Part shown: piece after piece, positions 1 through 64,000 of the stretch | How the letters are laid out: each line of letters starts with the position of its first letter | Numbering within the stretch: position 1 is the first letter of the stretch | DNA from: Lachnospiraceae bacterium | GTDB lineage: Bacteria; Bacillota; Clostridia; Lachnospirales; Lachnospiraceae | DNA length: 64,000 nt | Direction of reading: 5' to 3' | NCBI GenBank assembly: GCA_014804785.1 | Contig: JAAUZD010000023.1 | Coordinates: forward strand, 266,291 to 330,290 | Program-made: the position numbers and the translations under genes | Notes under the pieces: model-generated | The model's database searches: none | Seen by the model: the letters and a program-made list of their open reading frames with translations, nothing else | What the model was told of the DNA's origin: nothing

Positions 1-1224
1 CCCAACAGTTACGGACAGTATGAACAGACTGTCAATGAAATCATCGAGCAGGTGCGCACAAAAGGGGATGAAGCGCTGTTCGGATACACCTTAAAATTTG
101 ATAAATGTGTGATTAACGCGGATAACGTAAAGGTGACGGATGAAGAGATCGAGGAAGCCTACGAAAAGGTGGACCCCGAGTTGGTAAAGGTCATGAAAAA
201 ATCCGCTGCAAATATTATAAAATTCCATGAAAAACAGCTTCATAACAGTTGGTTTGTTCCGGAGGATAACGGAACGATCCTGGGGCAGAAAATTACCCCC
301 ATCGAGATTTCCGGTGTGTATGTGCCCGGCGGAAAAGCTGCTTATCCTTCCAGCGTCCTGATGAATGTACTGCCTGCCAAGGTGGCAGGGGTTTCCAGAA
401 TCATTATGACAACGCCTCCCGGCGCTGACGGAAAGGTCAATCCGGGAACGCTGGTGGCTGCGGATATTGCAGGCGTGAATGAAATCTATAAAGCGGGCGG
501 GGCGCAGGCGATTGCAGCCATGGCATTTGGCACGCAAAGCATTCCCAGAGTAGATAAGATCACCGGACCGGGGAATATTTTCGTGGCGCTGGCGAAAAAG
601 GCATGTTTCGGCTACGTCAGCATTGATTCCATTGCAGGTCCCAGTGAGATTTTAGTGCTGGCGGATGAAACCGCAAATCCAAGATACATAGCGGCAGATC
701 TGTTGTCCCAGGCAGAACATGACGAAATGGCAAGCGCGATTTTAATTACCACAAGCAGACAGCTGGCGGAGCAGGTTTCTAAAGAGGCAGAGGCTTTTAC
801 CCGGGAACTTTCCCGGAAGGAAATCATTGAAAAATCTCTTGAAAGTTATGGTTATATCCTGATTGCGCAAAACATGGAGGAAGCTATAGCGGCAGCAAAT
901 GAAATTGCTTCCGAGCACCTTGAGATCTTAACAGCAAATCCTTTTGAAACGATGACAAAAATAAAGAATGCAGGCGCGATTTTCTTAGGTGAATACTCCT
1001 CAGAGCCTTTAGGAGATTACTTTGCAGGTCCCAACCATATTTTACCAACCAACGGTACTGCAAGATTCTTTTCTCCTTTAAATGTGGATGATTTTCTGAA
1101 AAAGACCAGTATTATTTCCTATTCTCAGGATGCGCTTTTGAAAGTACATAAAGATATTGAGTTGTTTGCCGAAAAAGAGGGCTTGACTGCCCATGCAAAC
1201 TCTATTAAAGTAAGATTTGAATAG
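1..1224 (+). CDS. hisD: Histidinol dehydrogenase, 5' end outside the window
   Basis: This enzyme catalyses the last two steps of histidine synthesis, oxidising L-histidinol to L-histidine with two NAD+ and a bound zinc. The frame is open from base 1, so 407 residues are visible and roughly 20 N-terminal residues are missing (family length about 430). Recognisable blocks are ITGPGNIFVALAKK, the IAGPSEILVLAD segment, the zinc-site LLSQAEHDEMA, the catalytic SEHLEI (Glu-His pair) and AGPNHILPT near the C-terminus. It is followed after 19 bp by hisB, so it belongs to the same operon. A GTG at 52 could be read as a start but lies inside the conserved part, so it is not the true start. Confidence 0.96.
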   Translation, partial: PNSYGQYEQTVNEIIEQVRTKGDEALFGYTLKFDKCVINADNVKVTDEEIEEAYEKVDPELVKVMKKSAANIIKFHEKQLHNSWFVPEDNGTILGQKITPIEISGVYVPGGKAAYPSSVLMNVLPAKVAGVSRIIMTTPPGADGKVNPGTLVAADIAGVNEIYKAGGAQAIAAMAFGTQSIPRVDKITGPGNIFVALAKKACFGYVSIDSIAGPSEILVLADETANPRYIAADLLSQAEHDEMASAILITTSRQLAEQVSKEAEAFTRELSRKEIIEKSLESYGYILIAQNMEEAIAAANEIASEHLEILTANPFETMTKIKNAGAIFLGEYSSEPLGDYFAGPNHILPTNGTARFFSPLNVDDFLKKTSIISYSQDALLKVHKDIELFAEKEGLTAHANSIKVRFE

Positions 1225-1243
1225 GGCAACAGGGAGGATTTTT

Positions 1244-1831
1244 ATGAAGCGAAATTCCATTGTAATGCGTAAGACAAAAGAAACGGATATTTCCATCACT
1301 TTAAATTTAGACGGGGATGGAAGCGGCAATATTGAAACCGGGATCGGCTTTTTTGACCATATGCTGGAAGGGTTTTCAAGGCACGGCTTTTTTGATCTTG
1401 ACGCAAAAGTAACCGGAGATCTGCATGTGGACGGGCATCACTCGGTGGAAGATACAGGTATCGTGTTTGGGACTGCAATCAAAGAAGCCCTTGGGGATAA
1501 GGCGGGAATCAGGCGCTATGGTTCGGTCATTCTGCCTATGGACGATGCGCTTGCCCTGTGTGCAATCGATTTGTGCGGCAGACCTTATTTTGCCTTTGAC
1601 TGTGAGTTTACAGCTGAAAAAGTAGGAGACCTGGATACAGAACTGGTGAGAGAATTCTTTTATGCCGTTTCTTACAGTGCGGGAATGAATCTTCACATTA
1701 AAATGCTTTCAGGTATGAACAATCACCACATGATAGAAGCAATCTTCAAGGCTTTTGCAAAGGCACTTGATGAGGCAACAAGAAAAGATGAAAGAATTAA
1801 GGATGTTCTTAGTACAAAAGGCAGCCTTTAA
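1244..1831 (+). CDS. hisB: Imidazoleglycerol-phosphate dehydratase
   Basis: The 195-aa protein dehydrates imidazole glycerol phosphate to imidazole acetol phosphate in histidine synthesis. It carries the family's histidine-rich metal motifs, including GFFDHMLEGFSRHG, DGHHSVEDTGI and GMNNHHMIEA, and has the monofunctional length without the phosphatase domain found in E. coli HisB. The ATG at 1244 is chosen because it follows AGGGAGG at 1231-1237; an in-frame TTG at 1217 overlaps the end of hisD and has no ribosome site. It lies between hisD and hisIE. Confidence 0.96.
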   Translation: MKRNSIVMRKTKETDISITLNLDGDGSGNIETGIGFFDHMLEGFSRHGFFDLDAKVTGDLHVDGHHSVEDTGIVFGTAIKEALGDKAGIRRYGSVILPMDDALALCAIDLCGRPYFAFDCEFTAEKVGDLDTELVREFFYAVSYSAGMNLHIKMLSGMNNHHMIEAIFKAFAKALDEATRKDERIKDVLSTKGSL

Positions 1832-1849
1832 AGAAAGAAGTACAAAACG

Positions 1850-3136
1850 ATGAATGATTATAAAAAATTTATACCATGTATTTATTTACTAAATGAAAAG
1901 GCAGTTGCAGGTTTTAAGGATGACACGGTCATAAGCAGCAACCCGGCGGAACTGGCAAGATTTTATGGAGAAAATAATGCAGATGAGCTGATTGTGTTTG
2001 ATTTGTCCACAGACGATGCTTCCCATGAAGCAGCCCTCGATCTGTTAAAACTCATATGCAAAGAGGCGCAGATTCCGGTTATCGGGGCAGGCAACGTAAA
2101 GCGGATGGAGGATATCAAAAAACTCCTTTACGCCGGTTGCGCGAAGGCGGCGCTCAATTACTCCAAGGAAAGCAATATTGAAATTACGAGGGAGGTTTCT
2201 CTTAAATTCGGCAAAGATAAAATCATAGCCTGCATTGCGGAGGCTTCTGAGATTGAAGCAAACGAATCCCTTCTTTCAGAATATGTGGAGCAGGTCATTT
2301 TAATCAGTCCGAAAGGCATTAAGCAGGCAATTGATGTATCAAAGCTTCCGGTCATTGTAACGCTGCCCGAAGTGTCTCTGGATAAAATCATTGAACTTTT
2401 ATCCGCCAGCGTGATTTCGGGTGTCACAGGACCGGCGATCAACGCCAATGCAAAGGAATTAAATGATATCAAAGATCTGTGTGCGGATAACGGCGTCGGC
2501 GTGCGGACTTTTGAACCTTCCATCAGCTGGGAGGAACTTAAGAAGAACTCTGATGGGCTTGTGCCCGTAGTCGTACAGGATTACAAAACACGTGAAGTAT
2601 TGATGGTGGCATATATGGATGAAGAGGCATATATGCATACTTTAAAAAGCGGACGCATGACCTATTACAGCCGGAGCCGCAAAGAACAATGGATCAAAGG
2701 AGAAACCAGCGGGCATTTTCAGTATGTAAAGGAAATGCTTGCAGATTGCGATAAAGACACGATTCTTGCAAAGGTTTCCCAGGTAGGCGCTGCCTGCCAC
2801 ACCGGAAACTACAGCTGCTTCTTCAATGAAATCATGAAAAAGGAATATGATGAAACCAATCCGCTTATGGTCTTTGAATCTGTGCTTAGTGTCATCAAGG
2901 ACAGAAAAGTCCATCCAAAGGAAGGATCTTATACAAACTATTTGTTTGATAAGGGAATTGATAAGATATTAAAGAAGCTGGGCGAGGAGGCAACGGAAAT
3001 CGTCATTGCTTCCAAAAATCCTAACGCAAATGAAATCAAATATGAAATTGCTGATTTCCTTTATCATATGATGGTCCTTATGGTTGAAAAAGGCGTGACT
3101 TGGGAAGAAATCACGGAAGAACTGGATAAAAGATAA
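1850..3136 (+). CDS. hisIE: HisIE bifunctional enzyme with an N-terminal degenerate HisA/HisF-like domain
   Basis: The C-terminal half carries both HisI (phosphoribosyl-AMP cyclohydrolase, about residues 230-330, with [18 protein letters not shown] and the cysteine-containing [14 protein letters not shown]) and HisE (phosphoribosyl-ATP pyrophosphatase, about 340-428, with [16 protein letters not shown] and [11 protein letters not shown]). The first 220 residues look like a HisA/HisF (beta-alpha)8 barrel: IPCIYLLN at the N-terminus, [13 protein letters not shown], and a VSGVTGPAI element. The aspartate expected in the first strand (IPAIDL or PCLDV in active enzymes) is absent, so I infer the barrel is not catalytic. 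It ends the his operon, as a strong hairpin follows at once. Confidence 0.93.
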
Positions 3137-3172
3137 CATAAGAATGTCACGCAAAACGTGACATTCTTATGT
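3136..3172 (+). terminator. Perfect 16-bp hairpin at the end of the his operon
   Basis: A perfect inverted repeat with arms at 3136-3151 and 3157-3172 and a CAAAA loop begins in the last base of the hisIE stop codon. There is no T-run directly after it, so it may act as an RNA-stabilising 3' end or work together with the second hairpin just downstream. Confidence 0.7.
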
Positions 3173-3181
3173 ATTATGGCA

Positions 3182-3219
3182 ATGCACCGCATAATTTGGC
3201 TATGCGGTGCATATTTTTT
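3182..3219 (+). terminator. Intrinsic terminator after the his operon
   Basis: The arms ATGCACCGCATA (3182-3193) and TATGCGGTGCAT (3201-3212) form a perfect 12-bp stem with a 7-nt loop, followed by ATTTTTTAT. This is a textbook Rho-independent terminator for the preceding histidine genes. Confidence 0.88.
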
Positions 3220-3247
3220 ATAAATCAATAGCCTGGACGATGATTTT

Positions 3248-3601
3248 ATGAGTAAGGTAAACACCGATAAAAAGCTGGAGCTTGTGAAGGCAATACGTAT
3301 GCAGAATCAATATAACAGACAGTTATTCCGTTCAAGGGAGGGATTTTTGTATTCGGACGAACCTCTGGTAAGACGGGGAGAGATATATAGTCTGGAAGCG
3401 GAGGATAAGCCGGAGGTGCCAAACAGCGGAAAAGTTTATGGAAGTTTCCGGATCAGGTTTCTGATTGCGATGGTTCTTCTGGTTGTATTTATTTTATGTG
3501 ACGTCAATCATTTGAGTTATGAGGGAGAAAACACGGACACGATCTTTGGTCGGATCACTCAGAATATGGATATTACAGAGCTGCTAGAGGGAATAAAATA
3601 G
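3248..3601 (+). CDS. Small single-pass membrane protein of unknown function
   Basis: The product is 117 aa. It has a charged N-terminal cytoplasmic part (about residues 1-72, with many Arg and Lys), one hydrophobic segment at about 75-93 (FLIAMVLLVVFILC) and a short acidic C-terminal tail. I do not recognise a named family. It stands alone between the his terminators and the radical SAM gene and starts at an ATG with only a weak purine-rich stretch upstream. The topology suggests an inner-membrane protein with its basic part in the cytoplasm. Confidence 0.75.
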   Translation: MSKVNTDKKLELVKAIRMQNQYNRQLFRSREGFLYSDEPLVRRGEIYSLEAEDKPEVPNSGKVYGSFRIRFLIAMVLLVVFILCDVNHLSYEGENTDTIFGRITQNMDITELLEGIK

Positions 3602-3681
3602 TGCTTGCAAACAGGAATAGAGAGCACGTATAATAACCTAAGCGATACAAACGAACTATTAAGAAAAAAGGACTTTGGAGA

Positions 3682-5562
3682 ATGAGAAAACTGGCATTAA
3701 GTGATGAGATACTTATGCAGGTGGAAAAGCCTGCCCGCTATATCGGCAATGAAGTCAATGCGGTCATGAAAAACAAGGATCAGATACAGATCCGGTTTGC
3801 CATGTGCTTTCCGGATGTATATGAAATCGGGATGTCCCATCTGGGAATGCAGATTATCTATGATATGCTGAACCGGCTTGATGACGTCTGGTGTGAGAGA
3901 GTGTATTCCCCCTGGGTGGATTTGGATGCAGTGATGCGGAGGGAGCAGATTCCTTTGTTTGCGCTGGAATCCCAGGATGCTGTCAGGGAATTTGATTTCT
4001 TAGGCATAACGATTCAGTACGAGATGTGCTATACCAATATTCTTCAGATTCTGGATCTTTCCGGAATACCGCTTCTTTCTTCCCAAAGGGGGGAAGAGGA
4101 TCCGATTGTAATTGGAGGAGGTCCGTGTACTTATAATCCGGAGCCAATCTGTGATTTCTTTGATCTGTTTTATATTGGAGAAGGGGAAACACAGTACAGG
4201 TGTCTTCTCGACTTATATAAAGAGTGTAAAGAAAAGAGAATTGGAAGAAAGGAATTTCTCAAAAAGGCGGCACTGATTCCGGGGATGTATGTTCCGTCTT
4301 TATATGACGTTACCTATCGTAAAGACGGAACCATAGATAAGCGGATTTTGTTAGCGGACGGAATACCGGAAATCATTGAAAAGGAACTGGTCCGGGATGT
4401 GACAGATACCTATTACCCAGACAAGCCGGTGGTTCCTTTTATTAAAGTGACTCAGGACAGGGTAGTTCTGGAAATCCAAAGAGGATGTATCAGAGGCTGC
4501 CGGTTCTGTCAGGCAGGACAGTTGTATCGTCCTGTGCGTGAACGGGATGTGGAGATGTTAAAGCATTATGCAATAGAGATGCTTAAAAATACCGGTCACG
4601 AAGAAATCTCCTTAAGTTCCTTGAGCTCCAGTGACTATTCCAAGCTGTCGGAACTTTTGGATTTTCTGATTGAAAACTGCGAAAAGAGAAAAATCAATAT
4701 TTCATTGCCCTCCCTTAGAATTGATGCTTTTTCGCTGGACGTGATGAATAAGGTCCAGGATGTGAAAAAGAGCAGCCTGACTTTTGCCCCGGAAGCAGGG
4801 AGTCAGCGGATGCGCAACGTGATCAATAAGGGGTTGACCGAGGAAGTCATTCTAAACGGCGCCCATCTTGCCTTTGAAGGTGGGTGGACTAGAGTGAAAC
4901 TGTACTTTATGTTGGGACTTCCCATGGAGACTGATGAGGATATCCGGGCAATTGCAGAGCTCTGCAATAAAATAGCCGCAGAATTTTATGACACCGTCCC
5001 CAAAGAAAAGAGGAACGGAAGGGTACAGATTGTTGCAAGCACGTCCTTCTTTATCCCGAAACCTTTTACCCCTTTTCAATGGGCAAGCCAGTGCACGAAG
5101 GAAGAATTTTTGGACAAGGCCTATCTCACAAGAACCTCTATCGCAGGTCAGTTAAACCAGAAGAGCATCAAGTATAACTGGCATGAGGCGGATGTGAGCG
5201 TATTGGAAGGCATCTTTGCAAGAGGCGACAGGCGATTGAATCAGGTGATTCTTCATGCCTATCAGAGCGGCTGTCTTTATGATGCATGGAGCGAATATTA
5301 TAAAAATGATGTGTGGCTTTCGTCATTTGAGGAATGCGGAGTCGATCCGGATTTTTACACCACCAGAAAAAGGGCGGACGATGAGGTATTCCCTTGGGAT
5401 TTCCTTGACTGCGGTGTCAAAAAAGAATTTTTGCTTAAAGAATGGCATAGAGCCCAGGAGGAGGCAGTTACACCCAACTGCAGGATGAAGTGCAGCGGCT
5501 GCGGCGCTGCCCGTTTTAAGACGGGGGTGTGCTTAGAGAAAAGGGAGGTGGAAATGCCATGA
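3682..5562 (+). CDS. B12-binding radical SAM protein (TIGR03960 type)
   Basis: The 626-aa protein has an N-terminal cobalamin-binding-like half with CFPDVYEIGMSHLGMQ and VIGGGPCTYNPEP, and a central radical SAM domain whose cluster cysteines are C269, C273 and C276 (RGCIRGCRFCQAGQ). The C-terminal tail contains a further cysteine cluster (CRMKCSGCGAARF). In Firmicutes and other phyla this family is nearly always encoded directly before a DUF2344 protein, and often beside rng and rplU, exactly as here. The pair is thought to act in an RNA or tRNA modification, but the substrate is not established. The stop codon overlaps the next start (ATGA), implying translational coupling. Confidence 0.92.
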   Translation: MRKLALSDEILMQVEKPARYIGNEVNAVMKNKDQIQIRFAMCFPDVYEIGMSHLGMQIIYDMLNRLDDVWCERVYSPWVDLDAVMRREQIPLFALESQDAVREFDFLGITIQYEMCYTNILQILDLSGIPLLSSQRGEEDPIVIGGGPCTYNPEPICDFFDLFYIGEGETQYRCLLDLYKECKEKRIGRKEFLKKAALIPGMYVPSLYDVTYRKDGTIDKRILLADGIPEIIEKELVRDVTDTYYPDKPVVPFIKVTQDRVVLEIQRGCIRGCRFCQAGQLYRPVRERDVEMLKHYAIEMLKNTGHEEISLSSLSSSDYSKLSELLDFLIENCEKRKINISLPSLRIDAFSLDVMNKVQDVKKSSLTFAPEAGSQRMRNVINKGLTEEVILNGAHLAFEGGWTRVKLYFMLGLPMETDEDIRAIAELCNKIAAEFYDTVPKEKRNGRVQIVASTSFFIPKPFTPFQWASQCTKEEFLDKAYLTRTSIAGQLNQKSIKYNWHEADVSVLEGIFARGDRRLNQVILHAYQSGCLYDAWSEYYKNDVWLSSFEECGVDPDFYTTRKRADDEVFPWDFLDCGVKKEFLLKEWHRAQEEAVTPNCRMKCSGCGAARFKTGVCLEKREVEMP

Positions 5563-6236
5563 AGGTAAGGATTAAATTCTCCAAGGAAGGTCCGGTAAAG
5601 TTTCTCGGACATCTGGATGTGATGCGGTATTTTCAGAAGGCAATCCGGAGAGCAGATATCGATATTGCTTATTCGGCAGGCTTTTCCCCACATCAGCTGA
5701 TGTCTTTTGCAGCGCCTTTGTCGGTAGGACATACCAGCTGCGGCGAATATTTTGATGTGGAATTAAATTCCCTGACCAGTATCGAAGATTTGACAGATCG
5801 TCTGAATGAAGTGATGGTGGAGGGCTTTCGTGTGCTGGATGCAAAGGTTCTGGATGATAAAGAAGGAAACGCCATGGCAAGTGTTGCGGCTGCGGATTAT
5901 CTGGTGTCTTTCAGTGATAAACTTGCTCTGCCGGATGACTGGAAGGAACGGCTTTCTTCCTTTTATCATCAGGAAAAGATTCCGGTGATCAAGAAAACCA
6001 AAAAAAGTGAAAAGGAAATCGATTTAAAGGAGGGGATCTATCAGCTTGAAATCAGAGGCGAAGAAGTTTACATGCTGTTGGATGCTGGAAGCGGAAGCAA
6101 TATAAAGCCTGGGTTCGTACTGGAAACTTTTTTTGAGTCCACAAAAACCATTCTGCCGGAATTCCCTTTCAGGGTACATCGGTTAGAAACCTATAAAAGA
6201 GAGGAAGACGGACAGCTAACTCCGCTTATTTCCTGA
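5559..6236 (+). CDS. DUF2344 (TIGR03936) radical SAM partner protein
   Basis: The 225-aa protein begins MKVRIKFSKEGPVKFLGHLD and contains the family block FSPHQLMSFAAPLSVGHTS. In many bacteria this domain is fused to the C-terminus of the radical SAM protein; here it is a separate gene whose ATG overlaps the upstream stop as ATGA. That ATG is preferred over the in-frame GTG at 5529 because GGGAGG lies at 5543-5548. The function is unknown but must be linked to that of its radical SAM partner. Confidence 0.9.
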   Translation: MKVRIKFSKEGPVKFLGHLDVMRYFQKAIRRADIDIAYSAGFSPHQLMSFAAPLSVGHTSCGEYFDVELNSLTSIEDLTDRLNEVMVEGFRVLDAKVLDDKEGNAMASVAAADYLVSFSDKLALPDDWKERLSSFYHQEKIPVIKKTKKSEKEIDLKEGIYQLEIRGEEVYMLLDAGSGSNIKPGFVLETFFESTKTILPEFPFRVHRLETYKREEDGQLTPLIS

Positions 6237-6277
6237 TTGGAAAAAGCAGGACAGATAAGGAACCGTCACATGGAACA

Positions 6278-7462
6278 ATGGGCAAATTGGTGATTACAAA
6301 AGAAAAAAGCTGTTTGCTTTTGAGTTTGTTTGAAGAGAAAAAACCTTATTTTATGAGAGCGGTATCCCTCATGCAGGAGGAGACCATATTGGGAAATATC
6401 TATCTTGCCAGAGTCGATCAGATTGTTCCGGGAATCAATGGCGCATTCCTTTCAATCGACAAAAAGCGGAAGGTATACCTGCCTTTGTCGCATGTGAAGA
6501 ATTTTCTGATTGGAAACCGTGAATTGGAAGATGGGGAACACATAAAAACGGGGGATGAAGTCGTCATACAGATTGAGGGGGAAGCATTAAAGAAAAAACA
6601 GGCAAGGGCATCGGTTGACCTTACATTAACCGGACAATACTGTGTGTGCAGCTATTGGGGACACGGGCTTTCTTACTCCAAAAAACTGAGTGCGGAAAAG
6701 ACGAGTCAGATTCGGGACTTCCTGCAAAACGCTAAGGCAGAGGGGAGAAAAAAATATCAATTCACAATCCGCACCAATGTGGAAAATCTGACGGATTATG
6801 AACCGCTTCTGGAAGAAATGCGTTCTTTTATTGAGACATTCGATGCGCTGACAGATACTTATAGGCATAGAACCTGCTATACCTGTTTTTATCATAGAGA
6901 GTCTGAGCTGATCAGCCAGATTAAAAATGTTTCACTGGCATTATATGATGAAATTGTGACCGATGATGCAGATGTGTTTCAACGGCTGGAAAGTGTATTT
7001 ACAGATAAAAAGATCAGATTTTATCAGGATGATCTGCTTGCGCTGTCCAAGTTGTACAGTATCAATACTCATTTACAGGAAGCCCTTGGAAAGAGGATAT
7101 GGCTGCCCTGTGGAGGATATCTGGTTATTGAGCCCACGGAGGCAATGGTTGTGATCGATGTAAATTCCGGCAAAACGGAAAGTAAAGGAAAAAAGAGCCG
7201 GGACTATTATCTTAAGGTGAATCTGGAGGCGGCAAAAGAAGTGGCAAGGCAGCTGCGCATCAGAAATTACTCGGGGATGATCATGGTTGATTTTATTAAT
7301 ATGGATGCGGAGGAAGATAACCGGAAGCTGCTTGAAAGACTGGATGCTTATTTACAGGAGGATAAGGTTAAGACACGGCTTGTAGATATGACAGCGCTGG
7401 GAATCGTGGAGATTACCAGAAAGAAGGTGAGCAGGCCGTTGGGGGATTTCTTCCTTGAGTGA
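6278..7462 (+). CDS. rng: Ribonuclease G/E family endoribonuclease, short form
   Basis: The 394-aa protein is an RNase E/G family endonuclease that cuts single-stranded RNA in rRNA maturation and mRNA decay. An S1-type RNA-binding domain occupies about residues 36-115 (GNIYLARVDQIVPGINGAFL), and the DNase I-like catalytic region keeps both metal-binding aspartates, D294 (VVIDVNSGK) and D338 (MIMVDFINMD). It ends right after EITRKKVSRPLGDFF, where E. coli RNase G continues into the zinc-link CPxCxG and the small dimerisation domain, so that part is missing. The gene sits between DUF2344 and rplU, as is common in Clostridia. Confidence 0.92.
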   Translation: MGKLVITKEKSCLLLSLFEEKKPYFMRAVSLMQEETILGNIYLARVDQIVPGINGAFLSIDKKRKVYLPLSHVKNFLIGNRELEDGEHIKTGDEVVIQIEGEALKKKQARASVDLTLTGQYCVCSYWGHGLSYSKKLSAEKTSQIRDFLQNAKAEGRKKYQFTIRTNVENLTDYEPLLEEMRSFIETFDALTDTYRHRTCYTCFYHRESELISQIKNVSLALYDEIVTDDADVFQRLESVFTDKKIRFYQDDLLALSKLYSINTHLQEALGKRIWLPCGGYLVIEPTEAMVVIDVNSGKTESKGKKSRDYYLKVNLEAAKEVARQLRIRNYSGMIMVDFINMDAEEDNRKLLERLDAYLQEDKVKTRLVDMTALGIVEITRKKVSRPLGDFFLE

Positions 7463-7500
7463 GGGAGGTCATTTTGATAAGGGATGGGCAGTTCGCGGAT

Positions 7501-7530
7501 GATTCCATGGATATGCGCATCCATGGAGTC
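7501..7530 (+). repeat. 12-bp hairpin upstream of the lipoprotein promoter
   Basis: Arms at 7501-7512 and 7519-7530 pair over 12 bp with one G-U and a 6-nt loop. No T-run follows, and the -35 box begins 7 bp downstream. It could be the 3' end of the rng transcript or an operator site; the sequence does not decide. Confidence 0.5.
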
Positions 7531-7536
7531 AAATTC

Positions 7537-7566
7537 TTGACAAGCTTGTTTATGGTTTGATATTAT
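7537..7566 (+). promoter_or_regulatory. Sigma-A type promoter for the small lipoprotein gene
   Basis: TTGACA at 7537-7542 and TATTAT at 7561-7566 are separated by 18 bp. The gene starts at 7607 after the ribosome site CGGAGGA. Confidence 0.8.
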
Positions 7567-7606
7567 GCTTATGGTGGCAAATTTTTAACATTACGGAGGA
7601 ATAATT

Positions 7607-8032
7607 GTGAAAAAAATACTTGTAACTTTGGCTGTGATTGCAGTGGTATTGTCTTTGGCAGGCTGCAATAAGGACGAAAAGAAGGACAGCTCCGCCGAAT
7701 CCACAACATCTGTAAGCGACTTGGCAGTAGGCGGTGATACCGAATCCAATGAGGATTACGGTGACATCAGTTCTAAAATCAAGAAAGAGATAGACGATTA
7801 CGAGGCTTTATGCAGCGAATATTACACGCTTTTGACGGAGAATATCGGCGCAGACGAGGAACGCAGACAGGAAATAATACTTGATCTTTATGATCTCAGA
7901 TATGACAGGGAAAATGCTGCGATGGCAATTTCGGATCTCGATATGACGGTGGACGAGCTCCAATATTGGATTGACGTTAGTGACAGCTGGAATGAAAAGA
8001 TAGGACAGGCGGAAAGCGATTTCTGGGCTTAA
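7607..8032 (+). CDS. Small putative lipoprotein
   Basis: The 141-aa product starts with GTG (7607) after CGGAGGA at 7594-7600. It has a typical lipoprotein signal, a basic MKK start, a hydrophobic core and the lipobox LAGC with the lipidated cysteine at position 20. The mature part begins with a Ser/Thr/Glu-rich linker and then a helical, acidic region (about 55-141) that could form a coiled coil. No family is recognised. It has its own strong promoter and is monocistronic by position, between rng and rplU. Confidence 0.85.
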   Translation: MKKILVTLAVIAVVLSLAGCNKDEKKDSSAESTTSVSDLAVGGDTESNEDYGDISSKIKKEIDDYEALCSEYYTLLTENIGADEERRQEIILDLYDLRYDRENAAMAISDLDMTVDELQYWIDVSDSWNEKIGQAESDFWA

Positions 8033-8051
8033 TAACTTGTTAAGAAAACTC

Positions 8052-8080
8052 TTGACAGAAAGCTGCCTGAATGTTATATT
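8052..8080 (+). promoter_or_regulatory. Strong promoter of the rplU operon
   Basis: TTGACA at 8052-8057 and TATATT at 8075-8080 are separated by the optimal 17 bp. It lies about 100 bp upstream of rplU and probably drives rplU-prp-rpmA. Confidence 0.85.
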
Positions 8081-8085
8081 TTATG

Positions 8086-8177
8086 AGTATGCCGCATAAC
8101 GAGGCAAAAGTGCGCCTAAAGCGCCGCCGCAGTTAGCGAGTAAAATCAGTATGACTGATTAGTATAGGAGGTGCCAT
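8086..8177 (+). ncRNA. Probable structured leader of the rplU mRNA
   Basis: The roughly 90-nt untranslated leader contains GC-rich self-complementary segments (around 8110-8130) and a hairpin with arms AATCAGT/ACTGATT at 8144-8160 just before the ribosome site TAGGAGG. Firmicutes often carry an autoregulatory L21 leader at this place. I infer the same role by position; a covariance search would be needed to assign the family. Confidence 0.45.
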
Positions 8178-8483
8178 ATGTACGCAATCATTGCAACAGG
8201 TGGAAAACAGTACAAAGTTTCCGAAGGTGATGTAATCAAAGTTGAAAAACTTGATGTAGAGCCCGGAGCTACTGTGACATTTGACCAGGTTATCGCAGTA
8301 AGCGATAAAGAACTTAAGGTTGCCGGAGATGTAGCAAACGCAAACGTGACTGCAACTGTTATGGAACAGGGCAGATACCGCAAGGTTATCGTTTACAAGT
8401 ACAAGAGAAAAACCGGTTATCATAAGAAAAACGGTCACAGACAAGCATACACACAGGTTAAGATTGAAAAAATCAACGCTTAA
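8178..8483 (+). CDS. rplU: 50S ribosomal protein L21
   Basis: The 101-aa protein is bL21 of the large subunit, which binds 23S rRNA. It has the typical start MYAIIATGGKQYKV and the basic C-terminal block KYKRKTGYHKKNGHRQ. The ribosome site AGGAGGTG lies directly before ATG 8178. It is the first gene of the L21 - Prp - L27 operon, with only 5 bp to the next gene. Confidence 0.98.
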   Translation: MYAIIATGGKQYKVSEGDVIKVEKLDVEPGATVTFDQVIAVSDKELKVAGDVANANVTATVMEQGRYRKVIVYKYKRKTGYHKKNGHRQAYTQVKIEKINA

Positions 8484-8488
8484 AAAGT

Positions 8489-8818
8489 ATGACTGACATT
8501 ACGATTATAAAATCCAAAAACGGGGAATATAAGAGAGTCACCTGCACAGGACATGCAGGCTATGCAGATGCAGGAAGCGACATTGTCTGTGCTGCGATAT
8601 CCATGTTGGTAATCAACACCATCAATTCACTGGATGAACTGACGGATGTACGGATGGAAGTGGAAAGCAACGAGGACAAGGGGCTGATTGATTGCCGGTT
8701 TGTTGAAGAGCTTGATGCAGATGCGGTGCTTCTTCTTGATTCCATGGTACTTGGATTAAAAAATGTCGTATCACAGTACGGCAAACAGTATCTGAAACTT
8801 AAATTTAAGGAGGTGTAA
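8489..8818 (+). CDS. prp: Ribosomal-processing cysteine protease Prp
   Basis: The 109-aa protein has the Prp active-site signature, histidine H22 in CTGHAGYADAG and cysteine C34 in DIVCAAIS. Prp removes the N-terminal extension of ribosomal protein L27 in Firmicutes and related bacteria. The gene lies, as expected, between rplU and rpmA, and the neighbouring L27 carries the matching cleavable sequence. Older annotations name it YsxB. Confidence 0.95.
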   Translation: MTDITIIKSKNGEYKRVTCTGHAGYADAGSDIVCAAISMLVINTINSLDELTDVRMEVESNEDKGLIDCRFVEELDADAVLLLDSMVLGLKNVVSQYGKQYLKLKFKEV

Positions 8819-8821
8819 ATC

Positions 8822-9106
8822 ATGTTAAAGCTGAACCTTCAATTTTTCGCTCATAAAAAGGGTGTTGGTTCTACCAAGAACGGCAGAGATTCCGAATCCA
8901 AGAGATTGGGTGCGAAGAGAGCTGACGGCCAGTTCGTTAAAGCAGGAAACATTTTATACAGACAGCGCGGAACAAAGATTCATCCCGGTATTAATGTGGG
9001 ACGCGGCGGTGATGACACATTGTTCGCATTAGTTGATGGTGTACTTAGATTCGAAAGAAAAGGAAGAGATAAGAAACAGGCTTCCGTGTATCCTGTAGAA
9101 AAATAG
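8822..9106 (+). CDS. rpmA: 50S ribosomal protein L27 with cleavable N-terminal extension
   Basis: The 94-aa bL27 starts [20 protein letters not shown]. The N-terminal LNLQFF is the recognised Prp cleavage motif; cutting before Ala10 exposes the tail that reaches the peptidyl-transferase centre. It starts 3 bp after the prp stop, and the ribosome site AAGGAGG lies inside the prp end. A terminator follows. Confidence 0.98.
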
Positions 9107-9118
9107 TACGAATTTGCC

Positions 9119-9155
9119 AGGCTTCAAACAAAAAATATGTTTGAAGCCTTTTTTA
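9119..9155 (+). terminator. Intrinsic terminator after rpmA
   Basis: AGGCTTCAAACA at 9119-9130 pairs perfectly with 9138-9149 over 12 bp, followed by TTTTTT. It separates the ribosomal protein genes from obgE and may be leaky, since obgE starts only about 20 bp later. Confidence 0.87.
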
Positions 9156-9173
9156 AACTGAAAGGGAAATGTG

Positions 9174-10469
9174 ATGTTTGCAGATAGAGCAAGAATCTAT
9201 GTAAAAAGCGGAAAAGGCGGAGATGGTCATGTCTCCTTCCGACGTGAAAAGTATGTGCCCAACGGCGGACCGGACGGCGGAGACGGCGGAAATGGCGGAA
9301 GCATTATTCTAGAGGTGGATGACGGCTTAAATACTCTTACCGATTACCGTCATGTGCGCAAATATCATGCGCAGGACGGTGAAAACGGAAATAAACGCAA
9401 CTGCCGTGGAAAAAACGGATCAGACCTGATTTTAAAGGTGCCCGAAGGAACTGTGGTTAAAGAAGCGGAAAGCGGAAAAGTGATCACAGACATGTCCGGC
9501 GAAAACAGACGTTTCATCCTTCTTGCCGGAGGGCGCGGCGGTAATGGAAATCAGCACTATGCAACCAGTACCATGCAGGCGCCCAAGTATGCCCAGCCAG
9601 GGCAGCCATCAAGAGAACTTGAACTTCTTATGGAGCTTAAGGTCATTGCAGATGTGGGGCTGGTAGGCTTTCCTAATGTAGGAAAATCCACCTTTCTGAC
9701 GCAGGTTTCCAATGCAAGGCCTAAAATTGCAAATTATCATTTTACCACCTTGAATCCCCATCTGGGAGTAGTGGATCTGCAGGATGCAAAGGGCTTTGTC
9801 ATTGCGGATATTCCCGGTCTGATCGAAGGGGCATCTGACGGAGTCGGGCTGGGGTTTGAATTCCTCCGCCATATAGAAAGGACCAAGGTCATCATTCATA
9901 TTGTGGATGCTGCCGGAACGGAGGGAAGAGATCCGATTGATGATATATATGCCATCAATAAGGAACTGGAAACTTATAATCCGGATATCGCGCTGCGTCC
10001 CCAGGTCATTGCAGCCAATAAAACAGATATGATCTATGCCGGGGAAGAAAATGAGGACCCCGTAAAGAGGCTGAAGGAGGAATTTGAACCGAAAGGAATC
10101 AAGGTATATCCGATTTCTGCTATCAGCGGAAAGGGAATCCGTGAGCTGCTTTATCAGGTAAGAAATATGCTGGATCAGATTGATGATAAACCGATTATTT
10201 TTGAACAGGAGTTTTTCCCCGAATATATGCTTTCTGTTTCAGATGAACCTTACACAGTGGTCTATGATGAAAAAGCAGATGAATATGTAATAGAGGGACC
10301 AAGGATTGAAAAAATGCTGGGATACACCAATTTGGAATCCGAAAAAGGATTTACTTTTTTCCAGAATTTCCTAAAATTGAATGGTATTCTGGATGAGTTG
10401 GAAGAACTTGGCATACAGGAAGGGGATACGGTCAGAATGTATGGCTTATCCTTTGACTATTATAAGTAG
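9174..10469 (+). CDS. obgE: Obg family GTPase
   Basis: The 431-aa GTPase takes part in late assembly of the 50S subunit and in growth control. The N-terminal glycine-rich Obg domain spans about residues 1-158 (KGGDGHVSFRREKYVPNGGP), then the G domain with GFPNVGKST, DIPGLIEGASDGVGLG and NKTD, then the C-terminal OCT domain (about 350-431). ATG 9174 follows AAAGGG with good spacing; the GTG at 9171 is also in frame and less likely. Confidence 0.97.
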   Translation: MFADRARIYVKSGKGGDGHVSFRREKYVPNGGPDGGDGGNGGSIILEVDDGLNTLTDYRHVRKYHAQDGENGNKRNCRGKNGSDLILKVPEGTVVKEAESGKVITDMSGENRRFILLAGGRGGNGNQHYATSTMQAPKYAQPGQPSRELELLMELKVIADVGLVGFPNVGKSTFLTQVSNARPKIANYHFTTLNPHLGVVDLQDAKGFVIADIPGLIEGASDGVGLGFEFLRHIERTKVIIHIVDAAGTEGRDPIDDIYAINKELETYNPDIALRPQVIAANKTDMIYAGEENEDPVKRLKEEFEPKGIKVYPISAISGKGIRELLYQVRNMLDQIDDKPIIFEQEFFPEYMLSVSDEPYTVVYDEKADEYVIEGPRIEKMLGYTNLESEKGFTFFQNFLKLNGILDELEELGIQEGDTVRMYGLSFDYYK

Positions 10470-10478
10470 GAGGCACTT

Positions 10479-10766
10479 ATGACAAGCAAACAACGTGCAT
10501 ATTTAAAAGGGCTGGCAATGAATATAGAGCCTGTGTTCCAGATTGGAAAATATGGTCTGACTCCTGAGGTGACAGAAGCCGTCAGGGAGACCTTCAACAC
10601 CAGAGAACTGGTAAAGATAGGGGTATTAAAAAATTGTATGGAAGATCCGAAGGAAATGGCGGGCATGCTTGCTGACCGTACAGGAGCCCAGGTGGTACAG
10701 GTAATCGGTAAAAAAATCGTTCTGTATAAGGAAAGCAAAGATCATAAAAAAATAGAACTTCCCTAA
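10479..10766 (+). CDS. yhbY: YhbY family RNA-binding protein
   Basis: The 95-aa protein is a single CRM domain, recognised by LTSKQRAYLKGLA-like start and the GxxG loop in QIGKYGLTPEV. YhbY binds pre-50S particles. It stands between obgE and nadD, and its stop codon overlaps the nadD open frame as TAATG. Confidence 0.93.
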   Translation: MTSKQRAYLKGLAMNIEPVFQIGKYGLTPEVTEAVRETFNTRELVKIGVLKNCMEDPKEMAGMLADRTGAQVVQVIGKKIVLYKESKDHKKIELP

Positions 10767-10810
10767 TGGAATATGCTGCCTTTACGGGAAGTGCAGGATG
10801 GAGTAATGGT

Positions 10811-11422
10811 ATGGGAAAAAAAATCGGTATTATGGGGGGAACCTTTAACCCCGTTCATAATGGGCATCTTCTTTTAGCTGAACATGCAAGAGAGATTTTG
10901 GAACTTGATGAGGTTCTTTTCATCCCCAGCGGAAATTCATATATGAAAGATGCTTCTTCTGTATTAGAGGGCAGTGTACGAGCGCATATGCTTGCCCTTG
11001 CACTGGAGGGAAATCCATATTTTCATCTGTCCCTTATAGAAATAGACAGAGAAGGACCTACGTATACCTGCGATACACTTGCAGAGCTGAAAAAGCTGAA
11101 TCCGGATAATGAATACTATTTTATTGTGGGTGCTGATAATCTATTGATGCTGGAAAGCTGGAAAAATCCGGAATTTGTCCTGCAGAATTGTATCATAGCT
11201 GCAGCTGTCCGCGGAACAGGAACGGAGGAAAAACTGGAAAAGATTGCAGGGCACTTGATTTATGAGTATCAGGCAGACATCAGAATTCTTCCTGCAAGAT
11301 ATATGGATCTTTCTTCTTCTGAAATAAGAAAAAGGCTTAAGGATAGGGCATCGATACGGTATATGGTTCCGGATAAGGTACTCGAATATATAGAAATGAA
11401 CAAACTATATCAATCTGTTTAA
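10811..11422 (+). CDS. nadD: Nicotinate-nucleotide adenylyltransferase
   Basis: This enzyme makes nicotinic acid adenine dinucleotide from nicotinate mononucleotide and ATP in NAD synthesis. The nucleotidyltransferase motif GGTFNPVHNGHL lies at the N-terminus and the C-terminal SSSEIRKR is present. With the start at ATG 10811 the protein is 203 aa and begins MGKKIGIMGG, the usual family start. An in-frame ATG at 10766, overlapping the yhbY stop, would add 15 unconserved residues and cannot be excluded. Confidence 0.95.
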   Translation: MGKKIGIMGGTFNPVHNGHLLLAEHAREILELDEVLFIPSGNSYMKDASSVLEGSVRAHMLALALEGNPYFHLSLIEIDREGPTYTCDTLAELKKLNPDNEYYFIVGADNLLMLESWKNPEFVLQNCIIAAAVRGTGTEEKLEKIAGHLIYEYQADIRILPARYMDLSSSEIRKRLKDRASIRYMVPDKVLEYIEMNKLYQSV

Positions 11423-11436
11423 TTGGGAGAAAATGT

Positions 11437-12036
11437 GTGGAAACTGTTGATATAAGAAAAATCAGAAAAAAAATGGAAAAGATGATGGATCATAAACGTT
11501 TTGATCATACGCTTGGAGTGGCTTATACGGCATCTGCTCTTGCCATGTGTTATCAGGAAGATTTAAACAAGGCGCAGATTGCAGGGCTTTTACATGATTG
11601 TGCCAAATGCATGGATAATGAAAAAAAGATAGCCATCTGTCAAAAACATCATATACCGATTACCGATATCGAGCAGCGGAATCCGTTTCTGCTTCATGCA
11701 AAGGTAGGAAGCCATATTGCCAGAAAGAAGTATCACATTCATGATACAGATATTTTAAATGCAATTTTAAATCATACAACCGGAAGACCGGGTATGTCCC
11801 AGCTTGAAAAGATTATTTATATTGCTGATTATATTGAGCCGGGAAGAACGCATGCCCCTAATCTGAAACAGGTACGTCAGCTTGCATTTACAGATATTGA
11901 CGCGACATTATTAAAAATTTTGCAGGATACACTGGAATATTTAAAGGATATAGATAGTCCCGTTGATCCCATGACACAGCAGACTTACGATTATTATATG
12001 AATAACAGTAGAAAGAAACAGAAAAAGGAGGATTAA
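11437..12036 (+). CDS. yqeK: HD-domain hydrolase YqeK
   Basis: The 199-aa HD phosphohydrolase has the metal-binding residues H24 (DHTLGVAYTA) and H53-D54 (GLLHDCAK), with further histidines in LLHAKVGSHIA and LNHTTG. Members of this family hydrolyse diadenosine tetraphosphate symmetrically. It starts with GTG 11437 after GGGAGA and forms the usual nadD-yqeK-rsfS trio. Confidence 0.93.
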   Translation: METVDIRKIRKKMEKMMDHKRFDHTLGVAYTASALAMCYQEDLNKAQIAGLLHDCAKCMDNEKKIAICQKHHIPITDIEQRNPFLLHAKVGSHIARKKYHIHDTDILNAILNHTTGRPGMSQLEKIIYIADYIEPGRTHAPNLKQVRQLAFTDIDATLLKILQDTLEYLKDIDSPVDPMTQQTYDYYMNNSRKKQKKED

Positions 12037-12037
12037 A

Positions 12038-12394
12038 ATGGCAGATTTATCCGCAGAAAAGGTGAGGGAAATGGCAAAAATGGCTATTTCTGCACTGGAG
12101 GAGAAAAAAGCAGAAGATATACGTGTAATTGATATTAGTGAGGTCTCTGTAATTGCTGACTATTTTATCATTGCCAACGGAAACAATAGAAGCCAGATAC
12201 AGGCTCTTTCTGACGAGGTGGAAGAGAAGCTTGGACGCGCAGGGTATCTTATGAAGCAGAAAGAAGGCTATCATAACGCGAACTGGGTTCTGCTTGATTT
12301 CGGAGATATCATCGTCCATATTTTCGACAAGGAAAACAGGCTTTTTTATGATCTTGAAAGAATCTGGCGTGATGGAAAGATTGTTACGCTTTGA
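12038..12394 (+). CDS. rsfS: Ribosomal silencing factor RsfS
   Basis: The 118-aa protein belongs to the RsfS (DUF143, Iojap) family, which binds L14 and blocks subunit joining in starved cells. The conserved segment VSVIADYFIIANGNNRSQIQ and the C-terminal LLDFGDIIVHIF identify it. It begins one base after the yqeK stop, with AAAAGGAGG immediately upstream, and ends this operon. Confidence 0.95.
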   Translation: MADLSAEKVREMAKMAISALEEKKAEDIRVIDISEVSVIADYFIIANGNNRSQIQALSDEVEEKLGRAGYLMKQKEGYHNANWVLLDFGDIIVHIFDKENRLFYDLERIWRDGKIVTL

Positions 12395-12417
12395 GAATTC
12401 TGCTTCTATTTTAAAGT

Positions 12418-12462
12418 AAAAGGAATCAGAACCGGAAAAGTGCAGGGTCTGATTCCTTTTTA
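12418..12462 (+). terminator. Intrinsic terminator after rsfS
   Basis: AAAAGGAATCAGA at 12418-12430 pairs perfectly with 12448-12460 (13 bp), ending in TTTTTAT. The A-rich left arm also lets it work for the leftward DUF378 gene. Confidence 0.87.
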
Positions 12463-12486
12463 TAATGAATTTACATAAAATTGGGC

Positions 12487-12708
12487 TTATGAATCCCTGG
12501 TCTGTGCAGTACCGCCGGCATACATATAAAATGTAATCAGGTAAAGACCGCAGATGCCGACAATTGCGTAGACGATTCTGGATATCCATGACATATTGCC
12601 AAAGATAAACGATACAAGATTAAAATTAAAAAACCCTAATAATCCCCAGTTGACCGCACCTATAATTGCAATGGTAAGAGCGATACAATCAAGACATTTG
12701 TTATTCAT
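12487..12708 (-). CDS. DUF378 small membrane protein
   Basis: The 73-aa protein has two hydrophobic segments (about 9-33 and 40-62). The pattern ALTIAIIGAVNWGLLGFFNFNLV and the second helix RIVYAIVGICGLYLI are typical of the DUF378 (YuzA-like) family of unknown function. A GGAGGTGT ribosome site precedes the ATG at 12708. It is divergent from livJ. Confidence 0.88.
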   Translation of the reverse strand: MNNKCLDCIALTIAIIGAVNWGLLGFFNFNLVSFIFGNMSWISRIVYAIVGICGLYLITFYMYAGGTAQTRDS

Positions 12709-12802
12709 TTTTGCACACCTCCATGATTTTTTTGAAGTCTGAAATTATATAGGCATTCTATTTTATTTTTTCTGATAAATGAAATTATATACTTTATAAA
12801 AG

Positions 12803-12831
12803 TTGACAATTATTCGCATTTAAGGTATTAT
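12803..12831 (+). promoter_or_regulatory. Promoter of the branched-chain amino acid binding protein gene
   Basis: TTGACA at 12803-12808 and TATTAT at 12826-12831 are separated by 17 bp, some 35 bp before livJ. Confidence 0.85.
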
Positions 12832-12865
12832 TGCACATGAAATAAATTTTTGAGGAGGAATAATT

Positions 12866-14116
12866 ATGAAGAAATTCAAAAAAGTAATGAGCCTTTTACT
12901 TGTTGCTGCAATGATTTCACTTGTTGGATGTGGCAATTCAAACGGCTCAGCTGAAACAGGTTCAGCCGAAACAGGTTCAGCCGAAACAGGTTCAACAGAC
13001 GATGCAGCCGGTACAGAAAGTGATGCTTCTTTGGCAGCTTCTGACGGTGCAACATTTAAGATTGGTGCAATCGGTCCTGCAACAGGCGGTGCAGCAGTTT
13101 ATGGTATTGCTGTTCAGAATGGCGCTGACCTTGCTATTAAGGAAATCAATGAGGCAGGCGGAATTAATGGAATGCTCATTGAGTATAATTTCCAGGATGA
13201 TGAATGTGATAACGAAAAATCCGTTAACGCATACAACACCTTAAAGGACTGGGGTATGCAGATGCTGGTTGGTACTACCACAAGCGGATGCTGTATTGCA
13301 GTTGCAGCAGAATCTTCAAATGACAACATGTTCCAGATTACCCCTTCAGGTTCTTCTGTAGACATCATCAATAACACTGATAATGTATATCAGGTATGCT
13401 TTACAGACCCTAACCAGGGTGTGGGCGCCGCACAGTACATCGGTGAAAATGCAGTGGCAGAGAACGTTGCTGTGATTTATGACAGTTCTGATGTATATTC
13501 TTCAGGTATCTATGAAAAGTTTGTTCAGGAAGCAGCAAATCAGCCTTTCGAAATCGTATCAGCAGAAGCGTTTACCGCTGATAACAAGACCGATTTCTCT
13601 GTACAGCTTCAAAAAGCAAAAGATGCTGGAGCAGAACTTGTATTCCTGCCTATTTATTACACAGAGGCATCTTTGATTCTTACACAGGCAAATGCCATGG
13701 ACTATGCACCTAAGTTCTTTGGATGCGACGGTCTTGATGGTATCCTTAACGTAGAAAACTTTGATACAGCTTTGGCTGAGGGCGTTATGCTCTTGACACC
13801 TTTTGCTGCCGATGCTGAAGATGAAGCAACAAAGTCTTTTGTAAGTGCATATGTAGCAGCTTATGGTGAGACACCAAATCAGTTTGCAGCTGATGCTTAT
13901 GATGCTGTTTATATCCTTAAGGCAGCAATTGAAAAGAGTGGTGCAACACCTTCTGACAGCGTTTCTGATATCTGCGAAAAGCTTAAAGGCGCTATGTCAG
14001 AAATCACTGTTGACGGTCTTACCGGTGAAGCAATGTCCTGGGATGCAGATGGCGCTGTAAACAAAGCTCCTAAGGCTATGGAAATTGTAAACGGTAACTA
14101 CTCCTTGATCCAGTAA
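12866..14116 (+). CDS. livJ: Branched-chain amino acid ABC transporter, substrate-binding lipoprotein
   Basis: The 416-aa protein is a periplasmic-binding-fold lipoprotein of the Leu/Ile/Val-binding family. A signal peptide ends in the lipobox LVGC (lipidated C22), followed by a linker with three SAETG repeats and then the type I binding fold (IGAIGPATGGAAVYGIAVQN, GAELVFLPIYYTEASLIL). It starts at ATG 12866 after GAGGAGGAA. The permease and ATPase genes follow after a terminator and a second promoter, which suggests the binding protein is made in excess. The exact ligand is inferred from the family. Confidence 0.94.
   Translation: MKKFKKVMSLLLVAAMISLVGCGNSNGSAETGSAETGSAETGSTDDAAGTESDASLAASDGATFKIGAIGPATGGAAVYGIAVQNGADLAIKEINEAGGINGMLIEYNFQDDECDNEKSVNAYNTLKDWGMQMLVGTTTSGCCIAVAAESSNDNMFQITPSGSSVDIINNTDNVYQVCFTDPNQGVGAAQYIGENAVAENVAVIYDSSDVYSSGIYEKFVQEAANQPFEIVSAEAFTADNKTDFSVQLQKAKDAGAELVFLPIYYTEASLILTQANAMDYAPKFFGCDGLDGILNVENFDTALAEGVMLLTPFAADAEDEATKSFVSAYVAAYGETPNQFAADAYDAVYILKAAIEKSGATPSDSVSDICEKLKGAMSEITVDGLTGEAMSWDADGAVNKAPKAMEIVNGNYSLIQ
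12947..12991 (+). repeat. Three tandem 15-bp repeats coding for a lipoprotein linker
   Basis: Three 15-bp units at 12947, 12962 and 12977 encode the SAETG repeats between the lipidated cysteine and the ligand-binding fold. Copies two and three are identical, and copy one differs by a single base. Confidence 0.9.
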
Positions 14117-14123
14117 TGGTTAT

Positions 14124-14151
14124 TCCATAAATGAATATATTCATTTATGGA
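14124..14151 (+). repeat. Perfect 28-bp palindrome after livJ
   Basis: TCCATAAATGAATA (14124-14137) is followed directly by its exact reverse complement (14138-14151). It lies 8 bp after the livJ stop and before the GC-rich terminator. It could protect the livJ mRNA 3' end or be a binding site. Confidence 0.6.
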
Positions 14152-14175
14152 TATTTATCAAAGGCGTTGATAGCC

Positions 14176-14207
14176 AAAGAGGGCTGCAAAAATGGCAGCC
14201 CTCTTTT
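14176..14207 (+). terminator. Intrinsic terminator between livJ and livH
   Basis: AAAGAGGGCTGC (14176-14187) pairs perfectly with 14195-14206, followed by TTTTCTT. Partial read-through here would give a high ratio of binding protein to permease. Confidence 0.87.
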
Positions 14208-14236
14208 CTTAACATGAGGATTCATTTGAACAAAAC

Positions 14237-14266
14237 TTGCCAGCAGACCATAACATCTGCTATACT
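14237..14266 (+). promoter_or_regulatory. Second promoter, for livHMGF
   Basis: TTGCCA at 14237-14242 and TATACT at 14261-14266 are 18 bp apart, and the -10 is extended by TGC. It sits about 30 bp before livH. Confidence 0.75.
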
Positions 14267-14297
14267 AGATTAATAAATTTTTTACAGAGGTGTTATT

Positions 14298-15182
14298 ATG
14301 AGTTTTATATCTTATCTGATCAACGGAATAAGTTTAGGAAGTGTATACGCAATTATAGCCCTTGGTTATACGATGGTATATGGTATCGCCAAGATGCTTA
14401 ATTTTGCACATGGAGATGTCATCATGGTCGGCAGCTTTACGATTTTCTTTGCAGTCAGCATGCAGGGGCTGCCTACAGCCATAGGTATTGTTTTGTCTGT
14501 GATACTCTGTACATTGCTTGGTATTGCGATAGAATATATTGCGTACAGACCTTTAAGAGGGGCAGCGTCTTCCCTGGCAGTTTTGATTACGGCAATTGGT
14601 GTCAGCTATTTCCTTCAGAATATGGCGCTTCTGATTTTTGGAGCAAATACAAAGGCATTTACCTCTGTTGTCACGATACCGGCAGTCAAGCTTGCCGGAG
14701 GGCAGATCATTATTTCAGGTGAAACGATTGTAACAATCATTTCCTGTATTATTATCATGATTGGACTTACGCTTTTTATCAACAAGACAAAAGCAGGACA
14801 GGCAATGCTTGCCGTTTCAGAAGATAAAGGGGCCGCCCAGCTTATGGGAATCAATGTAAATGCTACGATATCGCTTACTTTTGCAATTGGATCGGCGCTT
14901 GCGGCGATTGCCGGTATGCTCCTTTGCTCTGCATATCCGTCTCTTACACCGTATACCGGTTCCATGCCTGGTATCAAAGCATTTGTTGCGGCAGTTTTTG
15001 GCGGAATCGGTTCTATTCCGGGTGCTCTTATTGGTGGAATCGTTCTTGGAATTATTGAGATTTTAAGTAAAGCATATATTTCATCACAAATGGCAGACGC
15101 AATTGTGTTTATGGTACTGATTATTGTCCTTCTTGTTAAACCCACAGGAATTCTGGGCAAGAAGATTCAGGAAAAGGTATAG
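14298..15182 (+). CDS. livH: Branched-chain amino acid ABC permease LivH
   Basis: The 294-aa inner-membrane permease has about eight hydrophobic helices and the LivH start ISLGSVYAIIALGYTMVYG. The cytoplasmic coupling region ISEDKGAAQLMGINVN-like segment (residues about 173-190) and FVAAVFGGIGSIPGALIGG near the C-terminus are typical. It pairs with LivM to form the channel. Ribosome site AGAGGTG precedes ATG 14298. Confidence 0.95.
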   Translation: MSFISYLINGISLGSVYAIIALGYTMVYGIAKMLNFAHGDVIMVGSFTIFFAVSMQGLPTAIGIVLSVILCTLLGIAIEYIAYRPLRGAASSLAVLITAIGVSYFLQNMALLIFGANTKAFTSVVTIPAVKLAGGQIIISGETIVTIISCIIIMIGLTLFINKTKAGQAMLAVSEDKGAAQLMGINVNATISLTFAIGSALAAIAGMLLCSAYPSLTPYTGSMPGIKAFVAAVFGGIGSIPGALIGGIVLGIIEILSKAYISSQMADAIVFMVLIIVLLVKPTGILGKKIQEKV

Positions 15183-15195
15183 GGAGGATAGGACA

Positions 15196-16263
15196 GTGAA
15201 AAAACTTAAACTTAGCAAAACATTAAAAGACAATATCCTTACCTATGGTATGGTTATTCTGGCTTACATCATTATGCAAATACTAATCGGTACCGGGAAT
15301 GTCTCCAGTCTGATGCAGGGGCTTTTGGTTCCTTTATGCGTTTATGTGATTCTTGCGGTGTCCTTAAATCTGACCGTCGGAATCCTTGGAGAACTCAGCC
15401 TTGGTCATGCAGGGTTTATGTGCGTAGGCGCTTTTACAGGGGCCTTTTTTTCAAAATGCATGCAAGATGTCATTTCTATAGATCTTTTGCGCTTTATTCT
15501 TGCTATTATAATTGGCGCTGTAGCGGCAGGCATTATCGGCCTTCTGATTGGAATGCCTGTTTTGAGACTGCGAGGCGATTATCTTGCAATTGTAACGCTT
15601 GCATTTGGCGAAATCATTAAGAATATAATTAATGTGTTATATATAGGAAAAGACAATAATGGATTCCATTTTTCCCTGAAAGATTCGCTTTCACTTGGAT
15701 TGGATGAGGGCGGAACCGTTATCATCAACGGCGCCCAAGGTATTACTGGGACACCTAAGGATTCTACTTTTACAATGGGAGTGATCTTAATTATCATTAC
15801 ATTGATTATTGTCTTGAATCTGATTCATTCAAGAGATGGACGTGCGATTATGTCAATCCGTGATAACTTGATTGCTGCGGAATCCATTGGAATCAATATT
15901 ACCAAGTATAAACTGATGGCATTTTCCATTTCAGCGGCGCTTGCCGGCGTGGCGGGTGTATTGTATGCACATAACCTAAGCAGTCTTATGGCAACGCCCA
16001 AAAATTTTGGTTACAACATGTCCATCATGATCCTTGTGTTTGTAGTATTGGGCGGTATCGGAAATATGAGAGGATCTATTATTTCAGCCGTCATACTGAC
16101 ACTGCTCCCGGAGCTCCTTCGCGGACTCAGTAATTATCGTATGTTGATTTATTCCATTATTCTGATTGCAATGATGTTATTCAACTGGAGCCCTAAACTG
16201 ATTCAATTAAGGGAAAAATATTCCTTGAAGAGATTATTTAAAAAGACCAGGGAGGTGCAGTAA
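15196..16263 (+). CDS. livM: Branched-chain amino acid ABC permease LivM
   Basis: The 355-aa permease has the LivM landmarks LGELSLGHAGFMCVGAFTGA, LRLRGDYLAIVTLAFGEI and RDNLIAAESIGINITKYK. GTG 15196 is chosen as the start because AGGGAGGA lies at 15181-15188 and MKKLKLSK is a typical start; the open frame reaches further upstream into livH. It ends 2 bp before livG. Confidence 0.94.
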   Translation: MKKLKLSKTLKDNILTYGMVILAYIIMQILIGTGNVSSLMQGLLVPLCVYVILAVSLNLTVGILGELSLGHAGFMCVGAFTGAFFSKCMQDVISIDLLRFILAIIIGAVAAGIIGLLIGMPVLRLRGDYLAIVTLAFGEIIKNIINVLYIGKDNNGFHFSLKDSLSLGLDEGGTVIINGAQGITGTPKDSTFTMGVILIIITLIIVLNLIHSRDGRAIMSIRDNLIAAESIGINITKYKLMAFSISAALAGVAGVLYAHNLSSLMATPKNFGYNMSIMILVFVVLGGIGNMRGSIISAVILTLLPELLRGLSNYRMLIYSIILIAMMLFNWSPKLIQLREKYSLKRLFKKTREVQ

Positions 16264-16265
16264 AC

Positions 16266-17027
16266 ATGGCAGCATTATTGGAAGTTAAGAATTTAGGCAT
16301 TTCCTTTGGAGGTCTTCGTGCAGTTGATGATTTTGAAGTATCTATCAAAAAGGGGCAGCTCTACGGTCTGATTGGACCAAACGGAGCAGGCAAAACGACG
16401 GTATTCAATCTGCTGACAGGAGTGTATAAACCCAGCGAAGGCATGATTTCGCTGGATGGCATAAATATCACGGGCTTAAAGACCATAGAAATCAATAGGG
16501 CAGGTATTGCAAGAACCTTTCAAAATATAAGGCTTTTTAAGGATTTAAGCGTAATAGACAATGTAAAAGCCGGTCTTCACAATCATTATAAGTATTCTAC
16601 TATTGAAGGCATTTTGAGAATGCCGGGTTACTTTAAAATGGAAAAAGAAATGACTGAGAAAGCAATGGAACTATTAAGTGTTTTTGAACTTGATGAAGAG
16701 GCGGATTATCTGGCAGCAAACCTTCCCTATGGCAAACAGCGTAAACTTGAAATTGCAAGAGCGTTGGCAACAGAGCCCAAGCTTCTTTTATTGGATGAAC
16801 CGGCTGCCGGTATGAATCCCAATGAGACGTTGGAGCTTATGGATACCATACGCTTTGTGAGAGATAATTTTGATATGACAATTCTTTTGATTGAACATGA
16901 TATGAAACTTGTCTCAGGCATTTGTGAGGAACTTACAGTGTTGAATTTTGGCCGTATATTGGCACAGGGACCTACAAGCGCTGTCCTTAATGATCCACAG
17001 GTTATTACAGCATATCTGGGCGAATAA
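16266..17027 (+). CDS. livG: Branched-chain amino acid ABC ATPase LivG
   Basis: The 253-aa ATPase has a Walker A motif GPNGAGKT (37-44), a degenerate signature LPYGKQRKLEIARAL and Walker B LLLLDEPAAGMNP. The short form YGKQ of the signature is normal for LivG. It energises the LivHM channel together with LivF. Confidence 0.96.
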   Translation: MAALLEVKNLGISFGGLRAVDDFEVSIKKGQLYGLIGPNGAGKTTVFNLLTGVYKPSEGMISLDGINITGLKTIEINRAGIARTFQNIRLFKDLSVIDNVKAGLHNHYKYSTIEGILRMPGYFKMEKEMTEKAMELLSVFELDEEADYLAANLPYGKQRKLEIARALATEPKLLLLDEPAAGMNPNETLELMDTIRFVRDNFDMTILLIEHDMKLVSGICEELTVLNFGRILAQGPTSAVLNDPQVITAYLGE

Positions 17028-17058
17028 GGCTATCAAAGAGCATGGAGGAAATGAAGCT

Positions 17059-17769
17059 ATGGCAATGCTTGAAATAAAGGACTTAGAAGTATATTATGGA
17101 ATGATTCAGGCTATCAAGGGTGTTTCCTTTGAAGTAAATGAAGGCGAGGTCATTGCGCTTATTGGTGCAAATGGAGCCGGCAAGACCACCATTCTGCATA
17201 CGATAACAGGGCTGCTGGAAGCAAAGCGGGGTTCTGTTTCTTTTGATGGTAAAGATGTTACAAAAATACCTGCACATAAAATTGTATCAATGGGAATGGC
17301 ACATGTACCAGAGGGAAGACGTGTGTTTGCCAATCTTTCTGTTCTTCAGAATCTGAAAATGGGTGCATATACCCGGAAGGACAAGAATGAGATAGATGAG
17401 ACTCTGAAAACCGTTTATAAGCGTTTCCCCAGGCTGGAAGAGAGGCAGAATCAGCTGGCAGGTACATTGAGCGGCGGTGAACAGCAGATGCTTGCCATGG
17501 GAAGGGCTCTTATGTCCCATCCAAGAATCATTCTTATGGATGAACCATCTATGGGGCTTTCTCCTATTTTTGTAAATGAAATTTTTGATATTATCAAAGA
17601 GGTTAGTGCCAGTGGAACTACCGTTCTTCTGGTAGAGCAAAATGCTAAAAAAGCACTTTCAATTTCGGATCGGGCTTATGTTCTTGAGACTGGCAAAATT
17701 GTCCTTAGCGGAAACGCTGATGATTTACTTAATAATGATTCCATAAAGAAAGCTTATCTGGGAGAATAA
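17059..17769 (+). CDS. livF: Branched-chain amino acid ABC ATPase LivF
   Basis: The 236-aa ATPase has Walker A GANGAGKT (36-43), signature LSGGEQQM and Walker B IILMDEPSMGLSP. ATG 17059 follows GGAGGAAATGAAG; the frame is open farther upstream into livG but those residues are unlike the family. It is the last gene of the transporter. Confidence 0.95.
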   Translation: MAMLEIKDLEVYYGMIQAIKGVSFEVNEGEVIALIGANGAGKTTILHTITGLLEAKRGSVSFDGKDVTKIPAHKIVSMGMAHVPEGRRVFANLSVLQNLKMGAYTRKDKNEIDETLKTVYKRFPRLEERQNQLAGTLSGGEQQMLAMGRALMSHPRIILMDEPSMGLSPIFVNEIFDIIKEVSASGTTVLLVEQNAKKALSISDRAYVLETGKIVLSGNADDLLNNDSIKKAYLGE

Positions 17770-17787
17770 ACTATGGGGGTGTGTTAA

Positions 17788-18411
17788 ATGAAGGAAAAAA
17801 TTGTTATTACGATTGCAAGGGAGTATGGGAGCGGAGGACGCACCATAGGGAAAATGCTTGCAGAAAAGATGGGGATCCATTTTTATGACAAGGAACTTAT
17901 GAAACTTGCCTCGGAGGACAGCGGAATCAATGAAGCTCTTTTTGCCAATGCAGATGAAAAAATAAAAAGTACAAAGCTTTTTAAAGTAGCTCACAGTGTT
18001 TACCACGGGGAGTTGATTCCTCCGGAAAGCGATGATTTCGTGTCCACTCAGAACTTGTTCAACTATCAGGCCAAAATAATTAAACAGCTGGCGCTTGAAG
18101 AATCCTGCGTGATTGTTGGTCGTTGCGCAGACTTTATTTTAAAAGATTATGATAATGTACTGAGTGTCTTTATCCATGCACCGCACGAATATTGCATGGA
18201 ACAGGCGGCAAAAAAGCACTGCATGCCGTCTAAAGAACTTGAGAAATTTATTATCAAGACAGATAAACATAGAGCTGACTATTATAAACATTATACTGGC
18301 AGGGAATGGACAGATGCGAGAAACTATGATTTATGTCTTAACAGTTCCAAATTGGGATATGAAAGATGTGTGGAAGAAATCATTTCTTACATTGATGTTC
18401 GTTTTAAATAG
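17788..18411 (+). CDS. Cytidylate kinase-like family protein
   Basis: The 207-aa protein belongs to the cytidylate-kinase-like family (Cytidylate_kin2). It has a P-loop variant REYGSGGRTIG (11-21), the block CVIVGRCADFIL and a C-terminal KTDKHRADYYKHYTGREW segment. The family is widespread in gut Clostridia and its substrate is not settled; the essential Cmk is normally a separate gene. It lies 18 bp after livF and may share its transcript. A clear paralog lies at 24027-24650 on the other strand. Confidence 0.85.
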   Translation: MKEKIVITIAREYGSGGRTIGKMLAEKMGIHFYDKELMKLASEDSGINEALFANADEKIKSTKLFKVAHSVYHGELIPPESDDFVSTQNLFNYQAKIIKQLALEESCVIVGRCADFILKDYDNVLSVFIHAPHEYCMEQAAKKHCMPSKELEKFIIKTDKHRADYYKHYTGREWTDARNYDLCLNSSKLGYERCVEEIISYIDVRFK

Positions 18412-18450
18412 AAACTCATTTCAAATCCAAAAACATGTTGATTGTCTTAA

Positions 18451-18492
18451 ACAGCAACCTATGCGGTTCGGAAACTCCGTATAGGTTGCTGT
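18451..18492. terminator. Hairpin between two convergent genes
   Basis: ACAGCAACCTAT (18451-18462) pairs with 18481-18492, and the stem extends by four more pairs including one G-U to 16 bp. There is no strong T-run on either side. By position it ends the kinase-like gene and/or lexA transcripts. Confidence 0.6.
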
Positions 18493-18499
18493 AATCATA

Positions 18500-19117
18500 T
18501 TAGCGAAGTAATCTGAATACTCCAAAAACCTTGCCTAAAATCTGGCAGTCATCTACGATAATAGGATCCATCGTATCATTTTCAGGTTGAAGCCGGATGT
18601 GTCCATCTTCTTTATAAAAAGTCTTAACTGTGGCAGAATCATCAATCAGTGCCACGACCATTTCTCCGTTCTTAGCAGTGTTGCAGGAATTGACAAAAAT
18701 CTGATCACCGTTAAAAATACCTGCATTTATCATAGAATCACCTTTCACATTTAAAATAAAGGACTCTCCATGGGGAATTATTTCGGCGGGAACCGGAAAA
18801 TAACTTTCGATATTTTCTTCTGCAAGAATAGGAGAACCCGCAGCTACACGCCCGATAACAGGAATGCTGACCATCTCTGTGCGAACCATCTGAAAATTAT
18901 CATCACAGATTTCAATTGCCCTTGGCTTGGTTGGATCTCTCCGGATATAACCATTCTTTTCAAGAGTTTCAAGATGTGAATGGACAGAAGAGGTGGATTT
19001 TAAATGTACGGCCTCGCAAATTTCCCTGACTGCCGGAGGATATCCCTTTTTTAATATCTCTTCTTTGATGTAATCTAAAATTTCCTGCTGTTTGCTGCTG
19101 ATTTTTCCGTATCCCAT
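18500..19117 (-). CDS. lexA: LexA repressor
   Basis: The 205-aa SOS repressor has an N-terminal winged helix ([38 protein letters not shown]) and a C-terminal S24 peptidase domain. The self-cleavage site is Ala93-Gly94 (GRVAAGSP), with catalytic Ser128 (GDSM) and Lys165 (ATVKTF). A GGAGGAT ribosome site precedes ATG 19117. It is divergent from the LysM gene, the order known for lexA-yneA in Bacillus, and the shared region carries LexA-box-like sites. Confidence 0.97.
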
Positions 19118-19263
19118 GAATATCCTCCTTAATTTGCATTATTCTATCACAAAAACGACTGCCCCTTACGTGCAGTTAAATTACTTTAAAAATTATATCA
19201 CAGAAACACAGAAAAGGCAAACGTATATTCCAAATATTTGTTCGATTTTTTGGGTAAAATCTA

Positions 19264-19292
19264 TTGACACAAGAATGTTTGTTCGATATAAT
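19264..19292 (+). promoter_or_regulatory. Consensus promoter of the yneA-like gene
   Basis: A perfect TTGACA (19264-19269) and perfect TATAAT (19287-19292) are separated by the optimal 17 bp. Such a strong promoter needs a repressor, and a LexA-box-like site fills its spacer. Confidence 0.9.
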
Positions 19293-19328
19293 GCAAATAC
19301 AAGAACAAACGTTTGCAACATTTGTTCG
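19272..19328. promoter_or_regulatory. Cluster of LexA operator (SOS box) sites
   Basis: The Gram-positive LexA box is CGAACRNRYGTTYG. The site at 19302-19315 (AGAACAAACGTTTG) matches 13 of 14 positions, and 19272-19285 (inside the promoter spacer) and 19315-19328 each match 11 of 14. A weaker half-site TTTGTTCG lies at 19237-19244. Together they should repress the yneA-like gene and probably lexA itself. Confidence 0.8.
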
Positions 19329-19356
19329 TTTTGTTTAAATTATGGAGGATTATAGG

Positions 19357-19737
19357 ATGAATGCTGAAGTAGGCAGAATAAGCGAACGCAGAATAAGAAA
19401 TAACAGAATTAGAAGAAGAAGAGAACTTAGACACCGCTTTATGATGTGTATCTTTACAATTTTACTTGTAATTGGTTTTTCCACCCTGTTCTTCAGTTTT
19501 AAAACGAAGGCGCAGGGAAATGATGAGGAAATACTTTATAAATATTACAAGAGCATTGTAGTAGAAGAGGGGGATACGTTATGGAATTACGCCTGTCAAT
19601 ACGTAGAAGGCTCATATTATAACAGTTATGATGACTATATTAAGGAAGTTATCATGATAAATTCCTTGACGGATGATGCGATTACAGTGGGGCAGCATCT
19701 GATTCTTCCTTATTATAGTCCGGAGTTCGTAAGTTAA
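19357..19737 (+). CDS. yneA: SOS-type LysM membrane protein, YneA-like cell division suppressor
   Basis: The 126-aa protein has a strongly basic N-terminus (residues 8-29), one membrane segment at about 31-50, and a LysM-type domain at about 72-117 (VVEEGDTLWNYACQYV, ITVGQHLILPYY). This matches YneA, which blocks septation during DNA damage and is encoded divergently from lexA in Bacillus. ATG 19357 is chosen because GGAGGA lies 7 bp upstream; ATG 19342 is in frame but lacks a ribosome site. The assignment rests on architecture, location and the LexA sites rather than strong sequence identity. Confidence 0.78.
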   Translation: MNAEVGRISERRIRNNRIRRRRELRHRFMMCIFTILLVIGFSTLFFSFKTKAQGNDEEILYKYYKSIVVEEGDTLWNYACQYVEGSYYNSYDDYIKEVIMINSLTDDAITVGQHLILPYYSPEFVS

Positions 19738-19741
19738 TACT

Positions 19742-20794
19742 TTATTTTTCGCGCAGATGAACTGCTTTGGCAGCCATTCTCCGCCGATTATCTTCAAGCG
19801 CAGCATAATGCTTTCGGGTAGTATTGACATCTTTATGCCCTAGAACATCAGCTACCAGATATATATCGCCGGTTTCCTGATAGAGAGCGGTTCCATAGGT
19901 ACTTCTGAGTTTATGCGGAGTGATTTTTTTAAGTCCTGTTACATGAGAGGCATATTTTTTCACCAGATTTTCTACTGCCCGAACGGTAATCCTACGATTT
20001 TGGATGGATAAGAACAATGCATTTTCGTGTCCTTCCAGGGGAATCATGTGGCATCTTTTTTCAAGATAGTCGCTAAGCGCATCGGCAACTTCCTCACCGA
20101 AGTATACAACCGTTTCGTAACCGCCCTTTCTTCGGATTTTAATTCCATTATTTTTGAAATCCACATCATTTATATCAAGCCCCACACATTCTGAAACACG
20201 TATGCCGGTTCCAAGCAGGAGAGTAAGAAGCGCCACATCACGTATCTTGGTCTTTTCATGGTATCTCAGCTGATTTTTAGTTAAATTTTCTCCTTCTTCA
20301 ACCTGATCAAGCAAAATAGCCACCTCGTCAGCATCAAGACGGATAATCTCTTTTTCATGCTGCTTTGGAAGCGGAACAAGAGCAGCTGGATTCGTCTTAA
20401 TCAATTCTGCACAAAAAAAATAATTATAAAAACTCTTCAGTGCAGCCAGTTTTCTTTTTTTTCCTCGTTCATTATTGGAATATTCTTTTCCATCTTTTAT
20501 GTAATAAGTAATATATTCGAGATATTCCTCAATATCTTCCCTTGTAATCTGGTCTAAAACAGATAAGGGAAGGTTAACAACATCCATCTTTGCGCATACG
20601 CTGTTATTACTGAGGATGAACTCAAAAAAAACGCGTAGATCATAAGCATAGGCAAGTCTGGTACGAGAAGAGGTATATTCCTGTATTCCTCTGAAGAACT
20701 GCTTGCTAAAGGATGGAAGTGTAGAGACCACCTCCCGCATTTTTAAAGTATTCAGATTATTTTGTTCATCATGATAATTTTTACTGTTTTCCAT
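19742..20794 (-). CDS. Tyrosine recombinase (XerC/XerD family)
   Basis: The 350-aa protein has an N-terminal SAM-like core-binding domain (about 25-140) and a catalytic domain with the tyrosine recombinase residues R199 (GTGIRVSEC), H294-x2-R297 (HKLR), H320 (LGHKDVNTT) and the nucleophile Y330 (TRKHY). It overlaps ttcA by 14 bp, which points to a resident operon gene rather than a phage integrase. No flanking att-like repeats or phage genes are seen nearby. Whether it is the chromosome dimer resolvase or another Xer-like enzyme cannot be told from the sequence. Confidence 0.88.
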   Translation of the reverse strand: MENSKNYHDEQNNLNTLKMREVVSTLPSFSKQFFRGIQEYTSSRTRLAYAYDLRVFFEFILSNNSVCAKMDVVNLPLSVLDQITREDIEEYLEYITYYIKDGKEYSNNERGKKRKLAALKSFYNYFFCAELIKTNPAALVPLPKQHEKEIIRLDADEVAILLDQVEEGENLTKNQLRYHEKTKIRDVALLTLLLGTGIRVSECVGLDINDVDFKNNGIKIRRKGGYETVVYFGEEVADALSDYLEKRCHMIPLEGHENALFLSIQNRRITVRAVENLVKKYASHVTGLKKITPHKLRSTYGTALYQETGDIYLVADVLGHKDVNTTRKHYAALEDNRRRMAAKAVHLREK

Positions 20795-21512
20795 AATAAC
20801 TACGCCAGCCTTTCATATTTCCGTTTTGAATTGCGGTAAACATTCTTTCTTTCACTCCGGGATTTTCCTGATTTAACTTTTTCAGGAGTTCCTTTACATA
20901 TTCACGTTTTGTGTATCCATCTGCAGGACAGGGACTTTTCACTACCGGCACTTGAAATTTATTGACAAAGCCAATCACATCAACTTCGTTCATATACATA
21001 AGCGGTCTGATTACTGTTAAATCCATGCGGTCAAGATAGGTAACCGGACTGAACGTGTGAAATCTGCCTTCAAATATTAATGACATGAGCATGGTTTCGA
21101 CTACATCATCCTTATGATGAGCATAAGCAACTTTATTACATCCAGCATTCTTGATTGCCTCATTTAAGGCACCTTTACGCATTTTTGCACATAATGAACA
21201 GGGATTGGTTTCTTTCCGCTCGTTAAATATAATATTAGCAATATCCGTTTTTACAATCGTATATGGAACTTTCAGATGTTCGCATAATTCTTCGATTTTT
21301 GATAAATTCAGATTATCGAAGCCAAGGTCAACTGTAACGGCTTGGATTGTAAAAGGCTTGGGATAGAAGCGCATCAGCCCGTGAAGACCATAGAGAAGAG
21401 TCAGACTGTCTTTTCCGCCTGAAATTCCTACAGCAATGTTGTCCCCGGACTCAATCATATTGTAATCATCCGCAGCACGCCGGATATAACTGAGTACTTT
21501 TTGCAATGTCAT
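20781..21512 (-). CDS. ttcA: TtcA-type tRNA 2-thiocytidine synthetase
   Basis: The 243-aa protein is a PP-loop ATPase of the TtcA/TilS superfamily with GISGGKDSLTLLYG (SGGKDS at 31-36), the cysteine pair C105-x2-C108 (NPCSLCAKMRKGAL) and a later cysteine in KSPCPADG, which together can bind an iron-sulfur cluster. TtcA thiolates cytidine 32 in tRNA. The Cys arrangement favours TtcA over TilS. It is followed by the recombinase gene with a 14-bp overlap. Confidence 0.85.
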   Translation of the reverse strand: MTLQKVLSYIRRAADDYNMIESGDNIAVGISGGKDSLTLLYGLHGLMRFYPKPFTIQAVTVDLGFDNLNLSKIEELCEHLKVPYTIVKTDIANIIFNERKETNPCSLCAKMRKGALNEAIKNAGCNKVAYAHHKDDVVETMLMSLIFEGRFHTFSPVTYLDRMDLTVIRPLMYMNEVDVIGFVNKFQVPVVKSPCPADGYTKREYVKELLKKLNQENPGVKERMFTAIQNGNMKGWRSYYGKQ

Positions 21513-21723
21513 AATATCTTCCTTTCTTAAGTAGTCACACAGTTTACGCCAAATAACCTAAAAAGCATTAAATGATGGCAAAGTATGACCTGCAACAGAA
21601 TTCAATTAATTCTAACATATTTCATGATTAAGCCATAGTATCTTTCTAAAAAAAATGTTATACTGATTATAGTGTTTATAAAACATAATGAATACAAGGA
21701 GGCTATGGGGGTTCCCAGCGCAT

Positions 21724-23049
21724 ATGAAAATACAGTTAAATAAAAAATATCTTCGTATTGGCATGACCGCTTTTGCAGTAATTGCCGCATCCATCTGCTT
21801 TTACTATCTTATTTTTCATGGAGATCGTTTTTCAGCACAGGTAAGCGCACTATTTAAAGTAATCAGTCCCGTAATGTACGGTATTATATTTGCGTATCTC
21901 ATGACACCGATGATAAATGGAATCGAGGGACGGATTCTTACGCCCATATTTACTTTGAATGGAAAAAGCAAGCTTTCCGACAAAAAGAAAAAATACATGA
22001 GAATGATATCTATCTTATTGACACTTTTGATTGTTGGCCTGTTGATCAATAGCTTTTTCTCCATCTTAATACCCAATATCATCAAGAGTATCAGAAGCAT
22101 TTCCTATCAGTTTCCATACTACATTCAAAATCTGACAAACTGGTCGGCAAAATTTCTGGAGGATAATCCTGATATCGAGAAGATTGTCGTTCAGTTTCTT
22201 GACACCTATTCAGAAGAGTTTATGAGTTATTTAAATAATAATCTTGTCCCACAGATGGAAACACTTGTAAAGCAGGTGTCCCTCAGTCTGATCAGTGTGC
22301 TCAAGGTGTTGTGGAATTTTATTATTGGTATCATCATTTCTGTCTATGTACTTTTTAGTAAAGAAACCTTTGCAGGTCAGGCTAAGAAACTTGTATTTGC
22401 GTTCTTTCAAACCAAAACAGCAAATCAGTTTATTAAAGATGTACGCTTTGCAAGTGATACTTTTATCGGATTTATCATTGGAAAAATCATTGATTCCATT
22501 ATCATTGGATGCATCTGCTTTGCGGGAACAAGTTTGATGCAGATGCCTTATGCGTTGCTTGTAAGCGTCATTGTGGGAGTTACCAATGTCATTCCCTTTT
22601 TTGGTCCCTACCTTGGCGCCGTTCCAAGCGCTATATTGATTTTAATGGTTAATCCTCTGAAATGTGTTTATTTTATTATTTTTATAGTGATATTACAGCA
22701 GGTGGATGGAAATCTCATAGGACCTAAAATCCTTGGACAATCCACAGGATTATCTGGATTCTGGGTGATTTTTTCAATCACGGTTTTTGGCGGTATCATG
22801 GGAATACCGGGAATGATTATAGGTGTTCCGTTTTTTGCTGTTCTATATGCACTTGCCCGGCGTGTTATCAACCGGATGTTGAAAAGAAGAGGACTGCCCT
22901 TAGAAACCGAGCAATACAAAAATGTAGAATACATTGATGATAATGCTGTGTTTATTCCGCAGCCTATTGAAAAAAAGAGCGCTTTTTTCAGGTTTGGCAA
23001 GAAAAAGTCCAGCCCAAAAGCCGATAATAACGATGCAAGTACAAAATAA
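21724..23049 (+). CDS. AI-2E family transporter (PF01594)
   Basis: The 441-aa membrane protein has about eight hydrophobic helices and the family's C-terminal blocks VVGVTNVIPFFGPYLGAVPS-type sequence, LQQVDGNLIGPKILG and GIPGMIIGVPFFAVLYA. Members are exporters or antiporters of various small solutes, so the substrate is unknown. ATG 21724 gives the usual MKIQLNKKYL start; an AAGGAGG at 21696-21702 lies unusually far (21 nt) upstream, and an in-frame ATG at 21688 lies before it. The basic, serine-rich C-terminal tail is poorly conserved. Confidence 0.88.
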   Translation: MKIQLNKKYLRIGMTAFAVIAASICFYYLIFHGDRFSAQVSALFKVISPVMYGIIFAYLMTPMINGIEGRILTPIFTLNGKSKLSDKKKKYMRMISILLTLLIVGLLINSFFSILIPNIIKSIRSISYQFPYYIQNLTNWSAKFLEDNPDIEKIVVQFLDTYSEEFMSYLNNNLVPQMETLVKQVSLSLISVLKVLWNFIIGIIISVYVLFSKETFAGQAKKLVFAFFQTKTANQFIKDVRFASDTFIGFIIGKIIDSIIIGCICFAGTSLMQMPYALLVSVIVGVTNVIPFFGPYLGAVPSAILILMVNPLKCVYFIIFIVILQQVDGNLIGPKILGQSTGLSGFWVIFSITVFGGIMGIPGMIIGVPFFAVLYALARRVINRMLKRRGLPLETEQYKNVEYIDDNAVFIPQPIEKKSAFFRFGKKKSSPKADNNDASTK

Positions 23050-23081
23050 TGATATTTAAAAAGAGAAAGAGAGCAGTAGCA

Positions 23082-23531
23082 GTGAGATTTGTTGTACAAA
23101 GAGTAAATAAAGCCAGTGTATCTGTTGGAGAAAGAACGATTGGATCCATTCAAAACGGTTTCGTTGTTTTAGTAGGTGTTTGCGATACGGATACCTATGA
23201 AATTGCAGATAAAATGATTCACAAATTATTACATCTGAGAATATTTTCTGATGAAAACGGAAAGACCAATCTGGATATCAAAAATGTAAATGGCGAATTG
23301 TTAATTATTTCACAATTTACTTTGTATGCAGATTGCCGAAAGGGAAACCGACCATCCTTTATAAATGCCGGCGCCCCGGAATTTGCCAATGAAATTTATG
23401 AATATATTTTAAGAAAATGTGCTGAAGAAATACCGCATGTAGCACATGGAAGTTTTAGAAGTCATATGTCAGTTTCCCTAATCAATGACGGTCCATTCAC
23501 GATTGTCATGGATTCTGATCAAATATGTTAA
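23082..23531 (+). CDS. dtd: D-aminoacyl-tRNA deacylase
   Basis: The 149-aa enzyme removes D-amino acids from mischarged tRNA. It has MRFVVQRVNKASV at the start, the active-site LLIISQFTLYAD and the C-terminal gating motif NDGPFTI in place of the common NDGPVTI. GTG 23082 is chosen because it gives the canonical start; the frame is open back to the upstream stop. Confidence 0.95.
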   Translation: MRFVVQRVNKASVSVGERTIGSIQNGFVVLVGVCDTDTYEIADKMIHKLLHLRIFSDENGKTNLDIKNVNGELLIISQFTLYADCRKGNRPSFINAGAPEFANEIYEYILRKCAEEIPHVAHGSFRSHMSVSLINDGPFTIVMDSDQIC

Positions 23532-23546
23532 GTAGAGGAATACTAT

Positions 23547-23834
23547 ATGAAGTTTTTATTGATTATAATAATTGGATTTTTAGTCATATTATATATATAT
23601 ACCTATATTAAATATAAAAAAAGAAGTAAAAAAGAAATTGATGCTGTAGGTGACTACAGAAGAAATTATTTGGAAAACAATTCCAATCAAAATCCGCCCC
23701 CAAATGACGGATATACGAATTATCTGACCAAATATAACAGTTCCTTAGATTATATAGAAAAAGAAACCTTCCTAAAAGAAGCTGCCGAACCAGAGGAACC
23801 ACCCAAGCCAACCCATAAAAAATTACAATTTTAG
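23547..23834 (+). CDS. Small N-terminally anchored membrane protein
   Basis: The 95-aa protein has a hydrophobic N-terminal helix (about 3-22), a basic stop-transfer patch (YKKRSKKE) and a hydrophilic tail rich in Asn, Pro and Glu. No family is recognised. It lies 16 bp after dtd with GTAGAGG upstream and is probably co-transcribed with it. Confidence 0.7.
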   Translation: MKFLLIIIIGFLVILYIYTYIKYKKRSKKEIDAVGDYRRNYLENNSNQNPPPNDGYTNYLTKYNSSLDYIEKETFLKEAAEPEEPPKPTHKKLQF

Positions 23835-23861
23835 TTATATAATATAAAGGTATAAGCAAGC

Positions 23862-23888
23862 AGTTTACATAATAAAATTATGTAAACT
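23862..23888 (+). terminator. AT-rich 12-bp hairpin after the dtd operon
   Basis: AGTTTACATAAT (23862-23873) and its exact reverse complement (23877-23888) form a perfect stem with an AAA loop. It lies just downstream of the small membrane protein gene. A T-run is lacking, so terminator function is only probable. Confidence 0.5.
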
Positions 23889-23911
23889 AAAGAAACCACA
23901 CCAACCACCCG

Positions 23912-24001
23912 CAAGTTTAACGAACTAGTTAGTGACTGCGTCCATAGACATAAACATTCATTTTGCCTAACCTCACAGTCGCCAACTATTCGTTAAACTT
24001 G
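23912..24001. repeat. Long imperfect inverted repeat between convergent genes
   Basis: Arms at 23912-23938 (27 nt) and 23976-24001 (26 nt) pair with one bulge, one mismatch and one G-U. They enclose 37 nt. A third partial copy of the core CGAATAGTTGG, in the same sense as the reverse complement of the right arm, follows at about 24009. It does not code for protein and resembles a small structured RNA, a bidirectional transcription stop or a MITE-like relic. Confidence 0.6.
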
Positions 24002-24026
24002 TGTTTTGCGAATAGTTGGTTCTCGC

Positions 24027-24650
24027 TTATCCTAGGGCTTCAAAGTCCTCTATATACTGTATAAGCAGCTTAACAGTTCCCTCAATACCAAGGATACTGC
24101 TGTTAATACAAAAATCATAGCTATCAGCGCGTCCCCATTTTTTTGAAGAATAATAATTATAATAGCTTTGGCGCTGTTTATCTTTTTTGATGCACATGTC
24201 TTTAGCCTTGGCAGCATCAATATTATATTTCTGCATGATTCTTTTTGTCTTTGTATCTTCATCCCCGTATATAAAAATGTGTACACAGTTTTTCATATCG
24301 TTCAATGCATAATCTGCACAGCGTCCGACAATGATGCAAGGACCTTCCTGGGCGATTTTTTTGATTGTATCAAACTGAGCCAGAAAAACCTTATGACTGA
24401 TCGGCATATCGACAAAATGTGATGCATTATACCCAAAGGAATAAGTATCCATAACCAGATTATAGAGAAAGGAATTCGTTGGTCTTTCATCGTGGTTTTC
24501 AAGCATTTCTTCACAGAAACCACTTTCTTTTGCTGCCCTGCTTAAAAGCTCTTTGTCATAGCATTTAATGCCAAAGTGCTCTGCAAGCTTTTCTCCGATT
24601 TCGCGTCCTCCAGAGCCAAATTGCCGACCTATTGTAATTACTGTATTCAT
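24027..24650 (-). CDS. Cytidylate kinase-like family protein (paralog)
   Basis: The 207-aa protein has the same plan as the one at 17788-18411: RQFGSGGREIGEKLAEHFG at the N-terminus (P-loop variant 10-17), CIIVGRCADYAL in the middle, and KKDKQRQSYYNYYSSKKW then DFCINSS near the C-terminus. It therefore belongs to the same Cytidylate_kin2 family, with unknown substrate. It has its own promoter and an AAGGAGGG ribosome site before ATG 24650. Confidence 0.85.
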   Translation of the reverse strand: MNTVITIGRQFGSGGREIGEKLAEHFGIKCYDKELLSRAAKESGFCEEMLENHDERPTNSFLYNLVMDTYSFGYNASHFVDMPISHKVFLAQFDTIKKIAQEGPCIIVGRCADYALNDMKNCVHIFIYGDEDTKTKRIMQKYNIDAAKAKDMCIKKDKQRQSYYNYYSSKKWGRADSYDFCINSSILGIEGTVKLLIQYIEDFEALG

Positions 24651-24702
24651 AAATGATACCCTCCTTGCTCATTGATAGATTTAAATAATAATTATAATTC
24701 AT

Positions 24703-24731
24703 ATTATACACAAAATTCTTTTGTTACACAA
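24703..24731 (-). promoter_or_regulatory. Promoter of the kinase-like paralog
   Basis: On the minus strand TTGTGT (24731-24726) and a perfect TATAAT (24708-24703) are separated by 17 bp, about 50 bp before the start codon. Confidence 0.7.
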
Positions 24732-24775
24732 TGAATTTCACTTAAGGAGTACTTCTTCTCCCGTCTCATTATATA

Positions 24776-24806
24776 AGAAAACCGCATTCACAAAGAATGC
24801 GGTCTT
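24776..24806 (-). terminator. Intrinsic terminator after cstA
   Basis: On the minus strand ACCGCATTC and GAATGCGGT (24781-24789 and 24795-24803) form a 9-bp stem followed by TTTTCTTAT. It lies 25 bp after the cstA stop codon. Confidence 0.82.
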
Positions 24807-24829
24807 CTACTCTACCTATGAATAAAATA

Positions 24830-26533
24830 TTAAGCCTTTTTGGCTTGTTTCTTTAAGAACAGAGTCTGGAAGCCTTCTATTACCAGAATGACTGCCAAAA
24901 CTGCCATTGCAGCGGCAAAAACCAACTGGAACCAGTCGCCCCATGCTGCAGTTCCGCCTGCAATCATGACAAGTTTGTTCTTTACGGTGATAATCAGACT
25001 TGTTAATGTTGCTGCAAGCATGAAAATCATAGGAATATAGAACATCTTGTTATTCTTTCCTGCATTGCCGAGCCATGCAGCTACAGCCATCAATGCAAGA
25101 CCTGCCAGCAGCTGATTGGCAGCTCCAAACAGTCCCCAGATTTGGCTTAAGCTTAATCCGCCCAGAATACAGCCGACAATTACCATGAATGCTGTGCCAA
25201 CCAGTGGATGTGCCAGTGCTTTACGCACTCCCTTGGCATCTTTATAGGTTGCCTCATCCTTCTTTAAAAACAGCTCTGAAAACATAAAACGACTTAAACG
25301 AGTTCCGGTATCCAGACTTGTCAAAGCGAACACGGAAACAGCAAGGGTAAGCAATGCATAAATGGTTGCATACACAGCACTGGTCTCAGTACCGAACATG
25401 GTTGCAATACCTGCAGCGAAAGCTGCGGAAGGTGATCCAAATTCTCCGCTTGTATATTTTTCGAAGACCATACCTACTGCAATCAAGGAAACTATACCAA
25501 GAGCAGACTCGATCAACATAGAACCATAACCAATGGGCTTAGCATCCTTTTCACTTGCAAGCTGCTTAGAGGATGTTCCTGTGGCAATCAGACTGTGGAA
25601 TCCAGAACATGCACCGCAGGCAACCGTAATAAATAAAGTAGGGAATAATGTACCGATTCCCACTTTCCATCCCACAAAAGCAGGAATAGTAAATGTTGCT
25701 GTATGCGTGAAAGTGGAAAGAATAATTCCGCCTAATGCAACGATCATCATTGCATAAAGAAGGAAGCTTGATAAGTAGTCACGTGGCTGTAACAGAATCC
25801 ATACAGGAACCAGTGAAGCAACCGTGATATATACACCAATCAGCACGATCCATGCGGTACGTCCTAGAACAAGACCAAAATTCAGACCTAATGCAACGAT
25901 CAGAACAATTCCGATGATGCCGCCGATTGTAGCCGGAACGGTTCCGACATGGAGACGGTTCGTAACAATTCCATAAATAATTGCCAGTACAATAAAAAGT
26001 ACTGAAATCATAGCCGTTGTCTGGCTTCCAGTGGGATTAGCTGTGATGCTAAAGCCTCCTTCCGGGGTGAAAAAGGTTCCTGCCACTACGTTTACAAAAG
26101 ATGCAATTACCAGAATCAGAACCAGAAGTGCAAAAATGGTAAACAATCTCTGTGCCCGTGCGCCCATGGAATCCTTAATAATTTCCCCAACAGACTTTCC
26201 GTCATGGCGTACAGAAGCGAACAAGGAACCAAAGTCCTGAAGACCTCCGAAGAAAATACCACCAATGATACACCATAAAAATACAGGAATCCATCCGAAA
26301 ACAGAAGCCTGAATAGGACCATTGATTGGACCTGCACCTGCGATGGATGAAAAATGATGTCCCATCAGAACAACGGGCGGTGCGGCAACATAATCGACGC
26401 CGTCAGCCAACTCCTGCGCAGGAGTCTTTTTGGTAGGGTCAATGCCCCACTGTTTTGCCAGCCATGAGCCATAAGTTACATAGCCGATAACAAGCAAAAC
26501 AATTGCAGCAAGAATAATAAGTAGTGCTGTCAT
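24830..26533 (-). CDS. cstA: CstA-type carbon starvation transporter
   Basis: The 567-aa membrane protein belongs to the CstA family, which imports pyruvate and has been linked to peptide use. It has many hydrophobic helices and the family blocks YGSWLAKQWGIDP, GHHFSSIAGAGPINGPIQA, FGGLQDFGSLFASVRHDGKS and ACGACSGFHSLIATGTSSKQ. The length matches the shorter CstA group (E. coli CstA is about 700 aa). It follows an unrecognised gene in an operon whose leader has an attenuator-like hairpin. Confidence 0.93.
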   Translation of the reverse strand: MTALLIILAAIVLLVIGYVTYGSWLAKQWGIDPTKKTPAQELADGVDYVAAPPVVLMGHHFSSIAGAGPINGPIQASVFGWIPVFLWCIIGGIFFGGLQDFGSLFASVRHDGKSVGEIIKDSMGARAQRLFTIFALLVLILVIASFVNVVAGTFFTPEGGFSITANPTGSQTTAMISVLFIVLAIIYGIVTNRLHVGTVPATIGGIIGIVLIVALGLNFGLVLGRTAWIVLIGVYITVASLVPVWILLQPRDYLSSFLLYAMMIVALGGIILSTFTHTATFTIPAFVGWKVGIGTLFPTLFITVACGACSGFHSLIATGTSSKQLASEKDAKPIGYGSMLIESALGIVSLIAVGMVFEKYTSGEFGSPSAAFAAGIATMFGTETSAVYATIYALLTLAVSVFALTSLDTGTRLSRFMFSELFLKKDEATYKDAKGVRKALAHPLVGTAFMVIVGCILGGLSLSQIWGLFGAANQLLAGLALMAVAAWLGNAGKNNKMFYIPMIFMLAATLTSLIITVKNKLVMIAGGTAAWGDWFQLVFAAAMAVLAVILVIEGFQTLFLKKQAKKA

Positions 26534-26563
26534 TTTCTCTTTCTCCTTTACTTATTGTAAATT

Positions 26564-27055
26564 TTATAAAATATTGCAAACGAGCTTCTTAAAACTCCGT
26601 CCCAGACGGTTATATGCTGCCCGTCCGGAGGACTGCTCGATGGCAACCAGCCGGTAATTGCTCCATCCGTGAAACCCAAGATGGTAGCTTTGATAGTGAC
26701 GCAGCTTCCGAATCCGTGCAAAGGCCTCTTCTGTAATCTGCTCTGCGACAATAATAAGCGCCACGTCCGTATTTCGATGACTTCCATGGGGATTGACTTT
26801 TTCTGTTCCCCGCGTCCACGCTGCCTGATCAAGTTGAAGGAGTGTTTCCAAATCCAGACACTCTTCTGCGGCAAAATAAACATATTCCCGGGATTCCGCT
26901 TCTGAAATCACTGCACTTTTTACCAGAAAAAACTGTTCATCATGGGTATGAAAAACAGCTTCTGCCACAAACGGCGGCTCTACGTCTTCCCGTTTAACAT
27001 CATAGTAAACCTGAAAAGAAGAAAAAAGCTTCTCCAAAATCTCATTTATATTCAT
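26564..27055 (-). CDS. Unrecognised protein encoded before cstA
   Basis: The 163-aa protein begins MNINEILEKLFSSFQVYYDV. It has no signal peptide or membrane helix, so it should be cytoplasmic, and has a mixed alpha/beta look (FFLVKSAVISEAESREYVYF, DVALIIVAEQITEEAF) with a basic C-terminus. ATG 27055 is chosen because AGGAGAG lies about 10 nt upstream; the open frame continues farther but through the leader. It ends 30 bp before cstA, so the two are probably co-transcribed and it may regulate or assist uptake. I do not recognise a family. Confidence 0.72.
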   Translation of the reverse strand: MNINEILEKLFSSFQVYYDVKREDVEPPFVAEAVFHTHDEQFFLVKSAVISEAESREYVYFAAEECLDLETLLQLDQAAWTRGTEKVNPHGSHRNTDVALIIVAEQITEEAFARIRKLRHYQSYHLGFHGWSNYRLVAIEQSSGRAAYNRLGRSFKKLVCNIL

Positions 27056-27099
27056 ATGTATGCTACTCTCCTGTGCAGATAGCATTTTGTATTTATAAC

Positions 27100-27128
27100 A
27101 AAAAAACAGATATCCGCCAAAGGATACC
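27100..27128 (-). promoter_or_regulatory. Attenuator-like terminator in the leader of the cstA operon
   Basis: On the minus strand GGTATCC (27128-27122) and GGATATC (27115-27109) form a 7-bp stem with one G-U, followed by TG and seven T (27106-27100). An upstream GGATAC (about 27157-27152) can pair with the GTATCC of the first arm and would prevent terminator formation. The hairpin lies between the promoter and the first gene, which suggests regulated termination. Confidence 0.5.
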
Positions 27129-27170
27129 TGTAACTTTTGTGATACCTCTTTGTATCCGCATTTATTAATA

Positions 27171-27198
27171 ATTATACTCTCAATACGCAAAAAAACAA
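27171..27198 (-). promoter_or_regulatory. Promoter of the cstA operon
   Basis: On the minus strand TTGTTT (27198-27193) and a perfect TATAAT (27176-27171) are 16 bp apart, giving a leader of roughly 110 nt before ATG 27055. Confidence 0.6.
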
Positions 27199-27264
27199 GT
27201 GTTTTCTAAATAAATACTTTACAAAAATTTATAAATATTTAATTTTCTTTTTATCCTTTCAGAA

Positions 27265-28188
27265 TTACGGAAGGATTTTTAACAGCTTTTCAAAATATTC
27301 CGGAAGGGGCGCCTGGGTTTCTACATAGTTACCAGTAGCAGGATGTACGAAACCTAGTATACCGGCGTGCAGGGTCTGCCCATCCAGCCTGTAGAGGTTG
27401 GATTTGGCACCGTATACCTGGTCACCCAGAAGAGGATGTCCTAAGTGCGCCATATGAACTCTGATCTGATGAGTACGTCCTGTTTCCAATGTACATTCAA
27501 TATAGGTTGTATTTTGAAAATGCTTAAGTACACGGTAATGGGTAATGGCTTCTTTTCCGCCCTGGTTGACCACTGCCATTTTTTTTCGGTCAACAGGGTG
27601 CCTTCCAATCAACGTATGGACTGTGCCCTCCTCTTCTTTTAATACTCCGTGTACGATTGCCTGATATTTTCTCACAATGGTATGTTCCTTCAACTGCCGT
27701 GCAATTTCATTGTGTGCATGGTCATTTTTGCATGCAATGACAGAGCCCGTCGTATCACGGTCGATTCGGTGAACAATGCCAGGCCTTAAGACACCGTTAA
27801 TGCCGCTCAACTCATTTTTGCAATGATACATCAGCGCATTGACCAAGGTACCTTCATAATGCCCAGGCGCAGGATGAACCACCATTCCTTTCGGTTTATT
27901 GATCACGATCACATCCTGATCCTCATAAAGAATAGACAGGGGAATTTTTTCGGGGAGAATATCCGGGATAATGGAAGGTGGGAGCACCAGAATAATCTCA
28001 TCATCCACACTGACGCGGTAGCTTGGTTTTACATTCCTGCCATTTGCAGTCACCTTGCCCTCAGCTAAAAGCTTTTGGATATATGAACGCGACAAAGACT
28101 CCATAAGTGTATTTAAGCACTTATCGATTCGCTCCTCTTCCATCTCTTCAGTTATTATAAAACGAAATTCTTTCTGCAGATCCATCAT
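27265..28188 (-). CDS. RluA/RluD family pseudouridine synthase
   Basis: The 307-aa RNA pseudouridine synthase has an N-terminal S4 RNA-binding domain (about 16-75, IDKCLNTLMESLSRSYIQKLLAEG) and the catalytic RluA domain with HRIDRDTTGSV, which holds the active aspartate (HRLDRDTSG in most relatives). It lies directly after lspA, the usual Firmicutes order (the gene called ylyB in Bacillus). The exact uridines modified, in rRNA or tRNA, cannot be told from sequence. Confidence 0.94.
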   Translation of the reverse strand: MMDLQKEFRFIITEEMEEERIDKCLNTLMESLSRSYIQKLLAEGKVTANGRNVKPSYRVSVDDEIILVLPPSIIPDILPEKIPLSILYEDQDVIVINKPKGMVVHPAPGHYEGTLVNALMYHCKNELSGINGVLRPGIVHRIDRDTTGSVIACKNDHAHNEIARQLKEHTIVRKYQAIVHGVLKEEEGTVHTLIGRHPVDRKKMAVVNQGGKEAITHYRVLKHFQNTTYIECTLETGRTHQIRVHMAHLGHPLLGDQVYGAKSNLYRLDGQTLHAGILGFVHPATGNYVETQAPLPEYFEKLLKILP

Positions 28189-28191
28189 ATA

Positions 28192-28719
28192 CTATTTCAA
28201 TTCTCTGAACTTCTTCTTTTTGAAACTAAGAAAATGAAAATCATTTTCTTTATAAACAAAAAGAATCTGAATAATTAAAATGAATGTTGAAAACGTGACA
28301 TACATATCCGCGACATTAAAAATCGGAAAATTAATCAGTACAATATAAATAAAATCCACTACATAATCTAACTTCAGGCGGTCTATCATATTTCCAATCG
28401 CACCTGCGGCAATCATTACAAGCAGGAAATGAAGCCGTGTATATTTTTTATCATTTGGCGTTTTAGCCAGTACATAGACAATCACACCCAAAAAAATCAC
28501 AGCAACAAAAACAAAAAAACTTTTCTGATTCTGTAGCATGCCAAAAGCAGCCCCACGGTTTTCTAAATAATTAAATTCAAGGACTCCATCAATGATGTTA
28601 AAGGCAGGCTGATTTTTAAGCTTCAACACTGCCGTATATTTTGTAAACTGATCCACGACCACAAGCAGGATCAGAAGCAACAAATCCAAAATGAGTAATT
28701 TTACTTTATGCTTGCTCAT
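28192..28719 (-). CDS. lspA: Lipoprotein signal peptidase (signal peptidase II)
   Basis: The 175-aa membrane aspartic protease removes lipoprotein signal peptides. It has four hydrophobic segments and both catalytic regions, GAIGNMIDRLKLDYVVDFI and FNVADMYVTFS, with their conserved aspartates. It ends 4 bp before the pseudouridine synthase gene. Several lipoproteins in this window (7607, livJ, the carboxypeptidase) are likely clients. Confidence 0.96.
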   Translation of the reverse strand: MSKHKVKLLILDLLLLILLVVVDQFTKYTAVLKLKNQPAFNIIDGVLEFNYLENRGAAFGMLQNQKSFFVFVAVIFLGVIVYVLAKTPNDKKYTRLHFLLVMIAAGAIGNMIDRLKLDYVVDFIYIVLINFPIFNVADMYVTFSTFILIIQILFVYKENDFHFLSFKKKKFRELK

Positions 28720-28727
28720 AATCGCTC

Positions 28728-29831
28728 CTATTCATAATCTTCGACATATCGAATTTCCGAGATGGCATTCAGAATTTCTTCATCTGTCACAGTTCTGTCA
28801 ATCAGAGCCTTTCCAACCTTTTTGAGAAGGATAAATTTAATGCTGTTTCCCTCCATTTTCTTGTCTGACTTAGTCAATTTAAGAATTTCTTCCGGCTCTA
28901 TGTCTTCAAGAGAGATGGGCAGATTAAAAGGCACGAACATGTCTCTGATTTCATAATATTCTTCCATGGAAAGCCATTCATGCTTCCAGGAAATGAAAGC
29001 GGCAGCAACCATTCCAAGCGCCACACATTCTCCGTGCGTCATGGCAAAGTTTTTATATTTTTCAATTGCATGACCGATTGTATGACCAAAATTAAGAAGC
29101 GCTCTGTCACCCTTCTCGGTGGGATCCTTTTCCACTACAAGTTTTTTAATCTTGCTGCTCCTTTCCACCATTTCAAGCAGCGTGTCGGTATCCCTGTCAT
29201 TTATTTCATACATATGATCTAAAAGCCACTCATAGAAAAGACTGTCTTTGATCAGTCCATGCTTCATGATCTCAGCAAACCCACTGAAAAACTGACGATC
29301 ATCTAATGTTCTTAAAGCCCCGACATTCATATAGACGAGCTTTGGCATGTAAAAGGCGCCTACCATATTTTTGTATCCATCAAAATCAACCCCTGTCTTT
29401 CCGCCGATGCTGGAATCTGCCTGTGCAAGCAGAGTTGTTGGAATCTGTACAAAATCAATTCCTCTTAGGTAGGTTGCCGCCGTAAATCCTGTAATATCAC
29501 CAGTTACGCCGCCGCCTAAGGCAATCAGAAGATCTTTTCTGTCAAACTGTTCCTGAATCAGAAAAGCATAAATATCATTTACCGTTGTAAGAGTTTTTTG
29601 CTCCTCTCCTGCTGTAAAGGCATATAATACATTTTTGATGCAATTTCCGTTTAAAATATCCATAATTTCTTCTCCGTAAAGGGAAGAGACATGAGAATCC
29701 GTCACAACACATATTCTTCTGTTTTCGATATCGAATGCTTTCAGTTCTGATAGCAGATCCTGGAAATCAGTAGCAAAAACAATATCATAACAAGGTTTTT
29801 TATCGTATAAAATTGGAAGTCGACTGTTCAT
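28728..29831 (-). CDS. aroB: 3-dehydroquinate synthase
   Basis: The 367-aa enzyme converts DAHP to 3-dehydroquinate in the shikimate pathway with NAD+ and a divalent metal. It shows the NAD-binding ALGGGVTGDITGFTAATY, the PTTLLAQADSSIGGKTGVD region and metal-ligand segments FGHTIGHAIEKY and THGECVALGM. It lies between sepF and lspA and follows a terminator. Confidence 0.96.
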   Translation of the reverse strand: MNSRLPILYDKKPCYDIVFATDFQDLLSELKAFDIENRRICVVTDSHVSSLYGEEIMDILNGNCIKNVLYAFTAGEEQKTLTTVNDIYAFLIQEQFDRKDLLIALGGGVTGDITGFTAATYLRGIDFVQIPTTLLAQADSSIGGKTGVDFDGYKNMVGAFYMPKLVYMNVGALRTLDDRQFFSGFAEIMKHGLIKDSLFYEWLLDHMYEINDRDTDTLLEMVERSSKIKKLVVEKDPTEKGDRALLNFGHTIGHAIEKYKNFAMTHGECVALGMVAAAFISWKHEWLSMEEYYEIRDMFVPFNLPISLEDIEPEEILKLTKSDKKMEGNSIKFILLKKVGKALIDRTVTDEEILNAISEIRYVEDYE

Positions 29832-29866
29832 GAATTTATCCTTTCTCTAAAAATGAATGTCAAGAA

Positions 29867-29895
29867 AAAACTTCCTGCCCGAAACAAGAAGTTTT
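29867..29895 (-). terminator. Intrinsic terminator after sepF
   Basis: On the minus strand AAAACTTC and GAAGTTTT (29895-29888 and 29874-29867) form an 8-bp stem that runs into TTTTTTC. It separates sepF from aroB. Confidence 0.75.
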
Positions 29896-29911
29896 CAACC
29901 ATAAATAAAAT

Positions 29912-30412
29912 TTAAATACCGTTATTGATCGGCACATCAAAAGATCCTGATAAAATTTCCTGAAAATCACCCGATATATCAACAATAGCCGGAGTAATAA
30001 TGAATATGTAATGGGAAATCTTTTGGAGATTACCACTGATAGCGAAACAGGAACCGGAGGTAAAATCAATGATCCGCTGCGCAATATCGACATCCAGACC
30101 TTCAAGATTAAGTACTACTGTCCTATTTGCAAGAAGAGTTTCTGTAATTTCTCTTGCATCCTCAATGGATGTGGGTTTGATTACACATACTTCCATGCCA
30201 TTTCCGGTCTTCTTTGCCTGACGCATAGGCGTTACTTTAGGCGTTGATTTTTTGATTAATTTATCTTCATCTGAAATAGGATCTTCTTTGATGGGCGGAA
30301 GTTTTTTGGACTTCTCTTCCACTGGACCTTCATCATAGTAGTCGTCATCATAAAAATCATCATCATCTTCATTTAGTTTCATATAATTAAGAAACTTATC
30401 CATTACTCCCAT
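29912..30412 (-). CDS. sepF: Cell division protein SepF
   Basis: The 166-aa protein binds FtsZ and the membrane in Gram-positive division. An N-terminal helix (MDKFLNYMKL) that can bind lipid is followed by a very acidic Asp-rich linker (residues about 15-35), and the SepF domain lies at about 75-155 (VCVIKPTSIEDAREITETLL, DFTSGSCFAI). It follows yggS, as in many Firmicutes division clusters. Confidence 0.94.
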   Translation of the reverse strand: MGVMDKFLNYMKLNEDDDDFYDDDYYDEGPVEEKSKKLPPIKEDPISDEDKLIKKSTPKVTPMRQAKKTGNGMEVCVIKPTSIEDAREITETLLANRTVVLNLEGLDVDIAQRIIDFTSGSCFAISGNLQKISHYIFIITPAIVDISGDFQEILSGSFDVPINNGI

Positions 30413-30427
30413 TTTAAAGTGCTCCTT

Positions 30428-31120
30428 TTAAACTGGATATTGCCGTTCTCCAAAGATGCCTGTCCCAACACGGACATAAGAAGCACCTTCCTCAATGGCA
30501 ACCATATAATCGCCTGTCATTCCCATTGACAGAACATTCATATTAACATTATCAATGTTTTTTTGATTTATGTCAACAGCTAATTGTTTCAGCCTTGCAA
30601 AATATTGTCGATTTTCTTCCGGGTTCATGACAAATGGGGCAATTGTCATAAGACCTTTAATATGAAGACCGGGTAAAGATGCCGCGTCGCGTACCAATTG
30701 TTCCGCATTTTTGGCAGCTACACCAAATTTTGTATCTTCCCCGGCTATGTTCACTTCAATCAGAACGGAAACATCTACCTGTTTTTTTACTGCTTCACGG
30801 CTGATTTCTTCCGCAAGTTTTAGCGAATCCACACTATGGATTAATGCTGCTTTGCCCACGACATATTTTACTTTATTCCTTTGTAGGTGACCAATCATGT
30901 GCCATTTGATGTCTTTGGGCATTATTTCATACTTTTCCACAAGCTCCTGCACTTTGTTTTCGCCAAACTCCCTGCACCCGTATTCATAAGCCTCCATCAG
31001 CATGGAAACCGGCTTGGTCTTGCTGACAGCAATCAAGACGACTTCTTCTCTATTCCGGCCTGCATTTTGGCATGCCGCTTCTATATTCTGATTGACATGA
31101 TCCAGATTCCTCTTTATCAC
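30428..31120 (-). CDS. yggS: PLP homeostasis protein YggS/YlmE
   Basis: The 230-aa single-domain barrel binds pyridoxal phosphate through K34 in LIAVSKTKP. Further family blocks are FGENKVQE, WHMIGHLQRNKVKYV and LSMGMTGDYMVAIEEG. It controls the free PLP pool rather than acting as a racemase. In Firmicutes it neighbours sepF, as here (15 bp apart). Confidence 0.95.
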   Translation of the reverse strand: MIKRNLDHVNQNIEAACQNAGRNREEVVLIAVSKTKPVSMLMEAYEYGCREFGENKVQELVEKYEIMPKDIKWHMIGHLQRNKVKYVVGKAALIHSVDSLKLAEEISREAVKKQVDVSVLIEVNIAGEDTKFGVAAKNAEQLVRDAASLPGLHIKGLMTIAPFVMNPEENRQYFARLKQLAVDINQKNIDNVNMNVLSMGMTGDYMVAIEEGASYVRVGTGIFGERQYPV

Positions 31121-31157
31121 GGTAATCCCTCCCTGCTTTTTACTAGCCTATGGATGT

Positions 31158-32549
31158 TTAGTAAATAAATTCATTATCTTCTACCGCTGTAGCGTCTAAT
31201 ACAATATAGTCATAAACATTGAGACCATACTGCGTATTTGATTTTACAATAGAGTATTCATCATTCTGATCCAAAAGATTAATCTGTTTAAAATCAGCAT
31301 AGCCTTTATTGATATTATAGACACCCGTTAGGCTTCCTCTTTTGCTTATAGCATATTTTTCTGTGGATTCAGGTTTGATGATATAATTGCCAATTCTTAG
31401 AACCATATCATCAATGTAATATTCCGTATCAGTTTCACCGTAAATCGTGGTGGCAATAAATTCCGTGGTGGCAGTGCCGTCTTCAGCATAGGTTTCAAGC
31501 ATCACACCATAGTCACTGCTGTTTCCGCCCTGTATGACGTATTCTTTTGGAATAATGAAAAACTCTTTCTGTACAATGGCGGAATTGGGGATTTTAAGTC
31601 CGGTATCTTCCTCCAGGATCAATTCAATATCAATAAAACGATCCGTACAGAATGTTACCATGGAATTTGTAAAGGTAAGTTCAACAAAAATATCCCCCTC
31701 AGCATTTGTATAACTGGAAACTTCTCCCCAGGAAATGTCTTGGTTCTTTAAAAATTTGACTTTTACATACTCTGCATCTAAAAGCTCATCTGCTTTTTTA
31801 CGGTCAACTTGAATGACAATAGACCAATCTTCCTTTTTGGAAATTTTGTAAACAGGTTGTCCAACTTCCACCAAATCATTTTCGATCAGCTGTGTTTTTT
31901 CGTAATTTTTTATATCATACAAATCGCTGGTAAATTGCTCTAAAGTAAGGTCCTCATATCCATCAACGGAATAGATGATAATCCCGGTAGACGGTGCACG
32001 ACAGAATGAAATTAGTTCTGACATACCGGAAGCATTTATCTTATCAATATTTTCCAAAATATTTGCATTTGCCAGTTTTAGGACGGTACCCTTAACGCTG
32101 TATTTAAAATCATATACGGAAGAAAAATATTCCTTATCAAAATTATTTTTAAAACCAAGGATTTCCGTCTTTAACTCATTTAAATCTCTTGCTGTCAGGG
32201 TGTTGTCGGAGTTTTCAGAGTTCATATAGTCAGCCAGCTGTCCTGACTCATCCAATGTGTATACCAGATTTCCAACGCCTACACGCTCTCCCTCTCTGGC
32301 ATAGTAATTTACATAGCCTGTTTTCTGTGCAGTAACAATTTCTTCCTCTCTGAGTGCAATACCCTTATAAATATTGTTTGATGAAAGAGAACCCATCGTC
32401 ACCTGATGCGCTTCAATATGCTTTTGCGTAAAGTACATAAAAACACAGATGATAATATACACAAAAATAACTGCAAAAATAACCATACCAATATTGATGC
32501 GAAAGGGTCTTCTGTATTTGACGATCTTATTACTTCTGTTATCTTCCAC
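31158..32549 (-). CDS. HlyD-like membrane-anchored protein
   Basis: The 463-aa protein has a short basic N-terminus, one membrane helix (about 18-38) and a long extracytoplasmic part that resembles a HlyD-type adaptor: a lipoyl-like half (GYVNYYAREGERVGVGNLVY), a helical hairpin region, and a beta-barrel half (VEVGQPVYKISKKEDWSIVI). A protein of this type is commonly encoded next to yggS-sepF in Clostridia, so a role with the envelope or division is possible, but no ABC or RND partner is encoded here. Confidence 0.82.
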   Translation of the reverse strand: MEDNRSNKIVKYRRPFRINIGMVIFAVIFVYIIICVFMYFTQKHIEAHQVTMGSLSSNNIYKGIALREEEIVTAQKTGYVNYYAREGERVGVGNLVYTLDESGQLADYMNSENSDNTLTARDLNELKTEILGFKNNFDKEYFSSVYDFKYSVKGTVLKLANANILENIDKINASGMSELISFCRAPSTGIIIYSVDGYEDLTLEQFTSDLYDIKNYEKTQLIENDLVEVGQPVYKISKKEDWSIVIQVDRKKADELLDAEYVKVKFLKNQDISWGEVSSYTNAEGDIFVELTFTNSMVTFCTDRFIDIELILEEDTGLKIPNSAIVQKEFFIIPKEYVIQGGNSSDYGVMLETYAEDGTATTEFIATTIYGETDTEYYIDDMVLRIGNYIIKPESTEKYAISKRGSLTGVYNINKGYADFKQINLLDQNDEYSIVKSNTQYGLNVYDYIVLDATAVEDNEFIY

Positions 32550-32641
32550 TTTACATCTCCTTACAATAAATCTGTCTGGGCAAAAAGACTAAACAGCTAT
32601 AAGCATGCTTCGAGGGCTGTCCTTATGTTAATCAGAAAAAT

Positions 32642-32661
32642 CCCCCGGATGCCTCCGGGGG
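32642..32661 (-). terminator. Very GC-rich terminator hairpin
   Basis: On the minus strand CCCCCGGA and TCCGGGGG pair over 8 bp with a 4-nt loop, followed by ATTTTTCTG. It lies just after the P-loop protein gene. Confidence 0.87.
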
Positions 32662-32669
32662 TATGTAAA

Positions 32670-33089
32670 TTATAAAGAAACAATAATTTTATCTTTATCA
32701 GAAGCTGGAATATCTTCTTCGTCTACTGAAATACTTATGACAAAGTCTATATTAAACGTCTTACTGAGTTTTTCCAATTTTTGAATAATTTCACCTAAAT
32801 GCTCTTCTTCCAGACAGGCAATTTTCAAAAAGCTGTCAAAGTACATCTGCTCTAAATCATGATCTTGTGAAATAATTCCGCTTATAAAGCCAATGAATTC
32901 GTCTGAATTTGTAATCAGATAGGATGATACATCAATCAATCTGATTTTGTTATTCAGTTCGTACATATGCTTCGTGCTTTTGTCCAGATATACAATATTG
33001 CCGGATACGTTTTGTACCTCTGTATTCACCTTATCTAATAAATGTTTGGTCTTGCCTTTTCCCTTTTTTCCGACTATTAATTGAACCAT
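32670..33089 (-). CDS. Small P-loop protein of unknown function
   Basis: The 139-aa protein starts MVQLIVGKKGKGKTKHLLD, a clear Walker A (GKKGKGKT, 7-14), and ends with a possible Walker B-like strand (FVISISVDEED). Similar Clostridia proteins are sometimes labelled as PilT-like, but there is no PilT-specific part and no pilus gene nearby. It is probably a small cytoplasmic NTP-binding protein. A GGAGGGATT ribosome site precedes ATG 33089. Confidence 0.75.
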   Translation of the reverse strand: MVQLIVGKKGKGKTKHLLDKVNTEVQNVSGNIVYLDKSTKHMYELNNKIRLIDVSSYLITNSDEFIGFISGIISQDHDLEQMYFDSFLKIACLEEEHLGEIIQKLEKLSKTFNIDFVISISVDEEDIPASDKDKIIVSL

Positions 33090-33124
33090 TGGTAATCCCT
33101 CCTGAAGTATATTGGCTGCACATA

Positions 33125-33148
33125 AAATTTAGGTCACGGCCTAAATTT
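33125..33148. repeat. 9-bp inverted repeat upstream of the P-loop gene
   Basis: AAATTTAGG (33125-33133) and CCTAAATTT (33140-33148) flank a 6-nt spacer. It lies between the carboxypeptidase stop and the P-loop gene start, so it could be a terminator stem or an operator. Confidence 0.45.
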
Positions 33149-33180
33149 ATTATAAGTGATTGTATAGCAAAAAACAACTG

Positions 33181-34185
33181 TTAATTATTTATTTCCTCTA
33201 ACAAATCTGTCATCTGGGAGTAAAGAAGTTCTCCGCTCTCTGCACGCATGATGATGGAAATATAAGGATTACTCGAAGAATCTCTTGAGAGAAGGATAAG
33301 ACAATGTCCTGCTGCGTTTGTCGTACCTGTTTTTCCACCCATTACGGTTATTCCGCTGGGAGCCTGCGCTGTTCCCTGTATGTACCGATTCGTATTGTTT
33401 ACAGTGATTTCCTTTGAAGCACCATTTTTATCTGTATATACGGTAGTATAAGAATCCATGTGAATAATATCATTAAAGGAAGTATAGTTAATCGCCTCAT
33501 TCATGATCAGATACATATCATAAACTGTCGTATAATGGTTGTCATCAGGAAGACCATGTGGATTCACAAAATGCGTATTTGTTGCACCCAGTAAAAGCGC
33601 TTCCTCATTCATCATATCTGCAAAGGCTTCCACCGAGCCGGCAATTCCTTCTGCAATCAGAACAGCCGCATCATTGGCGGAATTGATGAGCAAAAGATGT
33701 AGTGCCTGATCCAGCGTCATCTGATCTCCCTCCTTGATTCCACAGACCTGTGCGCCGGATTCCTGTATTTTTACATTTGCAGAGGCTGTCAAAAGCATAT
33801 CGTTTGAACCGTTCTTAATTGCCACCAGTGCAGTCATTACCTTAGTCAGACTTGCCGGATATAGTTTCTCGTGGGGATTTTTGGCATAGAGCGTACTGCA
33901 GTTTTTGATATCGAACAGTCCGGCACCTGATGCCGCCGCCATATCTACATCGCCGGACTCTATGTTGGAATTTACAACGCAAAGTCCGGAGGCAAAAGGA
34001 ACTGCTGTTCCGCGTTCTTCTTCCAAATTAATGACCCTGAAACTGCTCACTTCAGAATCAATACTGTATGGTATATCAAAACGACTCTGCCCGCATCCTG
34101 TCAATAATAAAAGAACCGAAAAAAGTGCTACAGATACTATTCTTTTGGCAAATCCTGTTTTTTCTTTTTTATTTGTACATTTCAC
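33181..34185 (-). CDS. Lipoprotein-type serine D-Ala-D-Ala carboxypeptidase
   Basis: The 334-aa protein is a low-molecular-weight penicillin-binding protein that trims peptidoglycan stem peptides. It has the three active-site motifs, S112-x2-K115 ([11 protein letters not shown]), S169-x-N171 (INSANDAA) and KTG ([11 protein letters not shown]). Unlike DacA, its signal ends in a lipobox LTGC (lipidated C31), and the usual C-terminal amphipathic anchor is missing, so I infer it is held by lipid. Its start overlaps the mgsA end by 17 bp, closing the shape/division operon. Confidence 0.93.
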
Positions 34186-34564
34186 GCCACTCTAAATCTC
34201 CTCTGTCCAGGGACTTAATCAATAATTCCGCAGTGGCAATATTGGTTGCCAGCGGGATATTATACATATCACAAAGCTTTACAACATTATTGACGTCGGG
34301 CTCATGCGTTTTTGAAGTCAACGGATCCCGCAGAAAAATGACAAGATCTATCTGATTATGCTCAATCTGCGCTCCAATCTGCTGCTCTCCGCCAAGATGT
34401 CCGGCTAAAAATTTATGAATATTTAAGTTTGTAACTTCTTCTATCAATCTTCCTGTTGTTCCCGTTGCAAATAAATCATTCTTAGTCAATATACCCCGAT
34501 ATGCAATACAGAAATTTTGCATTAATTTCTTTTTCGCATCATGTGCGATCAGCGCTATATTCAT
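34169..34564 (-). CDS. mgsA: Methylglyoxal synthase
   Basis: The 131-aa enzyme makes methylglyoxal from dihydroxyacetone phosphate, a bypass that frees phosphate. It has [13 protein letters not shown] at the start, the phosphate-binding [24 protein letters not shown] and the catalytic [15 protein letters not shown]. It lies between rodA and the carboxypeptidase gene. Confidence 0.96.
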
Positions 34565-34614
34565 CGAAAAACCCTCCTATTACGTCTGATACCCATATGT
34601 ATAACTATTATACA

Positions 34615-35736
34615 TCATTTTTGCCGGCATTGTAACCCCACATTTAAAACAAATCCAATTCCAATAAAGCAACTCACCAATGACGTCAGACCATAACTGA
34701 CAAAGGGAAGTGGCAGACCGGTATTAGGCAGCAAGTATGTGACGACGCCGATATTGATAAAGGCCTGCAGCCCTATCATGGCGCCTATTCCCGCCGCAAT
34801 AATCGTCCCCGCCAGATCCTTTGCCCGTCTGGCTATCAACATACATTCCACACTGATGAGAAGAACCAGGACAATGACCGCGCAGGCACCTACAAAGCCA
34901 AATTCTTCTCCAATTACTGCAAATATAAAGTCTGTCTGCTGTTCTGCAATGAAATCCGCATTCTTTACGGAGCTGATTTCATTGTTTTTATATCCTTTTC
35001 CTGTAAGCTGTCCGGAACCAATTGCCATGACAGAATATTCCTGTTGATATCCCAGTGAATTGGCAAATTCTTCCTTGTTAAAGAAAGAAATGATCCGGTT
35101 CAGCTGATACATATGCTTTTCGGGAATAATTGTCTGGTCCGGCTGCAAAATCAGGTACATAAAAATCAAGAATACAGGAATTGCCACTGCCAGAATGCCG
35201 CCAATCACCTTCCAGCTTAATCCGCCCGTAAACATGATGACGCAGAAAATCAGGCAGATTACGATGGTCGTTGACAAGTCGGGCTGATAACCGACTAAAA
35301 GCGCCGGGACAGCAAATAAAATCACACAAAGCGAGATGTATTTAAAGGAGTTGAGCTGATCTTTATGCTTATAAATGAATTGTGCAAAAAACAGAATAAT
35401 CAGTATTTTTGCAACTTCCGAGGGTTGAAAACGGATTCCTGCCATTTCAAGCCATCTTTGGGATCCCTTGGCATCGTCTCCCATTACAATGACCAGAATA
35501 AGAAGAACAAGATTAAAAAGATACATCAGCCAGTAGAGATTTAAAAGTGTCGAGTAATCAAACAGAGAAATAACCAGCATCAAGAACAGACCGAAGGCAA
35601 AACCTGCGATCTGTCTGTTCTGAAGCGCCGGTTCGGCACTGCCTACTGCGACAATTCCGATGACTGCCAGTGCAACCACGAGCACCACCAGCTTAAAATC
35701 ATAGTGACGTATTTTATACTGTTTGAGCATATCCAT
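34615..35736 (-). CDS. rodA: RodA/FtsW family glycosyltransferase
   Basis: The 373-aa multi-pass membrane protein belongs to the SEDS family that polymerises peptidoglycan. Typical blocks are FQPSEVAKILIILFFAQF, the conserved aspartate region GYQPDLSTTIV, FAVIGEEFGFVGA and PLPFVSYGLTS near the C-terminus. The position after minCDE in an operon that also holds PBP2 and mreBCD favours RodA over FtsW. Confidence 0.94.
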   Translation of the reverse strand: MDMLKQYKIRHYDFKLVVLVVALAVIGIVAVGSAEPALQNRQIAGFAFGLFLMLVISLFDYSTLLNLYWLMYLFNLVLLILVIVMGDDAKGSQRWLEMAGIRFQPSEVAKILIILFFAQFIYKHKDQLNSFKYISLCVILFAVPALLVGYQPDLSTTIVICLIFCVIMFTGGLSWKVIGGILAVAIPVFLIFMYLILQPDQTIIPEKHMYQLNRIISFFNKEEFANSLGYQQEYSVMAIGSGQLTGKGYKNNEISSVKNADFIAEQQTDFIFAVIGEEFGFVGACAVIVLVLLISVECMLIARRAKDLAGTIIAAGIGAMIGLQAFINIGVVTYLLPNTGLPLPFVSYGLTSLVSCFIGIGFVLNVGLQCRQK

Positions 35737-35782
35737 TCACCTTTCATAAAGCTGCCATGTGCTTTGCGTAAAAAACAGCTTA

Positions 35783-36064
35783 TCAGTTGACATTCTTATG
35801 TAAATCCAGAATAGGAATATTCGCATATAAAGTGGGGGTTTTATCCCGTCCCTTATTGTCTGTTTTGCTGATCTGTATTTCCATACTCTGTGTATCTATC
35901 TTCATGTATTTTGATATCACTTTGGCGATATCTGTCTTGATCATTTCCATCATTTCCGGAGAACAGTTGACTCTGTCAGAAATGAGCAGTATTTTTAAAC
36001 GGTCTTTTGCTATTTCTCTTGATTTTCTTCTGTTAAAAAAATTTCTGATTCCCATATAGCCCAC
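35783..36064 (-). CDS. minE: Cell division topological specificity factor MinE
   Basis: The 93-aa protein stimulates MinD ATPase and sets the Min pattern. It has the N-terminal RNFFNRRKSREIAKDRLKILL-type start (MinD-binding helix) and the C-terminal dimerisation part with DIAKVISKYMKID. It starts 3 bp after minD. Confidence 0.93.
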   Translation of the reverse strand: MGYMGIRNFFNRRKSREIAKDRLKILLISDRVNCSPEMMEMIKTDIAKVISKYMKIDTQSMEIQISKTDNKGRDKTPTLYANIPILDLHKNVN

Positions 36065-36067
36065 CTC

Positions 36068-36859
36068 CTAATTTTTGTGGAAAATACCTGACACTCTGGT
36101 CCAGAAAGAAACACCTTTTTCGAATTCCAGAAACGGAATTTCTTTTCCGGTTACCCTGTAGCATATATTCTGATATGCTTTTCCTGCCAGTGTACTGTTT
36201 CCCACAAGAGGCTCCCCTTGATTGGTTGCAATGACTACATTTTCATCATCAGGGACAATTCCGATCAGACCGATTGCCAGAATGTCCACTACATCTGCGG
36301 CGCTCATCATATCCCCGCGCTTTACCATATCGATTTTCAACCGGTTGATGATCAAATCGATTTTGGTAAAATCATTTGCTTCAAGCAGACCTATGATACG
36401 GTCAGCATCCCGTATGGCAGACACCTCCGGAGTAGTAACCACCAATGCTCTGTCAGCACCGGCTATGGCATTTTTAAATCCCTGTTCAATTCCCGCTGGA
36501 CAATCCAGAATAATATAATCGAACTGTTCCCTAAGCTGGTTGATCATTTTTACCATCTGTTCGGGATTTACCGCAGTTTTATCTTTCGTCTGGGCAGAAG
36601 GCATAAGATAAAGGCTGGGGTGACGCTTGTCCTTGATTAACGCCTGTTTAATCCTGCATTTTCCCTCCACCACATCCACAAGATTGTAAACGATTCTGTT
36701 TTCCAATCCCATAACTACATCAAGATTGCGAAGGCCGATGTCGGTATCGATCAGCACAACGCGTTTTCCCATTGCAGCAAGACCTGTTCCTACGTTTGCG
36801 GATGTGGTGGTCTTTCCCACACCGCCTTTCCCTGATGTGACGACAATTACTTCACTCAT
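36068..36859 (-). CDS. minD: Septum site-determining ATPase MinD
   Basis: The 263-aa ParA-type ATPase has the deviant Walker A SGKGGVGKTTTSANVG (about 9-24), DTDIGLRNLDVVMGLE and DCPAGIEQGF. The C-terminal SFWTRVSGIFHKN can serve as the amphipathic membrane-targeting helix. It recruits MinC to the poles to block septation there. Confidence 0.97.
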   Translation of the reverse strand: MSEVIVVTSGKGGVGKTTTSANVGTGLAAMGKRVVLIDTDIGLRNLDVVMGLENRIVYNLVDVVEGKCRIKQALIKDKRHPSLYLMPSAQTKDKTAVNPEQMVKMINQLREQFDYIILDCPAGIEQGFKNAIAGADRALVVTTPEVSAIRDADRIIGLLEANDFTKIDLIINRLKIDMVKRGDMMSAADVVDILAIGLIGIVPDDENVVIATNQGEPLVGNSTLAGKAYQNICYRVTGKEIPFLEFEKGVSFWTRVSGIFHKN

Positions 36860-36930
36860 ACTTACCTCCGTTTCACCGCCTGGCGGCTATTCCATATAAT
36901 GAATTAATCGTCCCCTGAGAAACTCCTTAC

Positions 36931-37614
36931 TTAAACGGGCAATTCACTCAGTAATTCTTTTGTGAGAGAATCAACTATGACTTTTTTATCTTTGACGTAT
37001 GCAATTTTCGGTTGTACCTTAGGTTTGATGGACCATTTGGATGTCTTTTCTTTGGCTTTATATTTGAAATCACCGATTTTTAATTTTTCCGGTGACATTT
37101 CAAGCGCTGCAACATAATGTTCCTTGCTGCCATTTCCGCCGGCGTAGGCCTCGCCGTATAAACCGCCTAAAACAATGATATCTCTTGCGGAGATAATTGC
37201 GGAACCTGGATATACATCCCCCAGAATCACAATGCTTGATTCTGTTTCAAGAATCTGACCGTTCTTTAATGTTCCGCGATAAAACTGTCCCTCGCTTCCA
37301 GCCCCGGAGCCTTCAGAAAAATCCGCCTGGTGCAGGGCTTTGATGAAGTTTTGATTGGTTGTTTCATCTTCGCCAACCAAACAGATAATACGAAGATCTG
37401 AGTTTAAAGAAATAGCGTCAAGAATCTGTTTTTCTTCCTGCTCATTAAGGCTTCTTCCCTTAATGGAAAGAGCCATTTTAGCATCTTTAAAAAAGCTGCT
37501 GGATTCCCTGAATTTATCTTCTATATCGATAAGCAGTTCCTCAAAAGAAATTTCAGGATCCAGATGCAGAACGATTCCGCTTTGAAAGCTTTTGATAATG
37601 ACTGAATTTTTCAA
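36931..37614 (-). CDS. minC: Septum formation inhibitor MinC
   Basis: The 227-aa protein has an N-terminal domain (about 1-110) that acts on FtsZ and a C-terminal beta-helical domain (about 115-227) with the repeating turns SIVILGDVYPGSAIISARD and IVLGGLYGEAYAGG. It begins the minCDE run after PBP2. Confidence 0.94.
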   Translation of the reverse strand: MKNSVIIKSFQSGIVLHLDPEISFEELLIDIEDKFRESSSFFKDAKMALSIKGRSLNEQEEKQILDAISLNSDLRIICLVGEDETTNQNFIKALHQADFSEGSGAGSEGQFYRGTLKNGQILETESSIVILGDVYPGSAIISARDIIVLGGLYGEAYAGGNGSKEHYVAALEMSPEKLKIGDFKYKAKEKTSKWSIKPKVQPKIAYVKDKKVIVDSLTKELLSELPV

Positions 37615-37639
37615 AATAGCACTCTCCTTTAGCTATATA

Positions 37640-40522
37640 TTAATCGGTGACGGCCGTACTACCACTCATCTGTGATGCAGTTCCTGTGATAATCTGCTCT
37701 TCCTCTTCCAGTTCAAAATAATATTTGAGGACGTCTTTGGTGGTCTGCGCAGCGTAACTTGAAGTGTAGCCGTACGCAATTCTGGTGGCAATAGCAATTT
37801 CAGGATCCTCATAGGGAGCATAACATACAAACAAGGAATGATTGGCACGGTTTTTATTTTCCTCTGCTGTACCGGTCTTACCTGCCACGTTGATTGTAAG
37901 GTCCTTGTAATAAGACTTATCTTCGATTACCTGACGCATACCCTGATGGATAGCATCCCAGTAAGCGGGATCCATATTGATTGTATTCCTGATTTCAGCG
38001 CTTCGATCTTCGAGCAAAATACCACTGTGATCGGTAATCTTATCCACTAACGTGAGTTCATAGCAGGTACCGCTGTTTGCCACTGTGGTCACATATCTTG
38101 CAAGCCCTGCAGTGGAATAGCTGTTATTTCCCTGTCCGATAGCAGAACGCACGGGATCTTCTGTAGATACCTTTGGGGAAGATTCCTCAATTTCAATACC
38201 GGAAGTTTCCGTAAGTCCATACATATCTGCATATTTCTCAAGTTTTTTCAGCCCCACATCAGGAGAATAGGTGTCACCTACCGTTCCCAACCGATATCCC
38301 AATTCATAGAAATACAAATTACATGAATTTCTGATAGCGCCTGTAATATTCAGCGATCCATGGCGTCCTCTGGGATAAATCCAACAGGTAGCGGGCGGGC
38401 TGATCTTATCAAATATTCCGGTACAGGAAAAGGTTGTGTAAGGGTTTACGATTTCCTCCATAAGCCCTGCAGTGGAAGAAACCATTTTAAAGGTGGAACC
38501 AGGCGCTGTCATCTGCGTGGTCGCATAATTTATGAGCGGTTTTGACTGATCATTTAAAAGTTGTGAAAAATATTCAGCATTTACCCCGTTCGCCATTTTA
38601 TTATTATCATATCCCGGATAAGAAACAAGCGCAAGGACATCCCCTGTCTTAACATCCGTGATGACCATGGAAGCTGAATAGGGATCCAACGCAAGCTGTG
38701 CCGGAGTGATATCCAGATTCTGAATACGGTTCATCATGAAAGTATATGCTGAGACGGAACCTCTGTCAAACTGCTCCTGCTCTTCGTCAGAGATTTCAAC
38801 CAAATCCTGCTCCAAAAGGATTCTACATATCTGTACTCCTGAGATGACATCATTCTTGATCATAAACCGATAGATTTTTTTGGTAAAGTCAACGTCTTCA
38901 TCCAACTGCTCAAAAATATAATCAACTATACGTGCATAGATTTCTTCCGAATCGGAATATTGACTTTCCAAGTCAAGTTTTGTGACATCAATCCAGTTCA
39001 TAGCAATACAATAATTTAAAAATTCATTTAAGCTGATGACCTCGTCCGTTGTCCATGCAATGTATGTCTCATCTGCTGTATCTACGCGGTCTCTTACAAT
39101 AATCCCATTGCTATAAAGCATTTCTGCAATATAACTCTCATAAACCTGATATTCCATGTCAAGATTTTCATAAGCAGTCTGTGTCTGCGTCAATTCCATG
39201 CGCAGATTTTCAAAAACCGCTGCTTTTCTATCGAGGTAGGAAGCATAAACTGCTCTCTCATTTTCTCCGGCATCCTTTGCACTGAAATGATCGATATCAA
39301 TGACATTATTATTGATCAATGCATAATAAACATCATAGATTGGAATCTTGATACTACTGCTGCTCACATCAGAAGTATTGAATTCCTTTGCATTTATGAT
39401 ATTGGTATAGAGGATACTGGCAAGTTTCTCCTCCAGAATCTTATAGGCAGCAATCTGCAGATCCTTATCGATCGTCAGGTAAACGTCATTGCCGGCAACC
39501 GGTTCCACATAGTCGGTGATATCTGTCACCTTTCCAACGCTGTTGACAAAAATCGTCCTGCTTCCTTTGATCCCCTGTAATTTAGACTCCATTGATTTTT
39601 CGATGCCCAGCTTACCTACAGTATCATTCAGATCATAGGAATTTTCTCCATTTTCATCCTGAAGTGTGGTAAGTTCCTCCTGGGAAATTTTTCCTGTATA
39701 CCCCAGAATATGAGCAAAATAAATGCTGTCCACATATTTGCGGATGGTATCTTCCACAATGGAAACTCCCTCTAATTCCGCATTATTTTCCATAACCACG
39801 GCAACTGTCTCTTCGCTGACATCTGTAGCTACAGTGGTGGGAATGAACTTCTGAAAGCTGTTGTTGTTCATATCGTAACGTATGGTAAGAATCTTTAATA
39901 TTTCTTCTTTCGTATATCCGTTTCCAGGGATAAACGTCTTCTTATTGTCGTCTTCTGTATAGTTGCCGATCCGGAACCTGTCCCATCCGCATAGATAGTC
40001 CACCACTTCCTGCGCGGTAGCTGTGCGCTCTTTCTCTTCCAGGTCATCAATGGTGAGATGTCCGTATACATCCGCAAGGAAACGATAGAGCTGGGTGCCC
40101 TCAACGGTATAGGAAAAACGGCCATTTTTATCTAGGATGATCTTAAAATCGCTTACAACAGAATCTCCATTTTCTTCGATGATACAGATCAGCTTATAAA
40201 TCGTGCTGTTCAATCGATAATTTTTTAATGTACCGCTTTCATAAACGTCTTCAATCGTAACAGAATGCGCAAGTTCATTATACGCAAGAAGATTGCCGTT
40301 TCTGTCATAAATACATCCCCGGCTTCCCTTAATAGTCTGCTCTCTCATGATTTTCATTTGAAAAGAGTCCAGATATTCTTCACCATGCACGATCTGCAGA
40401 TCAAAAATCCTGTTGATCATAATACCGCCAATACCAATCAGCACCAGAATCAGAACAAATATCCGGGAGGTTATCATATTCAAAAAATTTTCTTTAAAAT
40501 TCTCAAACAAACTTTCGTGCAC
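37640..40522 (-). CDS. mrdA: Penicillin-binding protein 2 (elongation class B PBP), large form
   Basis: The 960-aa transpeptidase has one N-terminal membrane helix (about 17-37), a PBP dimer domain, and a C-terminal transpeptidase domain with S676-x2-K679 (PGSTFKM), S733-x-N735 (NSCN) and K882-T-G (AGKTGTAEENKN). It is much longer than E. coli PBP2 (633 aa), mainly because of about 230 mostly helical, acidic residues (roughly 380-630) between LTIDKDLQIAAYKILE and SASMVITDVKTGDVLAL. The gene lies in the mreBCD operon, as expected for the elongasome PBP. Confidence 0.93.
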   Translation of the reverse strand: MHESLFENFKENFLNMITSRIFVLILVLIGIGGIMINRIFDLQIVHGEEYLDSFQMKIMREQTIKGSRGCIYDRNGNLLAYNELAHSVTIEDVYESGTLKNYRLNSTIYKLICIIEENGDSVVSDFKIILDKNGRFSYTVEGTQLYRFLADVYGHLTIDDLEEKERTATAQEVVDYLCGWDRFRIGNYTEDDNKKTFIPGNGYTKEEILKILTIRYDMNNNSFQKFIPTTVATDVSEETVAVVMENNAELEGVSIVEDTIRKYVDSIYFAHILGYTGKISQEELTTLQDENGENSYDLNDTVGKLGIEKSMESKLQGIKGSRTIFVNSVGKVTDITDYVEPVAGNDVYLTIDKDLQIAAYKILEEKLASILYTNIINAKEFNTSDVSSSSIKIPIYDVYYALINNNVIDIDHFSAKDAGENERAVYASYLDRKAAVFENLRMELTQTQTAYENLDMEYQVYESYIAEMLYSNGIIVRDRVDTADETYIAWTTDEVISLNEFLNYCIAMNWIDVTKLDLESQYSDSEEIYARIVDYIFEQLDEDVDFTKKIYRFMIKNDVISGVQICRILLEQDLVEISDEEQEQFDRGSVSAYTFMMNRIQNLDITPAQLALDPYSASMVITDVKTGDVLALVSYPGYDNNKMANGVNAEYFSQLLNDQSKPLINYATTQMTAPGSTFKMVSSTAGLMEEIVNPYTTFSCTGIFDKISPPATCWIYPRGRHGSLNITGAIRNSCNLYFYELGYRLGTVGDTYSPDVGLKKLEKYADMYGLTETSGIEIEESSPKVSTEDPVRSAIGQGNNSYSTAGLARYVTTVANSGTCYELTLVDKITDHSGILLEDRSAEIRNTINMDPAYWDAIHQGMRQVIEDKSYYKDLTINVAGKTGTAEENKNRANHSLFVCYAPYEDPEIAIATRIAYGYTSSYAAQTTKDVLKYYFELEEEEQIITGTASQMSGSTAVTD

Positions 40523-41021
40523 TCCTTTTTTCTGAAGCCTCTAATTTCTTGTTAATCCATAAAACCAGAGGATACAAAAGCAATGTAATCAATATGGTAT
40601 AAATCATTTCCGGTAAAATTACGTTCAGGAAATAATAACCGATATGAAACCGTCCCCTCATAAGGAACAATGTAATATAATATAGAAATCCATAGGCCAA
40701 ATCACTGACAAGAATCAGACAAAGCGGCAGCTTGATATCCTCTGGGAAAAAAATTCGGTTGAATTTTCCGTTTGCATATCCAATATACATGTAGATCATT
40801 GCATTTAATCCCAATACGTTCCCAAAAAAAATATCCGCAAGAAAGCCACAGAAAAATCCAATGATAAGCCCTGTCCGTTCTCCCCGCATAAAGCCGAAGG
40901 ATGCCGTAAGAATAATCAAAAGATTCGGGACGATGCCGCCAAAGTTAAGACCTTTAAAAACGGTGGTCTGGAAAAGAAAGCATATGATAATCAATAATAC
41001 AGATACTATAAATCGTTTCAC
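40503..41021 (-). CDS. mreD: Rod shape-determining protein MreD
   Basis: The 172-aa membrane protein has five or six hydrophobic helices and MreD features such as LNFGGIVPNLLIILTASFGF and FCGFLADIFFGNVLGLNA. It follows mreC directly and overlaps the PBP2 start by 20 bp. Confidence 0.93.
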   Translation of the reverse strand: MKRFIVSVLLIIICFLFQTTVFKGLNFGGIVPNLLIILTASFGFMRGERTGLIIGFFCGFLADIFFGNVLGLNAMIYMYIGYANGKFNRIFFPEDIKLPLCLILVSDLAYGFLYYITLFLMRGRFHIGYYFLNVILPEMIYTILITLLLYPLVLWINKKLEASEKRSARKFV

Positions 41022-41906
41022 TTAAGAATCCCCCGTGGAATTTTCAGCTGTCTGTTTCATTTGGGTGATGACAAGTACCTCTTCTAAATGTTCAAAATCA
41101 ACCGCCGGTGTAATCAGCCCGGACTTTGTCAGGTTGTTTGAATCCACATTGATGCTGGAAATATATCCAATCAGAATACCCGGCAGATATTTGTCGCTGA
41201 TGTTGGAGGTGACGATTTTATCCCCTTCCACCACCCGGTCTGCGCTGTCAGTAAGCTTTTCAAAACTGATCAGTCCGTCCGCATAAAGTTCGAGATCTCC
41301 GCGAACCATCAGATTATCTGACGTAGATAGAACCATTCCGCTGGTATTGGAATTATCGTCAATGATGGACATGACTTTAGACCAGTTAGGTCCTACGTCC
41401 ACAATGCGTCCCACCAGACCGCTTCCTGCCATGACATTCATATCAATCATGAGACCGTCATTGGACCCTTTATTGATCACAAACGAATGGAACCAGTTTC
41501 CGGAATCCCTTGCAATGATACGGGCGCCGATTTTTTCGTATTCATCATATTGCATATCCAGATCATAAAGTTCTCTTAAATTTGTAAGTTCATACCGATC
41601 CTGCTGAAGACGGATATTTTCCATAGTAAGCTCATCAATCTGCGCCTTCAGTTCCTCATTCTCCTGGATGAGCGAGCGGATCTGTACTAATTCCTCTGAA
41701 CGTGTGGACAGCCAGCTTCCCGCTTTGCTAATCCCTTCCTGCAAAGGCGCAATAAAAGAACCTCCTACCGCACTGATAGGTGCGCTTAAGAAATTGGTGC
41801 TAAAAGTGATTACAATTAAACCCGTACATAACAATGTTAAAATAAAAAGGAGATATTTACCGGGTAATGTAAACTTCTCTCCTTTTTTCTTTATAATTGG
41901 ACTCAT
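41022..41906 (-). CDS. mreC: Rod shape-determining protein MreC
   Basis: The 294-aa protein has one membrane helix (about 17-38), a coiled coil (about 70-110, ENEELKAQIDELTMENIRLQ) and the beta-domain with ARIIARDSGNWFHSFVINKG and SGLVGRIVDVGPNWSKV. It links the cytoskeleton to PBP2. Its ATG overlaps the mreB stop. Confidence 0.95.
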   Translation of the reverse strand: MSPIIKKKGEKFTLPGKYLLFILTLLCTGLIVITFSTNFLSAPISAVGGSFIAPLQEGISKAGSWLSTRSEELVQIRSLIQENEELKAQIDELTMENIRLQQDRYELTNLRELYDLDMQYDEYEKIGARIIARDSGNWFHSFVINKGSNDGLMIDMNVMAGSGLVGRIVDVGPNWSKVMSIIDDNSNTSGMVLSTSDNLMVRGDLELYADGLISFEKLTDSADRVVEGDKIVTSNISDKYLPGILIGYISSINVDSNNLTKSGLITPAVDFEHLEEVLVITQMKQTAENSTGDS

Positions 41907-42913
41907 TTGCTCATTCCTTCAATTGCATAGGCAACCGATTTGTAATTATCATCCTTAATGATCTTAGCAAGTCCCAGCGCCACACTGGTCACAGGATTTT
42001 CGGCTACGTTTACCTTAAGTCCGGTTCCCTTTTGAACCAGCTCAGGAAGATGATTTACCTGTGATGCGCCTCCGGTCAGATAAATACCATGGCGGTATAT
42101 ATCCGCTGCAAGTTCCGGCGGCGTCCGCTCAAGGATGACCTTGATATTATCAATAATCGTATGAAAATGTTCTATCAGCGAATCATCAATCAGTTTGGTT
42201 GGAAGCTCTCTTTCCACCGGAAGACCTGTGACGATGTCTCTTCCGTACACCACGGCACCTTTTCCGTCTTTTTCGAGATCTCTTAAATTCATTTTTACAT
42301 TTTCGGCTGTTTTTCCTCCGATGATAAGACTGAACTCACGTCTCACGGCAGACCGTATCGCATCATCGAATTTTTGTCCGCCAACCTTAATAAGACGGCT
42401 TAGTACAATGCCTCCAAGTGAGAGAATAGAGATTTCGGTGGTATCAAAGCCCACATTGACAATCAGGACGCCTTGGGAATTCTTTACATCGATATCCAGT
42501 CCAAGTCCATCTGCCACTGCTTTTTCAACTACCAGCACCCTCCTTGCCTTTACGCCCGCATCTCTTACCAGATCATAAAAAGCTCTTTTTTCCACTTCCG
42601 TAACATCGGTAGGAACGGCAATGTAGTAGTCTCCCTGTTTGATGTTACTTCTAGTCAAGTCGTTTATAAAATATTTAATCAGAAGCTCCATGTTTTTAAT
42701 ATCTGCAATGACACCATTGGAAAGCGGATAAGAAATACGAATATTTCCGGGTGCCTTTTCATACATTTCAAATGCAGAATCACCGTAAGCAAATAAGGCA
42801 TTCTTATTTTCAATGGCAATCATGTTTTTTTCAACAAGAATCGTATCATCTGAACGACTGTAGATTTTTATGTTGCTGGTTCCTAAATCAATACCAAATG
42901 CATTGTTTGACAA
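41903..42913 (-). CDS. mreB: Actin-like rod shape protein MreB
   Basis: The 336-aa actin homolog has the phosphate-1 loop GIDLGTSNIKIYS, the PTDVTEVEKRAFYDLVRDAG block and the adenosine motif GIYLTGGASQVNHL. It forms membrane filaments that guide side-wall synthesis. It heads the mreB-mreC-mreD-PBP2 series. The first strand has IKIYS where most MreB have TLVYV, so it is a somewhat divergent form. Confidence 0.94.
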   Translation of the reverse strand: MSNNAFGIDLGTSNIKIYSRSDDTILVEKNMIAIENKNALFAYGDSAFEMYEKAPGNIRISYPLSNGVIADIKNMELLIKYFINDLTRSNIKQGDYYIAVPTDVTEVEKRAFYDLVRDAGVKARRVLVVEKAVADGLGLDIDVKNSQGVLIVNVGFDTTEISILSLGGIVLSRLIKVGGQKFDDAIRSAVRREFSLIIGGKTAENVKMNLRDLEKDGKGAVVYGRDIVTGLPVERELPTKLIDDSLIEHFHTIIDNIKVILERTPPELAADIYRHGIYLTGGASQVNHLPELVQKGTGLKVNVAENPVTSVALGLAKIIKDDNYKSVAYAIEGMSK

Positions 42914-42929
42914 AGTTTAATACCCCTTT

Positions 42930-43613
42930 CTATAATAAGTCTTTTTCTTTCAAACTGACGTAACAGCCATCTCCCATGACAATATGGTCAATAAGCGGAA
43001 TGTCCATCAGTTCTCCTGCTTCTTTTATCTTTTGTGTAATTTCGATATCCTGCTTACTGGGTGCCGGATCTCCGCTGGGATGGTTATGCAAAAGCATCAA
43101 ATGACATGCCCGGCTCTTAAGCGCCTTAATAAATACTTCCCGGCTGGATAACAGGGAAGCTCTTACTGTTCCCTGAGAAAGCGTATACTCTTCAATCAGC
43201 CTGAGCTTATTATCCAGCAAAAGAAGCAGAATCATTTCTGTCTCATGATGGCGCATCTTTTCCATGTAATAAGCAGCCACCGTTTCAGGAGAATCAAATT
43301 TAAGAGAGGCAGATGCCTTTTCAATGGCCATCCTCACTGCCAGTTCCGAGAGGCATTTGACCTTCACTGCTTTTACTTCCCCGATTCCGGGGATTTCCAT
43401 AAGCTCCTTTAAAGATAAATGGTGCAGGGAATTTAATTTAAAGTCCTTCCCTCCTGCAAGGGCAAGGATCTTTTTAGCCATTTCAAGAGCGGAACAATTT
43501 CGCGTTCCTGTTCTTAAAATGATAGCAAGAAGTTCGGCTTCGGTTAAGGATTCCGGTCCGTGGTTTAAAAACTTTTCGTAGGGAAGTTCCTTATTTTGCT
43601 CAGCTGTCTGCAT
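42930..43613 (-). CDS. radC: RadC family JAMM-domain protein
   Basis: The 227-aa protein has an N-terminal helix-hairpin-helix-like part (MEIPGIGEVKAVKVKCL) and a C-terminal JAMM metal site (LLHNHPSGDPAPSKQD). Its cellular role is uncertain despite the name. It lies 16 bp before mreB, the common Firmicutes arrangement. Confidence 0.95.
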   Translation of the reverse strand: MQTAEQNKELPYEKFLNHGPESLTEAELLAIILRTGTRNCSALEMAKKILALAGGKDFKLNSLHHLSLKELMEIPGIGEVKAVKVKCLSELAVRMAIEKASASLKFDSPETVAAYYMEKMRHHETEMILLLLLDNKLRLIEEYTLSQGTVRASLLSSREVFIKALKSRACHLMLLHNHPSGDPAPSKQDIEITQKIKEAGELMDIPLIDHIVMGDGCYVSLKEKDLL

Positions 43614-43665
43614 AATCTAATCCTTTCCGGTCTCTTCTCTCAATCAACCCCAAAAGGAAACGCAG

Positions 43666-43902
43666 CTAGATAAACCGATATATAACCAGTGCAATCACAA
43701 TGCCTATAATGCTGGCAACTGTAATTTTTATCGTAAGGCCAAACGTGATACACATAATTCCTATATCAAAAATAATTGGCGCTGAAAGCCCGAATGTCTG
43801 TCCATAATTCAGCCATGTACTGGGAAACAGATTCCCAATAAAGCCTCCAATCACAATACCGGCTAAAATAAGCAGAAAACAGGCCCAGTTATTTTTACGC
43901 AT
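43666..43902 (-). CDS. DUF4321 small membrane protein
   Basis: The 78-aa protein has two hydrophobic segments (about 6-24 and 40-77). GIVIGGFIGNLFPSTWLNYG-type sequence is typical of DUF4321, which is found near radC and mreB in Clostridia. ATG 43902 is chosen since CCGGAGGT precedes it; an in-frame ATG at 43920 would put the ribosome site inside the gene. Function unknown. Confidence 0.85.
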   Translation of the reverse strand: MRKNNWACFLLILAGIVIGGFIGNLFPSTWLNYGQTFGLSAPIIFDIGIMCITFGLTIKITVASIIGIVIALVIYRFI

Positions 43903-44004
43903 TCTGTACCTCCGGAACATCTTTTGTATAGCATGAGTTTAACCCATAGCCACCATTTATATTAACACAGTTGGAAATTTATGTATACCAATTTCATGGA
44001 TTTT

Positions 44005-45315
44005 TTATAAGTTTCGTCTGCCAAAATCCTTCATAATAATTTCTTTTTCCACTAATTTTTGTAAGGTATTCATAATTCCAAGCTTTCCGTGCTGCCAGGT
44101 AAGTCCCCCCTGAAAATATACAGCATAAGGCGGTTGTATGGGACCATCTGCGCTGAGTTCTATGGAAGAACCTGATACAAAAGCGCCTGCCGCCATGATC
44201 ACAGGACTGTCATAGCCCGGCATATCCCATGGCTCCGGCGTGACATGTCCATCTACCGGCGCTGCCTGCTGGATTCCCTGACAGAAAGCGATTACACCTT
44301 CGGGATTTCCAAAGGTGACCGCCTGAATAATGTCATGTCTGGATTCCTTGCCATCCGGCACCACTTCAAATCCCAGCTTCTCATACAGATTAGCGGCAAA
44401 TATAGCTGACTTCAGAGCATTTGCCGTTACTGACGGAGCCAGGAACAATCCATGATAAAAGGAAGGCAGGACCTGTAGGGATGCCCCCACTTCTTTGCCC
44501 AGCCCTGGTGAGGTGAGCCGGTAAGCAGCATTTTCAATGCATTCCTTTTTACCTGCAAGATAGCCGCCGATAGGTGCAAGACCTCCCCCAGGGTTTTTAA
44601 TCAGTGACCCCACTACCAGATCCGCTCCCACATCAGAAGGCTCCTTCGTTTCGGTAAATTCTCCGTAACAATTATCCACCATACAGATTACATCCGGTTT
44701 GATTTCCTTTATGAAAGAAATCAGTTCGCCGATGCGCTTTACCGATAAGGTGGGTCTTGTCTGATATCCCTTGGAACGCTGTATAGTCACCAATTTGGTT
44801 TTTTCATTAATTGCCCGGCGGATGCCATCAAAATCAAAGCTTCCGTCGGAGAGCAGGTCAACCTGCCTGTAGCTGATGCCGTATTCTTTTAAAGATCCTT
44901 TCGACGGGCGAATGCCGATGACCTCCTCCAGTGTATCATAAGGCTTCCCAACAGGAGAAAGGAGCTCATCTCCCGGTCTTAAGTTGCTCATAAGAGCCAG
45001 TGCAAGGGCGTGGGTCCCGCAGGTAATCTGCGGGCGAACCAGGGCATCCTGCGTATGAAAGATGTCAGCATAGACCTTTTCCAGTGTTTCTCTTCCAAGG
45101 TCATTATATCCATAACCTGTCGTTCCAAGCAGACATGCCTCGCTGACATGATTTTTCTGCATGGCCTTTATGACTTTTAACTGATTGTATTCTGAGAGCG
45201 CATCGATTTCTTCCCATCTGTCCTTTAGGGAATTCCATATTTCTTCACTGTACGAGATAACCTCAGGGCTGATGCCCATGTCACGGTACATGTTTTCTAT
45301 ATCTGAATGCTTCAT
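44005..45315 (-). CDS. PLP-dependent enzyme of the methionine gamma-lyase / aluminium resistance family
   Basis: The 436-aa fold-type I PLP enzyme has the likely PLP lysine in LVTIQRSKGYQTRPTLSV, and PQITCGTHALALAL and SLIKNPGGGLAPIGGYLAGK. The family is annotated both as methionine gamma-lyase-like and as aluminium resistance protein (YnbB), and its true substrate is not certain. It sits directly after miaA, a common Firmicutes order. Confidence 0.9.
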   Translation of the reverse strand: MKHSDIENMYRDMGISPEVISYSEEIWNSLKDRWEEIDALSEYNQLKVIKAMQKNHVSEACLLGTTGYGYNDLGRETLEKVYADIFHTQDALVRPQITCGTHALALALMSNLRPGDELLSPVGKPYDTLEEVIGIRPSKGSLKEYGISYRQVDLLSDGSFDFDGIRRAINEKTKLVTIQRSKGYQTRPTLSVKRIGELISFIKEIKPDVICMVDNCYGEFTETKEPSDVGADLVVGSLIKNPGGGLAPIGGYLAGKKECIENAAYRLTSPGLGKEVGASLQVLPSFYHGLFLAPSVTANALKSAIFAANLYEKLGFEVVPDGKESRHDIIQAVTFGNPEGVIAFCQGIQQAAPVDGHVTPEPWDMPGYDSPVIMAAGAFVSGSSIELSADGPIQPPYAVYFQGGLTWQHGKLGIMNTLQKLVEKEIIMKDFGRRNL

Positions 45316-45336
45316 TTTTTATCCTTTCAATGCCTG

Positions 45337-46278
45337 TTACAGTTTATCAATTTTTTCAATCATATAATTTAAGATTTTATTATTATCGTATGAAAAAGTC
45401 TTCTTCTCAATCCAGATTACATCCCGCTCCCGCTTAAACCATGTCAGCTGTCTTTTGGCAAAATGCCGTGTGCCCCGTTTGATTAGATAGACTGCCTCAT
45501 CCAGCGTACACTCTCCGTCCAGATAAGAAAGAATTTCTTTATATCCAAGCCCCTGCATAGATACCATATCTTTTCGGAAACCCATTTCTTTTAAAGTTCT
45601 TACTTCTTCTACCAATCCCTTTGCCAGCATCTCATCCACCCGCTGATCGATTCTCTGATAAATCAGTTGTCTGTCATCATTCAGCACAAAATAATAAAAA
45701 TCATAGGGGGATTCTTTCTGCCGTTCAAGTTGATTATGCTGGGAAATAGGGGTACCGTTCAGCTCATAAAATTCCAAAGCCCTGATGATACGTTTTTGAT
45801 TGTTGGGATGGATTGCTTTTGCAGAATCAGGGTCTACTTTTTCTAAATATTCATGAAGGAAACCATTGCCCTTTTCTCTGGCGGTTTTTTCCCATCTTTC
45901 CCTAATGGCGGAATGGTCTTTCTCTTCTCCAAAAGCGATATCGTACACAAGCGCCTGAATATAAAAGCCTGTGCCGCCTACAAGAATCGGTAAATGTCCG
46001 CGCTCGTAAATTCCTTTCATTGCTTCCTTTGCCAGTTCCTGAAAACGGAAGACATGAAATTCTTCATCCGGATGAAGCACATCAATCAGATGATGAGGAA
46101 TCCCTTCCATCTCCGTTTTTGTTATTTTGGCGGAGCCGATGTCCATATATTTATAGACCTGCATGGAATCAGCTGAAATAATTTCTCCGCCGATACGTTT
46201 CGCAAGGCTGATGGATAATGCAGTTTTTCCCACAGCAGTAGGACCAGTAAGAACAATCAGCTTATTTTTTTGACTCAT
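45337..46278 (-). CDS. miaA: tRNA dimethylallyltransferase
   Basis: The 313-aa enzyme adds a dimethylallyl group to A37 of tRNAs. It has the P-loop LTGPTAVGKTALSI (about 9-22), SADSMQVYKYMDIGSAK, PHHLIDVLHPDEEF and LVGGTGFYIQAL. Together with miaB in the same block it gives ms2i6A37. It follows mutL. Confidence 0.97.
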   Translation of the reverse strand: MSQKNKLIVLTGPTAVGKTALSISLAKRIGGEIISADSMQVYKYMDIGSAKITKTEMEGIPHHLIDVLHPDEEFHVFRFQELAKEAMKGIYERGHLPILVGGTGFYIQALVYDIAFGEEKDHSAIRERWEKTAREKGNGFLHEYLEKVDPDSAKAIHPNNQKRIIRALEFYELNGTPISQHNQLERQKESPYDFYYFVLNDDRQLIYQRIDQRVDEMLAKGLVEEVRTLKEMGFRKDMVSMQGLGYKEILSYLDGECTLDEAVYLIKRGTRHFAKRQLTWFKRERDVIWIEKKTFSYDNNKILNYMIEKIDKL

Positions 46279-46295
46279 TTCACTCCTTATATACT

Positions 46296-48200
46296 TTAGA
46301 CGATACGTTTGAATTTCTTTTCAATCTCATATTTGCTCATGGATATAATCGTGGGGCGTCCATGAGGACAGTGATAAGGGTTGTCCAGCGCAAGCAGCTC
46401 GTCAAGAAGCGCTTCCATTTCTTTTAAATCAAGCTTATTATTTCCCTTTACTGCGGATTTACATGCCATGGATGCCAGTTTGTGTAAAATCACTTCCGGT
46501 TTTCCCTTTGCCTCGTTTTCAGCAAGTTCATCCAGAATATCCGTAAAAAGTTCCTTTTCATTGCAGCCATATAAATCAACAGGCATACTCCTCAGCGCCA
46601 TGGAATTGCCGCCGAAGTCTTCCATCTCAAACCCAAGATCTTCAAAATAAGAACGATATTCTCTTATCAGCATCTCCTCTCTGCCGGAAAGTGTAAGGAT
46701 AACAGGAGGATTCAGCATCTGCGAGGGAATCTGCTTTGCTTCAAGTTCTTTCACAAGGCGCTCATATTTTACTTTCTCATGGGCAGCATGCTGATCAATA
46801 ATGAACAGCTTGTCCTTAAACGCAACCAGCCAATAAGTGTCAAAAATCTGTCCCAAAATCTGATAATCTTCTTTTGCCTCTTTGGTCAGAAATTTTTCTT
46901 CAAAAAGATCCAGCTGGGCAGGTTTTTCTACTATAATATGCTCCTTTGCTTTGATAATATTTGCATGAATTCCTTCACCACTAACAAATTTTCCGGCATT
47001 TTCGTTGCCAATGATCTTATTTTGGGCTATTTTTTGCAAGAAATCACCTACCTTAGGTTCTTTTGGCAATTCTTTAACTGCCGCAGCGGTATGATATTCA
47101 TTTTCTTCCTCTCTCAGTATAGCAGTACGTCTGACCTCGAATGGTTCGGGTGATTTGGGAAGCGGAATCTGTTCTTTCGAAGCCTCTGAAAGTTTTACAT
47201 CGGGGATCAACTCTATTTCACGAAGCCGTTTCTGAACCGCTTTAGAAATCTGTTCATAAAGTTCGCTTCCGTGAACCAGACGGATTTCCATCTTGGCAGG
47301 ATGCACATTGACATCAATTGTATCCGGCTCCATGGTAAAGTGAAGTACAAAGAACGGAAATTTGTGTTGCATCAGATAAGCTCTGTACCCCTCTTCTATT
47401 GCTTTCGTGATGATATCATTTTTAACATAGCGGCCATTTACAAAATAAGTCTCAAAATTTCTGTTGGAACGATTCAGTTCCGGTTTTCCAAGAAATCCAC
47501 TGACAGATATTCCCTTATCCTGTAAGGAAAAGGGAATCAGCGCGTCCGTAACATCTTTACCATAAATACGATAAATGACCTCTTTTAAACTGCCGTTTCC
47601 CGAGGTATGGAACTTCGTCTGACCATTCTGCATGAATTTGATTGAAATATCAGGATGAGAAAGCGCAAGATGCTCCATCATATCCGATACATAACTGCCC
47701 TCTGTCTGAGGCTGCTTTAAAAATTTTTTCCTGACTGGTGTATTAAAAAAGAGGTTGTGAACTAGAAAGGTGGTGCCATCCGGGGCACCTACTTCTTCCA
47801 TCTCCTCTTCGCATCCCCCGGCAATCTGATAATGCACTCCGGTAAGGTCTTCTTTTATTTTCGTAATGACTTCTACCTGTGCCACTGCTGCAATACTGGA
47901 TAATGCTTCCCCTCTAAAACCAAGGCTTTTCACATAGTCAAGATCATCAATGGAGGTAATCTTACTGGTGGCATGCCGGAGGAATGCTTTTTTGACCTGT
48001 TCTTTTTCAATTCCACATCCATTATCGGTCACTCTGATTAGGGAGATTCCCCCATCTTTGATTTCCACCGTAATGGAAGATGCACCTGCATCAATCGCAT
48101 TTTCAGTGAGTTCTTTTACAACACTTAAGGGGCGCTCTACCACCTCTCCGGCTGCAATCTTATCTATCGTGTTCTGGTTTAATAAATGAATAACCGGCAT
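46296..48200 (-). CDS. mutL: DNA mismatch repair protein MutL
   Basis: The 634-aa protein has the N-terminal GHKL ATPase motifs KELTENAIDAGASSITVE, VTDNGCGIEKEQ and LGFRGEALSSIAAVA, and a C-terminal endonuclease site DQHAAHEKVKYE, the nicking motif of MutL proteins from bacteria without MutH. ATG 48200 is chosen because GAGAGG lies just upstream and MPVIHLLNQNTIDKIAAGEV is the usual start. It follows mutS. Confidence 0.96.
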   Translation of the reverse strand: MPVIHLLNQNTIDKIAAGEVVERPLSVVKELTENAIDAGASSITVEIKDGGISLIRVTDNGCGIEKEQVKKAFLRHATSKITSIDDLDYVKSLGFRGEALSSIAAVAQVEVITKIKEDLTGVHYQIAGGCEEEMEEVGAPDGTTFLVHNLFFNTPVRKKFLKQPQTEGSYVSDMMEHLALSHPDISIKFMQNGQTKFHTSGNGSLKEVIYRIYGKDVTDALIPFSLQDKGISVSGFLGKPELNRSNRNFETYFVNGRYVKNDIITKAIEEGYRAYLMQHKFPFFVLHFTMEPDTIDVNVHPAKMEIRLVHGSELYEQISKAVQKRLREIELIPDVKLSEASKEQIPLPKSPEPFEVRRTAILREEENEYHTAAAVKELPKEPKVGDFLQKIAQNKIIGNENAGKFVSGEGIHANIIKAKEHIIVEKPAQLDLFEEKFLTKEAKEDYQILGQIFDTYWLVAFKDKLFIIDQHAAHEKVKYERLVKELEAKQIPSQMLNPPVILTLSGREEMLIREYRSYFEDLGFEMEDFGGNSMALRSMPVDLYGCNEKELFTDILDELAENEAKGKPEVILHKLASMACKSAVKGNNKLDLKEMEALLDELLALDNPYHCPHGRPTIISMSKYEIEKKFKRIV

Positions 48201-48235
48201 AGTTCCTCTCATTCTGCCGCAGATGCGGCGAAACA

Positions 48236-50881
48236 TTACCATCTGTTCTTCAACTTGTTCTGAAGCCTGTACAGCGTATTTAAAGCATCTAAAGGGGTAA
48301 GGTTGGAAATATCGATCTCCTTTAACTCATTTACCACGTCCTCATCCGTCACAGTATCAAACAATGATATCTGGCTCAAATCCACTTCATCATATTTTAC
48401 AGGCTTGCGCTTTCCGTCCTTCTGGTCGACCGCTATGCGCTGCACTTTTTCAAGAATGTCGTTGTCGCATAGCTGAGCTACGATTTCTTTCGCTCTGTCT
48501 GTGACCATTTCCGGTACACCTGCAAGTCTGGCGACCTGAATGCCGTAGCTTTTATCCGCACCGCCCTTGATGATCTTGCGCAAAAATACGATATCATCTC
48601 CTTTTTCCTTGACGGCAATGCAATAATTATTTACATTGCTCATCTTCCCCTCTAACTCCGTCAGTTCATGATAGTGGGTAGCAAATAAAGTCTTGGCTCC
48701 TAAAAGCTTTTTGTTGCTGATGTGTTCGATTACCGCCCATGCAATGCCAAGACCGTCAAAAGTGGATGTTCCCCGTCCAATCTCATCCAGAATGAGCAGA
48801 CTATCAGAAGTGGCATTTCTTAAAATGTTGGCGACCTCGTTCATCTCCACCATGAATGTACTCTGCCCGCTGGCTAAATCATCCGATGCCCCCACTCTGG
48901 TAAAGATGCGGTCCACAAGACCGATGTTGGCGCTGGATGCGGGAACGAAAGAGCCAATCTGTGCCATCAGGACAATCAGAGCGACCTGGCGCATATAAGT
49001 TGACTTACCTGCCATATTGGGACCTGTAATAATCGATACACAGTCTTTATGATTGTCCAGATAAGTGTCGTTGGATATGAACATGTCATCCGAAAGCATC
49101 TGCTCTACCACCGGATGCCGTCCTGCTTTGATATCAATTATCCCCTTTTCGTTAATCAACGGACGGACAAAATGATTCCTTTCAGCTACGATTGCAAGGG
49201 AGGCAAGTACATCCAGTTTTGCAATCGCCTTGGCTGTTTTTTGGATGCGTTCCATCTCCCCGGCAATGGCATCTCTTATCTGGCAGAACAAATCATATTC
49301 CAGTGTAAAGAGCTTATCTTCCGCATTTAAGATGGTATCCTCCAGTTCTTTTAACCGCGCGTTCGTATAGCGCTCCGCGTTGGCAAGGGTCTGCTTTCGG
49401 ATATAATCATCCGGCACCAGACTTTTATAAGAATTGGTCACTTCATAATAATACCCGAACACCTTATTATAACGAATTTTTAAGTTCTTGATTCCGGTCC
49501 GTTCTCTATCCTCTTCTTCCAGCTTTGCCAGCCAGTCCTTCCCTTCTGTCTTGGCATTTCTCAGATTATCGATTGTTTCATCAAAACCTGTTCTGATTAT
49601 GCCGCCTTCTTTGATGACAATGGGCGGTTCATCCTCAATGGCATTTTCAATCAATGTGCAGATATCAGAAAGATCGTCCATTTCTTCCCTCAGCTGAAGC
49701 AGCAATTCGTCTTCAAATTCTCCCAGAAGCGTTTTGATATGAGGAATCATCTGCAGGGAATTACGGAAGGCAATCAGATCTCTTGGATTTGCCGTTTTGT
49801 AGCTGACCCTTCCAAGAAGTCTTTCAAGATCATAGATGGGGTTTAAGTATTCTCTGATTTCATCCCTGGTCATGGATGTTTGGAATAATGCCTCAACACC
49901 ATTTAGTCGTTTTTCAATCTGTGTCTTGTCAATCAAGGGCTGTTCCAGATACTGCCGAAGGCTCCTTGCACCCATCGCCGTTCTGGTCTTATCCAGTACC
50001 CATAAAAGAGACCCCCTTTTCTGTTTTTCCCTTAAAGTCTCAGTAAGTTCCAGATTCCGTCTCGTGGAACTGTCAAGAAGCATGTAGCGGCTGGTGAGGT
50101 AAGGGTATAAATGGGTGAAATGCGAAAGAGAGGTTTTCTGCATATCCGTCAGATACAGCATCAGACTTCCGGCAGCAATCAGACCGGAAGGAAAATCTTC
50201 AATTCCCATTCCCTGCAGTGTAGTTACATGAAAATGCTTCAGCAGGCTTTTTCTACATCTGTCCTCATCAAAGAAATGAGGTTCAAGGGGATATACTGCA
50301 ATGTGCAACCGGTCCTTTAAGTCTTCCACATCAATACCGCTTACAAGAAACGCATCATTGCATATAATCTCGCTTGGACCATACTTGTTTATTTCATCTA
50401 AAAGCTTCTTGTTATCATCCGCCTCTGTCAGATAATAATCACCGGTTGTCACATCGGCAATGGAAATACCACTTTTCCCTTGAAAATACGCAATACTCAT
50501 GATGAAATTATTGCGTCCTTCATCGATGCCCTGCACATTCAGGTTCGTGCCCGGTGTAACAATCCTTGCCACCTCTCTCTTAACAAGCCCTTTTGCCAGC
50601 TTGGGATCTTCCATCTGTTCGCATATTGCTACCTTATAGCCCTTTGAAATCAGCTTATTCAAATATCCTTCCACGGCGTGATAGGGGATGCCGCACATAG
50701 GCGCCCTTTCCTCAAGTCCGCAGTTTTTGCCGGTAAGCGTGATTTCAAGTTCCTTGGATGCAGTGAGCGCATCCTCAAAAAACATTTCATAAAAATCACC
50801 TAACCTATAAAAGAGGATGCAATCCGGATATTCCTTCTTCGTTTCCAGATACTGCTTCATCATTGGTGTGAGTTCTGCCAT
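48236..50881 (-). CDS. mutS: DNA mismatch recognition protein MutS
   Basis: The 881-aa protein begins MAELTPMMKQYLETKKEYPD and keeps the mismatch-reading FYRLGDFYEMF motif near the N-terminus. The ATPase at the C-terminus shows ITGPNMAGKSTYMRQ, LLILDEIGRGTSTFDG and ATHYHELTELE. ATG 50881 follows GGAGGT; the longer open frame overlaps the end of miaB and is not expected. It forms the miaB-mutS-mutL-miaA series common in Firmicutes. Confidence 0.97.
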   Translation of the reverse strand: MAELTPMMKQYLETKKEYPDCILFYRLGDFYEMFFEDALTASKELEITLTGKNCGLEERAPMCGIPYHAVEGYLNKLISKGYKVAICEQMEDPKLAKGLVKREVARIVTPGTNLNVQGIDEGRNNFIMSIAYFQGKSGISIADVTTGDYYLTEADDNKKLLDEINKYGPSEIICNDAFLVSGIDVEDLKDRLHIAVYPLEPHFFDEDRCRKSLLKHFHVTTLQGMGIEDFPSGLIAAGSLMLYLTDMQKTSLSHFTHLYPYLTSRYMLLDSSTRRNLELTETLREKQKRGSLLWVLDKTRTAMGARSLRQYLEQPLIDKTQIEKRLNGVEALFQTSMTRDEIREYLNPIYDLERLLGRVSYKTANPRDLIAFRNSLQMIPHIKTLLGEFEDELLLQLREEMDDLSDICTLIENAIEDEPPIVIKEGGIIRTGFDETIDNLRNAKTEGKDWLAKLEEEDRERTGIKNLKIRYNKVFGYYYEVTNSYKSLVPDDYIRKQTLANAERYTNARLKELEDTILNAEDKLFTLEYDLFCQIRDAIAGEMERIQKTAKAIAKLDVLASLAIVAERNHFVRPLINEKGIIDIKAGRHPVVEQMLSDDMFISNDTYLDNHKDCVSIITGPNMAGKSTYMRQVALIVLMAQIGSFVPASSANIGLVDRIFTRVGASDDLASGQSTFMVEMNEVANILRNATSDSLLILDEIGRGTSTFDGLGIAWAVIEHISNKKLLGAKTLFATHYHELTELEGKMSNVNNYCIAVKEKGDDIVFLRKIIKGGADKSYGIQVARLAGVPEMVTDRAKEIVAQLCDNDILEKVQRIAVDQKDGKRKPVKYDEVDLSQISLFDTVTDEDVVNELKEIDISNLTPLDALNTLYRLQNKLKNRW

Positions 50882-50883
50882 TT

Positions 50884-52338
50884 TTACCTCCAAATTTCCC
50901 CCAGGTAATAAAAGCCATGACATTCCTTTAAATATACCGGTACAATCTGTCCAATCAGACTTTTGTCCCCCTTGAAATGCACGATTGTATTGTTGGACAA
51001 TCTGCCCGTCATAAGACTTTCGTCCTGTTCATTGATTTCTTCCACAAGCGCATCCAATACCTGTCCTTCAAGCCTGCTAACTCTTTCCCTTGCCGTATCC
51101 TGCACTACTTTTAGAAGTCTGTCAAACCCTTCCTTCACGACTGCCTCAGGTACCTGGTTTTCCATGGCTGCAGCAGGGGTTCCTGTCCGTTTGGAATAAA
51201 TAAAGGTAAATGCGTTGTCATACTGTACTCTTCTGATTACATCTATGGTCTCATCCACATCACAAGGCTCTTCACCTGGAAATCCCACGATAATATCGGT
51301 TGTGATTGCAATATCCGGTATTTCTTTTCTGATTTTTTCGGCAAGCGCCAGATATTGTTCCTTGGTATAATGCCTGTTCATGGCATTTAAGATCCTGGTG
51401 GATCCTGACTGAAGCGGCAGATGAAGATGTCTGCATATTTTTTTTGATTCCTTCATCACTTGAATCAGCTCATCCGACAAATCTTTGGGATGAGATGTCA
51501 TAAAACGAATCCGCTGCAAACCTTCGATTTTCTCTACTTCCCTAAGAAGCTGCGCGAAGGTCATGGGATGCTCTAAATTCTTTCCATAAGAATTCACATT
51601 TTGTCCCAGAAGCATGACTTCCACCACGCCGTCAGCTACCAGCGATTCTATTTCATGAAGAATATCTTCAGGATTACGACTCCTCTCCCGCCCTCTTACA
51701 TAAGGCACAATGCAATAACTGCAGAAATTATTGCAACCAAACATAATATTGATTCCTGATTTAAAAGAATATTTCCGTTCAACCGGAAGATCCTCCACAA
51801 TCTGATCTGTATCTTCCCAGATATCCACCACCATGCTGTCTGTCTCAAACATATTTACCAGCAATTCGGCAAACTTGTAAATATTGTGTGTGCCGAAAAT
51901 CAAATCAACAAAGCGATAGCTTTGACGGATTTTCTCTATTACAGAGGGTTCCTGCATCATGCACCCACACAGAGCAATCTTCATGTGTGGATTTTTCTTT
52001 TTCAGGCTATTTAAGTGCCCAAGTCGTCCGTAGACCCTCTGATTGGCATTGTCCCTGACGGTACAGGTGTTATAAATAACAAAATCCGCATTTTCATCTT
52101 CTGTCAGTTCATATCCTACCTTCTCAAGTATTCCTGCAAGTTTTTCAGAATCTCTGGCATTCATTTGACACCCGAACGACGTCAAGCTACACGTCAGCGG
52201 GCGGCCCAATTCTTCGGACTTCTTCTTCACAATCTCCCGACACTTCTTCATAAAATAATATTGCCTGTCCGGTTCTTCCGTTGGCGGCTCCTTCGTTAGA
52301 TCCTGCGCTTCTATCCTATCTATATATTTATCATTCAT
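50884..52338 (-). CDS. miaB: tRNA-i6A37 methylthiotransferase
   Basis: The 484-aa radical SAM enzyme thiomethylates i6A37 in tRNA. The N-terminal domain holds the three cluster cysteines (TSFGCQMNARDSEKL, YNTCTVRDNANQ, ALCGCMMQE), the radical SAM domain has CNNFCSYCIVPYVRG, and a TRAM domain ends the protein. It is the first gene of the leftward block and has its own promoter at the prophage border. Confidence 0.97.
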   Translation of the reverse strand: MNDKYIDRIEAQDLTKEPPTEEPDRQYYFMKKCREIVKKKSEELGRPLTCSLTSFGCQMNARDSEKLAGILEKVGYELTEDENADFVIYNTCTVRDNANQRVYGRLGHLNSLKKKNPHMKIALCGCMMQEPSVIEKIRQSYRFVDLIFGTHNIYKFAELLVNMFETDSMVVDIWEDTDQIVEDLPVERKYSFKSGINIMFGCNNFCSYCIVPYVRGRERSRNPEDILHEIESLVADGVVEVMLLGQNVNSYGKNLEHPMTFAQLLREVEKIEGLQRIRFMTSHPKDLSDELIQVMKESKKICRHLHLPLQSGSTRILNAMNRHYTKEQYLALAEKIRKEIPDIAITTDIIVGFPGEEPCDVDETIDVIRRVQYDNAFTFIYSKRTGTPAAAMENQVPEAVVKEGFDRLLKVVQDTARERVSRLEGQVLDALVEEINEQDESLMTGRLSNNTIVHFKGDKSLIGQIVPVYLKECHGFYYLGEIWR

Positions 52339-52384
52339 AATCGGTTAAATTCCTTTCTTTGCTAAAAAATCAATAACGAATTCT

Positions 52385-52413
52385 ATTATACACGAAATAA
52401 CCATTTTTTGAAA
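52385..52413 (-). promoter_or_regulatory. Promoter of the miaB-mutS-mutL block
   Basis: On the minus strand TTTCAA (52413-52408) and a perfect TATAAT (52390-52385) are separated by 17 bp. It directly follows the prophage terminator and would restore expression of the host genes. Confidence 0.65.
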
Positions 52414-52455
52414 GAAAAATATCCGGCTTTTTCCTCTTGTGAAGAAAAGCCGGAT
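52411..52455 (-). terminator. Terminator at the left end of the prophage late region
   Basis: On the minus strand ATCCGGCTTTT (52455-52445) pairs with 52431-52421 over 11 bp, followed by ATTTTTCTTT. It stops leftward late phage transcription before miaB. Positions 52456-52535 hold no gene that I can see and may contain the attachment site. Confidence 0.82.
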
Positions 52456-52535
52456 CCCGTGATATATTATTCCTTGCTTTGCCGTTGACCGTTTTCCGCT
52501 TCTATGTCTTCATTGTATATTATCCCCTTCCCTGA

Positions 52536-53927
52536 TTATTTTATGTAGATTTCGCCGGATCCTGATATGCCGCAAACATATCCCGACGGGATCTTCACCC
52601 ATATAGCGCCGCCCGTTGCCTTTTCAAGCCCTTTACACGTGACGACGGTTCCTTTCTTCAATACAGCTTTCCCGGCGCCGTCCGGGTAGCCGTGGGCCTT
52701 CCCGTCTGCCGTCAGTTCTGAAAATGAAAGCTTTTCGCCGTTCGGCGTCTTGCGTACATACATATTCGCCTGCAGGGTGTAGTTCCTGCCTACTTTATAG
52801 GCGGCGTCCGGTTCATTCTTTCCGGCGGGCGTCGGTGTTGCTGCCTGCTGCCCGGCGTACTTATCAAAATATTTCTGCCCGTTGGAAGCCCGCTTTTTCT
52901 GCGCCGTTGCGCTTTTATCTGCCGGGGCTTCATATCCAAGCATAAAAGCGCTTGCAGCGTCCGCCACGGATCCGGCGGCCTTTAACTGCTGCAATACTTT
53001 TTTATATCCGCCCTGCAATTCGTCCCACATAAAAGAAAGCTGAATATTCAGATCGCCGATTGATTTTCCGGCGGCCTTCGCCTTGTTATAAAGTCCCTGC
53101 TTCCTTGTGCTGTATGTCCATTGCGCAAGGCCGTACCCGGCGGCGTCCTTTGCGAAGTTCGTATATGTCCCGGCGTCAACTGCTGCCGTGTATTCATCAT
53201 CAGACATGTTGATCCGTTTTTCGCAACTGTTTTGAAGGTTCCGCGTGTTCAGCCCGCTTTCTTCTTCAAAATTTCCTAAGATCCCGGCGGCTGCGTATGC
53301 GTTTAAACCTTTCCCGATCAAGAAATTCCAGATCGTTTTTTCTACCGTTGCCGCCGTTGGCGTTGTTGTGGGCGTTGTTACTGCCGCCGCCTTTGCCTTC
53401 GTGCCTGCCGTCAGGTTTACGGCCGCATGTGCGCCATCATTCAAAAGAATATCACCCGGAAGAAGATATTCGGACGAAGACAAATATTTGCTTTCTGTTA
53501 AAACGGTGAAGCCCGCCTTCTGTAAAGCTGCCCGCATGTTTCCGGTGTAACCGTCCGGGTTTATCTGCTTTAAGGCAGCAACCCCGCATTTATACCCGGC
53601 CGCGATAATATTTGCAAGCGTGGACGCGCTGCAATCCGCTTCGACGGGTGTTTTGATTGCCGCAGGGTTCCAATTTGCCGCCTTTAATGCGTCGTGGTAC
53701 GTCCTGCGGTGTGTCTGGCAATAGCCGATATTATTATTTTTTGCGGCCGCTTCGCTGATCCTTGCGATTTCTTCCCCGACTTTCTGATCCGGGAAGCGAA
53801 GAACGCACTTCCACGGGCGGGAATACCACGAAATGACGGCGTATTCTTTCCCGGTCTGATCCCCCGGCGTTCCGCCCGTTGTCTTCCCGTTTTCGTTGCT
53901 TCCGCAATTACTGATCTTCGTTGCCAT
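52536..53927 (-). CDS. Modular phage endolysin (peptidase + tail-tip lysozyme-like + SH3)
   Basis: The 463-aa protein has no signal peptide. The N-terminal part (about 1-175) looks like an NlpC/P60-type papain-like hydrolase with C99 (EADCSAST) and H167 (DGAHAAVN). After an Ala/Thr-rich linker (178-195) comes a lysozyme-like domain (196-345) with GILGNFEEESGLNT and GYGLAQWTYSTRKQ, as in phage tail-tip lysozymes, and then an SH3-like wall-binding end (about 375-463). It is the last phage gene, directly after the holin, which supports a lysis role. The ribosome site is AAAGGGG. Confidence 0.88.
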   Translation of the reverse strand: MATKISNCGSNENGKTTGGTPGDQTGKEYAVISWYSRPWKCVLRFPDQKVGEEIARISEAAAKNNNIGYCQTHRRTYHDALKAANWNPAAIKTPVEADCSASTLANIIAAGYKCGVAALKQINPDGYTGNMRAALQKAGFTVLTESKYLSSSEYLLPGDILLNDGAHAAVNLTAGTKAKAAAVTTPTTTPTAATVEKTIWNFLIGKGLNAYAAAGILGNFEEESGLNTRNLQNSCEKRINMSDDEYTAAVDAGTYTNFAKDAAGYGLAQWTYSTRKQGLYNKAKAAGKSIGDLNIQLSFMWDELQGGYKKVLQQLKAAGSVADAASAFMLGYEAPADKSATAQKKRASNGQKYFDKYAGQQAATPTPAGKNEPDAAYKVGRNYTLQANMYVRKTPNGEKLSFSELTADGKAHGYPDGAGKAVLKKGTVVTCKGLEKATGGAIWVKIPSGYVCGISGSGEIYIK

Positions 53928-54261
53928 TGTCCGCGCCCCTTTCTGCTGCCGCTGCTGCTTTTGTTTCCTGAACCTGCTTCAATAACTGAATGATTTTATC
54001 ATACCCGACCATGCTTCCGATCCACACAATAACAATCATAATTGCAATACAGATAATATTGTTGACCGTCCACGGGATCCCCAAAAGCATATAAACGGCC
54101 GCCATTCCAAGCCCGCCGATTACTGCCGCATTGATTAACGCGATCACGTTCGCGCTGTACTTGCGCCCGGCGTTGGTGTATGCCTTTTTGATCGCTTCTG
54201 TCAAAAGACCGCTAACCGCTGCCGCCGCTGTTATAAATGTGATAAAAAGTGTAACTGTCAT
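53908..54261 (-). CDS. Phage holin
   Basis: The 117-aa protein has three hydrophobic stretches (about 3-20, 38-58 and 62-80) and a charged C-terminal tail (AAAAERGADNGNEDQ). Size, topology and position directly before the endolysin, with a 20-bp overlap, fit a holin. ATG 54261 lies in a 25-bp leader that is repeated before the gene at 55440. Confidence 0.82.
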   Translation of the reverse strand: MTVTLFITFITAAAAVSGLLTEAIKKAYTNAGRKYSANVIALINAAVIGGLGMAAVYMLLGIPWTVNNIICIAIMIVIVWIGSMVGYDKIIQLLKQVQETKAAAAAERGADNGNEDQ

Positions 54262-54282
54262 ATTACGCAATATCCCCTTTCT
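54258..54282 (-). repeat. 25-bp translation-start leader, copy 1
   Basis: The 25 bases at 54258-54282 are identical to 55437-55461. They contain the ribosome site AAAGGGG and the start codon of the holin gene. Confidence 0.95.
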
Positions 54283-54748
54283 ATACCGATATATTTTCTT
54301 GTGTCGCTTCCGCTTCCGACGCCTTGCACATAACCAAGTCTTGAACGTGTCCTTCTGATTGCCTGATAATGTCTATTAGCTGTTCGTCCAGTTCTTCCGG
54401 GGACTGCCCGATCCGCTGCTTGAAGCGAATTGTCCTTTCAATGAATGAAAACCATTGATTTAATGCGTTTGAAAGCTTTTCTTTGTTGCTGTATGCCGTG
54501 TGTGCTATTCCTGCGAATACTGCAAGCCCGCATATAACAACACTGAACGGCGTCAGGACTTCCGACGCCGAAAAAACAGGTTCTTCCATATTCAGGATCC
54601 GGATCACGCTGTAAACGAAGGCAATCACCGACACGATCAAAAGGGCGTCCGGGATAATGACAATAAGCTTTGAATATGTAAAGCGCTTTGAAGACTTCCG
54701 GCGAAGATCGTCTTCTTCCCGCTTTAACTGCCTTCCTGCTACTGTCAT
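54281..54748 (-). CDS. Phage membrane protein with two helices
   Basis: The 155-aa protein has a basic N-terminus and two hydrophobic helices at about 28-48 and 66-86, then a helical, charged C-terminal half. It lies in the lysis region and its start overlaps the upstream stop by one base (TAATG). It could be a second holin-like or accessory lysis protein; no family is recognised. Confidence 0.75.
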   Translation of the reverse strand: MTVAGRQLKREEDDLRRKSSKRFTYSKLIVIIPDALLIVSVIAFVYSVIRILNMEEPVFSASEVLTPFSVVICGLAVFAGIAHTAYSNKEKLSNALNQWFSFIERTIRFKQRIGQSPEELDEQLIDIIRQSEGHVQDLVMCKASEAEATQENISV

Positions 54749-55122
54749 TAGTCGCCGCCCCGTTCGATCATGTAGCTTTCAAGGGCCGCCGTTGCCTTGT
54801 CAATGTCTGCCGTGTTGTGCGGATCCTTCGCATTTTTCAGAAGTGCAAGCAAACATTGAAGCTGAATCGCGTTCGCGCTTTTCAGGGCCTTTTCCAGTTC
54901 TTCGATCTTGTTTTTATCATTTTTCAGATATTCCCGAAGTTCTCCGATCTGGCTGTCAAGTTCCCGAATCCGGTTTTCACAATTCTGGATCCGTTCGTCC
55001 TGTCTTTTGTCCGGTTCGGTGATTTTGTTCTTTGCCTTTCCGATATATGTTGCCGCTGAACCGATCGCCGTGATTGCTGCACACAATCCTAAAAAGACAG
55101 TTAAAACCGTGTTAATATCCAT
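54748..55122 (-). CDS. Phage membrane-anchored coiled-coil protein
   Basis: The 124-aa protein has one N-terminal helix (about 6-26) and a long coiled coil (about 35-85, rich in Glu, Lys and Asp). An AAAGGAG ribosome site precedes ATG 55122. It is the first gene after a terminator and begins the lysis set. Its plan resembles small phage lysis accessory proteins; I do not recognise a family. Confidence 0.75.
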   Translation of the reverse strand: MDINTVLTVFLGLCAAITAIGSAATYIGKAKNKITEPDKRQDERIQNCENRIRELDSQIGELREYLKNDKNKIEELEKALKSANAIQLQCLLALLKNAKDPHNTADIDKATAALESYMIERGGD

Positions 55123-55226
55123 TGTCCCGATCTCCTTTCTTTCGCCGTTATTTTATTTCATTCTAGCGGATAAAAGCGTGTAATTCTGATATGATTTCCG
55201 GCCCCGTATTCGCCCCATTTAGGCAA

Positions 55227-55267
55227 GAAAAGCCCCAAAGGATAAAATATACCCTTCGGGGCTTTTC
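55227..55267 (-). terminator. Terminator between the tail/DGR genes and the lysis genes
   Basis: A 15-bp stem with one G-U pair (arms 55253-55267 and 55227-55241) ends in CTTTTC on the minus strand. It separates the small gene at 55297-55440 from the lysis genes, which may then have their own promoter in 55123-55226. Confidence 0.75.
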
Positions 55268-55296
55268 GCGTCGTTTTGGGCGCTTCCCGCGCTTCC

Positions 55297-55440
55297 TTAT
55301 GCCGTTTCTTCTGCGTCCAATATCCCGCCTACTACTTCCCGAAGGTTGAAAAGGTTCGGGATCTGTTCGCGGGTGTATGTCCCGCCCTTCACCAGATTAA
55401 CCCATGTTTTTACAAGTCCGCTGTTTTCTGTAAAATTCAT
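55297..55440 (-). CDS. Small phage protein, XkdX-like by size and place
   Basis: The 47-aa protein begins MNFTENSGLVKTWVNLV and contains GGTYTREQIPNLFNLREVV. The length and the pattern of an aromatic N-terminus followed by a YTxEQV-like turn recall small XkdX-type proteins near tail fibre genes, but the match is weak. The ATG lies in the repeated 25-bp leader with AAAGGGG. Confidence 0.65.
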   Translation of the reverse strand: MNFTENSGLVKTWVNLVKGGTYTREQIPNLFNLREVVGGILDAEETA

Positions 55441-55461
55441 ATTACGCAATATCCCCTTTCT
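55437..55461 (-). repeat. 25-bp translation-start leader, copy 2
   Basis: This stretch is identical to 54258-54282 and again holds the ribosome site and the start codon of the next phage gene. Confidence 0.95.
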
Positions 55462-55462
55462 T

Positions 55463-55831
55463 TTACTGTGCCATGATTGCCGATACAATGATCGTTAATT
55501 CTGCGACGCTCTGCAAGGCGTCGGAAAGCTGCGCCCGAAGGTTTTTGTTTTCTGCTTCCGCTTCCGTCATTTCACGAAGCGCGAACCGGGTTCCGCCTTC
55601 ATACTCATACTTGCAGATCAAGATCATGTTTTCGTATGCTTCGCCGTCGATTTCAACCTTTGAAATATTTTCCGGGGAAAGAACGCTGTCCGCGATCGGC
55701 TCCGCGCTTTCGTATGTGCTGCCGTTAAGAAGTACGATCAATTCTGTACCGTCTTTCAGCCGGATCTTGACGTTTTGGGAAGTTGTACTGTTTGTATTCT
55801 CCCCTGAATTTGCTGTGCTTTTCTTTGCCAT
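55463..55831 (-). CDS. Small phage protein overlapping the RT gene
   Basis: The 122-aa protein has a Ser/Thr/Asn-rich N-terminus, a central beta-rich part (VKIRLKDGTELIVLLNG, KVEIDGEAYENMILICKYE) and a C-terminal helix. Similar proteins follow tail fibre genes in Clostridia phages, function unknown. ATG 55831 with AAAGGAG lies inside the RT gene, and 107 bp are read in two frames. Confidence 0.78.
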   Translation of the reverse strand: MAKKSTANSGENTNSTTSQNVKIRLKDGTELIVLLNGSTYESAEPIADSVLSPENISKVEIDGEAYENMILICKYEYEGGTRFALREMTEAEAENKNLRAQLSDALQSVAELTIIVSAIMAQ

Positions 55832-56900
55832 TGTTTTTATAACTCCTTTCTTTGTCATTTTTGAATAGCTGATTGAAAAGTTTATCCATACTTCGCATAG
55901 TGCGGTATGAATTAAAATAACTGATATAGCCTTTCCATGAATTATACGCCTGCTGAACGTCCGCGAAGGTGATCTTTCCTTCGTCTAATTTCTTTTTCAG
56001 CTTTTTCAGCTTCCGGCGCTCTCTCACAATGCTATTGTGATCCGGGCGCATGATAACGCGGCCCGTGTCCGTCAGGTGAATTTTCCCTTTTAAGAATTTG
56101 AATTCTTCGGAAAGCTTCACAATCTTTGTTTTACGTTCGTTTAATTCGATCCCAATTTCCGCATACATTCCCCGGATTGTTTCAAGGCAGCTTTGCAAAT
56201 ATTCCCGGTCTTCATGGATCAAATAAAAATCGTCCATATATCGGCCGTAACCTTTTATTTTAAGCTGTTCTTTTATGAAGTGGTCTATCCGGTTCGGATA
56301 AAATACGGCTGTCATTTGTGAAACCTGCGAACCAAGCCCCAAAGACTGATCCCCGAAAGCGTCTATGAAGTCCATTGTCAAATTGACAATATCGGGATCA
56401 TACCCGAATATGCGCGAATATTCTTCAAAGATCGGCCCGTGTTGTATGGAATCGAAATAACCGTGAAGATCTGCTGTCAGGATATACCCGTTATTTGAAC
56501 CATGCTTCCGAAAATAGCGCCACAAGTGGACTTTTAAGCGGTTCAGCGCGAACCGGGTTCCCCGTTCTTTCATTGAAGCCGCATTGTCATAAATAAGCTT
56601 CGGCCGAAGGACGGGGACTAAAACCAGATCATTTTCTGCCCGGTGAACAACCCTTTCATTTATGTGTATCGAACGAATTACGCGCCTTTTGCCGCGTTCG
56701 CATATCGGAAAGACGATAAAGCCGTCAGACATTCTTTCGCGCCCTTCAAGACGCTTCTTTGTAAGGCGCACGCGCTCTATTCTGTCCAAATAGTAAGCCT
56801 GTGTCGAATATTTCCACGTCACGCCTTCCATGCACTTCTTTGCGGCTTTCATTAAATTATTAGGATCTGTTATTTCCTGAAATGTCGGTAAATTCTTCAT
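55725..56900 (-). CDS. Reverse transcriptase of a diversity-generating retroelement
   Basis: The 391-aa protein has the reverse transcriptase core: YILTADLHGYFDSIQH (motif A, D144), the DGR-type motif LGSQVSQ (189-195) where group II intron enzymes have QGxxxSP, and the catalytic RYMDDFYLI (YMDD at 221-224). There is no maturase or HNH domain, so it is not a group II intron. It should copy the template repeat 57050-57172 with errors at adenines and, with the accessory protein, feed the variable repeat. The start ATG 56900 has only a weak ribosome site. The last 35 residues are read in the frame overlapping the next gene. Confidence 0.93.
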   Translation of the reverse strand: MKNLPTFQEITDPNNLMKAAKKCMEGVTWKYSTQAYYLDRIERVRLTKKRLEGRERMSDGFIVFPICERGKRRVIRSIHINERVVHRAENDLVLVPVLRPKLIYDNAASMKERGTRFALNRLKVHLWRYFRKHGSNNGYILTADLHGYFDSIQHGPIFEEYSRIFGYDPDIVNLTMDFIDAFGDQSLGLGSQVSQMTAVFYPNRIDHFIKEQLKIKGYGRYMDDFYLIHEDREYLQSCLETIRGMYAEIGIELNERKTKIVKLSEEFKFLKGKIHLTDTGRVIMRPDHNSIVRERRKLKKLKKKLDEGKITFADVQQAYNSWKGYISYFNSYRTMRSMDKLFNQLFKNDKERSYKNNGKEKHSKFRGEYKQYNFPKRQDPAERRYRIDRTS

Positions 56901-57020
56901 ATTTTCATAATTCCGCCCGCTTATAGATCAACATAGTGTAGGACTTAAAAGCACTATTGACCGTCAGGCGAATAATTCCGGCTTGTGCCGTGGTTATACG
57001 TTCCTATCGTTCTATACCGC

Positions 57021-57036
57021 GCGGATCTTTGTCCGC
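57021..57036 (-). repeat. Small hairpin in the TR-RT spacer
   Basis: GCGGA and TCCGC pair over 5 bp with a 6-nt loop, 14 nt downstream of the template repeat in the transcribed sense. The 149-nt spacer between TR and RT (56901-57049) is expected to be part of the template RNA, where structure matters in the Bordetella phage DGR. Confidence 0.4.
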
Positions 57037-57049
57037 ATGAAGACGATAT

Positions 57050-57172
57050 CGGGGCAAGGGCCAAATCGTTGGCGGCGCCGTTGTTGTTGCTGTTGCCGTT
57101 GTTGTTGAAATTGCAAAAGTTCGTCGTGTTCGCCGCCGAAGGGTCAGCCGTCCAAAAGTTGACGCGCCCGGC
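57050..57172 (-). ncRNA. DGR template repeat (TR)
   Basis: This 123-bp non-coding segment is the template of the retroelement. Compared with 57882-58004 it differs at 12 positions, all adenines of the minus strand here (6 A to G, 4 A to C, 2 A to T), while 93 non-adenine positions are identical. Read in the frame of the target it has runs of AAC codons, the signature of a template made for maximal amino acid change. It lies between the accessory gene and RT and belongs to the template RNA. Confidence 0.95.
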
Positions 57173-57204
57173 TAATCAAAATCAACGCATAACCAATAAA
57201 ATTA

Positions 57205-57807
57205 TTATTTCTTCCTTTCTTTCCGCTGCTTTTCTTTCTGCAGGCGGGCTTCTTTCTTTTCCGGGTGCAAGAATTCGTCATAGTCCCGGATCGTTGACTT
57301 CTTCCATTTATACAGATAATTCTTTGTGTTTTCCAACTGTTCAGAATATTCCATATAACGCGATAAGTCTATGTTGAAGAATTCTTCAACGAATAACACT
57401 TCCTGCCGTATTTGCGCGATATTCCCGATCGCGGCGTCTTCCATAAGGATCCGTTTTACATATTCTTCTTTTGTCCTGCATTGAATTTCATTCGCTGCCG
57501 AAATGTTGCTAACAAGATCCGAAGAATACCGGAACAAATTTTCCCGGACTTTTTCTATTATCCATTCTGGATATTCTGTCAGAAGCTTTTGTTTTTCGAC
57601 TTCGTTTTGATAGTTGTCGATCCTTTCAAAAAGCCTTTTCAATTCCGGGTACTTTTCCCGCGCCTGCCTTCCTATCAGGGAATTATATTTTTCACGCTTC
57701 AAGCCAAAATTCCGCATGATTATTTGTGTTACTATGTGCCGCAATTTTACGGCTTCATAAAATGCGTCGAGTTTTGACGCTGTTCTATTCCACGACGGGA
57801 CGGACAT
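57205..57807 (-). CDS. avd: DGR accessory protein, long Avd-like four-helix protein
   Basis: The 200-aa protein lies between the target gene and TR, the place of avd in classical DGRs. It is almost entirely helical and basic, with a core around 14-60 and 112-172 (EYVKRILMEDAAIGNIAQIR, then LENTKNYLYKWKKS, where W168-x2-S recalls the end of Avd helix 4). The C-terminal 18 residues are very Lys/Arg-rich. Bordetella phage Avd is only 128 aa, so this is a longer form with an insertion of about 50 residues. Assignment rests on location and pattern, not a profile match. ATG 57807 follows AAAGGAAG. Confidence 0.75.
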   Translation of the reverse strand: MSVPSWNRTASKLDAFYEAVKLRHIVTQIIMRNFGLKREKYNSLIGRQAREKYPELKRLFERIDNYQNEVEKQKLLTEYPEWIIEKVRENLFRYSSDLVSNISAANEIQCRTKEEYVKRILMEDAAIGNIAQIRQEVLFVEEFFNIDLSRYMEYSEQLENTKNYLYKWKKSTIRDYDEFLHPEKKEARLQKEKQRKERKK

Positions 57808-57830
57808 TTTCTTGCACTTCCTTTCTATCT

Positions 57831-57853
57831 GCGGCGGCGCTGTCGGCCGCCGC
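57831..57853 (-). repeat. GC-rich hairpin downstream of the variable repeat
   Basis: GCGGCGGC and GCCGCCGC form a perfect 8-bp stem with a 7-nt loop, 28 bp past the end of VR and between the target stop and the avd start. DGRs often have a hairpin or cruciform just behind VR that boosts homing. It might otherwise be a simple intergenic RNA stem. Confidence 0.55.
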
Positions 57854-57863
57854 GATTACCAGA

Positions 57864-59000
57864 TTATGAAAGAACGATTAGCGGGGCAAGGGCCAAATCG
57901 CTGGCGGCGCCGTAGGTGTAGCTGCTGCCGTGGCTGGCGAAATCGCAAAAGTTCGTCGTGTTCGCCGCCGAAGGGTCAGCCGTCCAAAAGGCGACGCGCC
58001 CGGCCTTTTTCTTGTTAAAGCCTGCGCCCTTCAAAATGTGCGCGTTTCCGCCCGTGAACAAAGGAAGCTGATTGAAAGCGCCGCCGGAATACTGATCCGC
58101 CCACCCGTTCGATCCGCACAATTCCACGATACCCGGAAGGAAAATTCGCCGGGACGCCCAAGCCCAAGCCCCCTTGTTATTTTCCAGACGCCGGATCGTT
58201 GTCATGTAACCCTGAAGCTTTGAAGAAAATTTCTTCGCTTCCGTTTCAAGGTTTGCGGGCATAAGTGACGCGGCATAGCCCCCGGCGTTCGTGTTTGTCG
58301 AATTAAATTTATAATATGTTTCCAGACAATCACGCGGGCAGCATACAATATGCGGGGCTGTCAATTCCGTATCGCCGCAATGCAAATATGAATTCTTTCC
58401 GGCCACTTCCCACATGATTTTTTCCCCGGAAGAAGTCGTTTCGATAAAATAATCGCCTATTGCGAATTTATCCCACGATCCCGCCTTCACAAGTGCCATA
58501 AGTTCATCAAGGCCCCATTCAATACCGAAATAGCCATATGACGCCATGCTTTCGCGCTTCATCACTTCATAATCTTTCAGAAGATCTTCGTTTTCTTTGA
58601 TAACCTTCGTCAAGTTCTGGTTAATGATGTACGCAAGATAGCCGGAAGCAATCTTCTTTTTCAGATCTTCTTCATATGCCGCCCGCGCTGCTTCGGCGTC
58701 TTCCCCTTCTTCCATTTCCGGGAATTCTGAAATGATATTTTCCTGCGTTGTTCCGGCTTCGATCTTTTTGATCGTGTCCGCCTGCCATTTTTTCAGCTTC
58801 CCAATGATAACGGGAAGCGTGTCATTTTCCCCGATTTCCGGGAATTCTGCTTTACTTTCTGTAATTCCTGCCGCGAATATGCTTTTGCAAAAATCAGAAA
58901 ATACAGCCTGCTTTGTACCTTCGGGCGTTTCTACTACAAGATAGTGTGTCCCTAATATTTCAGGGACGCCCGCAAGGTCACGAACCTTTTTTTGTGCCAT
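57864..59000 (-). CDS. DGR target: variable phage tail protein with C-terminal lectin-like domain
   Basis: The 378-aa protein has a short N-terminal phage-attachment part, an acidic and helical middle (about 60-160), and a C-terminal domain (about 165-378) of the C-type lectin-like / formylglycine-enzyme-like type often used by DGR targets (GAWAWASRRIFLPGIVELCG, GRVAFWTADPS, LAPLIVLS). Its last 40 codons contain the variable repeat. Residues coded by changed codons are A337, D353, A355, S356, H357, S359, Y361, T362, Y363 and S367. It follows the tail fibre gene, so it is probably the receptor-binding tip. Ribosome site AAAGGAG. Confidence 0.9.
   Translation of the reverse strand: MAQKKVRDLAGVPEILGTHYLVVETPEGTKQAVFSDFCKSIFAAGITESKAEFPEIGENDTLPVIIGKLKKWQADTIKKIEAGTTQENIISEFPEMEEGEDAEAARAAYEEDLKKKIASGYLAYIINQNLTKVIKENEDLLKDYEVMKRESMASYGYFGIEWGLDELMALVKAGSWDKFAIGDYFIETTSSGEKIMWEVAGKNSYLHCGDTELTAPHIVCCPRDCLETYYKFNSTNTNAGGYAASLMPANLETEAKKFSSKLQGYMTTIRRLENNKGAWAWASRRIFLPGIVELCGSNGWADQYSGGAFNQLPLFTGGNAHILKGAGFNKKKAGRVAFWTADPSAANTTNFCDFASHGSSYTYGAASDLALAPLIVLS
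57882..58004 (-). repeat. DGR variable repeat (VR) in the 3' end of the tail gene
   Basis: This 123-bp stretch matches the template repeat at 57050-57172 except at 12 template adenines. It starts at the codons before A337 and runs to a few codons before the stop. The 3'-most 19 bp (57882-57900) are identical to TR and include the likely initiation site for mutagenic homing. Confidence 0.95.
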
Positions 59001-59026
59001 GTTTTGAACACTCCTTTCTTTTTCGG

Positions 59027-60064
59027 TTATCTATCTAAACACTTGCACGTGTCAGACGTGCGAAGCGTCCAGAACGCCATAAGCTGATCGCCGTCGTCGG
59101 TCACAAGATCGTTTCCTTCGTCGTCTGCAAGATTGACGCATACTTCCGAAGTCGTCAGCATATCGAAGATCGCTTCGATTTCCATTTGTAATTTTGCGGC
59201 CACGTCGCCGGAAAGAACGACTTTCAGCGCGTCGAACCAATCTTCAAAATCTTTCTTCCAACCCGTTGTATTTGTAAGATACCAATTATTGAACGCGCCT
59301 TCCTGATTTTGTCGCCATTGTAAGAAAGTGCTTTCTACTCCCTGCCGCCACTGTTCAAAGTCGCCCTGCTGCCCTTCGATCCACTCCTGATATAATTCTT
59401 CCTGCTGCCCGGCGTACTCCGTGAAGGTCTGCTTCATCAATTCAAGGGCCGCGGCCGCCTGATCGTTGTAATTATCCACGTCCTGAACGAAGCTTTGAAA
59501 TTTGTCTGATATATTCTTTCTGTAATTCGTGAAATACTGTTCAAACTGCGCCGAAATCTGTGTGAAGTCGATTTCCTTCACCGTCGCGGCCACATACCCG
59601 CAAACGTCCGTAATTAAGCGCGTGTCGGTGATCTCTGCCTGCGTTATTTTCACCGTTCCGGCGGCTATATAGATTTCTGCAAGCTTCAAGTCATAAATAG
59701 GCCCTTCGCGTACCAAAGGCGGCGAAACTGGCTTCGCGGCGTTCCCGCCCTTCACAATCAATAAATAGATCATTCTTTCCGTGTCATTCCGGCGCAATAT
59801 TACATTGTCGATCCGGTTCAGCGTACCGGAAGCCGTTTCAAGGTCAAGCTGCGTTGGCGTCAGAAAATGACGGTGTTTCCCGTTTATGTAGCCATACCCG
59901 GCCCCGACGGTCACACTCATATCATTATTTGCCGTCACCTGCATTTGACCGTTGAAAACGCCATTCACGAAGAACGGCCGCAACCAATCCCCCATAGAAT
60001 CGGCGTCATAATAGCGATCTTTTTTTGAATTCCAGAAATAATCATAACTTTTTACTTTTTCCAT
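59027..60064 (-). CDS. Phage tail fibre / upper baseplate-like protein
   Basis: The 345-aa protein has an N-terminal beta-rich part (FFVNGVFNGQMQVTANNDM, VTVGAGYGYINGKHRHFL) typical of phage tail-attached structural proteins, then ILRRNDTERMIYLLIVKG and DTRLITDVCGYV, and a helical Gln/Trp-rich section (about 165-290) that can form a trimeric coiled coil. It should connect the tail to the variable protein encoded next. Ribosome site GGAAGGAG. Confidence 0.82.
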   Translation of the reverse strand: MEKVKSYDYFWNSKKDRYYDADSMGDWLRPFFVNGVFNGQMQVTANNDMSVTVGAGYGYINGKHRHFLTPTQLDLETASGTLNRIDNVILRRNDTERMIYLLIVKGGNAAKPVSPPLVREGPIYDLKLAEIYIAAGTVKITQAEITDTRLITDVCGYVAATVKEIDFTQISAQFEQYFTNYRKNISDKFQSFVQDVDNYNDQAAAALELMKQTFTEYAGQQEELYQEWIEGQQGDFEQWRQGVESTFLQWRQNQEGAFNNWYLTNTTGWKKDFEDWFDALKVVLSGDVAAKLQMEIEAIFDMLTTSEVCVNLADDEGNDLVTDDGDQLMAFWTLRTSDTCKCLDR

Positions 60065-60082
60065 TCTTTTTCACTCCTTCCG

Positions 60083-61123
60083 TTAATCGTCCCACTTTAT
60101 CGTATCTGGCATAGGATCGCCAAGCGTCGGAACCACTACCAAGCCGCCAAACTCATATATTTCTTGAAGTTCCGTTATCCGCTGATCCATATTCAGGCCC
60201 CACCGTTTCTTGCGTACTGTCACAATATCCCCTAGATCATAATCTTCTTTATAGGTGAAATTGATCGCCGCTTCCGTTTCACATTCTAGCGTTTCCGAAA
60301 TGATCGCTTCGTTTAGTGCTTCCTGCGCCCGCTGTAAAAGTGCCGCTTTGTACTGCGCCGCCGTCATTCCCGACGGGTTTATGTCCCTTGCGTCAACGAA
60401 TAACTCCCGAAGGTCAAGACCGGATCCGCCGCCTAATTCGTAATATGTCCGGGCGTCGCCTTCCCCCTGCCCGCCGACAATCACTTTTGTTTTCAAATTC
60501 TGATCGTTATATTTATAAATTGCGTTATTCAGATTGTTATAATCTTCTGAAAAAATGACGCGGTTATTTTCATGTTGTTTAAATGTCCGGTTTTTCCCCT
60601 GATATGTTTCAAATATGATTTTCCGCTTTTTAAAATCTGGCCGGAAACGATACCCGATCGCCCCAACTTTCGCAAGCTTTGTTTCGTATGAAAGAAGGTT
60701 TTTCATAGTGGCTTGAAATTGTACTGTTTCCGGGAAGTTATTCAGCGGCCCCAACTCTACAAGCGGGATCGGATCTGCCCCGGTCAAAAGTTGCCGCATA
60801 CCATTTTCAACGGTTCCGCTGAAATTAACAGTCTTTTTTATTAACCTTCTTCCCATGTAGGAAGAAAGAAAGCGTCCCTTCACGGTTATTTCGTTTTTTA
60901 TGTCGCTTTCTTCCTTCTCTATGCTTTCTACGACGCCCGCTTCTTCGGATCCTTTTTTGCCTATCAGATTTCCGGGCCGAAGCAAGAAAAGATTTTCGTC
61001 CGTGATCGGCGCGTGGATCTCAAAACTCCCCGGCTCGTAAAATTTCCGCGTCCAGATTAAAGAAGTTTGATTTTCCATTTGTCCGATCCGGTGCAATTCT
61101 TTGTTATAAATTCTCACTTCCAT
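60083..61123 (-). CDS. Gp37-like siphovirus tail protein
   Basis: The 346-aa protein matches the Siphovirus ReqiPepy6 Gp37-like family by MEVRIYNKELHRIGQMEN, the WTRKFYEPGSFEIHAPIT block and the C-terminal DYDLGDIVTVRKKRWGLNM. Such proteins sit at the tail tip after Dit, in the role of the baseplate hub or tail-associated protein. Confidence 0.87.
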   Translation of the reverse strand: MEVRIYNKELHRIGQMENQTSLIWTRKFYEPGSFEIHAPITDENLFLLRPGNLIGKKGSEEAGVVESIEKEESDIKNEITVKGRFLSSYMGRRLIKKTVNFSGTVENGMRQLLTGADPIPLVELGPLNNFPETVQFQATMKNLLSYETKLAKVGAIGYRFRPDFKKRKIIFETYQGKNRTFKQHENNRVIFSEDYNNLNNAIYKYNDQNLKTKVIVGGQGEGDARTYYELGGGSGLDLRELFVDARDINPSGMTAAQYKAALLQRAQEALNEAIISETLECETEAAINFTYKEDYDLGDIVTVRKKRWGLNMDQRITELQEIYEFGGLVVVPTLGDPMPDTIKWDD

Positions 61124-61125
61124 AT

Positions 61126-62001
61126 CTACACCCCCAAATAACGGAAGCGGTATGTTATAGTTACATTCAGATAATCTTCGCCGCCGTCTGCGTCATAAAT
61201 AAAAGTATTCTGTCCGTGTACAAGCTGAATAAATTCGCTTTCTTCGTCCAGATATTCATTGATCTTTTTTGTTTCGCCGCCTGATATTAAGTAAACATTT
61301 TTTTCATTAGTTCCCGTCGTAATTTTTACAGCGTCGCCGGGCTCCATAACAAGCGGAAAGTCTTCTGTCCCGACTTTTATATGAATGTCCTGCTCTACAT
61401 GATACAAAACCGGGTTCTTTACGCTTCCCGTTGCTTCCATGTAGATTTCAATTCCGATATGATCCGCGGCGCTGTCGTTTTCAATGGTCTTTACCAATTC
61501 CGCAACACGGACGCCGAATTCTTCCAGTTCGTCAGTGAATTCATGGACGAATTCAAAACAAGGTTCCCACCCTGCCATTGTGATCGTTGTGTCCTGCAAG
61601 TCCTTAAAGAACGGATCCGGGCAGATAAGGGAAATTGTGACGTTTCGGACGACGCCTTTTTCGTCTATGTCGATTGTTTCCACATAGTAGTCAATTTCCC
61701 TTTTTTCGGCGTTCTCCGTATATGTAAGCGTCCCCGGCGTCTTCGGTTTAAAGCATTTATAAAGAAAGTCCCGGCGGGCCTGATAATCTTCGTCAAACTC
61801 CGCCGTAATGACAATATTTCTTTGCTTCGTCGTGCTTCCCTGATACGTGGATCCGTCCGTCATTGTGTTGGCGGACGTTACCACGTTGTTAGAAACTGAA
61901 TAGGCGCCTTCAAGCGATATTAAAAAGAATTCCGCGTCTTCATCATAGGAAAATTCGATCTGAACGTCGTCTTCATTTATGCAAGTAATTTTCTTTGCCA
62001 T
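61126..62001 (-). CDS. Distal tail protein (Dit, siphovirus tail family)
   Basis: The 291-aa protein has the Dit-type N-terminal ring domain (FFLISLEGAYSVSNN, GSTYQGSTTKQRNIVITAEF, RRDFLYKCFKPKTPGTLTY) and a C-terminal part with the LICPDPFFKDL motif of phage tail proteins. Its start overlaps the tape measure stop (TAATG), and it lies directly after it, as Dit does in siphoviruses. Confidence 0.87.
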   Translation of the reverse strand: MAKKITCINEDDVQIEFSYDEDAEFFLISLEGAYSVSNNVVTSANTMTDGSTYQGSTTKQRNIVITAEFDEDYQARRDFLYKCFKPKTPGTLTYTENAEKREIDYYVETIDIDEKGVVRNVTISLICPDPFFKDLQDTTITMAGWEPCFEFVHEFTDELEEFGVRVAELVKTIENDSAADHIGIEIYMEATGSVKNPVLYHVEQDIHIKVGTEDFPLVMEPGDAVKITTGTNEKNVYLISGGETKKINEYLDEESEFIQLVHGQNTFIYDADGGEDYLNVTITYRFRYLGV

Positions 62002-64000
62002 TATCCGCGCCCCCCTTGTAACTGTAAAACCATATTGCGCGTTGCGTTCCGCGTCTGTCTGGCTGCTTCCGACGGCGAAAGCGCCTTCGGCGAAGTGTAA
62101 CTGTTGTATTGATAAAAGTCCCCGCCCCGGCCGCCTGCTGCCCTGCTGCCGCCTTCTTCTACTGCCTGCGCCGCCCGTTCTGCCGCTTCGTTTATGTAGC
62201 CTTCCACGCGATTATAGAAAGTATCAAGCGGAAGGATCGCTTCGTCGCCTGCTTCTCCGCCGCCCTGCAGCTTCCCGCCGTACATGCCGAAAATTGTCGG
62301 GTTTTTCATAATTCCGCCTAATGCGTTCCATGATATATGCGGTACTGGAATTGATATTTTTGATCCGCCGTCCCCTTCTTTCGATTCAGATCCCCATGTG
62401 ATAGACAATTTCGGAAGCTTGATCGACTTTATACCTTCAACTAATGAATTTATCATTTTCTTTCCGGCGTCCAGTAAAGAAAAGCTGTCGAAAACACTTT
62501 TGATCTTATCTATCACATTCGTTTGGAACCACGAACCAATATTTTTAAATACGCCCGTTACATTGTCATAGGCTGCCTGAAATTTCTGTCTAAACCATTC
62601 CGGGACGCTTGACAATACATTTTTAATATCTGTCCACCGGGCCGAAAACCATTGTCCGATCCCTTTGAAAATATTCGTCACATTTGTATAGGCGTTTTGG
62701 AAGGTAGTCTGAAACCACGAAGCCACCGTCGAAAGCGCGTTCTGTATATCCTGCCACCGGGCCGCGAACCACTGGCCGATCGCTTTGAAGATATTCGTCA
62801 CATTTGTATAGGCATTTTGGAACATGGTTTGAAACCACGTCGCCACGGTTGAAAGTGCGTTCTTAATATCCGTCCACCTAGCCGCGAACCACTGGCCGAT
62901 CTCTTTGAAGATATTCGTCACGTTTGTATAGGCATTTTGGAACATGGTTTGAAACCACGTCGCCACTGCCGAAAGCGCGTTCTGTATATCCTGCCACCGG
63001 GCCGCGAACCACTGGCCGATCCCCTTAAATGTGTTCACTACCGCGTTATATGCTATCAGGAAGATAGAAGCTATAAATTCGCCGATTTCCGAAACGCCTT
63101 GCTTCACCGACTGCCAAGCGTTGACGAAGGTTTGCTTTATCCCTTCCCAAGCTTCGGCCCAAGTAGTGCCGAAAAAACTACAAACAACATTCAGAATATT
63201 TTTCAGTATGTTCACGTAATTTTGAAAAGTATTTTTCACAAACTCCCACGCGGCGCCGAAAATTTCTTTCACGCCCTGCAAACATTGATCCCAATTTCCG
63301 GTAAATATCCCGATAAATACATCAAGGATCCCCGTTATTACGTCTAAGACAAACGAAAAAATATTCGCTATCTGCTGAAAAGCGCCCTCGAAAAGCGGGG
63401 CTAAAAATTTACATAGTCCTTCCCACAATGCCCGGATCACGTCGGTTATATTTTCAAAGTTGAAGCCGATCGCGTTCAGCCTATCGACGATCCCTTGCGC
63501 GAAACTGTTAAATTTTTCTTTTATGCCGTTCCATATTGAAAGAATTTTGTTTCGGAAATCTTCGTTTGTCTGCCATAGGTGAACGAAGGCGGCCACAAGT
63601 GCGGCCACAACCGCGACGACGGCAGCCACGGGCGCGGCTATTGCGCCGAGTGAAGTTCCGGCCGCTGCTGCGTTCGCGGAAGCTGCGGTCAGTTTTGCGC
63701 CAAGCGAAGCAAAAGTCGAAGTCAGCTTCCCCACAAGGGAAACCGCCTTCCCGCCCGTCACCAGAAGCGGCCCGATCGCTGCCACGATTGCCGCTATTTT
63801 TATGATCTGCTGCTTCTGTTCTTCACTTAAACCCTTAAACCATTGTGTAATTTCTTTCACTTTATCAACCATTTTTGTTATCATAGGTTGAACCGTTGTC
63901 AATACGCTTTCTGCAAGTTCTTTTCCGGCTACTTTGACATTATTCAGCGCGATTTTTGATTGATCCCACGGATCTAAAGTCGCGTTGAATGTGTCTTCTA
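62001..64000 (-). CDS. Phage tape measure protein, N-terminal part outside the window
   Basis: The frame is open to the right edge; 665 residues are visible. The part just inside the edge reads DPWDQSKIALNNVKVAGKEL, typical of tape measure proteins. It is followed by hydrophobic helices (IIKIAAIVAAIGPLLVTGG; APVAAVVAVVAALVAAFV), then a long Trp/Phe-rich helical section with five 40-residue repeats (WFAARWQDIQNAL type). The C-terminus contains GGEAGDEAILPLD, a conserved end motif of this class. It sets tail length and may take part in DNA injection. A TTG at 63902 is not the true start. Confidence 0.92.
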   Translation of the reverse strand, partial: EDTFNATLDPWDQSKIALNNVKVAGKELAESVLTTVQPMITKMVDKVKEITQWFKGLSEEQKQQIIKIAAIVAAIGPLLVTGGKAVSLVGKLTSTFASLGAKLTAASANAAAAGTSLGAIAAPVAAVVAVVAALVAAFVHLWQTNEDFRNKILSIWNGIKEKFNSFAQGIVDRLNAIGFNFENITDVIRALWEGLCKFLAPLFEGAFQQIANIFSFVLDVITGILDVFIGIFTGNWDQCLQGVKEIFGAAWEFVKNTFQNYVNILKNILNVVCSFFGTTWAEAWEGIKQTFVNAWQSVKQGVSEIGEFIASIFLIAYNAVVNTFKGIGQWFAARWQDIQNALSAVATWFQTMFQNAYTNVTNIFKEIGQWFAARWTDIKNALSTVATWFQTMFQNAYTNVTNIFKAIGQWFAARWQDIQNALSTVASWFQTTFQNAYTNVTNIFKGIGQWFSARWTDIKNVLSSVPEWFRQKFQAAYDNVTGVFKNIGSWFQTNVIDKIKSVFDSFSLLDAGKKMINSLVEGIKSIKLPKLSITWGSESKEGDGGSKISIPVPHISWNALGGIMKNPTIFGMYGGKLQGGGEAGDEAILPLDTFYNRVEGYINEAAERAAQAVEEGGSRAAGGRGGDFYQYNSYTSPKALSPSEAARQTRNATRNMVLQLQGGRG
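62521..63120 (-). repeat. Five 120-bp tandem repeats inside the tape measure gene
   Basis: Units start at about 62521, 62641, 62761, 62881 and 63001, in exact 120-bp register (for example ACTGGCCGAT at 62771, 62891 and 63011). They code for 40-residue repeats of the type IGQWFAARWxDIxNALSxVA followed by WFQTxFQNAYTNVTNIFK. The middle three are nearly identical, while the outer two (62521 and 62641) have diverged, which shows recent unit duplication. Confidence 0.93.

Follow-up and report, generated by a model that had tools for sequence, protein, structure and literature searches.

A diversity-generating retroelement in a Lachnospiraceae prophage with one template and two probable targets, one next to tail genes and the other in the early region

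The retroelement cassette and its presumed tail target

The window analysed here is a stretch of 64,000 nucleotides of contig JAAUZD010000023.1 from a Lachnospiraceae bacterium. It contains one end of a prophage of about 36.7 kb that is integrated in miaB, and this end lies inside miaB. Within the prophage we found the open reading frames and repeats of a diversity-generating retroelement (DGR): a target gene (target 1) with a variable repeat (VR1), an Avd-like accessory gene, a template repeat (TR) and a reverse transcriptase (RT) gene (Table 1). The first-pass annotation had described a complete DGR on the minus strand, in the order target - avd - TR - RT and within a prophage. All of the parts that it listed are present, the open reading frames and repeats support that order, and the two RT motifs that it named were recovered. 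The G+C-rich hairpin after target 1, the prophage end in miaB and a second variable repeat outside the window were absent from that annotation.

Table 1. Positions of the DGR and prophage features in the window; 81150-82115 and 88883-88893 are given in window numbering extended beyond the window end
Feature	Position	Strand	Remarks
Whole DGR cassette	55725-59000	minus	target - avd - TR - RT
RT open reading frame	55725..56900	minus	391 aa; YMDD and LGSQVSQ
TR	57047..57172	minus	32 adenines
Avd-like accessory gene	57205..57807	minus	200 aa; between target and TR
Hairpin	57831..57853	minus	8 G-C pairs, loop CGACAGC; beyond VR1 and the target 1 stop codon
Target 1 open reading frame	57864..59000	minus	378 aa; downstream of tail genes; C-terminal variable region
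VR1	57879..58004	minus	inside the target 1 open reading frame
11-base core common to both prophage ends	52160..52170	minus	in the 5' part of miaB; other copy at 88883-88893
Target 2 open reading frame	81150-82115	minus	L004:17150-18115; 321 aa; DUF6273

In profile searches, the RT matched PF00078 (E 7.4e-16) and phrog_1423 (E 4e-77), and its best relative of solved structure was 8ub7_A (E 1.5e-10, residues 8-338), which we take to be the BPP-1 enzyme. Phages in which TR/VR pairs were demonstrated have related RTs. Models of group II introns and retrons also matched the RT, well below their cut-offs, and a PF13333 match, likewise below its cut-off, was given no weight. The Avd-like protein matched phrog_3206 ('Avd protein of DGR') with an E value of only 7.6e-4 over residues 96-188, and the Avd of Roseburia phage Shimadzu with only E 0.03 in BLASTP.

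VR1 corresponds to codons 333-374 at the C terminus of target 1. Among 126 aligned positions, TR and VR1 differ by 13 substitutions, which affect 13 of the 32 TR adenines and none of the 94 other positions (hypergeometric P 2.0e-9). In the DGR of Bordetella phage BPP-1, the order is mtd-avd-TR-brt, the VR is C-terminal, the differences are adenine-specific, and a hairpin follows the VR and not the TR. The prophage resembles that element in gene order, in the C-terminal position of VR1, in the adenine specificity and in the hairpin after the VR. It differs in its long and weakly related Avd-like gene, in the lack of sequence-profile similarity between target 1 and solved structures, and in the addition of a remote target in the early region.

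Target 1 gave no match in Pfam, PHROG or NCBIfam, its profile found nothing among solved structures up to E 1, and its structure model (A3) was unusable, with a mean pLDDT of 36.0. The genes before it encode Dit, a Gp37-like tail protein and a virion protein. It had been proposed from the outset that the element diversifies the host-binding tip of the phage. The position of target 1 makes a receptor-binding tail protein plausible; since no family match backs this assignment, the tail-tip role is inferred from gene order.

A second variable repeat in the early region

The first-pass annotation had named a single target, a tail gene. This picture is incomplete: the same TR also matches a second gene, whose product probably does not belong to the tail. 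The second repeat (VR2) lies in the same prophage, approximately 24 kb from TR, in a gene of the early region. This gene (target 2) is outside the structural genes and just upstream of a D12 DNA methyltransferase gene, and its neighbours are repressor-like, MazG-like and methyltransferase genes. All ten substitutions between TR and VR2 fall at TR adenines (P 5e-7), and VR2 in addition has a 3-base deletion, corresponding to one codon. Target 2 matches DUF6273 (E 1.5e-10), and DUF6273 is described as a C-lectin fold (PMC10743442). In hhalign, the DUF6273 portion of target 2 pairs with residues 232-377 of target 1 at a probability of 99.3. The two proteins have this C-terminal domain in common.

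Hairpins follow both VR1 and VR2 in the prophage. For each of them, 0.6% of 1000 windows drawn at random from the prophage (70 bases each) held an equal or better hairpin; for the TR site, the figure was 16%. In the surveyed set, hairpins were found after 9 of 15 VR1 sites and 10 of 16 VR2 sites, and after 1 of 16 TR sites; in five phages neither VR was followed by one. Hairpins 3' of genes could also be terminators, which is compatible with the random-window control.

The N-terminal domain of target 2 is also encoded without DUF6273 in other genomes, namely G373, G097 and, at a second place, G086. In G373, the lone domain is encoded directly upstream of a D12 methyltransferase gene similar to that of the prophage. 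In Pfam and PHROG, no match of the lone forms went below E 0.004, and the G373 form, the only one searched against annotated phages, had no match at E 0.01. The structure model of a relative of target 2 (A2) was unusable (mean pLDDT 41.4). A hydropathy scan revealed no transmembrane-like stretch in any of 16 second targets. Since its N-terminal domain is found elsewhere without the variable domain, target 2 is, judging from sequence, probably a cytoplasmic early protein that acquired a hypervariable domain.

Related phages and turnover of the variable repeats

Searches of viral contigs with target 2 and with the exact TR found no near-identical copy of the prophage, and a pattern search with the G037-type TR returned three contigs, all already in the set of relatives. 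A remote second target was present in all three long related viral contigs (G037, G039 and G041), and the remote VR2 is also kept in G047; in these four, the target 2 homologues are full-length. The relatives show the same layout and adenine specificity as the prophage. G037 and G046 represent one prophage, with 0 differences along the G037 record, and G370, whose contigs C7 and C30 equal those of G048 in length, is probably the same genome as G048. In one contig (L015) the RT gene has a target 2 gene beside it, but this was rejected as a separate layout; the gene ends like target 1, and we therefore attribute it to recombination or to an assembly join at the VR.

Among 21 hand-picked phage records, 10 carry a remote second target and 11 have no remote VR. 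The weakest of the ten is the second VR of Dulem 37, in which 16 of 20 changes are at adenines; the repeat pair of MT835569 can be read in either direction and was left out of the count. In the seven annotated cases that could be judged, which leave out MT835491, nd12 and Lelie with their unannotated or hypothetical neighbours, the second targets lie among replication, regulatory or methyltransferase genes. The remote targets of nd4, Brigit, Fontainebleau, Lelie, G004 and G199 do not adjoin a methyltransferase gene. The second target of Lelie resembles that of Toutatis.

One of the closest known systems is the DGR of Roseburia phage Shimadzu (LR596903.1), whose RT is 48% identical to ours and which has one VR in a tail-fibre gene and a remote one in orf43, between methyltransferase and Erf genes. 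Its second target has 209 aa and does not possess the N-terminal domain of our target 2. The Faecalibacterium phages Lelie and Toutatis, together with nd4 and nd12 (PMC11792537, PMC10743442), likewise have two DUF6273/C-lectin targets and one TR, with the second target remote; unlike in our prophage, no hairpin follows their VRs. For nd4 and nd12, the first target is described as a tentaclin with an N-terminal VR (PMC11792537, PMC10743442). A similar pairing of one structural with one distal target, the latter among methyltransferase or defence-related genes, is described for the DGR of Quimbyvirus (PMC8008677) and for four species of gut prophages whose second VR is distal (PMC12629997); Quimbyvirus is described as having Bacteroidetes hosts and a frameshifted RT (PMC8008677). 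Distal second targets near methyltransferase genes are thus already in print, and our prophage adds another example.

Three same-genus prophages of another DGR lineage (G001, G003 and G029) lend themselves to comparison, since outside the VR their target 1 genes are near-identical. In target 1, 11-13 of 27 adenine sites differ among them, and beyond the VR 0-3 of 836 sites do; in their early targets 13-17 of 28 adenine sites differ. The check suggested in the first-pass annotation, for an excess of changes at the adenines of the TR when related strains are compared, was thus positive at both targets in this other lineage. Lelie and Toutatis also show turnover of the VR at adenine sites of target 2.

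Proposed roles of the two targets

We consider it likely that this temperate tailed phage carries a complete DGR whose single template serves to diversify two different proteins, the second being an early, cytoplasmic one. By analogy with the known family, the RT would make mistakes at adenines as it copies the TR RNA, and the resulting cDNA would take the place of VR1 and VR2, both of which have a hairpin after them. Target 1 would be a receptor-binding tail protein; target 2 would consist of a small domain, found elsewhere by itself, and a C-lectin-type variable domain.

Three other explanations were weighed. First, both targets might be virion proteins, target 2 being a second receptor-binding or decoration protein that is merely located in the early region. 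The same DUF6273/C-lectin-type domain rewritten from one TR in both proteins fits this explanation, and receptor binding is what the authors of the nd4 and nd12 study propose for their second target (PMC10743442), in contrast to the early-protein reading favoured here. However, the second targets of the seven annotated cases and of our own phage lie among replication, regulatory or methyltransferase genes, the N-terminal domain stands alone beside a methyltransferase gene, and the second targets of Dulem 34, Shimadzu and the Lelie type are short (209-221 aa), all of which makes a virion role for target 2 unlikely. Second, an ordinary BPP-1-type DGR might act on the tail gene only, with VR2 a decayed relic. 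VR2 is one codon shorter than TR, and the loop of its hairpin has diverged from that of relatives. Against this, its ten substitutions are confined to adenines, the frame of target 2 is open and has a good ribosome site, the hairpins of VR2 and VR1 have equally high scores, and second-target VRs turn over in relatives; decay of VR2 is accordingly improbable. Third, the RT might be of group II intron or retron type, and the repeat next to it a product of chance or duplication. The sub-threshold model matches lend this idea some colour, but for practical purposes it is refuted by the adenine specificity at two VRs, and the relatives of the same layout and specificity and the Avd-like gene also speak against it.

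The most likely partners of target 2 are variable host molecules in the cell, for example restriction or other defence proteins, a suggestion to which, taken by itself, we give somewhat less than even credence; its position and domain make-up are what speak for an anti-defence role. More tentatively still, temperate phages of Clostridia may have grafted a DGR-diversified C-lectin-type domain onto small early proteins, often beside methyltransferases, and so possess an evolvable intracellular binder, with one template RNA per lineage tuning both surface binding and the neutralisation of changing host defence proteins.

The usual explanation of phage DGRs is that they serve to switch surface receptors; here one template matches an early-region gene as well as a tail gene. 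The lone and extended forms of the N-terminal domain constitute a natural before-and-after pair, and the prophage offers a concrete, testable case of the hypermutation of a protein that would work inside the cell.

The retroelement of the window and its second target

The first-pass annotation had described a complete diversity-generating retroelement (DGR) with the order target, avd, template repeat (TR) and reverse transcriptase (RT), and with both RT motifs. Our analysis confirmed this order on the minus strand as well as the motifs, and the RT also matched PF00078 and phrog_1423. The RT showed 48% identity to that of Roseburia phage Shimadzu; its closest solved relative was 8ub7_A (E 1.5e-10), which we take to be the BPP-1 enzyme, followed by a group II maturase (3.9e-9). 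The TR and the variable repeat of target 1 (VR1) formed a gapless alignment of 126 positions and differed at 13 of them (6 A>G, 5 A>C and 2 A>T), all of which fell at the 32 TR adenines and none at the 94 non-adenine positions (P 2.0e-9). The changes are confined to the first and second bases of 11 codons, the TR codons being AAC nine times and AAT once. A hairpin of eight G-C pairs lies 3' of target 1.

When the whole genome was searched with the TR, three places were found at E <=0.001, namely the TR, VR1 and a third 17 kb past the window end (VR2), within the gene of a second target. VR2 lacks one AAC codon of the TR, and the remaining 112 aligned columns contain 10 substitutions, all at TR adenines (P 5.3e-7), which are not all independent because two of the ten changed codon positions, the first AAC and the final ATA, have bases identical to those in VR1. 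The target 2 gene has a good ribosome site and encodes a DUF6273 domain (E 1.5e-10), and the C-terminal parts of the two targets align with each other (hhalign probability 99.3). VR2 is followed by a hairpin with one G-T pair that scores equally to that of VR1 and has a different loop. We regard it as almost certain that this DGR has two retrohoming targets. Target 1 is probably a receptor-binding tail protein, judging from its position. Target 2 is directly followed by a D12 adenine methyltransferase gene, with a MazG-like gene and a Dam-like methyltransferase farther along, and on its other side lie repressor-like genes and an integrase-like recombinase, the latter recognized from position and sequence start.

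Coordinates of the features (positions above 64,000 continue the window numbering past its end)
Feature	Location	Strand	Remarks
Window in its genome	G000:C23:266291-330290		
miaB, full length	50884-52338		
Second, different miaB 5' part	88879-89001		
Core common to both miaB 5' parts	52160-52170 and 88883-88893		11 bases
Insertion site, miaB 5' coding part	52105-52338; 88879-89001 (L005)		
ORF next to RT	55463-55858		
RT	55725-56900	minus	YMDD and LGSQVSQ
TR	57047-57172	minus	32 adenines
Avd-like gene	57205-57807	minus	weak by sequence; assigned mostly from position
Target 1	57864-59000	minus	
VR1	57879-58004	minus	codons 333-374 of target 1
Aromatic-rich repeats in a long protein upstream of tail genes	62001-63902	minus	repeated segments
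Target 2	81150-82115	minus	321 aa; contains VR2
nd12 remote target	OR777946.1, 31285-32178		
Joined target gene, metagenomic contig	L015, 3910-4866		
Second RT in a genome with a related prophage	G048:C30:140919-142301		

The assignment to a prophage, also made earlier, agrees with the presence of two versions of the miaB 5' part that share an 11-base core, with about 36.7 kb between them. These cores would be the bounds of the prophage, of which the window holds the lysis, DGR and tail end only. At one end a replacement miaB start forms an in-frame fusion, and at the other a different miaB start soon stops. Since two different miaB 5' parts bound the prophage, the phage seems to provide a new start for the host gene. 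We also observed that the RT frame runs at its 3' end into the start of the neighbouring ORF, in which an internal start with a good ribosome site would reduce the overlap. Upstream of the tail genes, a long protein contains repeated aromatic-rich segments of the type IGQWFAARWxDIxNALS and is likely a tape-measure protein.

Occurrence of the layout and turnover at adenine sites

Searches of viral contigs found no near-identical copy of the window's phage; the RT search gave 10 loci, eight at 74-76% identity and two at 46%. The three records of at least 27 kb behind these loci (G037, G039 and G041) all contain TR, VR1 and a remote VR2, with 15/15, 17/17 and 16/16 VR2 changes at adenines, respectively, and the full-length identity of their target 2 proteins to that of the window's phage is 41-44%. 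Four genomes reached via target 2 (G046 to G049) each have at least three TR-like places including the TR, and the adenine pattern was seen at both VRs in the two checked, G046 and G047. G046 holds the same prophage as G037; the second VR of G048 is on a separate contig, as are all three TR-like places of G049. Six further genomes were reached via target 2 similarity: G199, G001, G029 and G003 have a TR, a near VR and a remote VR, G194 has the near VR only within the stretch taken, and G165 has a target-2-like gene and no TR/VR pair found on its contig. In the same-genus prophage G004, 11/11 tail target changes and 16/17 remote target changes are at adenines, and the N-terminus of the remote target is unrelated. 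The gene after target 2 has a similar start and DPPYG in G037, G039, G041 and G047, and the copies tested (G041 and G047) matched N6_N4_Mtase; judged from sequence starts, no methyltransferase adjoins the remote target in G004 and G199.

Two further loci were noted. On a metagenomic contig, a target-2-type gene is joined at the VR to a target-1-type end beside avd, TR and RT, reflecting either recombination between two VRs or an assembly join. G048 carries a second RT with an adjoining TR-like place, possibly a second DGR.

An excess of change at TR adenines, which the first-pass annotation had proposed to look for, was evident at both targets in three same-genus prophages of another DGR lineage (G001, G003 and G029), whose TRs show 4 differences in about 124 positions. 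In the three pairwise comparisons, the differences in target 1 numbered 11-13 at the 27 TR-adenine sites, 0 at the 97 non-adenine VR sites and 0-3 at the remaining 836 sites; in target 2 they numbered 13-17 at the 28 adenine sites, 0-1 at the 95 non-adenine VR sites and 18-37 at the remaining sites, about 500 in number. Phages Lelie and Toutatis, whose TRs are identical over the 101 positions compared, differ in target 2 at 16/33 adenine sites, 1/68 other VR sites and 12/547 other sites. PMC11792537 describes adenine-specific variation of CP11 and Lagaffe_CP at both VRs.

We also surveyed 21 phage records, comprising 19 chosen among the 60 listed of 80 RT-matching records, with duplicates and short records omitted, plus Shimadzu and Toutatis (the scan of the latter covered 50,000 of its 54,725 bases). 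A second VR located over 5 kb away from the RT turned up in 10/21, which is no rate because the records were chosen non-randomly: nd12, nd4, Dulem 34, Dulem 37, MT835491, Brigit, Fontainebleau (remote VR only seen), Lelie, Shimadzu and Toutatis. No remote VR was found in the other 11 (MT835543, ACA1, phiARM81mr, ZX4290, MT835552, Pioen, Roos, MT835569, VP58.5, phiWae15 and ANMV-1). In all seven cases judgeable by annotation, the remote target is surrounded by genes for replication, regulation or methyltransferases: flanked by a methyltransferase and Erf (Shimadzu), immediately after an adenine methyltransferase (Dulem 34), between regulators and exonuclease/RecT (Brigit), adjoining a DNA polymerase III subunit gene (nd4), between DNA polymerase I and helicase with one gene between (Fontainebleau), several genes after cytosine methyltransferases (Toutatis), and close to genes for a type I methyltransferase and for restriction alleviation (Dulem 37).

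Hairpins were scored relative to 1000 randomly drawn 70-base windows from the sequence concerned, with a cut-off at the 1.3% level or better, and were found after 9/15 VR1, 10/16 VR2 and 1/16 TR sites. In several of the phages with hairpins the loop is the same or nearly the same at both VRs, such as CGACAGC, CGGTAGC or CGGCAGC in relatives of the window's phage, CTCGT in G004 and GATA in Dulem 37; the VR2 loop of the window's phage is not shared with its VR1. Toutatis, Lelie, nd4, nd12 and Brigit have no hairpin after the VRs at this level, and a downstream stretch common to both VRs was seen by eye. Hairpins 3' of genes can also be terminators, and the random-window control is compatible with that explanation.

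Nature of the second target

A simple hydropathy scan revealed no transmembrane-like stretch in any of 16 second targets, whose best 19-residue means were at most 1.17, against 2.55 and 2.87 in two controls. We searched 397 genomes of the family with the N-terminal 60 residues of target 2 at E 1e-4 and found this domain in six. In G000, G165, G370 and one G086 copy it is part of a 303-341 aa frame, and these genes also have DUF6273-type matches. It occurs without DUF6273 in G373 (124 aa), in four G097 copies (frames of 80-90 aa) and in a second G086 copy (233 aa, no DUF6273 match). Three of the G097 loci (L172, L179, L183 and L185) are 80-aa frames with equal scores. The lone domain of G373 immediately precedes a D12 methyltransferase, as target 2 does in the window's phage. 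Most simply, a small early protein would have acquired a variable domain open to rewriting by the DGR; alternatively, the lone forms may have arisen by loss of the variable domain. The remote target of nd12, a DUF3310 domain joined to a DUF6273 domain, is a further example of a variable domain fused to a separate phage protein domain, and its DUF3310 motif is also reported in PMC10743442.

The DGR of the window belongs to a known kind, because phage DGRs, including those with two targets, have been published. Published work records DGRs in 13/68 inducible gut prophage species (PMC12629997), assigns the majority of viral targets in three DGR clades to tail proteins (PMC8144416), mentions the Shimadzu tail-fibre DGR in a meeting report (PMC6563222) and states that two diversified proteins had been reported for this phage (PMC11792537). 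Added here are the second target in this phage family and its adenine-only substitutions, the hairpins at both VRs, the repeated occurrence of this arrangement and the existence of the target 2 N-terminal domain in a lone form. For nd4 and nd12, each with two DUF6273 targets, the authors propose (PMC10743442) that the second binds receptors. In the phage studied here, target 2 is probably an early non-virion protein, and its position and domain make-up tentatively suggest a candidate for action against host defence.
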